From contig DASTZC010000044.1 in the NCBI GenBank assembly GCA_035764505.1, forward strand, positions 1-33,816: a stretch of 33,816 bases of DNA, read 5' to 3'. This stretch comes from Candidatus Polarisedimenticolia bacterium. GTDB taxonomy: Bacteria; Acidobacteriota; Polarisedimenticolia; Gp22-AA2; AA152. Below the pieces are notes generated by a model. The model had not been told where the DNA came from. It saw nothing but the letters and a program-made list of their open reading frames with translations, and made no database searches. Of this stretch, positions 1 through 33,816 are shown in pieces. Every line of letters begins with the position of its first letter. Position 1 is the stretch's first letter. Made by a program: the position numbers and the translations under genes.

Positions 1-2
1 GT

Positions 3-31
3 TTGACCCGTCCCGCGGGATGCGCTAGAGT
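3..31 (+). promoter_or_regulatory. Sigma-70-type promoter for the Fur-family/flavin operon
   Basis: TTGACC at 3-8 and TAGAGT at 26-31 are separated by exactly 17 bases, and the first gene starts about 40 bases downstream of the expected start site. The same TAGAGT box followed by a CCCGCCC...TTATTGA-like leader occurs at the rpmB promoter on the minus strand near 13325, which supports it being a real element. Read by eye only. Confidence 0.65.
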
Positions 32-77
32 CCCGCCCATTATTGAGACTGAGTCGCAATCTCCGATGGAGGCAGGG

Positions 78-533
78 ATGCCCCGGCAGAGCGTGGTCAA
101 CCGGTTTCTCGAAGGAGGCGGGCTCCGGAGCACGGCGGGACGCCGCGCGATCCTGCGCGAAATCGCCGCGCGATCGCTCGGACGGTTCTCGGCGGACGAC
201 CTGATGGAGCGCTTTCGCGGCCGGGGCGTCTCCGTGTCGCGCGCCACCGTCTACCGCACGCTCGACCAGCTGGTGCGCTGCGACCTGCTCGTCCGGCTCG
301 CCCTGGGCCAGAAGCATGCGGTCTACGAGCGGCGCAGCGACAATCGCAGTCCGATCCATTTCTGCTGCGTCCGCTGCGGACACTCCGCCGAGCTGTGCAG
401 CCCGGCGCTGGAGAAGCTCCTGGGCCGCCTCTGCCGGCGGAAGGGATTCACGGCCGAGCGCCGGGGAGTCCAGCTCCTGGGCGTGTGCGTGCGCTGCGGG
501 AAGCTTCCCCCGGATCGCGGGCGGAAGCGATGA
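78..533 (+). CDS. Fur-family metal/peroxide-type transcriptional regulator with a degenerate sensory site
   Basis: This is a winged-helix repressor of the Fur superfamily, about 151 residues, close to family length. The DNA-recognition helix is visible as the motif SRATVYRTL. Two CxxC pairs follow (CVRC in HFCCVRCG and CVRC near the C-terminus), matching the four-cysteine structural zinc site. The regulatory metal site looks altered. Where Fur has a histidine in the NHHVSAED segment there is R (LGRFSADD). The usual HxH before the first CxxC is reduced to one histidine (PIHFCC). The glutamate after YE is kept. The ATG at 78 is preferred over TTG 3 and ATG 66 because GGAGG at 68-72 lies 5 bases before it. 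The stop overlaps the apbE start (ATGA), so the regulator is probably co-transcribed with, and may control, the flavin-redox genes behind it. Whether it is Fur, PerR, Zur or another subtype cannot be told from sequence alone. Confidence 0.85.
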   Translation: MPRQSVVNRFLEGGGLRSTAGRRAILREIAARSLGRFSADDLMERFRGRGVSVSRATVYRTLDQLVRCDLLVRLALGQKHAVYERRSDNRSPIHFCCVRCGHSAELCSPALEKLLGRLCRRKGFTAERRGVQLLGVCVRCGKLPPDRGRKR

Positions 534-1585
534 GGCGCCCGGGGATGCCGCCGGGACTCTGCGCGCTGGTGCTTCTCGCGGCCGCCTGGCCCGCGGCGGC
601 GAAGGACCACGCCGCCGAGCCCTCGGCCAGGATGGTGCGGGCCCGCTACCTGATGGGAACGGTGTTCCGCTTCGAAGCGCCCGCGGGACGCGACGCTGCT
701 GCCACCGCCGCGGCCCTGGAGGCGGCGCTCGACGAGGTGGGGCGCTGGGAGAGGATCCTGAGCAACTGGGACCGGAAGAGCGAGGTCTCCCGCCTCAACG
801 CGAGGGCCGGGATGGGTAACGCGGAAGTGTCGGAGGATCTGCTGCAGGCGGTGAGCGTGGCGCTGCACTGGGCCGGCGCGACCGGCGGCGCCTTCGATCC
901 GACGGTCGAGCCGCTGACCAGAGTCTTTCGCGGACAGCCTGCGGCCGTCTCGGTCCCTTCCACGAAGGCCCGACCGCGCTGGAGCGCGGTGGAGGTCGAT
1001 GCGACGCGACGCTGGGTCTCAATCCCCACGGGCTCGGGCCTCGATTTCGGCGGCATCGGCAAGGGGATCGCGCTCGACCAGGCGGCGGCGCTGCTGCGCG
1101 GGCGGGGCATCAGCGCCGCCTTGCTCGACGCCGGTGGGCAGCTGCTGGCGCTGGGGGCTCCTCCGGGCGAGAAGGGCTGGCGCATCGGAGTTTCCGATCC
1201 CCAGCGCCGCGATCAATCAATCGTCACCCTGGTCCTGAAGAACGCCTCGGCCGCCACCAGCGGCAACGCCGAGCGCCCGGGGGAAGTCCTGGATCCGGAG
1301 TCGGGGCTTCCCATCGCGGGCAGCGGCAGCGCCACCGCCGTGGCCGCGCGGGCCACGTCGGCCGATGCCCTCTCCACCGCTCTTTTCGTCATGGGTACGC
1401 AACGCGGCCTCGAATACGCCCGCGCGCGGCACGATCTCATCGCTGTTTTCGTCCAGCCTCGGTCACCTTCCCGAGGAGTCGCTCCGGTGGTGGCGAACCT
1501 GCCGGGAGACCCGGAGAGCACCCTGTTCGTCATTGTGGGTCCCGAGGACCCCGCCGATGGGAGGCTGCGTGTCGAAGCTCGCTAA
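530..1585 (+). CDS. apbE: FAD:protein FMN transferase (ApbE)
   Basis: ApbE transfers FMN from FAD onto a Thr or Ser of exported flavoproteins, using Mg2+, on the periplasmic side. The product is about 351 residues, normal for the family. An N-terminal hydrophobic segment ending in AAAKD looks like a signal peptide, with no lipobox cysteine at the cleavage point. Family motifs are visible: LSNWDRKSEVSRLN, the flavin-binding DFGGIGKGIALD, LLDAGG, the NASAATSGN segment, and the Mg-site region ATSADALSTALFVMG near the end. The start at 530 overlaps the stop of the Fur-family gene (ATGA) and the 3' end overlaps the porin gene, so translation is probably coupled. The FMN-binding protein two genes downstream is the obvious substrate (inference). 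Confidence 0.93.
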   Translation: MRRPGMPPGLCALVLLAAAWPAAAKDHAAEPSARMVRARYLMGTVFRFEAPAGRDAAATAAALEAALDEVGRWERILSNWDRKSEVSRLNARAGMGNAEVSEDLLQAVSVALHWAGATGGAFDPTVEPLTRVFRGQPAAVSVPSTKARPRWSAVEVDATRRWVSIPTGSGLDFGGIGKGIALDQAAALLRGRGISAALLDAGGQLLALGAPPGEKGWRIGVSDPQRRDQSIVTLVLKNASAATSGNAERPGEVLDPESGLPIAGSGSATAVAARATSADALSTALFVMGTQRGLEYARARHDLIAVFVQPRSPSRGVAPVVANLPGDPESTLFVIVGPEDPADGRLRVEAR

Positions 1586-2999
1586 ATTTGCCGCAGGCAT
1601 CGTTTTGATGGGAGGTCTTCTGGAGGCGGTCCCGCTCGCCGCCGCGGCCGCGCCGGGCCCCGCTCCGAAGAGCGTCGCGGCGGAGGCCGCTGCCGACAGC
1701 GAGGCGCGCCTGAAGGAGCTGGAACGAAGAATTCGCGAGCTCGAGGCGCAGCTGGCGGCGCTGCGAGGCGCGGCGGGCGGCGAGCAGGCCGACCGAATCG
1801 CACGTCTGGAGGAGCAGATCGACGCGCTGAGCCGGGAGATCGAGCACCTCAAGATCGGCGAGGCCGCGGCGCCCATCGCGCAGGAGCCGGTTCACGGACT
1901 GGGGCCGGCCGCTTCCAAGATCTACAAGGTGCGTGAAGGAGTGTCGGTGGGAGGCTACGGCGAGCTGACCTACACCGACGCGGCCGGCCGGATGGACTCG
2001 GGCGATCCTTCCGGAGCCGACGATACGCTGGACCTCCTGCGCGCGGTCCTCTATTTCGGGTACAAATGGAACGATCGGATCCTCTTCAACTCCGAGATCG
2101 AGTTCGAGCATGCCACCACGGGGGAGGGGGATGAGGAAAAGGGTGAGGTGTCGGTCGAGTTCGCCTACGTCGACTTCCTCTGGAAGAAAGCCCTGAATGC
2201 CCGGGCCGGGCTGCTGCTCCTCCCGATGGGGATCCTCAACGAGATGCACGAGCCGACGACTTTCCACGGAGTCCTGCGCCCCCGCGTCGAGACGGTAATC
2301 CTGCCGTCCACCTGGCGGGAGAACGGCGCGGGCGTCTACGGGGAAACCGACTATCTCGCCTACCGGGCCTATTTGGTCGCCGGCCTCGACGCGCTGGGAT
2401 TCTCGGCCGACGAGGGGATACGCGAAGGAAGGCAGGGCGGGTCGCAATCGCTGGCGAACGATTTCGCCCTGACGGCGCGTCTGGACCTGACACGAGTCCC
2501 GGGGCTCGTGGCCGGAGTCTCCGCCTTCTCCGGCGCGGCGGCGCAGGGACAGCTCGATGCGCGGGCGCGGACCACGGTTTACGATCTGCATGCCCTGTAC
2601 GAAAAGCGCGGCTTCCAGGCCCGCGGAGTCTGGGCGCGGGGGTCGATCGACGATGTCGAGGAGATCGATCAGGCCCTGACGATCGCTCCCGGCTCGACGG
2701 AGTCGGTCGGGGAGAAGCAGAAGGGGTGGTATCTGGAAGGGGCTTACGACCTGCTGTCCGTCAAGGACGGCGCGCGGCAGTCGCTTTCGCTGTTTCTGCG
2801 GCACGAGGCGCTCGACACTCAGGACGGCGTCCCGGCCGGATTCCTGGAGGATCCTTCGCTGGATCAGCGGATCTGGACAGCCGGCATAACCTGGAAGCCG
2901 ATTCCGCAGGTGGCGCTCAAAGCGGACGTGCAGGATGTCGATGATTCAGCCGGGACGGGAGTGGATGGGTTCCATGTCGGATTGGGCTGGATCTTCTAG
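1557..2999 (+). CDS. Outer-membrane beta-barrel porin with N-terminal coiled coil
   Basis: About 480 residues. A signal peptide (KLAKFAAGIVLMGGLLEAVPLAAAAA) is followed by a charged heptad-rich coiled coil (ARLKELERRIRELEAQL and a second stretch RIARLEEQIDALSREI). A long region of alternating beta-strand character follows and ends in GLGWIF, the terminal aromatic typical of BAM-inserted barrels. This layout resembles OprO/OprP-like or other 16- to 18-strand porins with a periplasmic coiled coil; the RPRVETVILPSTWRENGAG segment looks like a conserved turn/loop of such barrels. The substrate is unknown. The start could be ATG 1557 or GTG 1569 (GGGAGG at 1559-1564); both lie inside the end of apbE. 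Its place between apbE and an FMN-binding protein suggests that the barrel serves the same redox process, possibly passage of an iron complex or soluble flavin, but this is inference. Confidence 0.75.
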   Translation: MGGCVSKLAKFAAGIVLMGGLLEAVPLAAAAAPGPAPKSVAAEAAADSEARLKELERRIRELEAQLAALRGAAGGEQADRIARLEEQIDALSREIEHLKIGEAAAPIAQEPVHGLGPAASKIYKVREGVSVGGYGELTYTDAAGRMDSGDPSGADDTLDLLRAVLYFGYKWNDRILFNSEIEFEHATTGEGDEEKGEVSVEFAYVDFLWKKALNARAGLLLLPMGILNEMHEPTTFHGVLRPRVETVILPSTWRENGAGVYGETDYLAYRAYLVAGLDALGFSADEGIREGRQGGSQSLANDFALTARLDLTRVPGLVAGVSAFSGAAAQGQLDARARTTVYDLHALYEKRGFQARGVWARGSIDDVEEIDQALTIAPGSTESVGEKQKGWYLEGAYDLLSVKDGARQSLSLFLRHEALDTQDGVPAGFLEDPSLDQRIWTAGITWKPIPQVALKADVQDVDDSAGTGVDGFHVGLGWIF

Positions 3000-3549
3000 C
3001 GGGCCTGCGAAGCTGCTGGGGACTGCGGTGCTTGCCGCCGCCGTTCTCCTGGCCGCGCCCCCCCGGGCGGAGGCCAAGGTCTACCTGACGCAGGAGGAGG
3101 CGCTGCGCTCCGCCTTCCCTCCTCCCGCGCAGGTCGAGCGACGGACCCTCTATCTCAGCGAGGCCGACACCCTCAAGATCGCCAAGGAGGCAGGATCGCC
3201 TCTCGGCGGCAGCGTCTTCTCCTATTACGTGGGGAAGCGCGGTTCCGAGATCGCAGGGTACGCCTGGTTCGACACGCACATCGTGAGGACCCTGCCGGAG
3301 ACGATCATGGTGCTGCTGCGTCCCGACGGCCGCATCCAGCGAATCGACATCCTCTCCTTCGCCGAGCCCGAAGATTACTTCGCCAAGGAGCCCTGGCGCG
3401 CGCAGTTCTCGGGCAAGGATCTGGATGGGGATCTGGCGCTGCGGCGCGGCATCCGGGGGCTCACCGGCGCCTCGCTGACGGCGGAGGCGATTACCGCCGC
3501 CTGCCGGCGGGTCCTCGCCCTGCACCGCTTCGCCGGGTCGAAGCGGTGA
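2965..3549 (+). CDS. Exported FMN-binding domain protein (NqrC/RnfG-type flavinylated domain)
   Basis: About 194 residues from ATG 2965. Start sites at 2935, 2941 and 2974 are also possible, and all overlap the porin end. A hydrophobic signal segment (LLGTAVLAAAVLLAAPPRAEA) leads to a single FMN-binding domain. The flavin-acceptor motif near the C-terminus is RGLTGASLTAEAIT, matching the family pattern D-x-x-(S/T)-G-A-(T/S). The last Ser would carry FMN, but the usual Asp is replaced by Arg. Such domains are flavinylated by ApbE, encoded two genes upstream, and shuttle electrons outside the cytoplasm. The stop overlaps the GTG start of the next gene (GTGA), an adjacent membrane protein that could supply electrons. 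Domain identity is fairly sure; the electron donor and acceptor are not known. Confidence 0.8.
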   Translation: MGSMSDWAGSSSGPAKLLGTAVLAAAVLLAAPPRAEAKVYLTQEEALRSAFPPPAQVERRTLYLSEADTLKIAKEAGSPLGGSVFSYYVGKRGSEIAGYAWFDTHIVRTLPETIMVLLRPDGRIQRIDILSFAEPEDYFAKEPWRAQFSGKDLDGDLALRRGIRGLTGASLTAEAITAACRRVLALHRFAGSKR

Positions 3550-4043
3550 TCGGCCGTTCCGAGAAAATTCTCCTGCTGGCCGCGAGCCTGGCCACCGGGG
3601 TGAGCGGGCTGGTGTACGGCTGGATGCGGCACTTCGCCCGCAGCCAGGATCCCTTTTCGGTGGTGTCGCACCCCTGGCAGCCGCAGGTCGCGGCGCTGCA
3701 CATCCTGGCCGCGCCGGTGCTGGTCTTCGGCCTCGGTCTGATAACGCGCGATCACATCATCGGACGATTCCGCGACCCGCGTGCCCGTCGCGGCAGGAAG
3801 ACGGGAATTGTCGCCGCCGCGTTGCTGATTCCGATGGTGGCTTCGGGCTACGTACTGCAAGCTCTGGGCTCCCAGGCGTGGCGCGACGCCACCGGCTGGC
3901 TGCACCTCGGACTGGGCTTCCTGTACCTCCTACTGCTGGCCGCCCATCTGCGATTCTCGTCGCCGGGTGCGGCTTCTCCGGCGCGCGGAGCCCGGGAAGG
4001 GGCGGCAATCCCGGGGGGCCGGCGGCGATTGAAGAGACGGTAG
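3546..4043 (+). CDS. Small four-helix membrane protein, DUF4405/cytochrome b-like
   Basis: About 165 residues with four predicted membrane helices: near ILLLAASLATGVSGLVYG, VAALHILAAPVLVFGLGL, VAAALLIPMVASGYVLQ and WLHLGLGFLYLLLLAAHL. Histidines lie within or at the edges of helices (SHPWQPQVAALH, GWLHLGLG, LLLAAHLRF), which is the pattern of b-type heme ligands in cytochrome b561/DUF4405-like proteins. The basic tail (GGRRRLKRR) should be cytoplasmic. The GTG start overlaps the stop of the FMN-binding gene by four bases (GTGA), implying coupling. The likely role is to pass electrons from the membrane quinol pool to the flavinylated partner. Heme binding is inferred from histidine spacing only. 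It is the last gene of the operon. Confidence 0.65.
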   Translation: MIGRSEKILLLAASLATGVSGLVYGWMRHFARSQDPFSVVSHPWQPQVAALHILAAPVLVFGLGLITRDHIIGRFRDPRARRGRKTGIVAAALLIPMVASGYVLQALGSQAWRDATGWLHLGLGFLYLLLLAAHLRFSSPGAASPARGAREGAAIPGGRRRLKRR

Positions 4044-4056
4044 AATCCCGTATAAT
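4029..4056 (+). promoter_or_regulatory. Promoter for the secreted TPR protein
   Basis: TTGAAG at 4029-4034 and a perfect TATAAT at 4051-4056 are 16 bases apart. The initiating ATG at 4099 is about 36 bases past the expected start site, with GGAGGGAG at 4083-4090 as ribosome site. The -35 lies inside the end of the upstream gene. Confidence 0.7.
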
Positions 4057-4098
4057 CAGGGCGGGTCGCAGGCAGTCGACCTGGAGGGAGTAGGACAA

Positions 4099-5481
4099 AT
4101 GAAGGACAAAGGCAGGATGTTGTTTCGCGCGATCGCCGTGGCGCTCAGCCTGGCGGTGCTGGCGCCCGGAGCATGGAAGGCGGCGCAGGCGGGTGACACC
4201 ACCAAGGTGAGCGGGACGGTGACCGATGCGTCGGGTAAGCCGCTGGAGAAAGTGGAGATCTGGTTCGAGAACGCCAAGATCGCGGGCAAGCGGGTCGGAC
4301 CGGTGAAGACCAGCAAGAAGGGGAAGTACATCTACCCCTACCTCGACGTCGGCATCGAGCCGGAGTGGCGCGTCATCCCCAAGCTGGAGGGATATCTCGT
4401 CTTGAGGATGAACTGGAAGCTGATCGACTCGCAGCGCAACGATCGCGGCTCCAACACCGACACCATCCTCAACGCCAAGCAGGAAATCCCCTCCCTTCAC
4501 CCCGTCCTGGTGGGGGACAGCGGCGTGAACGAGGTCAACTTCGTCATGGTCAAGGAGGCGGAGTTCAACAACGCCGTCCGCCAGGCGGTCACCGGAAAGC
4601 ATGGTGGCTCGGCGGCACCGGCGGCAGCGACCGGGACGGCCCCAGAAGCTGCGGCCGCCGGCGCGCCGGCAGCCGCGGGAGCTGCGGCTCCTGCGCCCGC
4701 CGCGGCTCCCCCCACGAGCAGCCACACGGTGACCGAGGCGGTGGATCTGATCAAGGCGGGCAAGAACGAAGAGGCCATTCCGATTCTCAAGGAATTCTTG
4801 GAGAAAAGCCCCGAGAACGCCCCGATCCAGTTCACTCTCGGCAAGGCTTACATCAATGCCAAGCAGTACGACGCCGCGGTGGCACCGCTGCAGAAAAGCC
4901 TGCAGCTGAAGCCCGACCAGCCCGGCGCCCACTTTTATCTGGGCATCGCCTACTCGCAAATGGGCCAGGACGCAGACGCGCTCAAGGAGTTCGAGGCGGA
5001 GATCCCGATCTCGCCGGAGCAGGATTCGGCATACTCCAACGCCGCGTCTCTCTACGACAAAGCCGGAAACACCGATAAGGCGCTGGAGTACTACAAGAAG
5101 GCGGTCGAGATCGCCCCGCAGCGGCCCGAGCTGCATGCCAGCCTTGCCAACATCTACGAGAAGAAGGGAGACAAGGCTTCCGCCCAGGCGGAATACAAGG
5201 CGCTCGCCGACGCCGATCCGGGCCGCGCGGCGGTGACCTGGTACAACGTGGGCGCCATCGCCAAGAACGGGGACAAGAACGACGAGGCGGTCAAGGCGTT
5301 CCAGAAGGCGATCGAGCTGGATCCCTCCTACGCCATCGCCCACCGGGAGCTCGGCTACGCCCTGGTCAAGCAAGGTGATTTCAAGGGGGCCGTCGCCCAA
5401 TTCACCAAGTATCTCGAGCTGGCACCTAAGGCGGCCGATGCCGGCGAGATCAAGGTGATGGCGAAGCAGTTGAGCCAGTAG
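4099..5481 (+). CDS. Secreted TPR protein with N-terminal carboxypeptidase-regulatory-like domain
   Basis: 460 residues in four parts. Residues 1-32 are a signal peptide (AIAVALSLAVLAPGAWKAAQAG). Residues 34-150 hold a CarboxypepD_reg/CnaB-like beta fold, starting at the typical KVSGTVTDASGKPLEKVEI. Residues 168-210 are an Ala/Pro linker. The rest is about seven TPR units, easily seen from repeats such as APIQFTLGKAYINAKQYDAAV, GAHFYLGIAYSQMGQDADAL and PSYAIAHRELGYALVKQGDF. It is expected in the periplasm or attached to the envelope as a protein-binding scaffold; the partner is unknown. It stands alone between its own promoter and terminator. The Ala/Pro linker is low-complexity and may vary between strains. 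Confidence 0.85.
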   Translation: MKDKGRMLFRAIAVALSLAVLAPGAWKAAQAGDTTKVSGTVTDASGKPLEKVEIWFENAKIAGKRVGPVKTSKKGKYIYPYLDVGIEPEWRVIPKLEGYLVLRMNWKLIDSQRNDRGSNTDTILNAKQEIPSLHPVLVGDSGVNEVNFVMVKEAEFNNAVRQAVTGKHGGSAAPAAATGTAPEAAAAGAPAAAGAAAPAPAAAPPTSSHTVTEAVDLIKAGKNEEAIPILKEFLEKSPENAPIQFTLGKAYINAKQYDAAVAPLQKSLQLKPDQPGAHFYLGIAYSQMGQDADALKEFEAEIPISPEQDSAYSNAASLYDKAGNTDKALEYYKKAVEIAPQRPELHASLANIYEKKGDKASAQAEYKALADADPGRAAVTWYNVGAIAKNGDKNDEAVKAFQKAIELDPSYAIAHRELGYALVKQGDFKGAVAQFTKYLELAPKAADAGEIKVMAKQLSQ

Positions 5482-5504
5482 AAAGCGGAGTTTTGCGGGA
5501 AGGC

Positions 5505-5534
5505 AAGCCCCGGGGCGCTCGCCCCGGGGCTTTT
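5505..5534 (+). terminator. Rho-independent terminator after the TPR gene
   Basis: GCCCCGGGGC at 5507-5516 and again at 5521-5530 form a 10-bp stem with loop GCTC, extended by AA/TT pairs and followed by TTTT. It ends a few bases before the gmhA stop on the minus strand, and may also slow transcripts from that side. Confidence 0.9.
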
Positions 5535-5538
5535 CGTT

Positions 5539-6123
5539 TCAGGGAGCGATACCGCCGCGCGGGTAGAGCCGTTCCTCGATCGCCTCGCAGTAGAGATGGC
5601 CGGCGAAGAGGTGCACCTCCTGGATCCGGGCCGTCACGCTCGACTCGACGATCAGCGCGCAATCCGCCAGGGAAGCGGCCTTGCCGCCGTCCCTTCCCAG
5701 GAAGGCGACGGTCGCCAGGTCCAGGCGGCGTGCCGCCTCGAGGCCTCTCAGGATGCTGGGGGAGTTGCCGGAGGTGGAGAGCGCCAACGCCACGTCGCCG
5801 GCGCGACCCAGCGCCTCGATCTGGCGGGCGAAGACCCGATCGTACGACGAATCATTCGCGATGCTGGTGAGCGACGAGCCGTCGGTGCTCAGGGCAATCC
5901 CCGCCAACGCCGGCCGGTCCCGCATCATCCGGTTGATCAGCTCCGCCGCGAAGTGCTGCGCCTCGGCGGCGCTCCCGCCGTTGCCGAAGAAGAGGACCTT
6001 GCCGCCACGCGCCAGAGAATCCGCGGCCTCCGCTGCCGCCCCCAGAAGCGCCGTCTCGTAGCGCGCCAGGAACGTTCGCAGGGTCGCGTCCAGCTCCGCA
6101 GCTTGTGCATCGAATCGCGCCAC
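5539..6123 (-). CDS. gmhA: D-sedoheptulose 7-phosphate isomerase (SIS domain)
   Basis: 194 residues, the usual GmhA length. GmhA converts sedoheptulose 7-phosphate to D-glycero-D-manno-heptose 7-phosphate, the first step of ADP-heptose synthesis for LPS core. The sugar-phosphate-binding SIS motifs are FFGNGGSAAEAQHFAAELINR-like near residue 45 and LSTSGNSPSI near 115. The acidic/His residues expected of the active site are in VTARIQEVHLFAGHLYCEAIEE near the C-terminus. The start is GTG at 6123 with GGGAGG six bases upstream. It follows pgeF by about 40 bases on the same strand and is probably co-transcribed with it. No other heptose genes (hldE, gmhB) are in view. Other SIS isomerases such as DiaA are close relatives, so the specific assignment is likely rather than certain. 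Confidence 0.85.
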   Translation of the reverse strand: MARFDAQAAELDATLRTFLARYETALLGAAAEAADSLARGGKVLFFGNGGSAAEAQHFAAELINRMMRDRPALAGIALSTDGSSLTSIANDSSYDRVFARQIEALGRAGDVALALSTSGNSPSILRGLEAARRLDLATVAFLGRDGGKAASLADCALIVESSVTARIQEVHLFAGHLYCEAIEERLYPRGGIAP

Positions 6124-6162
6124 CGAGACCTCCCGCGCCGGCGCGCCCGGCGCCCGATCCGC

Positions 6163-6897
6163 TCAGGCCTCCGGCGAGGAGGCCACGAAAGTGAGGATGC
6201 GCCCGGTCCTCTCGCCGTCGCGCCGATAGGAAGGAAACAATCCCGCCAGGCAGCGGGTGCACAACTCGGCGGAGCGGATGTTCTCGGGATTCACGCCCGC
6301 CTCCGCCAGGTCGCTCCGGTTCGCTTCCGAAAGATTGAGGAATCCTCCTTCACCGTCCGGACGCAGCAGCCGATCCACCCGATGCCCCGCCTCCCGGAAC
6401 TGCTCGATCACCTCGCGCCCCACGCGGTAGCAGCAGCTGCCGATCGCCGGCCCGATCATGGCGCGCAGGCTGGCGGCAGAGCTGCCGTAGAGGCGGCGCA
6501 TGGTGTCGACGCCGGAGTGCGCGATGTGCGAGCGCGTGCCGCGCCAGCCGGCGTGCAGCACCGTCGCGGCGGGACAGAGAGGATCGAAAAGGACGATGGG
6601 GACGCAGTCGGCCGAAGCGACCGCCAGCACGACGCCGCGGCGCTCGCTGGTGAGCCCGTCCCCTATCCGGCGCCGCTCGGCGGTCTCACCGGGTAGGACC
6701 GGGACAATCTCCGTTTCATGCCGCTGCTCGAGCCGGAAGACCGGGTGGTCGCTCCAGCCCAAGAGCTCCAGCACGCCGCGCATCTCGCCGCCGGCCCGCC
6801 GCGTCGTGAAGCCGGCGCGCCAGCCGGAGGGTCCGGGAAATCCCGGCACTTCCATCCAGAGCGGTCCTGAAGGGGGGGTGGACGCGGAGGATGTCAA
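6163..6897 (-). CDS. pgeF: YfiH/PgeF-family multi-copper-like protein (purine nucleoside phosphorylase / peptidoglycan editing factor)
   Basis: 244 residues from a TTG start at 6897; ATG 6855 would give 230. The family signature metal ligands are present: ERRH (EQRHET), SADCVPIVL, LHAGWRGT and GPAIGSCCYRVG. Family members have been described as purine nucleoside phosphorylase/adenosine deaminase-like enzymes and as factors that keep amino sugars out of peptidoglycan. The N-terminal part is short: after FTTRRAGGEMRG the usual ASLNLGxxxGD-like stretch of roughly 30 residues is missing, and the protein goes directly to a VFRLEQRHE segment. This looks like a lineage-specific trimming, since all metal ligands remain. 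A TTGACC-17-TAGACT promoter lies upstream on the same strand. Confidence 0.85.
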   Translation of the reverse strand: MTSSASTPPSGPLWMEVPGFPGPSGWRAGFTTRRAGGEMRGVLELLGWSDHPVFRLEQRHETEIVPVLPGETAERRRIGDGLTSERRGVVLAVASADCVPIVLFDPLCPAATVLHAGWRGTRSHIAHSGVDTMRRLYGSSAASLRAMIGPAIGSCCYRVGREVIEQFREAGHRVDRLLRPDGEGGFLNLSEANRSDLAEAGVNPENIRSAELCTRCLAGLFPSYRRDGERTGRILTFVASSPEA

Positions 6898-6954
6898 CCT
6901 TCTCGTATCTCCCAGGCGACGGCTCCGCGAGGCACGAGCGCAGCAGCCGCCGCG

Positions 6955-6983
6955 AGTCTAGGCGAGACGCGCTTCGAGGTCAA
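6955..6983 (-). promoter_or_regulatory. Promoter for pgeF-gmhA (minus strand)
   Basis: Read on the minus strand, TTGACC (6978-6983) and TAGACT (6955-6960) are 17 bases apart. The predicted start site is about 50 bases before the TTG start at 6897. It belongs to the TAGAnT set seen elsewhere in the window. Confidence 0.6.
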
Positions 6984-7004
6984 TGCGAGATCGCCCCGGT
7001 TGCC

Positions 7005-7033
7005 TTGACAAACCTGGGCGCTTCGGGCAACCT
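7005..7033 (+). promoter_or_regulatory. Possible promoter for yajC-secDF
   Basis: A perfect -35 hexamer, TTGACA at 7005-7010, is followed 17 bases later by CAACCT, which keeps only the key A and final T of a -10 box. The yajC GTG start is about 98 bases further. The -35 is convincing; the -10 is weak. Confidence 0.35.
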
Positions 7034-7130
7034 ATCGCTTCAATTCGGGCACCGGCCACCGTTCTCCTCGGGATACCGGCGGGAACGGTTCTGTTTTGTT
7101 CAGGCGTTTCTAATCGCGGGATAACGCGCA

Positions 7131-7454
7131 GTGACCCTCTCTCTCGTCGCGTTGTTCGTCACGCCGCCGTCCCAGGGACAGGCAGGCTCCAACCTGCTGC
7201 TGCAGTTCCTTCCCCTGGCCCTGATCTTCGTGATCTTCTACTTCCTGCTGATTCGCCCCGCCCGCGCCAAGCAGAAGGCGATGCAGACGATGCTCGACGC
7301 CCTGAAGCCGGGGGATCGCGTCGTCACCACCGCCGGCATGCACGGGACGGTCGTGGCGCTGCAGGACGACATCGTCCAGATCCGTATCGCCGAGAACGTC
7401 AAGGTGGATTTCTCCAAGAGCGCCGTCGTTTCCGTCGTCGGAAAGAGGGAGTGA
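7131..7454 (+). CDS. yajC: Preprotein translocase accessory subunit YajC
   Basis: 107 residues with one membrane helix (LLLQFLPLALIFVIFYFLLI) followed directly by the family signature RPARAKQKAMQ and a small SH3-like domain (LKPGDRVVTTAGMHGTVVAL). YajC associates with SecDF and the Sec channel in the inner membrane. The start is GTG. secD begins four bases after the stop, so the three genes form the classic yajC-secD-secF operon. The tgt/queA genes that often precede yajC are not here; pgeF diverges instead. Confidence 0.95.
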   Translation: MTLSLVALFVTPPSQGQAGSNLLLQFLPLALIFVIFYFLLIRPARAKQKAMQTMLDALKPGDRVVTTAGMHGTVVALQDDIVQIRIAENVKVDFSKSAVVSVVGKRE

Positions 7455-7458
7455 TCGT

Positions 7459-9048
7459 ATGCCGCTGAAATGGCGCTGGGCCATCATTGCCGCCGTAACC
7501 CTCGCAGCTCTAATCCTCTGTTATCCCATTCAAGAAAAAATCAAGCTCGGGCTGGACCTCAAGGGAGGCGTCCATCTCGTCATGCGGGTGAAGACCGACG
7601 ACGCGGTGAAGGCCTCCACCGACCTGGACCTCGAAGTGCTGCGCGCCGAGCTGACCAAGCGCGGCGTGACTCCCGAGACCATGGAGGTCACCGCCCCGGG
7701 ACGCATGCACCTGAAGGGGGTCGATTCGGCGAAGGTATCGGCTTTCCAGGACCTTGCGTCCACGCAATTCTCCGCCTACACCGCCTCCTCGCACGGCGGC
7801 GGGGAGTTCGATCTGGCGATGAAGCCGGCGCGCGTGCGCGAAATCCGCGAATCGTCGTTGCGCCAGGCGCTGGAGACCATCCGCAGCCGCATCGACAAGT
7901 TCGGGGTGTCGGAGCAGGTCATCCAGCAGGTCGGCTTCGCCGGGGGAGGCGATGAGAGGATCCTGGTCCAGCTGCCGGGGATCCAGAATACCGAGCGCGT
8001 CAAGGACCTGATCGGCTCGCCGGCGTATTTGGAATGGAAGCTGGTGAGCATCCCGCCCGGCCTCCGTCCGGAGGAGCTGCAATCCCGCTGTCCGACGACG
8101 CAGGCGCAGATCCTGTCGATGTTCGGCGGGACGCTTCCCGCCGACACCGAGCTCTACCCGGCGGAGAAGCAGCCGACGGGGGGAGAAACGGTCTATTGGC
8201 CGTGCAAGAAGGCTTCGCCCATCACCGGCAACGACCTGCGCGACTCACGGCGCGACATCGGACGGCTCGGCGACGCCGTCGTGCAGTTCCGGCTCACGGC
8301 CGACGCCGGCCAGCGCTTCGAGGATCTGACCCGCGCCAACGAAGGCCAGCTCCTCGCCATTCTCCTCGACAAGAAGGTCATCTCGGCGCCGCGCATCAAT
8401 GCCACCATTCGGGACACCGGAATCATCGAAGGGAACTTCACCATCGACTCGGCGGAGGATCTGGCGATCAAGCTGCGCTCCGGCGCGCTGCCGGCCGGCA
8501 TGGAGCTCCTGGAAGAGCGGACGGTCGGCCCGTCGCTGGGCTCCGACTCCATCCGTCAGGGTATCGTGGCGTCGGTGCTCGGGGCGGCCCTGGTCATCGT
8601 GTTCATGCTGGTCTACTACCGCCTCGCGGGCATCAATGCGAACCTCGGGCTGAGCCTGCACATCCTGCTCCTGCTGGCGCTGATGGGATACTTCAAGGCC
8701 ACCCTGACGCTGCCCGGAATCGCCGGCGTCGCCCTGACCATCGGCATGGGCGTCGACGCCAACGTCCTCATCTTCGAGCGCATCCGGGAGGAGCTCCGCC
8801 TGGGGAAGACGGTGAAGGCGGCGGTGGCCGGGGGCTTCACCAAGGCCTTCACCACGATCGTGGATTCCAACGTCACCACGCTGATCGCCACCCTGTTCCT
8901 GTTCGGCTACGGCACCGGGCCGGTGCGCGGCTTCGCCGTGACGCTGTGCATCGGCATCATCGCCAACCTGTTCGCGGCGATCTTCTTCTCGCGCGCCATC
9001 TTCGATTCCTTGCTGACCCTGCGTCGGCCGGAGACCCTGAGCATCTAG
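7459..9048 (+). CDS. secD: Protein translocase subunit SecD
   Basis: 529 residues, normal length for a stand-alone SecD. An N-terminal helix (WAIIAAVTLAALILCYPI) is followed by the conserved GLDLKGGVHLVM, then the large periplasmic P1 domain (roughly residues 45-380). Five C-terminal RND-type helices follow. The TM4 motif GMGVDANVLIFERIREE, carrying the proton-relay Asp, is intact near residue 430. SecD with SecF uses the proton motive force to pull secreted proteins across the membrane. The P1 domain includes a Cys-containing insertion (residues about 200-255, with SRCPTTQ and VYWPCKK), giving two cysteines that could pair in the periplasm; this is inference. secF starts 19 bases downstream. 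Confidence 0.96.
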   Translation: MPLKWRWAIIAAVTLAALILCYPIQEKIKLGLDLKGGVHLVMRVKTDDAVKASTDLDLEVLRAELTKRGVTPETMEVTAPGRMHLKGVDSAKVSAFQDLASTQFSAYTASSHGGGEFDLAMKPARVREIRESSLRQALETIRSRIDKFGVSEQVIQQVGFAGGGDERILVQLPGIQNTERVKDLIGSPAYLEWKLVSIPPGLRPEELQSRCPTTQAQILSMFGGTLPADTELYPAEKQPTGGETVYWPCKKASPITGNDLRDSRRDIGRLGDAVVQFRLTADAGQRFEDLTRANEGQLLAILLDKKVISAPRINATIRDTGIIEGNFTIDSAEDLAIKLRSGALPAGMELLEERTVGPSLGSDSIRQGIVASVLGAALVIVFMLVYYRLAGINANLGLSLHILLLLALMGYFKATLTLPGIAGVALTIGMGVDANVLIFERIREELRLGKTVKAAVAGGFTKAFTTIVDSNVTTLIATLFLFGYGTGPVRGFAVTLCIGIIANLFAAIFFSRAIFDSLLTLRRPETLSI

Positions 9049-9067
9049 GCCTTCATCGGAGAAACAC

Positions 9068-10255
9068 GTGAAGCAGCTCCAGCTCCTGACCAACGCGAAT
9101 TTCAACATCATGGGGAAGAAATTCCTCTTCATCTCGATCTCGGTGGTGGCGATGGCCGCCAGCCTGGCGGCCCTGGTGACGCGCGGCCTGAACTGGGGGG
9201 TCGACTTCCGGGGCGGGACGGAGGTGCGGGTGCGCTTCATGAAGGAGCCTCCGACCGAGACGATCCGCAAGGAGCTGGAGGGGCTCAAGCTGGGGGACGT
9301 GAACCTGCAGGCCATCGGCAAGCCGGAGGAAAACGAGCTGATGATCCGGGTCGCCCAGAAGGAGGGCGAGGCGGCGAAGCAGGAAGGCGGCCTGGTCGGC
9401 TCGGGCGACGTCTCCCAGCAGGTTCTGAAGGCGCTCTCCTCGGAAAGGGACCGCTCCGAGATCTCCTCCGGGAAAATCGACGTGAACCAGGCGAGCGTCG
9501 GCTCGCTGCGCGATTGGCTCGACACGCGCCTTGGGGCCGGGAAATCGGACGAGGCGGAGCGGGCCGCCGAGGCGACCATCGAAGCGCGCAATGCCCGCGG
9601 AGGGATGTTCCGATCGCTGGAGGATCTGCGCGGCATCGCCTCGCTGTCGCCCGAGATCCAGACGGCGCTTTCGGAAGGCACCTTCGTCGGCGACGTCGCC
9701 GTGCGCAGCATGGAGTACGTCGGGCCGAGCGCCGGGCGGGATCTGGTGCGCAAGGCCACCTGGGCGGTGGTGCTGTCCAACATCGGCATTCTCATCTACA
9801 TCTGGATTCGCTTCCGGTTCATCTGGGGGATCGCCGGGGTGATTGCACTGGTCCACGACGTGGTCATCGCGCTGGGGGGACTCGCCCTGACGCAGAAGGA
9901 GTTCAGCCTGCCGGTGGTGGCCGCCTTGCTGACCATCGTCGGGTACTCCATCAACGACACGGTGGTCGTCTTCGATCGAATCCGGGAGAACCTTCGCCTG
10001 CACCGCACCAAGGAATACGAGCTGGTGGTCAATGCCTCGATCAACCAGACTTTCAGCCGGACCATCCTCACCCAGCTCACGGTGCTCATCTGCACCGCGG
10101 CGCTCTACCTCTACGGCGGCGACCGCCTGGACGCTCTTTCCTTCACCTTGCTGGTGGGTTTCATCTCCGGGGCCTATTCCTCCATCTTCGTCGCCAGCCC
10201 GATCCTCGTCATGCACCAGCGCTGGTGGAATGAAAGGAAGCGCCGGAAAGTCTGA
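9068..10255 (+). CDS. secF: Protein translocase subunit SecF with a helix-hairpin-helix-like insertion
   Basis: 395 residues, clearly longer than the usual 290-320. The start is GTG. The core is intact: N-terminal helix, GVDFRGGTEVRVRF, and C-terminal helices with the TM4 motif GYSINDTVVVFDRIRENLR. The extra length lies in the periplasmic domain, roughly residues 105-205. Residues 136-203 read KIDVNQASVGSLRDWL ... AEATIEARNARGG-MFRSLEDLRG ... LSPEIQTAL. This is the layout of a ComEA/GspK-type helix-hairpin-helix unit (I-N-x-A-S...L, then I-x-x-R-x-x-G-x-F-x-S-x-x-D-L). The function of this insertion is unknown. Location in the operon and the core motifs make the gene call secure; the domain reading is by eye. 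Confidence 0.95.
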   Translation: MKQLQLLTNANFNIMGKKFLFISISVVAMAASLAALVTRGLNWGVDFRGGTEVRVRFMKEPPTETIRKELEGLKLGDVNLQAIGKPEENELMIRVAQKEGEAAKQEGGLVGSGDVSQQVLKALSSERDRSEISSGKIDVNQASVGSLRDWLDTRLGAGKSDEAERAAEATIEARNARGGMFRSLEDLRGIASLSPEIQTALSEGTFVGDVAVRSMEYVGPSAGRDLVRKATWAVVLSNIGILIYIWIRFRFIWGIAGVIALVHDVVIALGGLALTQKEFSLPVVAALLTIVGYSINDTVVVFDRIRENLRLHRTKEYELVVNASINQTFSRTILTQLTVLICTAALYLYGGDRLDALSFTLLVGFISGAYSSIFVASPILVMHQRWWNERKRRKV

Positions 10256-10265
10256 CGCGGCAGGT

Positions 10266-10294
10266 TTGCGGGGGCCGGTTCGCTACGCTATTCT
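10266..10294 (+). promoter_or_regulatory. Possible promoter for rel
   Basis: TTGCGG at 10266-10271 and TATTCT at 10289-10294 are 17 bases apart, just after the secF stop. The leader that follows, about 65 bases, contains a GC hairpin at 10317-10341. Confidence 0.45.
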
Positions 10295-10316
10295 GTTGAG
10301 CACACAGCGAATCGTC

Positions 10317-10341
10317 CCGGGGCCCGCGGCACGGGGCCCGG
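10317..10341 (+). other. GC-rich stem-loop in the rel leader
   Basis: CCGGGGCCCG (10317-10326) and CGGGGCCCGG (10332-10341) pair with one internal G/G mismatch around a CGGCA loop. There is no T-run, so it is not a standard terminator. It lies about 24 bases before the TTG start and could affect ribosome access. Confidence 0.4.
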
Positions 10342-10365
10342 CTCCCCGCGACGGGATGGGCCGCC

Positions 10366-12513
10366 TTGATCCGCTTCGAAGACATCCAGGAAGAAGTCGT
10401 CTCCTACCTCCCTGACGCGGACCTCGAGTTCCTCCGCCGGGCCTACGTCTTCTCGGCGATGGAGCATCGGGGGCAGGTGCGCTCCTCGGGAGAGCCCTAC
10501 CTGACGCACGTGCTCGAGGTGGCGCACATCCTGGCGCAGCTGCGCCTCGATCTCACCTGCGTGGTCGCCGGACTCCTGCACGACGTCATCGAGGACACCC
10601 TGACCACCCGCGAGGTGCTGGAGGAGTACTTCGGAAAGGATATCGCCCACCTGGTGGAAGGTCTCAGCAAGATCAGCCGCATCGCCTTCACCTCGCGCGA
10701 GGAGGCGCAGGCCGAGAATTTCCGCAAGATGATGCTGGCGATGGTGGACGACATCCGGGTGATCCTGGTGAAGCTGGCGGATCGCCTGCACAACATGCGC
10801 ACCCTCGAGCACCTGGCGCCGCGGCAGCAGGACCGGATCGCCCGGGAGACGATGGAGATCTACGCCCCCATCGCCAACCGCCTGGGGATGGGGAAGATCA
10901 AAAGCGAGCTGGAGGACCTGGCCCTGCCCTATCTCGATCCGGCGGGCTACGCTTCGCTGGTGGGGGCCCTCGAGGAGCGGCGCAAGATCAGCGACGATTT
11001 CATCGGGGAGATCCGGGGCACCCTGGAGGCCAAGCTGGCCGAGCAGGGAATCCGCTGCGAGATCACCGGGCGCGTCAAGCACCTGTACAGCATCTACAAG
11101 AAGCTCCGCGTCCAGGGGATCGACGTCGGCGAGGTGTACGACTACCTGGCGTTCCGCATCCTGACGCCCACCGTGAAGGACTGCTACGCGGCGCTGGGGA
11201 CGATCCATTCGATCTGGCGCCCCGTCCCGGGCCGCATCAAGGACTTCATCGCCATGCCGAAGCCGAACATGTATCAGTCGCTGCATACCTCCGTGATGAG
11301 CGACAAGGGACAGCCGTTCGAAGTGCAGATCCGCACTCCGGAGATGCACCGCATCGCCGAGGAGGGCATCGCGGCGCACTGGAAGTACAAGGAAGGCAAG
11401 AAGGTGAAGGCGGGGGAGGACCCGAACATCCAGTGGCTCCGGCAGATCATGGAATGGCAGCAGGAGATGCGCGACCCGCGCGAGTTCCTCAAGCTGGTGA
11501 AGGTCGATCTCTACCCCGAGGAGGTGTATGCCTTCACCCCGCAGGGGCAAGTCAAGAGCTTCCCGCGAGGCGCCACGGCGGTCGATTTCGCCTACTCGAT
11601 CCACACCGAGGTCGGGCACCATTGCTACGGCGCGCGGGTGAACGGCAAGCTGGTGCCGCTGAAGACCGCCTTGAGCAACGGCGACATCATCGAGATCCTG
11701 ACCAGCCCGAGCCACCGCCCCAGCCAGGACTGGCTCTCCTTCGTGGTCACCTCGCGCGCCCGCAGCAAGATCCGGCAATGGCTCAATACCGATCGGCGCA
11801 GCAGCAGCATCCAGCTGGGCAAGTCGCTGGTGGACCGCGAGCTGAAGCGCTTCCGCATCTCCCAGAAGATCCTGCACGGGGACGGCAAGCTGACGGCGGC
11901 CCTTGGAGAGATGGGGTTCCCCACCCTGGACGACTACTTCGCGGCGGTCGGTTACGGCAAGGTCTCGGTGCGCCAGCTGGTCAGCCGCCTGGTTCCCGAG
12001 ACCGAGCTGCGCGAGCCTTCCGAGTCGAAGATCACCACGGCCGTGAAGAAGGTCCTGGGCTTCGGCCCGGCCTCGGTGAAGGTGCGCGGGCTCGACGACG
12101 TCATGGTCTATCTGGCCAAGTGCTGCGGCCCCATCCGCGGGGAGCCGATCGTCGGTTACATCACCCGCGGCAAGGGAGTGTCGGTCCATTCGCAGAAATG
12201 CCCCAACGTGGAGCGCCTTCTCTACGATCCGGAGCGCCGCATCGAGGTGAGCTGGGCGGGAGACAAGGAGGCGAAGTTCCAGGTGCGGCTCAATATTGTC
12301 TCCGAGGATCGACAGGGGGTGCTGGCACGCGTCACTTCGGCGATCGCGGAGGAGGAATCCAACATCACCGATGTAAGCGCCCGGACCTTCGAAGGGCAGA
12401 AGGGTCAGATCATCCTGACCCTGGACATCTCGGATCTCGGACACCTGGAGCGCATCGTGCAGCGCCTCAAGGGGATCCGGGGAGTGCACCACGTTGAGCG
12501 CCAGGTCGGCTAA
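10366..12513 (+). CDS. rel: Bifunctional (p)ppGpp synthetase/hydrolase (RelA/SpoT family)
   Basis: 715 residues with the full long-RSH layout. The HD hydrolase is at about 20-190, with metal ligands H34, H48 and H72-D73 (VAGLLHDVIEDT), so the hydrolase looks active. The synthetase is at about 230-345, with YDYLAFRI and the motif RIKD at 290-293; the RxKD form is the one described for bifunctional enzymes, in contrast to the acidic ExDD of RelA. A TGS domain spans 387-447 (VYAFTPQGQVKSF), a helical/CC region follows with VYLAKCCGPIRGEPIVGYI, and a C-terminal ACT domain runs from about 642 to the end. The enzyme sets the stringent-response alarmone level. The start is TTG at 10366 (product begins MIRFEDI, as in homologues); no in-frame ATG is available nearby. 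ridA follows 25 bases after the stop. Confidence 0.96.
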   Translation: MIRFEDIQEEVVSYLPDADLEFLRRAYVFSAMEHRGQVRSSGEPYLTHVLEVAHILAQLRLDLTCVVAGLLHDVIEDTLTTREVLEEYFGKDIAHLVEGLSKISRIAFTSREEAQAENFRKMMLAMVDDIRVILVKLADRLHNMRTLEHLAPRQQDRIARETMEIYAPIANRLGMGKIKSELEDLALPYLDPAGYASLVGALEERRKISDDFIGEIRGTLEAKLAEQGIRCEITGRVKHLYSIYKKLRVQGIDVGEVYDYLAFRILTPTVKDCYAALGTIHSIWRPVPGRIKDFIAMPKPNMYQSLHTSVMSDKGQPFEVQIRTPEMHRIAEEGIAAHWKYKEGKKVKAGEDPNIQWLRQIMEWQQEMRDPREFLKLVKVDLYPEEVYAFTPQGQVKSFPRGATAVDFAYSIHTEVGHHCYGARVNGKLVPLKTALSNGDIIEILTSPSHRPSQDWLSFVVTSRARSKIRQWLNTDRRSSSIQLGKSLVDRELKRFRISQKILHGDGKLTAALGEMGFPTLDDYFAAVGYGKVSVRQLVSRLVPETELREPSESKITTAVKKVLGFGPASVKVRGLDDVMVYLAKCCGPIRGEPIVGYITRGKGVSVHSQKCPNVERLLYDPERRIEVSWAGDKEAKFQVRLNIVSEDRQGVLARVTSAIAEEESNITDVSARTFEGQKGQIILTLDISDLGHLERIVQRLKGIRGVHHVERQVG

Positions 12514-12538
12514 ATCCGACGGAAAGGAGCGAGGCGAA

Positions 12539-12925
12539 ATGACCTCCAAGCGAGTGATTCGGACGGATGCCGCGCCCGCCGCCATCGGGCCCTACTCGCA
12601 GGCCATCGTGGCAGGGGACCTGGTTTTCGTGTCGGGGCAGATTCCGCTGGATCCCTCCACCGGCGAGGTGGTTCCGGGAGGCGTGGAGGATCAGGTGAGG
12701 AGGATCCTGGACAACCTGGGGGCCATCCTGAAGGCGGCCGGCTCCGGAATGGATCGAGTGGTTCGCACCACGGTCTTCATGGCCGATCTGAAGGAGTTCC
12801 CGCGAATGAACGAGATCTACCGGGGCTATTTCCCGTCCGACCCGCCCGCCCGGTCCACGGTCGAGGTCTCGGCCCTGCCCAAAGGGGTGCGGGTGGAGAT
12901 CGACGCCATCGCGATGGTGGAATGA
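12539..12925 (+). CDS. ridA: RidA family reactive imine/enamine deaminase
   Basis: 128 residues, the standard RidA length. Signature stretches are AIGPYSQAIVAGDLVFVSGQ near the start and PPARSTVEVSALPKGVRVEIDAIAMVE at the end. These include the conserved Arg of ARSTV that contacts the imine carboxylate. RidA forms trimers in the cytosol and hydrolyses 2-aminoacrylate and related enamines made by PLP enzymes. AGGAG at 12525-12529, nine bases upstream, fixes the ATG at 12539. The rel-ridA neighbourhood is common in several phyla. The stop codon lies only six bases before the long palindromic repeat. Confidence 0.95.
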   Translation: MTSKRVIRTDAAPAAIGPYSQAIVAGDLVFVSGQIPLDPSTGEVVPGGVEDQVRRILDNLGAILKAAGSGMDRVVRTTVFMADLKEFPRMNEIYRGYFPSDPPARSTVEVSALPKGVRVEIDAIAMVE

Positions 12926-12931
12926 CGACTC

Positions 12932-13094
12932 GTGTTGCGCACCAGAAATCGAGTTAGCACCGAGGCCGTCGAGCCGCCCGGATCGCAAGGCGCGTCGAAG
13001 CGCCGCGTACCCAGGCGGTACGTAAGCGAGACGCAACGCAGCGAGGCGGGATGGATCGACGGTCGAATGTAACGCGATTTCTGGTACGCGACAC
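12932..13094. repeat. Long imperfect palindrome (about 163 bp), MITE/REP-like, between ridA and rpmB
   Basis: The outer arms 12932-12951 and 13075-13094 are inverted copies that differ at two of 20 positions (core ACCAGAAATCG / CGATTTCTGGT). Symmetry continues inward in imperfect form: GTTA and TAAC just inside the arms, CCGTCGA on the left against TCGACGG on the right, and at the centre CGTACC (13006-13011) against GGTACG (13017-13022) with a five-base loop. The element fills the whole gap between the stop codons of two convergent genes, and rpmB's stop begins at the base after it. No target duplication is obvious. It could be a non-autonomous mobile element, a REP/BIME-type repeat or an unusually long bidirectional terminator, though neither end has a T-run. 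Confidence 0.75.
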
Positions 13095-13289
13095 CTAGGA
13101 AACGGCTTTGGCCACGGCCCCGGAGCGCAGGCAGCGCGTGCAAATTCTCAGTCTCTTGCGCGCCCCGTTCCAGGCCACGCGCACCCGCTGCAGATTGGGC
13201 TGCCACACACGCTGGGAGACGTTGTGGGCATGACTGATCTGGTTGCCGTAACGCGGCCCCTTGCCGCAGATTTCACAAACCCGGGCCAT
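13095..13289 (-). CDS. rpmB: 50S ribosomal protein bL28
   Basis: 64 residues on the minus strand, starting MARVCEICGKGPRYGNQISH, the textbook bL28 N-terminus. It is the zinc-binding (C+) form: CEIC near the start pairs with CTRC near the C-terminus (RLRICTRCLRSG). The ATG at 13289 is preferred over an upstream in-frame extension because GGAGAGG lies just before it and homologues start there. It sits alone, convergent with ridA, with its own promoter about 30 bases upstream. Confidence 0.96.
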   Translation of the reverse strand: MARVCEICGKGPRYGNQISHAHNVSQRVWQPNLQRVRVAWNGARKRLRICTRCLRSGAVAKAVS

Positions 13290-13324
13290 CGAACCTCTCC
13301 TTCGCCAATTCAATAAGGGCGGGA

Positions 13325-13354
13325 ACTCTAGCACGACCGGCGCCGCCGGATCAA
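13325..13354 (-). promoter_or_regulatory. Promoter for rpmB (minus strand)
   Basis: On the minus strand TTGATC (13349-13354) and TAGAGT (13325-13330) are 18 bases apart. The leader is about 30 bases and begins with CCCGCCC then TTATTGAA, nearly the same as at the first promoter of the window (positions 26-50). Confidence 0.6.
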
Positions 13355-13524
13355 GCTCCCGCCCGCTACGCTCCCGCCGTCAAAAAGGCATCGGCGGCTA
13401 TCTCGGGCCGGTCCAATCGTGGCCTGCGCGCGCCGGCGGAGCCCATCCCAAGTCCATCAGATGTAACAGCTTAGATACATATTCAAATCTGAAAAGGCAG
13501 CGATTAATTTCGTGACAGCTAACC

Positions 13525-13552
13525 TTGCAAACGCATTGCGTTGACCTATATT
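13525..13552 (+). promoter_or_regulatory. Promoter for the pilMNOPQ operon
   Basis: TTGCAA at 13525-13530 and TATATT at 13547-13552 are 16 bases apart inside an unusually AT-rich stretch (about 13455-13555) in otherwise GC-rich DNA. A leader of about 70 bases follows, ending in AAGGAG (13618-13623) before the GTG start of pilM. Confidence 0.55.
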
Positions 13553-13630
13553 GACTTCCCGTGGAGCGGCGGAAAACTGCGGCCCGCTGCGGGGACGGAG
13601 CCACAACCCTTTGTAAGAAGGAGAGATGGG

Positions 13631-14695
13631 GTGTTCTTCTCAAGGAGCAAGAACCTGGTGGGCCTGGACATCGGCTCCAGCAGCGTCAAGGTCGTCGAGC
13701 TCAAGGACCTGGGGAAGGGCAAAGGCTACCAGCTGATCCACGCCTCCCTGGAGCCCCTCTCCCCCGAGGCCATCGTGGACGGCGCCATCATGGACTCCGG
13801 GCTGGTCGTGGAGGCGGTGCAGCGCTGCTTCGCGGCGCGCAACATCAAGAACCAGGAATGCGCCATCGCCCTGTCGGGGCACTCGGTGATCATCAAGCGG
13901 ATCTCGCTGCCGGTCATGAGCGAGGAGGAGCTGGCCGAGAGCATCCAGTGGGAGGCCGAGCAGTACATCCCCTTCGACGTCGAGGACGTGAACATCGCCT
14001 ACCAGATTCTGAAAGGGGCGAACCTGGCGGGCGACGGCAACATGGATGTCCTGCTGGTGGCGGCCAAGAAGGACAAGATCAACGACTACACGGCGGTCGT
14101 CGGACAGGCGGGGCGGAGCGCCTCGCTGGTCGACGTCGACGTCTTCGCCCTGCAGAACGCCTTCGAGATGAATTATGAGGTCGACTCCGGCCAGACCTGC
14201 GCATTGGCGAACCTCGGGGCCACGGTGACCAACGTCTCGGTCCTGAAGGGCAGCTCCTCGATCTTCTGGCGCGACATCTCGATCGGGGGCAACCAGTACA
14301 ACGACGCCATCCGCAAGGAGCTCAACCTGAGCTTCGAGCAGAGCGAGCGGGTCAAGCGCGGGGAGGACGTGGAGGGGGCGAGCTCCGAGGCGGTCGCCCC
14401 GATCCTGAGCTCCGTGAACGACTACATGGGCGCGGAGATCCAGAAGACCCTCGACTTCTTCAAGAACACCACCCCCGGAGAGAGCATCGACCACATCTAT
14501 GTCTCCGGCGGCGCTTCGCGCGTGCCCGGCCTGATCGAATCTCTGGGCGAGCGCTTCGGAATTCCCGTGGAGCGGATGGATCCCTTCCGCCGCGTCACCG
14601 TGGCGCGCGATCTTCCCTCCGACACGGTGGAGGAGCTCTCCTCCTGCGCGGCCGTGGCCGTGGGACTCGCCAGCAGAAAGGTGGGCGACCGATGA
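13631..14695 (+). CDS. pilM: Type IV pilus assembly protein PilM (FtsA/actin-like ATPase)
   Basis: 354 residues. PilM is the cytoplasmic actin-like protein that binds the N-terminal tail of PilN and links the alignment complex to the PilB/PilC motor. The start GTG 13631 gives MFFSRSKNLVGLDIGSSSVK, the typical PilM beginning with the phosphate-1 loop of the actin fold, and AAGGAG lies seven bases upstream; the reading frame is open further back but that part is not PilM-like. Later landmarks are QWEAEQYIPFDVEDV, the phosphate-2 region ALANLGATVTNVSVL, and the adenosine motif YVSGGASRVPGL near the end. The stop overlaps the pilN start (ATGA). Confidence 0.95.
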   Translation: MFFSRSKNLVGLDIGSSSVKVVELKDLGKGKGYQLIHASLEPLSPEAIVDGAIMDSGLVVEAVQRCFAARNIKNQECAIALSGHSVIIKRISLPVMSEEELAESIQWEAEQYIPFDVEDVNIAYQILKGANLAGDGNMDVLLVAAKKDKINDYTAVVGQAGRSASLVDVDVFALQNAFEMNYEVDSGQTCALANLGATVTNVSVLKGSSSIFWRDISIGGNQYNDAIRKELNLSFEQSERVKRGEDVEGASSEAVAPILSSVNDYMGAEIQKTLDFFKNTTPGESIDHIYVSGGASRVPGLIESLGERFGIPVERMDPFRRVTVARDLPSDTVEELSSCAAVAVGLASRKVGDR

Positions 14696-15288
14696 TCCAT
14701 ATCAACCTTCTCGCCGAAGCGAAGCCGACCAAGACCAGGACCCTCAAGCCGGGCCTGCAGATGCCCGGCAACGTCCCGCAGAACCTCCTCATGATCGCGC
14801 TCGTGGCCCTCAGCTTCGTGTTCGTCAGCTGGAAGTGGTACAGCCTGCGCGCGGAGCACGTCGATCTGGCCGACCGCATCGTGAAGGCGGAGAAGGAGAA
14901 GGCTCGGCTGGACGAGATCATCAAGAAGGGCGACATGTACAAGGCCCAGCGCGACCTGCTCAACAAGAAGATCACGCTGATCACGCAGCTCAAGAAGAAC
15001 CAGAGCGGTCCGGTCCATCTCCTCGACGAGATCAGCCGCAAGCTCCCCGATTTCCTCTGGCTGGACTCCATGAGCGGCACGGCCAACAACGTGACGATTG
15101 CCGGGAAGGCCACCACCTACAACGCGGTCTCGAACTTCTATAACAACCTCACCGGGTCCAAGTTCTTCGACCAGGTGGTCCTGGGGCCCATCGCGCAGAC
15201 GCCCCAGGGGATCACCTTTTCCCTGACCTGCAAGTTCCTGCCCTCGGCGGTGCCCGCCGAGGGGGATCAGGCCAGCGCGGGCCTCTAG
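14692..15288 (+). CDS. pilN: Type IV pilus inner-membrane protein PilN
   Basis: 198 residues. The cytoplasmic tail begins MIHINLLAEAKP, the conserved INLL peptide that docks in the PilM groove. One membrane helix follows (LLMIALVALSFVFVSWKWY, about residues 32-50), then a charged coiled coil (VKAEKEKARLDEI) and a periplasmic ferredoxin-like domain (HLLDEISRKLPDFLWLDSMS). PilN pairs with PilO in the periplasm to form the alignment complex. It overlaps pilM by four bases; pilO starts 17 bases after the stop. Confidence 0.94.
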   Translation: MIHINLLAEAKPTKTRTLKPGLQMPGNVPQNLLMIALVALSFVFVSWKWYSLRAEHVDLADRIVKAEKEKARLDEIIKKGDMYKAQRDLLNKKITLITQLKKNQSGPVHLLDEISRKLPDFLWLDSMSGTANNVTIAGKATTYNAVSNFYNNLTGSKFFDQVVLGPIAQTPQGITFSLTCKFLPSAVPAEGDQASAGL

Positions 15289-15305
15289 AGCCTCTGGGGT
15301 AAACC

Positions 15306-15893
15306 ATGGCAATGGACTTCAAAAACCTTCCGTTCTGGGGCCAGGTGACGATGGTCGGGGCCCTCTGCGCGGGGCTCATCTGCGTGGGGTACTGGGCCTA
15401 TCCCAACTTCAGCCAGATGAAGCAGCAGAATCTCGCGGATGCCAAGCGGCTGGAAGATCTGCAGGCCGACATCCGCCGCGGCGCCGCCATCGAGGCGAAG
15501 CTGCCCGAGTTCGAGAAGGAGATCGCCAACCTCCAGAGGAAGCTGGACGACCTGCTCCAGATCCTGCCCACGGAGCCCGAGACGGGCGAGCTGCTGAAGT
15601 GGGTCAAGAACCTCACGGATCAGTCCAACCTGGACCTGCAGCGCTTCGATCCGGGCGCCCTGAAGCCGGTCGAGTTCTACCGGGAGTTCCCGATCAACAT
15701 GGAGGTGACGGGGGACTACCACGACCTGGGCGTGTTCTTCGATCGGATCAGCAAGTACTCGCGCATCATCAACGTCGACAACGTGCAGATCGGCACCAAT
15801 TCCTCCGGGAAGGGGACCATCCACTCCACCTTCACCGCCACGACCTTCGTGTACGACGACAAAGCCGCGAAATCGCAGGGGGGCCAGCCATGA
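15306..15893 (+). CDS. pilO: Type IV pilus inner-membrane protein PilO
   Basis: 195 residues with the same architecture as PilN: a short cytoplasmic end (MAMDFKNLPFWGQ), one helix (VTMVGALCAGLICVGYWAY), a coiled coil (ADIRRGAAIEAKLPEFEKEI) and a periplasmic ferredoxin-like domain. The PilO family feature ILPTEPETGELL and the FPINMEVTGDYHDLGVFFDRIS core are clear. It forms a heterodimer with PilN and contacts PilP. The start codon ATG 15306 follows GGGGTAAACC. The last codons overlap pilP (ATGA). Confidence 0.94.
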   Translation: MAMDFKNLPFWGQVTMVGALCAGLICVGYWAYPNFSQMKQQNLADAKRLEDLQADIRRGAAIEAKLPEFEKEIANLQRKLDDLLQILPTEPETGELLKWVKNLTDQSNLDLQRFDPGALKPVEFYREFPINMEVTGDYHDLGVFFDRISKYSRIINVDNVQIGTNSSGKGTIHSTFTATTFVYDDKAAKSQGGQP

Positions 15894-16450
15894 ACCGCCG
15901 ACACCGACTCCTCCAGGCGCTGGCTGTCGGCGCGGCGCTGGCTCTTGCCTCTGCCGGGGCGCATGCCGCGGATGCGAACGCGGCGAAGGCCTCCTCCGAG
16001 GGCACCGCCACCGCCGAGGCCGACCAGAAGAAGGATGAGCAGAGCACCAAGACCATCGAGAAGATCATCGAGGAGAGCGAGAGCGTCCTGGCGGGACGGG
16101 GATTCACCTACGACCCGGCCGGCCGGCGCGACCCGTTCCGCTCCCTGGTGGAGCAGACGAAGGCCGATCGCGGCCCGCGGCCCAAGGGGATCGCCGGCAT
16201 GCTCATCTCCGAGGTGGACCTGGTGGGCATCGTACAGAAGGGCAAGGACAATCTCGCCTTCTTCAACGGCAGCGACAACAAAGGCTATTTCCTGAGGGTC
16301 GGCGATCAGCTCTACGACGGGCGGATCATCCAGATCAACCGGGCCACCGGCCAGGTGGTGTTCCGCCAGGAGATCAACGACCCCCGGTCCATCAAGCCCT
16401 ACCGAGACATCACGAAGAGGCTCTATTCCGCGGAGGAGGAAAAGTTATGA
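15890..16450 (+). CDS. pilP: Type IV pilus assembly protein PilP, exported without an evident lipobox
   Basis: 186 residues. The N-terminus is a signal peptide (LLQALAVGAALALASAGAHA-AD) rather than the lipoprotein signal typical of PilP; no cysteine follows the hydrophobic stretch. A long charged, flexible region (DQKKDEQSTKTIEKIIEESE) is followed by the PilP signature YDPAGRRDPFRSLV and a small beta-sandwich with ISEVDLVGIVQKGKDNLAFF and GYFLRVGDQLYDGRIIQI. PilP links the PilNO complex to the PilQ secretin. It overlaps pilO and pilQ by four bases on each side (ATGA), so the block is translated as one coupled unit. Confidence 0.93.
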   Translation: MNRRHRLLQALAVGAALALASAGAHAADANAAKASSEGTATAEADQKKDEQSTKTIEKIIEESESVLAGRGFTYDPAGRRDPFRSLVEQTKADRGPRPKGIAGMLISEVDLVGIVQKGKDNLAFFNGSDNKGYFLRVGDQLYDGRIIQINRATGQVVFRQEINDPRSIKPYRDITKRLYSAEEEKL

Positions 16451-18954
16451 GTTCCTGGAGGATTGCCGCGCTGCTGGCGCTGCTGGCGGCGATGGCGGGT
16501 TGCGCGGGCACTCCGCCGGCCAGCGAGCCCGCTAATCAAGCCGCACCGACGCCGGCGTCGGTGACCATCGGATCGGTGGAGCAGGCGTCGCACGACGGGG
16601 AGACCCGCGTCACCCTGAAGGGCAATTTCCCGTTCAGCTACACGTCCTACGAGCCGGACGCGTCCTCCATGGTGCTGGAACTCCTCGACGTGGATGCGAC
16701 CCCGATTGCCGGATTGACCTCGATCGACAGCCCCGAGGTCGAGAGCCTCGAGACGACCATCAAGGGAGAAGGCCAGGAAGGCGGCAAGATCTCGCAGGTC
16801 ACCTTCCATTTCAAGCGGCCCACCGTGCACCAGCTGCGGACCCAGGGGAACGATCTGGTGCTGGTGTTCCAGCCCGACCCGCTGCGCGCCTCCTTCAAGG
16901 AGGGGACGGGCGCCGAGGTGACCTCGGCCTCCGGCGACGCGGCGCCGGCACTGCCCGAGGCGGGCGCGTCCGCCGACAAGCTGTCGGCCGCGCAGAGTGC
17001 GGCCCTGGAAGCCGCTCCTGCGGCGAAAGCGCTGCTGGCGGTGGTGGCCAAGGGTCCGGATGCGAAGCGCACGGTGCAGCTGAAGACCGACGGCAAGGTG
17101 ACCTACAAGGCCTTCGAGCTCAGCAATCCGAGCCGGCTGGTGGTCGATCTCGAAGACGTGATGAGCCGCGTGCCGCCGGCGCAGCGCTCGCTGGCCCCCA
17201 AGTCCGATTTCCTGGGGAGGGTCCGGGTGGCGCAGTTCGCCACGGCGCCCCAGAAGATTGCGCGAGTGGTCTTCGACCTGAAGGGTGAGCGCGCCTACGA
17301 GATCGTTCCGGGCGCCGATGGGCTGTTGGTCGACTTCAGCGACGCGGTGACGGCGCGCAAGAACGGCTCCGCCCCGGCGACCCTGATCGCGGCGGCCCCC
17401 GAGGCCAAGCCGACCGAGCCGGCCTTACCCGCCGGAAAGTCCGAGCCCAAGCAGGCGACGGCGGTCGCGACCCCCAGCGAGCCGCCCACGGATTCCGAGG
17501 CGAGCAGCCTGGGCGTCAACCTGGCGGCCCAGACGCCGGAAGCCGAGACCCCGGGATTGACGCCGATCGCCGCTTCGACGACACCCCCCGAGAGAATTGC
17601 CGCGGGAGAGGCCCCCGATTCCACCGAGGCGCCATCCACCGACCTGGTTCCGATGAAGGCGGTGCCCCACGAGCGCGTCTCCAAGGTGACCAACATCACC
17701 AGCCCGCAGTCCCGCTTCGCGGCCCGCACCATCTCCGACGGCAACCAGAGGTACACGGGGAAGAAGATCTCCCTGAACTTCAAGGACGCCGATCTGAAGG
17801 ATGTGTTCCGCATTTTCCACGAGATCAGCGGCTACAACATCGTGCTGGATCCCAGCGTCTCCGGGAACGTCACCATCGTCCTGGAGAACGTTCCCGAGGA
17901 CCAGGCGCTGGACATCATCCTGAAGAACAACGGTCTCGACAAGATCTTCGAGAACAACGTCATCCGCATCGCCAGCACCACGAAGCTGTCGCAGGAAGCG
18001 GCGGCCCGCAAGACGCTGCAGGAGGCCAAGGAGCTCGAGGAACAGCCCACGACCTTCACGCGCGCTCTGAGCTACGCGCGCGCCAAGGACGTCGCCCCCA
18101 TCGTCAAGCGCATCATGTCGAAGCGCGGCGACGTGTCGACCGACGATCGGACCAACACCCTGATCATCTCGGACATCGCGGCCAAGCGCGACCCGATCAG
18201 CCGTCTCATCGACTCCCTCGACGAGCAGACCCCGCAGGTGTCGATCGAGGCGCGCATCGTGGAGACCGACCGGCAGTTCGAGCGCGACCTGGGCGTCACC
18301 TGGGGAATGAACGCGCGCTTCGACCCCTCGCTGGGGACCCAGACCGGGCTGCAGTTCCCGCACACCGCGGATATCAGCTACGATGTGAACGTCCCGCCGC
18401 CGGCCTCGGCCAACACGCTGGGCATCAACTTCGGCAACGTGCTGAACTCGTTCAACCTCAACATGCAGCTGGATGCCTTCGAGCTGAGCGGCGACGTGAA
18501 GATCCTGTCGGCGCCGAAGGTCGTGACCCAGAACAACCAGACGGCGGTCATCGAGCAGGGCACCCAGATTCCGATCGTCAACACCACCGCCACGGAGATC
18601 AACGTGGAGTTCGTCTCGGCCTCTCTGCGGCTGGAAGTGACCCCGCAGATCACCAAGGAAGGGACCGTGAGCATGCTGGTCAAGGTGGAGAACAACTCGC
18701 CGAACTTCGTCAACCGGGTCGGCGACGTTCCGCCCATCAATACCCAGCGCGCCCAGACCCAGATCATGGTGGGCGACGGCGGGACGGCCGTCATCGGCGG
18801 AATCTTCAAGGTCAACGACGCCGTGACCGAGACCGGCGTTCCCGGGCTGCGCAAGATCCCCGGGCTGGGCTGGCTCTTCAAGAGCAAGACCATCAACCGG
18901 GAGAACGCCGAGCTGCTCATCTTCATCACGCCTAGGATTCTGAAGAAAGTCTAG
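16447..18954 (+). CDS. pilQ: Type IV pilus secretin PilQ
   Basis: 835 residues. PilQ is the outer-membrane channel for the pilus. The signal peptide has a lipobox-like MAGC (residues about 16-19), so this secretin may itself be lipidated. Two AMIN domains, which bind peptidoglycan, span about 38-135 and 200-300. A Pro/Ala/Thr-rich linker covers about 305-430. An STN/N0 domain begins at about 438 (ISLNFKDADLKDVFRIFHEISGY), an N1-type domain follows, and the secretin barrel occupies about 590-835. Hallmarks of the barrel are VSIEARIVE, VTPQITKEGTVSM, GDGGTAVIGGIF and GLRKIPGLGWLFKSKT, with the C-terminal LLIFITPRILKKV. It starts inside the pilP stop (ATGA). Confidence 0.96.
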   Translation: MSSWRIAALLALLAAMAGCAGTPPASEPANQAAPTPASVTIGSVEQASHDGETRVTLKGNFPFSYTSYEPDASSMVLELLDVDATPIAGLTSIDSPEVESLETTIKGEGQEGGKISQVTFHFKRPTVHQLRTQGNDLVLVFQPDPLRASFKEGTGAEVTSASGDAAPALPEAGASADKLSAAQSAALEAAPAAKALLAVVAKGPDAKRTVQLKTDGKVTYKAFELSNPSRLVVDLEDVMSRVPPAQRSLAPKSDFLGRVRVAQFATAPQKIARVVFDLKGERAYEIVPGADGLLVDFSDAVTARKNGSAPATLIAAAPEAKPTEPALPAGKSEPKQATAVATPSEPPTDSEASSLGVNLAAQTPEAETPGLTPIAASTTPPERIAAGEAPDSTEAPSTDLVPMKAVPHERVSKVTNITSPQSRFAARTISDGNQRYTGKKISLNFKDADLKDVFRIFHEISGYNIVLDPSVSGNVTIVLENVPEDQALDIILKNNGLDKIFENNVIRIASTTKLSQEAAARKTLQEAKELEEQPTTFTRALSYARAKDVAPIVKRIMSKRGDVSTDDRTNTLIISDIAAKRDPISRLIDSLDEQTPQVSIEARIVETDRQFERDLGVTWGMNARFDPSLGTQTGLQFPHTADISYDVNVPPPASANTLGINFGNVLNSFNLNMQLDAFELSGDVKILSAPKVVTQNNQTAVIEQGTQIPIVNTTATEINVEFVSASLRLEVTPQITKEGTVSMLVKVENNSPNFVNRVGDVPPINTQRAQTQIMVGDGGTAVIGGIFKVNDAVTETGVPGLRKIPGLGWLFKSKTINRENAELLIFITPRILKKV

Positions 18955-18974
18955 GCCCAGGAGGAACCCACACC

Positions 18975-19610
18975 ATGTTCGCCGTGAAACGAGACGCAAT
19001 ACGGGCCCTGGTCCTGGCCGCGGTGGCCCTGGGCGCAGTCATCGCCTGCAACAACGTGGCCGACAACCCGGATCACTCCGATTCGGTCATCCAGGTCATG
19101 AGCGCGACGCCGGTGTCCTCCGATCCCACGAACGCGGCGGTGAGCGACTCGACCACCATGACGCTCGCGGCCCAGCCGCGCAACCCCGGCGCCACCACCT
19201 TCTTCAATGACGTCACGCTGAGCAGCTACACGGTCGGCTACTCGGCGCTTCTCGCGCCGATCAGCGGCGTCATCGGCTCCGGGTTCGTTCCCGCCGGCGG
19301 CACCGCGACCCTCAACCTCGTGGTCGTGCCGGGCGCCTCGAAGTTCGGAGGGCTGGCCGGTAATACGATCAACGCGCACATCGAGGTTGAAGGCGAGGAC
19401 TTCAGCGGTCACGACGTCTCCTTCAGCGCGAACGTCCCCATCACCTTCACCACGACACCCGATACCGACGGCGACGGCGTGCCGGACGCTTCCGACAATT
19501 GCCAGCTCGTCTTCAACCCGAGTCAGCTGGATACGTTCCCGGTCGGCGGCAACGGCGTGGGCGACTGCTGCGATCCGACGACCCCGGGCTATCCCGCCTG
19601 CAGCCCGTAG
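18975..19610 (+). CDS. Lipoprotein with a C-terminal thrombospondin type 3-like calcium repeat, last gene of the pilMNOPQ block
   Basis: 211 residues, no confident family. The signal peptide ends in AVIAC (cysteine at about residue 25), a good lipobox. A beta-rich middle (VTLSSYTVGYSALLAPISG, GTATLNLVVVPGASKF, INAHIEVEGEDFSGHDVSF) resembles an immunoglobulin-like sandwich. The end holds DTDGDGVPDASDNC followed by NPSQLDT and GDCCD, a thrombospondin type 3 (calcium-binding) repeat with several cysteines. AGGAGG at 18959-18964 precedes the ATG, and the gene starts 20 bases after pilQ and before a terminator, so it belongs to the pil transcript. A role near the secretin at the outer membrane is reasonable (pilotin, stabiliser or surface partner) but is inference. 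Confidence 0.75.
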   Translation: MFAVKRDAIRALVLAAVALGAVIACNNVADNPDHSDSVIQVMSATPVSSDPTNAAVSDSTTMTLAAQPRNPGATTFFNDVTLSSYTVGYSALLAPISGVIGSGFVPAGGTATLNLVVVPGASKFGGLAGNTINAHIEVEGEDFSGHDVSFSANVPITFTTTPDTDGDGVPDASDNCQLVFNPSQLDTFPVGGNGVGDCCDPTTPGYPACSP

Positions 19611-19636
19611 GTCGGAAACGAAGTGGCTCCGCATCC

Positions 19637-19676
19637 GGGGCTCCCGCGCTTTATTCGCGGGGGCCCCTTTGCTTTC
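19637..19676 (+). terminator. Rho-independent terminator closing the pilMNOPQ operon
   Basis: A 12-bp stem pairs 19637-19648 (GGGGCTCCCGCG) with 19656-19667 (CGCGGGGGCCCC) with one T/G wobble, around a CTTTATT loop, followed by TTTGCTTT. Confidence 0.85.
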
Positions 19677-19706
19677 GCGGCCTCCAAATGCCTGAGATTC
19701 CGCAGT

Positions 19707-19735
19707 TTGACACCCATGGGAGGCTTTCCTAGAAT
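19707..19735 (+). promoter_or_regulatory. Promoter for the TPR-roadblock gene pair
   Basis: Consensus -35 TTGACA at 19707-19712 and TAGAAT at 19730-19735 are 17 bases apart. The start site is expected near 19742, with the first gene starting at 19757 or 19805. Confidence 0.75.
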
Positions 19736-19804
19736 GACCCCGCCTCAGACAAACCCATGAGAAGCAGACCCATTGCGGCCGGGCGCGAAGGCCGTGGAGC
19801 GCGG

Positions 19805-20518
19805 GTGACCCGAGTCGACGAGCTGAGATCACGCTGGCAGCGCGAGCCTTTCTCCCGCGCCTTCCTGCCGCTGGCGGAAGAGTACCGCCGCCTGGGAAAG
19901 CTGGTGGAGGCGGAGCGCGTGGCGCGCGAAGGGCTGCAGCGCCATCCCACCTACCATTCCGCCAAGGTCCTCCTGGGACGCGTGCTGCTGGACCTGGACC
20001 GGCTCGAAGAGGCGGCGGCAGAGTTCCGCTCGGTGCTGGAAGCCGAGCCGCGCAACCTGCTGGCGGGCCGGCTCCTGGCGGGCATCCAGCGAAGCCAGGG
20101 ACGGTGGGCGGAGGCGCTGGAGACGTTTCGCCGGCTGCAGATCTTCTATCCCGACGATCCCGACGTGCGCGCGCAGGTTTACCAGCTGGAGCGCGGTCCG
20201 GAGGAGGCCTCCGGAACGCCGACGCCCACCCCGAGCAGCAGCGCGGCTCCGCCGGATGCGCTGGCCACCAACACGCTTGCCGAGATCTACCTCGGGCAGG
20301 GGCTGGTGGATCGCGCCGTGGGGGTCTACGAGAACATGCTGCGGGCGGACCCGGACAACCAGGCGCTGCGGCGGCGCCTGCGGGAGATCCAGAAGGGCGG
20401 CGCGGTGGCGACGGCCGCGGCGCCGGATGCCCCCAAGTCGGCGGCGCCCCCCGCTGACCCGCGGCAGCGCGTCATCCTGGGCCTGCAGCAATGGTTGATC
20501 GGCATCCAAAGGGGATGA
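19805..20518 (+). CDS. Cytoplasmic TPR protein paired with a roadblock-domain protein
   Basis: About 237 residues from GTG 19805 (GTGGAG at 19794-19799 upstream); an ATG at 19757 in frame would add 16 residues but has no visible ribosome site. No signal peptide. TPR units are plain: SRAFLPLAEEYRRLGKLVEAE, YHSAKVLLGRVLLDLDRLEEA, NLLAGRLLAGIQRSQGRWAEA, then after a Pro/Thr/Ser linker ATNTLAEIYLGQGLVDRAV. The C-terminal QRVILGLQQWLIGIQRG looks amphipathic. The gene ends one base before the roadblock gene starts, so the two are co-translated and their products probably work together. It sits directly after the pilus operon; a link to pilus polarity is inference. Confidence 0.8.
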   Translation: MTRVDELRSRWQREPFSRAFLPLAEEYRRLGKLVEAERVAREGLQRHPTYHSAKVLLGRVLLDLDRLEEAAAEFRSVLEAEPRNLLAGRLLAGIQRSQGRWAEALETFRRLQIFYPDDPDVRAQVYQLERGPEEASGTPTPTPSSSAAPPDALATNTLAEIYLGQGLVDRAVGVYENMLRADPDNQALRRRLREIQKGGAVATAAAPDAPKSAAPPADPRQRVILGLQQWLIGIQRG

Positions 20519-20519
20519 T

Positions 20520-20876
20520 ATGTTTACCGAAGTTCTGGAAAGACTGATTTCCGGAGTCGACGAGGCGCAAGGGGCGGCGATGATCGGCGTGGACGGCATC
20601 CCGATCGCGGAGTTCCGGCTCCGCCCGGGCATCGACCTGGAGAGAATCGCCGCGGAAGTCACCTCCCTGATCAAGGCCGCGGTAGCGACCGGACGGGCGC
20701 TGGATCACGGACTGCCGAAGGAGCTGCTGCTCAAATGCCAGGAAGCCCAGACGCTGCTGCGCGCCGTCACTCCGGAGTACTACCTCTGCCTGGTGCTGGA
20801 TCCCCAGGCGCTGACGGGCCGGGCCCGGTACGAACTCGAGAAAGCCTCCCGCCGCCTGGAGGGAGAGCTCGCCTGA
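20520..20876 (+). CDS. Roadblock/LC7 domain protein (MglB-like)
   Basis: 118 residues, the size of a single roadblock/LC7 domain. The N-terminus MFTEVLERLISGVDEAQGAAMIGVDG-IPIAE carries the usual helix-strand-strand pattern in which a self-interaction sheet forms dimers. The middle IDLERIAAEVTSLIKAA and the strand YYLCLVLDPQ complete the fold. In bacteria such proteins often regulate small Ras-like GTPases (MglB is the GAP for MglA, which sets type IV pilus and gliding polarity). No mglA is present in this window. Its upstream TPR partner ends one base before it, and two hairpins that may terminate transcription lie downstream. Family assignment is by fold pattern, without strongly conserved residues. 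Confidence 0.75.
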   Translation: MFTEVLERLISGVDEAQGAAMIGVDGIPIAEFRLRPGIDLERIAAEVTSLIKAAVATGRALDHGLPKELLLKCQEAQTLLRAVTPEYYLCLVLDPQALTGRARYELEKASRRLEGELA

Positions 20877-20885
20877 TCGCCCCTG

Positions 20886-20910
20886 GGTCCGGAGTCGCTC
20901 CGGACCTTCT
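20886..20910 (+). terminator. Hairpin after the roadblock gene, possible terminator
   Basis: GGTCCGGAG (20886-20894) and CTCCGGACC (20898-20906) form a perfect 9-bp stem with loop TCG, followed by TTCT, only a short T-run. It may act together with the hairpin at 20933. Confidence 0.5.
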
Positions 20911-20932
20911 CGCTGCACGGCCGTGATCCCCC

Positions 20933-20964
20933 GCGCCCCGCTTCCGGCGGGGCGCATCCGTTTT
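20933..20964 (+). terminator. Rho-independent terminator upstream of accB
   Basis: GCGCCCCGC (20933-20941) and GCGGGGCGC (20947-20955) form a perfect 9-bp stem with a TTCCG loop, followed by ATCCGTTTT. It lies 21-30 bases before the accB start and could also regulate accB as an attenuator. I see no separate promoter between it and accB. Confidence 0.6.
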
Positions 20965-20984
20965 GAGGCAGGCGGAGGCCTCCC

Positions 20985-21467
20985 GTGGACAAGGAAATCA
21001 AAGAGCTCATCGATTTCATCTCGCACAGCAATTTCGTCGAGTTCGAGCTGGAGCGCGAAGGCTTCAAGATCAAGCTGGTGAAGGCCGACTCCCGCGCTGT
21101 CGCGCCGGCGCTCGCGGCCGCCGCTCCCGCACCCGTGCCTCATCCGGGTGCCGTGGCGTCGGTCGCCCCGGCCGCTCCCGTGGCCGTGCCGGCTCCCGCA
21201 GCGGCGGCCAAGTCGGCGCTGCACGAGGTGAAATCGCCTCTGGTGGGGACTTTCTACCGCTCGCCCAGCCCCGAGGCGGCCGCCTTCACCGAGGTGGGCC
21301 GCACGGTCAAATCCGGGCAGGTTCTCTGCATCGTCGAAGCCATGAAGCTGATGAACGAGATCGATTCGGACGCCGACGGCGTCGTGGAGGAGATCCTGGT
21401 CTCCAACGGACAGCCGGTCGAGTACGGCGAGGTCCTGTTCCGCATCCGTCCCGGATCGGCCGCCTAG
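20985..21467 (+). CDS. accB: Biotin carboxyl carrier protein of acetyl-CoA carboxylase
   Basis: 160 residues. BCCP carries the carboxybiotin from the AccC subunit to the carboxyltransferase, the first step of fatty-acid synthesis. The N-terminal helical region ([21 protein letters not shown]) is followed by an Ala/Pro linker (about residues 45-80). The biotinyl domain begins [17 protein letters not shown] and contains the biotin site EAMKLMNEI, with the modified lysine at residue 121. The start is GTG with GGAGG at 20974-20978, six bases before. accC starts eight bases after the stop. The two terminator-like hairpins between the roadblock gene and accB suggest separate or attenuated expression. 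Confidence 0.96.
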
Positions 21468-21475
21468 GGACCGCC

Positions 21476-22840
21476 GTGTTCAAGAAGATCCTGATCGCCA
21501 ATCGCGGCGAGATCGCGCTGCGCATCCTGTGGGCCTGCCGGGAGCTCGGCATCGCCACGGTCGCCGTTCACTCCGAGGCCGACAACGACGCGCTCCATGT
21601 CCGCTACGCCGATGAGGACGTCTGCATCGGCCCGCCGCGCAGCTCGGAGAGCTACCTCAACATCAGCAGCGTGATTGCCGCGGCGGAGATCACCGACGCC
21701 GACGCGATCCATCCGGGCTACGGATTCCTGGCCGAGAACGCACACTTCGCGGAAGTGTGCGAAGCCTGCAAGATCAAGTTCATCGGCCCATCCCCCGCCG
21801 TGATCCGGCAGATGGGCGACAAAGCCAAGGCCCGCGAGCTGATGGAGCGGGCCGGCGTCCCCTGCGTGCCCGGAAGCCGGGGGATCCTCTCGGGCGAAGG
21901 CGAAGCCGTCGCCCTGGCCCGCAAGATCGGCTTTCCGGTGATCGTCAAGGCCTCGGCGGGCGGCGGCGGGCGCGGAATGCGCATCGCCCGCAGCGAGGAG
22001 GAGCTGAAGACGGCCATCCAGACCGCCATGAACGAGGCCAAGAAGGCGTTCGACGTGGCCGACGTCTACCTCGAGAAGTACATCGAGGATCCGCGCCACG
22101 TGGAGTTCCAGATTCTCTCCGACGAGCATGGGAGCGCGGTGCACCTGGGCGAGCGCGAATGCTCGATCCAGCGGCGCCACCAGAAGCTGGTCGAGGAATC
22201 GCCCTCCATGGCGCTGACCCCGAAGCTGCGCAAGAAAATGGCCGATGCGGCACTCGCCGGGGCCCGCGCGGTGCGCTACCAGAATGCCGGCACGATCGAA
22301 TTCCTGCTGGCGCCCGACGGAAAGTTCTACTTCATCGAGATGAACACGCGCATCCAGGTCGAGCACCCGGTGACGGAGATGGTCACCGGAATCGACCTGG
22401 TCAAGGAGCAGATCCGGATCGCCGCCGGCGAGCCGCTGGGATACGGCCAGGAGGAGATCGGCTTCCGGGGACACGCCATCGAATGCCGAGTCAACGCCGA
22501 GGACGCGGAGAGCTTCATCCCTTCTCCGGGGCGGATCAGCACCTTCAACATGACGGGAGGTCCGGGGGTCCGGGTCGACAGCGCGGCGCACGCCGACTCC
22601 GTGATCCCTCCCTACTACGACTCCCTGGTGGCCAAGGTCATCGCGCACGGCAACACCCGGATGGAGTCGGTGTCACGCATGCGCCGGCTGCTCGACCTGA
22701 TGGTGGTCGAAGGGATCAAGACCACGATTCCGCTGCTGCGGCGCATCATGACGGATCGCGATTTCCTGGAAGGCCGAATCTCCACCCATTATCTGGAGCG
22801 ACTGCTCGCCGGCGGGCGAGCGGCGGCGGCCGGCTCCTAG
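21476..22840 (+). CDS. accC: Acetyl-CoA carboxylase biotin carboxylase subunit
   Basis: 454 residues, the family length. It carboxylates the biotin of AccB using ATP and bicarbonate. The GTG start gives [17 protein letters not shown], the classical beginning. The ATP-grasp motifs follow: [42 protein letters not shown], and the catalytic [15 protein letters not shown], then the C-terminal biotin-carboxylase domain with [12 protein letters not shown]. All catalytic residues that I can place (Glu, Asn and Arg in [10 protein letters not shown]) are present. It pairs with accB eight bases upstream. The aroK gene starts 14 bases downstream and may share the transcript. Confidence 0.97.
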
Positions 22841-22854
22841 CGAGGTTTCCTGCA

Positions 22855-23379
22855 GTGGCTCTCCCGGCGCCGGCGCAGATCTATCTGGTGGGTTTCATGG
22901 GCGCCGGGAAGACGACGGTCGGAGCGGAGCTCGCGGCCCTTTTGGGATGGCGCTTCGCCGATCTGGACGCCGCCATCGTCTCCCGCGAAGGGCTCAGCGT
23001 CGACGAGATCTTCCGCTCCGGTGGCGAGCCGCGCTTCCGTGCCGTGGAGCGGGACGTCCTGATTACGCTGACATCGATGCCTTCCCTGGTGGTGGCGACC
23101 GGCGGAGGAACCTACGTCGCGGAGGCGAACCGCAGCCTGGTGGAGGCGGCGGGCGTCTCGGTCTGGTTGCAGGTCAGCCTCGCCGAGGCGGTGCGCCGGT
23201 GCGCCGGCGGGCCGGCCCGCCCTCTGTGGGGCGCCAGGGCCGACCTGGAGAGCCTGTACCGCTACCGCACCGAATTCTACCGATGCGCCCGGATCGCGGT
23301 GGACACCGACGGGGAGACCCCCGCCCGGGTGTCCCGCAGAATCCTAAATGAGATGGAAGGGCTCGGGATCGCGCGCTGA
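22855..23379 (+). CDS. aroK: Shikimate kinase
   Basis: 174 residues from GTG 22855 (GAGG at 22842-22845, nine bases upstream). It phosphorylates shikimate at the 3-OH in the aromatic amino-acid pathway. The Walker A is GFMGAGKTTVG near residue 12-22. The shikimate-binding residues fall in FADLDAAI (DxD pattern), the FR..E segment (EPRFRAVERDV) and ATGGGTY. The lid and adenine region is represented by ARPLWG and RYRTEFYRCARI. In many proteobacteria aroK follows pilQ directly; here the TPR-roadblock pair and accBC lie between. The downstream aroB usual elsewhere is not present. The end overlaps the phosphoesterase gene by 32 bases. Confidence 0.93.
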   Translation: MALPAPAQIYLVGFMGAGKTTVGAELAALLGWRFADLDAAIVSREGLSVDEIFRSGGEPRFRAVERDVLITLTSMPSLVVATGGGTYVAEANRSLVEAAGVSVWLQVSLAEAVRRCAGGPARPLWGARADLESLYRYRTEFYRCARIAVDTDGETPARVSRRILNEMEGLGIAR

Positions 23380-24142
23380 CGACCCGGCCGGGAGATCTCC
23401 CATTCGTATCCTGATCCTGAGCGACCTTCACGCCAATTGGGAAGCGACGCGCGCCGCGCTGGCGGCGGCGCGGGATCTCGGCTTCGATCGCGCCGCTGTC
23501 CTGGGCGATCTGGTCGGCTACGGCGGCAGCCCCGAAGAGGTCGTGCGGGAAGTCCGGGAGCTCGCGCCCGAGGTGGTCATCCGCGGCAACCACGATCGGG
23601 TCGTATCGGGGATCGAGGACGGGGAAGACTTCAACTTCCTCGCCATCCAGGCGGCGCTGATGAATCGCCGGCTCCTTTCGGAGGACAGCCTGCGCTACCT
23701 CGCCGACCTGCCTTCCGGGCCGTTGCCCCTGCTCGAGGGGTGCATCGTGGTGCACGGCTCGCCACGCGACGAGGACGAGTATGTCGTCGATGTCCCCGAA
23801 GCGGCGGAAATCTTCCAGCAGACCGATTTCAACCTCTGCCTTTTCGGGCACACCCACATCCCGTGCGTTTTTCGGCGCAGCGCCTCCGGGACGAGCCGCG
23901 TCTTCCCGGCGGCGGATGGAACGCGTGTCGCGCTGCGCCCGGGGGAGCGGCTCCTGCTGAATCCGGGCTCGGTGGGACAGCCGCGCGACGAGGATCCGCG
24001 CGCTTCATTCCTCTTGTTGGACGACGAGCGTCGCGAGGCCGTGTTCCACCGGGTCGTCTATCCGATCCAGCAGGCCCAGCTGCGCATCCTCGAAGCCGGA
24101 ATTCCGCCGCTTCTCGCCCAGAGGCTCGAGCGCGGCGTCTGA
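23348..24142 (+). CDS. Metallophosphoesterase (calcineurin-like, YfcE/Metallophos_2 type)
   Basis: 264 residues if it starts at ATG 23348, which lies inside aroK; the catalytic fold itself begins at IRILILSDLHAN (residue about 19). All five metal-binding blocks are visible: SDLHAN, GDLVGYG, GNHD, HGSPRD and GHTH, with the late motif LLLNPGSVGQPRDEDPR. This is the signature of cytosolic binuclear phosphodiesterases or phosphatases acting on small phosphoesters or nucleotides; the substrate cannot be told. It is in the same orientation as accB-accC-aroK, overlapping aroK, so it is likely at the end of that transcript, and it converges on the minus-strand membrane proteins 10 bases later. Confidence 0.88.
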   Translation: MRWKGSGSRADDPAGRSPIRILILSDLHANWEATRAALAAARDLGFDRAAVLGDLVGYGGSPEEVVREVRELAPEVVIRGNHDRVVSGIEDGEDFNFLAIQAALMNRRLLSEDSLRYLADLPSGPLPLLEGCIVVHGSPRDEDEYVVDVPEAAEIFQQTDFNLCLFGHTHIPCVFRRSASGTSRVFPAADGTRVALRPGERLLLNPGSVGQPRDEDPRASFLLLDDERREAVFHRVVYPIQQAQLRILEAGIPPLLAQRLERGV

Positions 24143-24152
24143 GAGAGCCTCT

Positions 24153-25286
24153 TTATCCCGCCCACCAGCCGCAGGCAAAGAAAGCCATCAGCAGCCCCCC
24201 CAACGGACCGGCAAAGGCCAGATAGCCCGCGAGGCGCGAGGGGTTGCGGCTCATCGCCCATCCAGCCCAGGCAAAGAAGGGAAAGGCCACCAGCTCGAGC
24301 CGGCCGAAGGACCACAAGGTCGAGCCGAGGGGCAGCAGCACCGCGAGCAGCGCGAAAGTGGCCCAGGATCGCGGCGTGTGGCGCAGGACCGGAAGCAGCA
24401 GCGCGAGGAAGCAGAGGGCGAAAGCCAGCTCGAGGATCGAGTTGTGCGCTCCGTGGAGCTGCGGCTTCGACTCCAGAAAGCGGCGGAACGCCTGCCAGGG
24501 TCCTGAAAGGGTGCCGCGCCACCGCTGCTGGCGCTCTGCCCAGATCCAGGGATCCCCGAACAGGTGACGGCAAGCCAGGCTGAAGGCGGCGATTCCCGCC
24601 GGAAACCCGGCCAGAGCCGCGACCCCTTTCCATCCACCGCGGCGCTCGTGGACATCCCACGCCAGGGCGGGGGCTGCCAGAAAGGCGGTCGGCCGGGAAA
24701 GGGCGCAGAAGAAGCCGCACAGCGCCAGCGCCCCCCAGCGGCCGCGCCGCGCCAGCAAGAAGCAGCCCAAGGTGAGCGCCAGGGCTGTCGATTCGGAGTA
24801 GATCGCCGACAGGAAGAGCGACAGGGGAAAGGCCAGCAAGGCCCACACGCTGGCGGCTGCCGCATCCTCGCCCATCTCGTCGCGTACCAGCAGGAACAAC
24901 AAGGAAAGGGCCGCGAGAAGCGAGACATTCGAGACCAGCACCCCCGCCGCCACCAGGCTCCAGCCGCATCTTCCCACCAGGGCGACGAGCGCCGGATAGA
25001 GAGGGAAGAAGCCCGTGGTGTCGGCGGGACCGTAACCGGTCGAATAGCCGGAGAGCTGATCGCCGACACGGTAGCCCTGGCGGGCAATCAGCAGGTACCA
25101 CTCCGCGTCCCAGCGCGCCCAGATTTCGAGCGCCGCCGGCGCCGGCGAGTGAGCGATCAGGTTTCCCGGCATGCGCTCACGGGCGGAGCCGAGAAGAGTG
25201 AGCGACATCACGCCCACCAGGACCAGCGCCGAGCGCGTCAGCAGGAAGGGCAGGAGGATGCGCCGGAGCCAGTCGCGCGCGCTCAC
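24153..25286 (-). CDS. PIG-V-type membrane mannosyltransferase-like protein
   Basis: 377 residues on the minus strand, starting GTG at 25286, which overlaps the stop of the upstream membrane gene (GTGA). At least eight hydrophobic helices. The signature of the GT-C PIG-V/DUF group is present in the first external loop: ARWDAEWYLLIARQGY (residues 57-72), with the acidic WD pair, and the later FFPLYP. In this superfamily such residues bind the lipid-linked sugar donor (a polyprenyl-phosphate sugar). A helix-rich body with SRPTAFLAAPAL follows. Acceptor and sugar are unknown; cell-surface glycan or protein glycosylation is plausible. Its coupling to the gene upstream suggests a two-protein unit. 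Confidence 0.8.
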   Translation of the reverse strand: MSARDWLRRILLPFLLTRSALVLVGVMSLTLLGSARERMPGNLIAHSPAPAALEIWARWDAEWYLLIARQGYRVGDQLSGYSTGYGPADTTGFFPLYPALVALVGRCGWSLVAAGVLVSNVSLLAALSLLFLLVRDEMGEDAAAASVWALLAFPLSLFLSAIYSESTALALTLGCFLLARRGRWGALALCGFFCALSRPTAFLAAPALAWDVHERRGGWKGVAALAGFPAGIAAFSLACRHLFGDPWIWAERQQRWRGTLSGPWQAFRRFLESKPQLHGAHNSILELAFALCFLALLLPVLRHTPRSWATFALLAVLLPLGSTLWSFGRLELVAFPFFAWAGWAMSRNPSRLAGYLAFAGPLGGLLMAFFACGWWAG

Positions 25287-26431
25287 CGGCTGCCCGAGGC
25301 CGCCTCGGCGCGGCGGCGGATCGGGACGTCGCGCAGGCGCTCCACCAGGACCTGCAGCGCAAAGCCGATCGGCACGCAGGCCAGTGTCACCGGAAGCATG
25401 AGGAAGCGGTTGCCGTAATGGCTCGTCGCCCACCATCGGTAGGTGCTGAACAGCAGGAACAGGAACTCCGAAATCCCGAGGAAGAGCGCCCCGTCCCACG
25501 GATGCTTGCGCAGGAACAGCAGGAACCCGGGGATCGCCAGCAGCAGGATCGGCGAGGTGGTCAGCAATCCGGCCCTCGGGTCGAAGAGCTGACCCGACAT
25601 CCCCTCGAGCAGGGGCAGATCGAAGAAGCCCTTGTGGGAGACGGTTTGCGCCACGCCGTCCTGCAGCACCAGCGTGCGGTCGTAGCCGGTCACCGTGGCG
25701 CCTCCGAACAGGGCCAGATTCAGCAGCATCCACCCCGCCATCCCCGGGACGACCCCGGCCGCCGCCTTGAGCGTCTCGCGTCTCCCCTTTCGGAAGGGTA
25801 GAAAGCCCACCACCAGCGCGGCGACGAACAGATTGGTCACCTTCGCCAGGACCGAGACTCCCAGCAGGATACCCCCCGGAAAGGGGTGACGCCTGAGGAT
25901 CAAGAGGATGCCTCCGAGGACCAGCAGGGTCGACAGGAGGTCGGGAGAATAGTTGTAGACATACTCCCGCAGGAAGCTCGTCCCGAACATGAGCACGACG
26001 GCCCCCAGCGCCCATCCGGGCTCCAGGTAGGTTCGCGCGATCGCGTAGACCACCGAGGCCAGCAACAGGATTACGACGACGTTGAACACCAGAAACCCGG
26101 GCAGTCCGAACAGGGCGTAGAAGGGGACCGAGAGCACCGGCATCAGCACCGGGTGCTTGGGGAGCCATCGTCCGTCGCGCCCCAGCGCAATCTGTTTCTG
26201 ATGGACGACAAGGCCCCCTTTAAGCTGGTTGGCGAGATCGAAATCACCATCCTCCCATAGCGACACGGCCGTGGAGGCGTAATAGGGGCAATCGCCGATC
26301 AGGAAGGCGCCGGATCGCACCTCGCGGCCCGCGAGGCTGGCGAAGATCCCGACGGCGAAAAGTGCCCCCAGCAGGAGCCAGGCCCGCAGCTCGCGCCCCG
26401 TCCGCCCTTCCGCAATGCTCCCGGTTTGCAT
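25283..26431 (-). CDS. Multi-pass membrane protein, probable GT-C glycosyltransferase of the GT39/ArnT-like type
   Basis: 382 residues on the minus strand, ATG at 26431 with GGGGA upstream. About ten hydrophobic helices. The external loop after helix 1 contains FLIGDCPYYASTAVSLWEDGDFD, similar to the Gly-Asp-x-x-x-Tyr loop of membrane glycosyltransferases where an Asp is catalytic, followed by KHPVLMPVLSVPFYALFG (the P-x-x-P-P segment of ArnT/GT39-like families). The family call is by topology and these loops only. The stop overlaps the PIG-V-like gene start. Its promoter (TTGACA-17-TAGATT) lies in the AT-rich gap next to the divergent pilB promoter. Confidence 0.65.
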   Translation of the reverse strand: MQTGSIAEGRTGRELRAWLLLGALFAVGIFASLAGREVRSGAFLIGDCPYYASTAVSLWEDGDFDLANQLKGGLVVHQKQIALGRDGRWLPKHPVLMPVLSVPFYALFGLPGFLVFNVVVILLLASVVYAIARTYLEPGWALGAVVLMFGTSFLREYVYNYSPDLLSTLLVLGGILLILRRHPFPGGILLGVSVLAKVTNLFVAALVVGFLPFRKGRRETLKAAAGVVPGMAGWMLLNLALFGGATVTGYDRTLVLQDGVAQTVSHKGFFDLPLLEGMSGQLFDPRAGLLTTSPILLLAIPGFLLFLRKHPWDGALFLGISEFLFLLFSTYRWWATSHYGNRFLMLPVTLACVPIGFALQVLVERLRDVPIRRRAEAASGSR

Positions 26432-26462
26432 GTCGTTTCCCCGGTGTTTTCGGCTGCCCTGT

Positions 26463-26491
26463 AATCTAGAAGTACAGACAAAGATTGTCAA
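26463..26491 (-). promoter_or_regulatory. Promoter for the two membrane glycosyltransferase-like genes (minus strand)
   Basis: On the minus strand TTGACA (26486-26491) and TAGATT (26463-26468) are 17 bases apart. The expected leader is about 25 bases before ATG 26431. Confidence 0.75.
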
Positions 26492-26528
26492 TTTAATCAA
26501 TATCAATAGTCATTCTAATGTTTATGAC

Positions 26529-26558
26529 TTGACAAAATTTGTACCTCGACACTATATT
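26529..26558 (+). promoter_or_regulatory. Promoter for pilBTC-pilSR
   Basis: TTGACA at 26529-26534 and TATATT at 26553-26558 are 18 bases apart. The -10 equals that of the pilM promoter. The leader is about 120 bases and contains a stem-loop (26575-26607). Only 37 bases separate this -35 from that of the divergent minus-strand promoter, so one regulator could affect both. Confidence 0.75.
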
Positions 26559-26574
26559 CACTGCTGCGCGCGAT

Positions 26575-26607
26575 ACGTGTAAGTGACTTTATTAAAAAGA
26601 CTTACGT
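26575..26607 (+). other. Stem-loop in the pilB leader
   Basis: ACGTGTAAGT (26575-26584) and ACTTACGT (26600-26607) can pair with a two-base bulge, around an AT-rich loop of 15 bases. There is no T-run, so it is not a terminator. It may be a binding site or a leader structure. Confidence 0.4.
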
Positions 26608-26685
26608 CGCGCGGACCGGAAGCGCGGTCGACCTGGCAGGCAACCCGGGCCAAGAGGGCCCGGATCATCAGGAGCGCGGGACGCG

Positions 26686-28404
26686 ATGGCCGTCAAGCTG
26701 GGCGAGATGCTCATCAAAGCAAATCTGTTGACCCAGAAAAAACTTCAGGAAGCCCTCGACTACCAGCGATCGAATGGCGGCAAGCTCGGATTCAACCTGG
26801 TCAAGCTCGGCTTCGTGAGGGAAGAGGACATCACCCGCGTCCTGTCCCAACAGCACGGCGTCCCCGCCGTGAATCTGCGCACCATGGAGCTCGACGAGGC
26901 GATCGTGAAGCTGATCCCTTCCGAGGTCGCCCAGAAATACCTCATCCTGCCGGTCTCCCGCACCGGCGCCACCCTGACCGTGGCGATGGTGGATCCCACC
27001 AACGTGTTCGCCATGGACGACATCAAGTTCATGACCGGCTACAACGTGGAGCCGGTGGTGGCCTCCGAGGTCGCCATCAAGGAGTCGATCGACAAGTACT
27101 ACGGCTCGATCCATGCCCTCGAGCTCAAGAAGGTCATGGACGAGATGGCGGAGACAGAGGACACCGCCGGATTGGAAGTGCTCGAGGACAGCGAGGACGT
27201 CGATCTTGCGAAGCTGGAAGCCTCCACCGAGGAGGCCCCCGTCGTCCGGCTCGTGAACCTGATCCTCACCGACTCGATCAAGCGCGGCGCCTCCGATATC
27301 CACGTGGAGCCCTACGAAAAGGACTTCCGCGTCCGCTTCCGCATCGACGGCGTCCTGTACGAGATCATGAACCCCCCCATGAAGCTCAAGGACGCCATCA
27401 CCTCCCGCCTGAAGATCATGGCCAAGCTGGACATCTCCGAGAAGCGCCTGCCGCAGGACGGCCGCATCAAGATCAAGATCAAGCTGCAGGGCAAGAACAA
27501 GGAGATGGACTACCGCGTCTCGGTCCTGCCTACGCTGTTCGGAGAGAAGATCGTCCTCCGTCTGCTGGACAAGGAGAACCTCATGCTGGACATGACCCGG
27601 CTGGGGTTCGAATCCGACTCGCTCAGCAAGTTCGAGAAGGCGATCTTCAAGCCTTACGGCATGGTCCTGGTGACCGGGCCGACCGGCTCCGGCAAGACCA
27701 ACACCCTCTACTCGTCGATCAGCCGGGTGAACACCCCGGAGACCAACATCATCACCGCCGAGGACCCGGTCGAGTTCAACCTGCACGGCATCAACCAGGT
27801 GCAGATGAAGGAGCAGATCGGTCTGAATTTCGCGGCGGCGCTGCGCTCCTTCCTTCGGCAGGACCCGAACATCATCCTGGTCGGAGAGATCCGTGACTTC
27901 GAGACCGCCGAGATCGCCGTCAAGGCGGCGCTCACCGGCCATCTCGTGCTGTCGACCCTGCACACCAACGATGCCCCCTCGACCATCAACCGGCTGATGA
28001 ACATGGGCATCGAGCCCTACCTGGTGGCCACCTCGGTCCACCTGATCTGCGCCCAGCGGCTGGTGCGTCGGCTGTGCAAGGAGTGCAAGGAGGAGGTGCA
28101 GATGCCGCAGCAGGCGCTCACCGACATCGGCTATGCGGCCGAGGACATCCCGCGCGTCAAGCTGTTCAAGGGACGCGGCTGCACCGTGTGCAACAACACC
28201 GGCTACAAGGGACGCGTCGGGCTGTACGAGGTGATGGAGATTACCGACGAGCTGCGCGAGATGATCCTGTGCGGCGCGTCTTCGCTGGAGCTGAAGAACA
28301 AGGCGTTGGAGCAGGGGATGATCTCGCTCCGGCAGAGTGGACTGCGGAAGATCCGCGACGGGCTGACCACCGTGGAAGAAGTGGTGCGGGAGACGGTGCT
28401 CTAG
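26686..28404 (+). CDS. pilB: Type IV pilus extension ATPase PilB with MshEN-type N-domain
   Basis: 572 residues. PilB drives pilus polymerisation on the cytoplasmic side of PilC. Residues 4-65 hold two successive MshEN-like motifs (KLGEMLIKANLLTQKKLQEAL and KLGFNLVKLGFVREEDITRVL), the c-di-GMP-binding pattern; the first has N for the usual G. The ATPase core has SDIHVEPYE, Walker A GPTGSGKTNT at about 331-340, the Asp box AEDPVE, Walker B ILVGEIRD and the His box LSTLHTNDA. A zinc loop follows with CKECKEE and GCTVCNNTGYKGR, typical of PilB and GspE. pilT starts 33 bases after the stop. Confidence 0.97.
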   Translation: MAVKLGEMLIKANLLTQKKLQEALDYQRSNGGKLGFNLVKLGFVREEDITRVLSQQHGVPAVNLRTMELDEAIVKLIPSEVAQKYLILPVSRTGATLTVAMVDPTNVFAMDDIKFMTGYNVEPVVASEVAIKESIDKYYGSIHALELKKVMDEMAETEDTAGLEVLEDSEDVDLAKLEASTEEAPVVRLVNLILTDSIKRGASDIHVEPYEKDFRVRFRIDGVLYEIMNPPMKLKDAITSRLKIMAKLDISEKRLPQDGRIKIKIKLQGKNKEMDYRVSVLPTLFGEKIVLRLLDKENLMLDMTRLGFESDSLSKFEKAIFKPYGMVLVTGPTGSGKTNTLYSSISRVNTPETNIITAEDPVEFNLHGINQVQMKEQIGLNFAAALRSFLRQDPNIILVGEIRDFETAEIAVKAALTGHLVLSTLHTNDAPSTINRLMNMGIEPYLVATSVHLICAQRLVRRLCKECKEEVQMPQQALTDIGYAAEDIPRVKLFKGRGCTVCNNTGYKGRVGLYEVMEITDELREMILCGASSLELKNKALEQGMISLRQSGLRKIRDGLTTVEEVVRETVL

Positions 28405-28437
28405 GGCGCCTTCCGGACCCCAGGAGGAGAGGACGAC

Positions 28438-29559
28438 ATGGCCGTGACGCTGCACCAGCTGTTGAAGACCCTGGTCGAGCAGGGGGGTACCGACCTGCAT
28501 CTCACGACCAACTCGCCGCCGCAGATCCGGGTGGACGGCAAGCTGGTGCCGCTGCAGCTGCCGCCGCTGACGGCCCCCGAGACCAAGACGCTCGCCTACT
28601 CGGTCCTGACGGATCAGCAGAAACACCGCTTCGAGGAGAACATGGAGCTCGACTTCTCCTTCGGCGTGCGAGGGCTGGCCCGGTTCCGCGCCAACTTCTT
28701 CAACCAGCGGGGCGCCGTCGCCGCCGCCTTCCGCGCCATTCCCTGGGAGATCAAGGGATTCGAGGAGCTGGGACTGCCCGACGTCATGCGCAAGCTGTGC
28801 GAGAAGCCACGCGGCCTGGTGCTGGTGACCGGGCCGACGGGCTCGGGGAAATCGACCACCCTGGCCGCCATGATCGACAAGGTCAACATGGACCGGGCCG
28901 AGCACATCGTCACCATCGAGGACCCGGTCGAGTACCTGCACTCGCACAAGCGCTGCATCGTCAACCAGCGCGAGCTGTTCGCCGATACGCATTCCTTCGC
29001 CAACGCGCTGCGCTCCGTGCTGCGCCAGGACCCCGATGTGGTCCTCATCGGAGAGATGCGCGACCTGGAGACCATCGAATCGGCCCTCCGAATCGCGGAG
29101 ACGGGCCACCTGACCTTCGCCACCCTGCACACCAACTCCGCGGCCCAGACGATCAACCGGATCATCGACGTCTTCCCGGCCCACCAGCAGGCGCAGATCC
29201 GGGCCCAGCTCTCCTTCGTCCTGGAAGGGATCATCTGCCAGGCGCTGCTGCCGCGCGCCAACGGCAAGGGGCGGGCGCTGGCCATGGAGATCCTCATTCC
29301 GAACTCGGCGATCCGGAACCTGATCCGCGAGGACAAGGTGCACCAGATCTACTCCATGATGCAGACCGGCCAGCTCCTGTACGGCATGCAGACCTTCAAC
29401 CAGTCGCTGGCCACCCTCTACTTCAAAAAGCAGATCTCGCTCTCCACCGCCCTGTCGCGCTCGTCGAACCCCGACGAGCTGCAGGAAATGATCAACCGCG
29501 GCGCGGGGCTGATCTACAACGCGCCGTCGGGCGGACAGGGACGGGTCGCGAGGAAATAA
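28438..29559 (+). CDS. pilT: Type IV pilus retraction ATPase PilT
   Basis: 373 residues. PilT powers pilus retraction (twitching). It starts with GGTDLHLTTNSPPQIRVDG, the PilT N-domain. Walker A is GPTGSGKST at 132-140. The Asp box is IEDPVEYLH, Walker B is VLIGEMRD and the His box is TLHTNSAAQTINR. The PilT-specific C-terminal motif AIRNLIRE is present, which separates it from PilB. ATG 28438 has AGGAGAGGA just before. pilC follows after 21 bases. Confidence 0.97.
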   Translation: MAVTLHQLLKTLVEQGGTDLHLTTNSPPQIRVDGKLVPLQLPPLTAPETKTLAYSVLTDQQKHRFEENMELDFSFGVRGLARFRANFFNQRGAVAAAFRAIPWEIKGFEELGLPDVMRKLCEKPRGLVLVTGPTGSGKSTTLAAMIDKVNMDRAEHIVTIEDPVEYLHSHKRCIVNQRELFADTHSFANALRSVLRQDPDVVLIGEMRDLETIESALRIAETGHLTFATLHTNSAAQTINRIIDVFPAHQQAQIRAQLSFVLEGIICQALLPRANGKGRALAMEILIPNSAIRNLIREDKVHQIYSMMQTGQLLYGMQTFNQSLATLYFKKQISLSTALSRSSNPDELQEMINRGAGLIYNAPSGGQGRVARK

Positions 29560-29580
29560 CGGGACTCAAGGAGACACGCC

Positions 29581-30783
29581 ATGCCGACGTATTCCTGGAA
29601 GGGTAAGGGGAAAGGCGGACGCATCCAGCAGGGGGTCATCGCCGCCGACAGCAAGGATGCGGTGGTGGCGTTGCTGCGCAAGCAGCAGGTGCTGGTCACC
29701 GCGGTCACCGAGAAGGGGAAGGAGATCGCCCTGCCGAAGATGGGGGGCGGCGTCAAGCAGAAGGAAATCGCCATCTTCACGCGGCAGTTCTCCGTCATGA
29801 TCGACGCCGGGCTGCCGCTGGTGCAGTGCCTGGAGATCCTGGGGGGCCAGCAGAAGAACCGCTCCTTCCAGAAGGTCCTGTTCGAGGTGCGCCAGGACGT
29901 GGAATCGGGATCGACGCTGGCGGACTCCCTGCGCAGGCACCCCAAGGTCTTCAACGACCTGTTCTGCAACATGATCGCCGCCGGCGAGGCGGGCGGTATC
30001 CTCGACACCATTCTGCAGCGCATGTCCTCCTACATCGAGAAGCGTGTCAAGCTGCAGGCGGCGGTGCGCTCCGCCATGATCTACCCGTCGGCGGTCATCA
30101 CCATCGCCGTGGGCGTGGTGGTCATCATCCTCTGGAAGGTCATTCCGACCTTCGCCGCCCTGTTCGAGGGCCTGGGGGCGCAGCTGCCGCTTCCCACCCG
30201 TATCACCATCGCCATTTCCAGATTCCTGGGACGCTACATGTGGCTGCTGGTCCTGCTGGCCGGCGGCGCCGCCTTCGGCGTCTTCCAGTACCACAAGACC
30301 TACCGTGGCAAGCGGCAAATCGACCAGATGGTGCTCAAGATGCCGATCCTCGGCACCCTCATGCGCAAGATCGCGGTGGCGCGCTTCTGCCGCACCCTCG
30401 GCACGCTGCTCACGTCCGGCGTCCCCATCCTCGACGGATTGGAGATTACGGCGCGCACCTCGGGCAACTCGATCATCGAGGACGCCATCATGGCGACGCG
30501 CAAGAGCATCGAGGAGGGCAAGACCATCGCCCAGCCTCTCGAGGAGACCGACGTCTTCCCGCCCATGGTCATCCAGATGATCTCGGTCGGAGAGCAGACG
30601 GGCGCGCTGGACGCCATGCTCAGCAAGATCGCCGACTTCTACGAGGACGAGGTGGACGAGGCCGTGGAGAACCTGATGTCGCTGCTGGAGCCCGTCATGA
30701 TCGTCTTCCTGGGCGTCATGATCGGCGGAATCGTCATCTCCATGTACATGCCGATGTTCAGCCTCATCGGCAAGATCAACTGA
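29581..30783 (+). CDS. pilC: Type IV pilus platform protein PilC
   Basis: 400 residues, normal length. PilC is the inner-membrane protein on which PilB and PilT act. It has an N-terminal cytoplasmic part (MPTYSWKGKGKGGRIQQG), then two GspF domains: residues about 60-185 (IFTRQFSVMIDAGLPLVQCLEIL) and 265-390 (FCRTLGTLLTSGVPILDGLEI). Membrane helices are near IYPSAVITIAVGVVVIILWK, WLLVLLAGGAAFGVF and the C-terminal PVMIVFLGVMIGGIVISMYM. The last part, MPMFSLIGKI, is the usual PilC ending. pilS starts about 25 bases after the stop. Confidence 0.97.
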   Translation: MPTYSWKGKGKGGRIQQGVIAADSKDAVVALLRKQQVLVTAVTEKGKEIALPKMGGGVKQKEIAIFTRQFSVMIDAGLPLVQCLEILGGQQKNRSFQKVLFEVRQDVESGSTLADSLRRHPKVFNDLFCNMIAAGEAGGILDTILQRMSSYIEKRVKLQAAVRSAMIYPSAVITIAVGVVVIILWKVIPTFAALFEGLGAQLPLPTRITIAISRFLGRYMWLLVLLAGGAAFGVFQYHKTYRGKRQIDQMVLKMPILGTLMRKIAVARFCRTLGTLLTSGVPILDGLEITARTSGNSIIEDAIMATRKSIEEGKTIAQPLEETDVFPPMVIQMISVGEQTGALDAMLSKIADFYEDEVDEAVENLMSLLEPVMIVFLGVMIGGIVISMYMPMFSLIGKIN

Positions 30784-30808
30784 GCCATGAGGAGAGGAGA
30801 GCCGCTTG

Positions 30809-32491
30809 ATGGAACGGCGCCGCGAGGGAAGGCCGGTCATCAGCCTGATGACGTACCGGGTCGTGGTGGTGACCACGCTCCTGGTCTTCACGTTCATCAT
30901 CGAGCTGGTGTTCCGTCCCGAGGTGCCGCTGCGGCCCTTCTACTTCCTCGGTGCCCTGACCTACCTGATGACGGTGGCCTACGCGGCCACTTACCGAGTC
31001 CTCGGGGAGAGCCGCGTCTTCCTGGCGGCGCAGCTCACGGGGGATCTGGGGCTGGTCACGGGGCTGGTCTATGCGACCGGGGGCTCGGAGAGCCCCCTGT
31101 CGTTCCTCTACCTGATCGTCGTCATCACCGCGTCGCTCCTGCTGTTCCGGCGCGGCGGCTTCCTGGCGGCAGTGGCCGCGTGGATCCTGTACGCCGTGCT
31201 GCTGGAATGCCTCTATTTCAGGATCCTGCCGGTCTATCCGCCGGGAGGCCTGCAGGACGTCGATCTGTCGGAGCGCCGCATCCTCTATCTGCTGTTCTCG
31301 CACCTCTTCTCCTTTCTCACCGTGGCCTACCTGAGCTCGCACGTCTCCGAAGTGCTGCGCAAGACCGGAGAGAGCCTGGAGGCGAGGGAGAACGACCTGG
31401 CGGAGCTGCGAGCCTTCAACGAGGACATTCTTACCTCGATCAACAGCGGCTTGATCACCACGACGCTGGGGGGGCGCGTGACCTACTGTAACCGCGCCGC
31501 CTGCGAGATCACGGGATGCGGGATCGACGAGCTTTCCGGCAAGGACCTCGTGGGGCTGCTCGGAGCCGACGGCGCCTTCCTGGACGAGGTGCGCCGCCGC
31601 CTCGAGGGCGCCAACCGGCACCGCTTCGAGCGCGAGTTCACGGACCGGAGGGGGCGGTCGCTGTTCCTCGGGTTCACCGCCTCGGTGCTCAAGAACAAGG
31701 AGGAGCAGCCGCTCGGGCTCATCTTCATCTTCCAGGACCTGACCGACATCCGCGTCCTGGAGGAGGAAGTCTCGCTCAAGAAGCGGATGGCGGCGCTGGG
31801 CGAGATGGCCGCCGGGATGGCGCACGAGCTGCGCAACCCGCTGGGCGCCATCAGCGGCTCGGTGCAGTTCCTCAAGCGCGACCTGCCCGCCGGCTCCTCG
31901 CAGGCGGAGCTCATGGGAATCATCCTCAAGGAGTCCCGGCGCCTGGACCAGGCGATCCGCGACTTCCTGCTGTTCGCCAAGCCGGGCCCCTTCACGCCGG
32001 AGCAGGTCGATCTCGCGCTGCTGCTCTCCGAGTCGCTGAAGCTGCTGCGCAACAGCGACGAGTTCTCACCCGCGCACAAGCTGAGCACCCAGTTCCATCC
32101 CGAGCACATCCCGGTCACGGTGGACGCGAACCGCATGCGCCAGGTCTTCTGGAACCTGAGTAAGAACGCCCTGAAGGCGATGCCCGAAGGAGGGACGCTG
32201 ACGGTCAAGGCGCTGGGCGAGGTCGACCAGCAGGTCCTGGTCAGCTTTGCCGACGAAGGGGTCGGCATGCCCGCCGGGGACGTCGAGAAGAACTTCCAGC
32301 CCTTTCACGGATCGTTCCAGCACGGGACCGGATTGGGCCTCGCCATCGTCTATCGCATCGTACAGGAGCACCAGGGACGGATCCGCATCAAGGGCCGGCG
32401 CGGGTCGGGAACCGAGATTCAGATTCTATTGCCGCGCGGGCAGTCGGCATCGCGCCCGCGGGCCCAGGGGGAGACTTGGACCGGATACTGA
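30809..32491 (+). CDS. pilS: Two-component sensor histidine kinase PilS
   Basis: 560 residues. The N-terminal part has about six membrane helices (VVVVTTLLVFTFIIELVF to LYLLFSHLFSFLTVAYLSSH), the PilS topology. A PAS domain follows at about 190-310 (EDILTSINSGLITTTLGGRVTYCN). Then comes a HisKA domain with the phospho-acceptor in MAAGMAHELRNPLGAI (H339) and an HATPase domain with N-box NLSKNALKAMPEGG, G1 FADEGVGMP and G2 GTGLGLAIVYRI. PilS senses membrane pilin and phosphorylates PilR. ATG 30809 is chosen over TTG 30806 (AGGAGA at 30795-30800). The 3' end overlaps pilR by 16 bases, so the pair is translationally coupled. Confidence 0.93.
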   Translation: MERRREGRPVISLMTYRVVVVTTLLVFTFIIELVFRPEVPLRPFYFLGALTYLMTVAYAATYRVLGESRVFLAAQLTGDLGLVTGLVYATGGSESPLSFLYLIVVITASLLLFRRGGFLAAVAAWILYAVLLECLYFRILPVYPPGGLQDVDLSERRILYLLFSHLFSFLTVAYLSSHVSEVLRKTGESLEARENDLAELRAFNEDILTSINSGLITTTLGGRVTYCNRAACEITGCGIDELSGKDLVGLLGADGAFLDEVRRRLEGANRHRFEREFTDRRGRSLFLGFTASVLKNKEEQPLGLIFIFQDLTDIRVLEEEVSLKKRMAALGEMAAGMAHELRNPLGAISGSVQFLKRDLPAGSSQAELMGIILKESRRLDQAIRDFLLFAKPGPFTPEQVDLALLLSESLKLLRNSDEFSPAHKLSTQFHPEHIPVTVDANRMRQVFWNLSKNALKAMPEGGTLTVKALGEVDQQVLVSFADEGVGMPAGDVEKNFQPFHGSFQHGTGLGLAIVYRIVQEHQGRIRIKGRRGSGTEIQILLPRGQSASRPRAQGETWTGY

Positions 32492-33816
32492 TCGTCGACG
32501 ACGAGAAGGGGATGCGCGACCTCCTCTCGATCATGCTGAAGAACGAGGGGTACAAGGTCGACGCGGCGGAGTCGGCGGGCAAGGCGCGCGACCTGATCGC
32601 ACGCGGCGCCTACGATCTGGTCATCTCGGACATCTCCATGCCCGACGGCTCCGGGGTGGACGTCCTGCGCACCGCCAAGGAGACGCAGCCCGACTGCATC
32701 GTGATCCTGATCACCGCCTATGCCTCCACCGAATCGGCCATCGAGGCCCTCAAGCTGGGAGCCTACGATTACATCACCAAGCCGTTCGACGTGGAGGAGC
32801 TGCGCATCGTCCTGAAGAACGCGCTGGAGAAGCGACGTCTGGAGACCGAGAACACCCTGCTCAAGCGCGAGCTGAAGGAGACCTCGAGGTTCGACGATCT
32901 GGTGGGTGAGAGCCCCGCGATGGAGCAGGTCAAGGCGATCCTGGACCGGGTCGCTCCCACCAACAGCACCGTGCTGGTGTGGGGCGAGTCGGGCACCGGC
33001 AAGGAGCTGGCGGCCCGCGCCATCCACCGGCGCAGCCCGCGGCGGACGCGCCAGTTCGTGTCCATCAACTGCGGAGCACTGCCCGACGAGCTGCTGGAAT
33101 CGGAGCTGTTCGGCCACGTGAAGGGATCCTTCACCGGGGCGGTGGCCACCAAGAAGGGGCTGTTCGAGGTGGCCGACGGCGGCACCATCTTCCTGGACGA
33201 GATTGGCGACACCTCCCCGGCCATGCAGGTGAAGCTCCTCCGGGTCCTGCAGGAGCGCCAGATCCGGCGCGTCGGGGGCACGGACCAGATCGAGGTCGAC
33301 GTCCGCATCATCACGGCCACCAACCAGGACCTCGAGGCGCTGGTGCGGGAGAAGCGCTTCCGCGAGGACCTCTACTACCGCATCAACGTCATCGCCGTGA
33401 AGATGCCGCCGTTGCGCGAGAAGCGCGAGGACATCGCCGTGCTGGCGGGCCACTTCCTGGCCAAGTACACTAAGATCATGGGCAAGCGGATCCGCGAGAT
33501 CTCTCCGGAGGCGATGCGCCAGCTGCTCGATTATTCCTGGCCCGGGAATGTGCGGGAGCTGGAGAACGTGATCGAGCGGGCGGTGGCCCTGGAGGCGAGC
33601 GATCGCATCCTGCCCGGGAGCTTCAACCGGGAGGTGGCGTCCCATCCCGATTCCCCCTCGGCGCTGCCCGTGGTCCTGGGGGAGGGGAGCATCGATCTGG
33701 AGACGCAGCTGGAGCGGCTGCGCGAGCGCCTCATGGGCGAGGCGCTGGCCCGCACCAACGGCGTGCAGACGCGGGCGGCCGAGCTGCTGGGGATGAGCTT
33801 CCGCTCCTTCCGCTAT
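32476..33816 (+). CDS. pilR: Sigma-54-dependent response regulator PilR (partial, runs off the window)
   Basis: 447 codons in view; the protein continues past the end by about 10-20 residues. The TTG start gives MDRILIVDDEKGMRDLL, with GGGGGAG just upstream. The receiver domain spans 1-115, with D8, D9 and phosphoacceptor D52 (DLVISDISMPDGSG) and KPFD. The AAA+ domain has Walker A GESGTGKE at 170-177, the sigma-54 loop GSFTGA at 217-222 (a known PilR variant of GAFTGA), Walker B GGTIFLDEIGD, the R-finger segment FREDLYYRINV and sensor WPGNVRELENV. A Fis-type helix-turn-helix starts at about 425 (LARTNGVQTRAAELLGMSFRSFRY). PilR activates pilin transcription; the target pilA is not in the window. 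Confidence 0.95.
   Translation, partial: MDRILIVDDEKGMRDLLSIMLKNEGYKVDAAESAGKARDLIARGAYDLVISDISMPDGSGVDVLRTAKETQPDCIVILITAYASTESAIEALKLGAYDYITKPFDVEELRIVLKNALEKRRLETENTLLKRELKETSRFDDLVGESPAMEQVKAILDRVAPTNSTVLVWGESGTGKELAARAIHRRSPRRTRQFVSINCGALPDELLESELFGHVKGSFTGAVATKKGLFEVADGGTIFLDEIGDTSPAMQVKLLRVLQERQIRRVGGTDQIEVDVRIITATNQDLEALVREKRFREDLYYRINVIAVKMPPLREKREDIAVLAGHFLAKYTKIMGKRIREISPEAMRQLLDYSWPGNVRELENVIERAVALEASDRILPGSFNREVASHPDSPSALPVVLGEGSIDLETQLERLRERLMGEALARTNGVQTRAAELLGMSFRSFRY

Follow-up and report, generated by a model that had tools for sequence, protein, structure and literature searches.

A conserved Fur–ApbE–porin–FMN_bind–cytochrome operon of Acidobacteriota as a candidate envelope ferric reductase

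The five-gene operon and its conservation

The window analyzed here—the whole stretch of 33,816 nucleotides, which is one entire contig of a Candidatus Polarisedimenticolia bacterium—opens with five plus-strand open reading frames at 66–4043. They encode a Fur-family regulator, ApbE, a porin, an FMN-binding protein (FMN_bind), and a small cytochrome-b-like membrane protein (cytb), and are arranged head to tail with neighboring frames overlapping (Table 1). Just 65 bp of contig precede the first start codon. The Fur/ApbE and FMN_bind/cytb overlaps measure four bases each (ATGA and GTGA, respectively), and the overlaps of the porin with ApbE and with FMN_bind vary with the start codon picked. 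The FMN_bind start itself falls within the last codons of the porin and is uncertain, later ones being possible.

A promoter scan over 4300 bp returned exactly two sites, before Fur and before the next gene, with 0.1 expected, and the terminator scan run alongside it found zero. The first-pass annotation had described five overlapping genes under one promoter, and with these two promoter-like sites that description therefore holds. The second promoter is the 3′ limit of the operon. The gene of a TPR protein that follows cytb was considered as an operon member and left out because it bears its own promoter and is kept as a neighbor only in the wider lineage of the window. A promoter/operator arrangement like that before Fur was seen by eye upstream of three other loci (L021, L041, and L094).

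Table 1. Positions of the operon features and of the adjoining gene in the window
Feature	Position	Strand	Basis
Sigma-70-like promoter, TTGACC-17-TAGAGT	3..31	+	Promoter scan
Palindromic Fur-box-like operator (candidate), ATTGAGACTGAGTCGCAAT	42..60	.	Comparison of upstream regions
Fur-family regulator	66..533 (ATG 66 or 78)	+	Pfam FUR, alignment
ApbE, FAD:protein FMN transferase, N-terminal export-type segment	530..1585	+	Pfam
Outer-membrane porin, N-terminal coiled coil, barrel, C-terminal Phe	~1557 (or 1569)..2999	+	Model, fold search
Periplasmic FMN_bind protein, flavinylation motif GLTGASLT	~2965..3549	+	Pfam, alignment
Four-helix b-type-cytochrome-like membrane protein (cytb)	3546..4043	+	Model, alignment
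Promoter of the next gene	4029..4056	+	Promoter scan
TPR protein gene, next after cytb; own promoter at 4029..4056	4099..5481

Cytb served as the query for locus searches and found a match in 33 of 60 relatives and in 57 of 199 genomes sampled across the phylum; a contig search with the FMN_bind protein alone returned two loci only. We read 64 cytb loci in full, drawn from many families across the phylum, with neighboring genes defined by a codon-usage gene caller (raw six-frame open reading frames gave shadow frames in this GC-rich DNA). The first-pass annotation had made its reading depend on linkage of the five families in related genomes, and such linkage is found: cytb is adjoined by FMN_bind in 63/64 loci, by the porin in 58/64, and by ApbE in 49/64, the latter upstream of cytb, or downstream of it in about 15. 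A same-strand Fur is present in 12 of the 64, some of which end at contig edges. Family f54 (L088–L091, L117, and L118) is without an adjacent ApbE, and family f32 carries the set without a fur gene. As the gene order is kept in many genomes, a chance arrangement is excluded.

Similar sets occur in Proteobacteria. They are located on plasmids, with the order porin–FMN–ApbE–cytb in Methylocystis, Bradyrhizobium, and Ideonella, and Novosphingobium and Sphingomonas bear FMN–ApbE–cytb with no recognizable porin of the family found in this operon. Judged by eye, the proteobacterial sets keep the four helix-borne histidines of cytb (four sets) and an SGAT-type motif.

Redox proteins, porin, and regulator

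The pairing of a flavin transferase with an FMN-binding partner, as annotated in the first pass, is confirmed by Pfam: ApbE scores 196 bits (PF02424, cut-off 25.6), and FMN_bind lies barely above its cut-off (PF04205, 23.2 versus 22 bits), with RnfG as its nearest solved relative. Within the acceptor motif (S/T)GA(T/S) the central G-A is invariant, and the acceptor residue is Thr in 25 of 31 proteins and Ser in the window (TGAS). Both proteins start with hydrophobic N-termini with AxA-type ends, as seen by eye. From the motif we infer that ApbE attaches FMN covalently to FMN_bind at this site.

For cytb, the predicted structure shows four long helices (pLDDT 88). Five histidines are invariant among the Acidobacteriota orthologues—H42, H52, H70, H120, and H134—of which the pair H52/H70 belongs to helix 2 and the pair H120/H134 to helix 4. 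In the model, this placement is as expected for two bis-histidine hemes, which cytb would carry. Fold searches retrieved bc1, b6f, hydrogenase-1 cytochrome b, and STEAP2 (E 0.05–0.5, probability up to 1.00). Cytochrome b561 (PF01292) was matched by 12 of 30 orthologues, with a best value of 6.9e-7 and one orthologue scoring 23.3 against the cut-off of 30.1; the protein of the window gave no match. Hence, the earlier label of a b-type-cytochrome-like, DUF4405-like membrane protein stands in its first half, as the fold matches diheme b-type cytochromes, but not as Pfam membership: cytb reaches 10.7 of the 26.7 bits required for DUF4405 (PF14358; E=0.82) and has four helices, not six. The four helix-borne histidines are nevertheless a DUF4405 trait, and 3 of the 30 orthologues match DUF4405 at E≤0.1. 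An identity as an MsrQ, PepSY, or DsbD carrier was rejected on zero Pfam matches among 30 members. Applied by eye, the positive-inside rule predicts that both termini of cytb lie in the cytoplasm and the conserved H42-P-x-Q-P loop in the periplasm, a side on which this loop could be turned toward the flavin protein.

In Pfam, the porin matches no family significantly (best Porin_O_P, PF07396, 12.2 versus 20.9 bits), and a PDB sequence search returned coiled coils only. Modeling with 26 orthologues (pLDDT 85) gave a β-barrel that retrieves the 16-stranded porins OmpM1, OmpU, and OprP in a fold search (E ~1e-12, best 4e-13), in agreement with the outer-membrane barrel noticed in the first reading. 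Its orthologues have many invariant columns, the C-terminal Phe among them. Bacteroidota and Pseudoalteromonas carry porin–imelysin–di-heme oxidoreductase loci (L128, L129, and L130) in which a homologous porin (Prevotella, E 4e-29) is the first gene of an envelope operon that also holds redox and imelysin genes; their partner proteins, however, bear no relation to FMN_bind or cytb.

The regulator belongs to the Fur family (PF01475, 70.8 bits, cut-off 23.1) and retains the structural Zn CxxC pairs. The metal-type switch proposed for it stands only as far as the family goes, as metal-site histidines are lost: R36 and P92 (P0001 numbering) are located where 10 of 11 aligned proteins carry His. 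An alignment with solved Fur proteins maps both residues to metal-site positions, which we take, from general knowledge of the family, to be those of the regulatory metal. A second Fur of the same genome retains both histidines. Therefore, the sensor may be this second Fur, with the window Fur possibly being metal-blind or altered.

A shared operator and the iron-gene context

Upstream regions of the operons have in common a palindrome near ATTGAGAATGATTCTCAAT, a perfect copy of which lies upstream of L042. Fur operators described in the literature are inverted repeats rich in AT, and the proven MgFur operator of feoAB1 holds an identical TCGCAA half-site (PMC4506495). We regard the palindrome of the window as a candidate regulatory site that resembles a Fur box. 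At a threshold of at least 14 of 19 matching positions, such an operator precedes 34 of 59 operons versus 20 of 446 control gene starts (Fisher 4e-23—a value that overstates independence, as the consensus was picked after some sites had been seen and the loci are related). Several of the 20 control matches belong to divergent genes on the same intergenic region as an operon. The operator is found also before operons without a fur gene; among the 59 operons scanned, none was recognizable in family f54 and in several porin-first loci. With a looser pattern, the window's own genome gives two matches only, at the present operon and at a separate Fur–FTR1 iron-permease operon on another contig (C113), and a control pattern gives 0.

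The genes that accompany the module in other genomes point to iron. One operon runs Fur–FeoB–FeoA/DtxR fusion–ApbE–porin–FMN–cytb (L041) and another Fur–FTR1–ApbE–porin–FMN–cytb (L094), a broken FeoB start takes the position of FeoB in L031, L043 is flanked by a divergent DtxR regulator and a convergent VIT1 gene, and L042 by two divergent ZIP genes. Of 50 genomes, about 13 have a Fur adjoining the module, and four of these (G014, G017, G022, and G024) encode no second Fur. Most operons are without an iron transporter gene, which counts against the iron reading. The own genome shows no convincing FeoB (best PF02421 match E 1e-19, where true FeoB proteins of other genomes give 1e-44 to 1e-65). 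By eye, an NRAMP-like protein was seen next to a DtxR-family regulator in this genome (L120). Our guess is that Fe(II) is imported here by FTR1 from C113 or by this NRAMP-like protein.

Proposed function and relation to known systems

We consider it probable that the operon encodes a system for assimilatory ferric reduction in the cell envelope, regulated by Fur and equipped with a dedicated porin. In this process, the porin would admit small ferric complexes to the periplasm. Electrons, most likely those of quinol, would enter cytb in the inner membrane and move through two hemes to the FMN that ApbE would have attached covalently to the periplasmic protein; once reduced, this flavin would turn Fe(III) into Fe(II). 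This Fe(II) would be taken in by an inner-membrane transporter—FeoB or FTR1 in those relatives whose operon includes one of them, and in the present genome possibly the FTR1 encoded elsewhere—and a Fur-type repressor on the operator would turn the operon off when iron is plentiful. Of the first-pass view of an envelope redox module with its own porin and a Fur-type switch, the gene set, folds, and linkage are thus retained, and a weak point is the lost metal-site histidines of the window Fur. That view had left two outcomes side by side, the reduction of an imported metal complex and the export of electrons. For the former, the gene context argues with its links to Fur, FeoB, FTR1, and DtxR and with the Fur-box-like operator, iron being the probable metal.

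For the export of electrons, no positive evidence was found. A respiratory module would be dissimilatory and energy-yielding, with the FMN protein passing electrons to soluble or extracellular acceptors and the porin being the exit of a shuttle or the entry of an acceptor. A porin, a periplasmic flavin, and a b cytochrome do form a plausible export route, and the family with the set but without a fur gene (f32) would suit it. We nevertheless hold this to be unlikely, as the operons are without a multiheme cytochrome conduit, the barrel matches general 16-strand porins, and Fur-type operators and the linkage to iron genes speak against it.

The same machinery might instead serve another metal, copper, manganese, or zinc, by reducing imported Cu(II) or Mn complexes. 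Copper oxidases are located near the Methylocystis heyeri set, a multicopper oxidase is encoded within L105, L042 is accompanied by two divergent ZIP genes, and Zur and Mur belong to the Fur family as well. FeoB, FeoA-DtxR, and FTR1 of the same operons are, on the contrary, iron families, and the Fur–FTR1 operon of the own genome has the operator in common with the present one, which makes another metal improbable. Very unlikely in our view is that cytb and FMN_bind donate electrons to a diheme peroxidase or some other reductase, and so help to clear peroxide or repair proteins in the periplasm in the manner of MsrPQ. PerR is a Fur-family member, and a CCP/MauG peroxidase gene follows cytb in L109/L110 and precedes the porin in Ideonella; yet few loci have a peroxidase, the near-invariant porin would have no explanation, and the linkage to iron transporters points elsewhere.

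As an assimilatory ferric reductase, the system would resemble known flavinylation-linked iron reductases. For MsrQ-like and PepSY-like flavinylation clusters, Meheust et al. (2021) suggested a role in assimilatory iron reduction on the grounds of their linkage to VIT1 and Fur (PMC8238504). Like the present operon, these clusters and the DsbD-linked ones combine ApbE, an exported flavinylated domain, and an inner-membrane carrier, and bear links to Fur and to ferrous-iron transporters such as VIT1. New are the carrier, by Pfam neither MsrQ, PepSY, nor DsbD, and the near-invariant porin, which is part of the core here, whereas the main text of PMC8238504 mentions none. An FMN_bind gene has also been noted in P19–FTR1 iron uptake clusters (PMC8238504), which recalls L094 with its FTR1 permease; L094, however, shows no P19 gene and has the porin and the cytochrome in its place. 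Huang et al. (2024) showed heme in DUF4405—which binds heme b—and in FezC, which is tied to iron (PMC10979944). These share with cytb the small size, the membrane location next to apbE, and the four central histidines; cytb differs from them by its four helices instead of six, its score below the Pfam DUF4405 cut-off, and the extra invariant loop histidine H42 of the Acidobacteriota proteins.

We found no description of this gene combination in the open-licence literature. Tentatively, an outer-membrane porin as integral part of a covalent-flavin/diheme reductase system might define an undescribed, phylum-wide class of Fur-controlled iron reductases and a siderophore- and TonB-independent route for Gram-negative bacteria, whose FTR1 version would parallel the Fre–Ftr1 system of yeast. 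To our knowledge, iron acquisition of most uncultured Acidobacteriota is poorly known. The conserved module of porin, flavin, and heme proteins behind an iron-type operator is a concrete candidate for this process. Through it, the known flavinylation systems would gain a transmembrane carrier and a partner in the outer membrane, and several "hypothetical protein" annotations—some of them on plasmids of Bradyrhizobium, Methylocystis, Sphingomonas, and Ideonella—might be tied to a single probable function.

Variant forms of the module

In family f54 (loci L088–L091, L117 and L118), the module has no ApbE nearby and no Fur box, and is preceded by a conserved protein of 134 aa, which belongs to no Pfam family. 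ApbE is also missing from the operon of L035, L036, L037 and L040; in these genomes, the module Fur is of a different subtype and the palindrome TTGCGA...TCGCAA replaces TTGAGA...TCTCAA.

Genes at and around the module

With the multicopper oxidase of locus L105, the ferric reductase might be linked to a ferroxidase or cuprous oxidase. Two Acidobacteriota (L109, L110) and Ideonella dechloratans (L124) carry peroxidase genes beside it. The window at 13631-33816, where acetyl-CoA carboxylase genes accompany the pilus set (by eye), is of ordinary content.

Coordinates of the features
Feature	Location	Remarks
Type IV pilus gene set	window 13631-33816	PilM/N/O/P/Q-, PilB/T/C-, PilS/R-like; by eye
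Multicopper oxidase and second porin	L105:8439-9875	within operon, between ApbE and FMN_bind
CCP/MauG-type peroxidase genes	L109:3164-4498; L110; L124:3460-4665	adjoining module
Decayed FeoB start	L031:9397-9609	remnant between Fur and module
Fur-FTR1 operon	L119:10397-12174	contig C113, own genome; Fur box ATTGAGAACGATTATCAA
Porin homologues and 3' genes	L128:4884-11113; L129:4869-8848; L130:3875-8111	Prevotella, Parabacteroides, Pseudoalteromonas

Related gene sets elsewhere

The Fur-FTR1 operon is followed by two permease-like genes together with an ABC ATPase—a set that resembles P19/FTR1 iron uptake systems. All three porin homologues have imelysin-family and di-heme oxidoreductase genes downstream. 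The porin family of the module has another envelope partner set in Prevotella, Parabacteroides, and Pseudoalteromonas.
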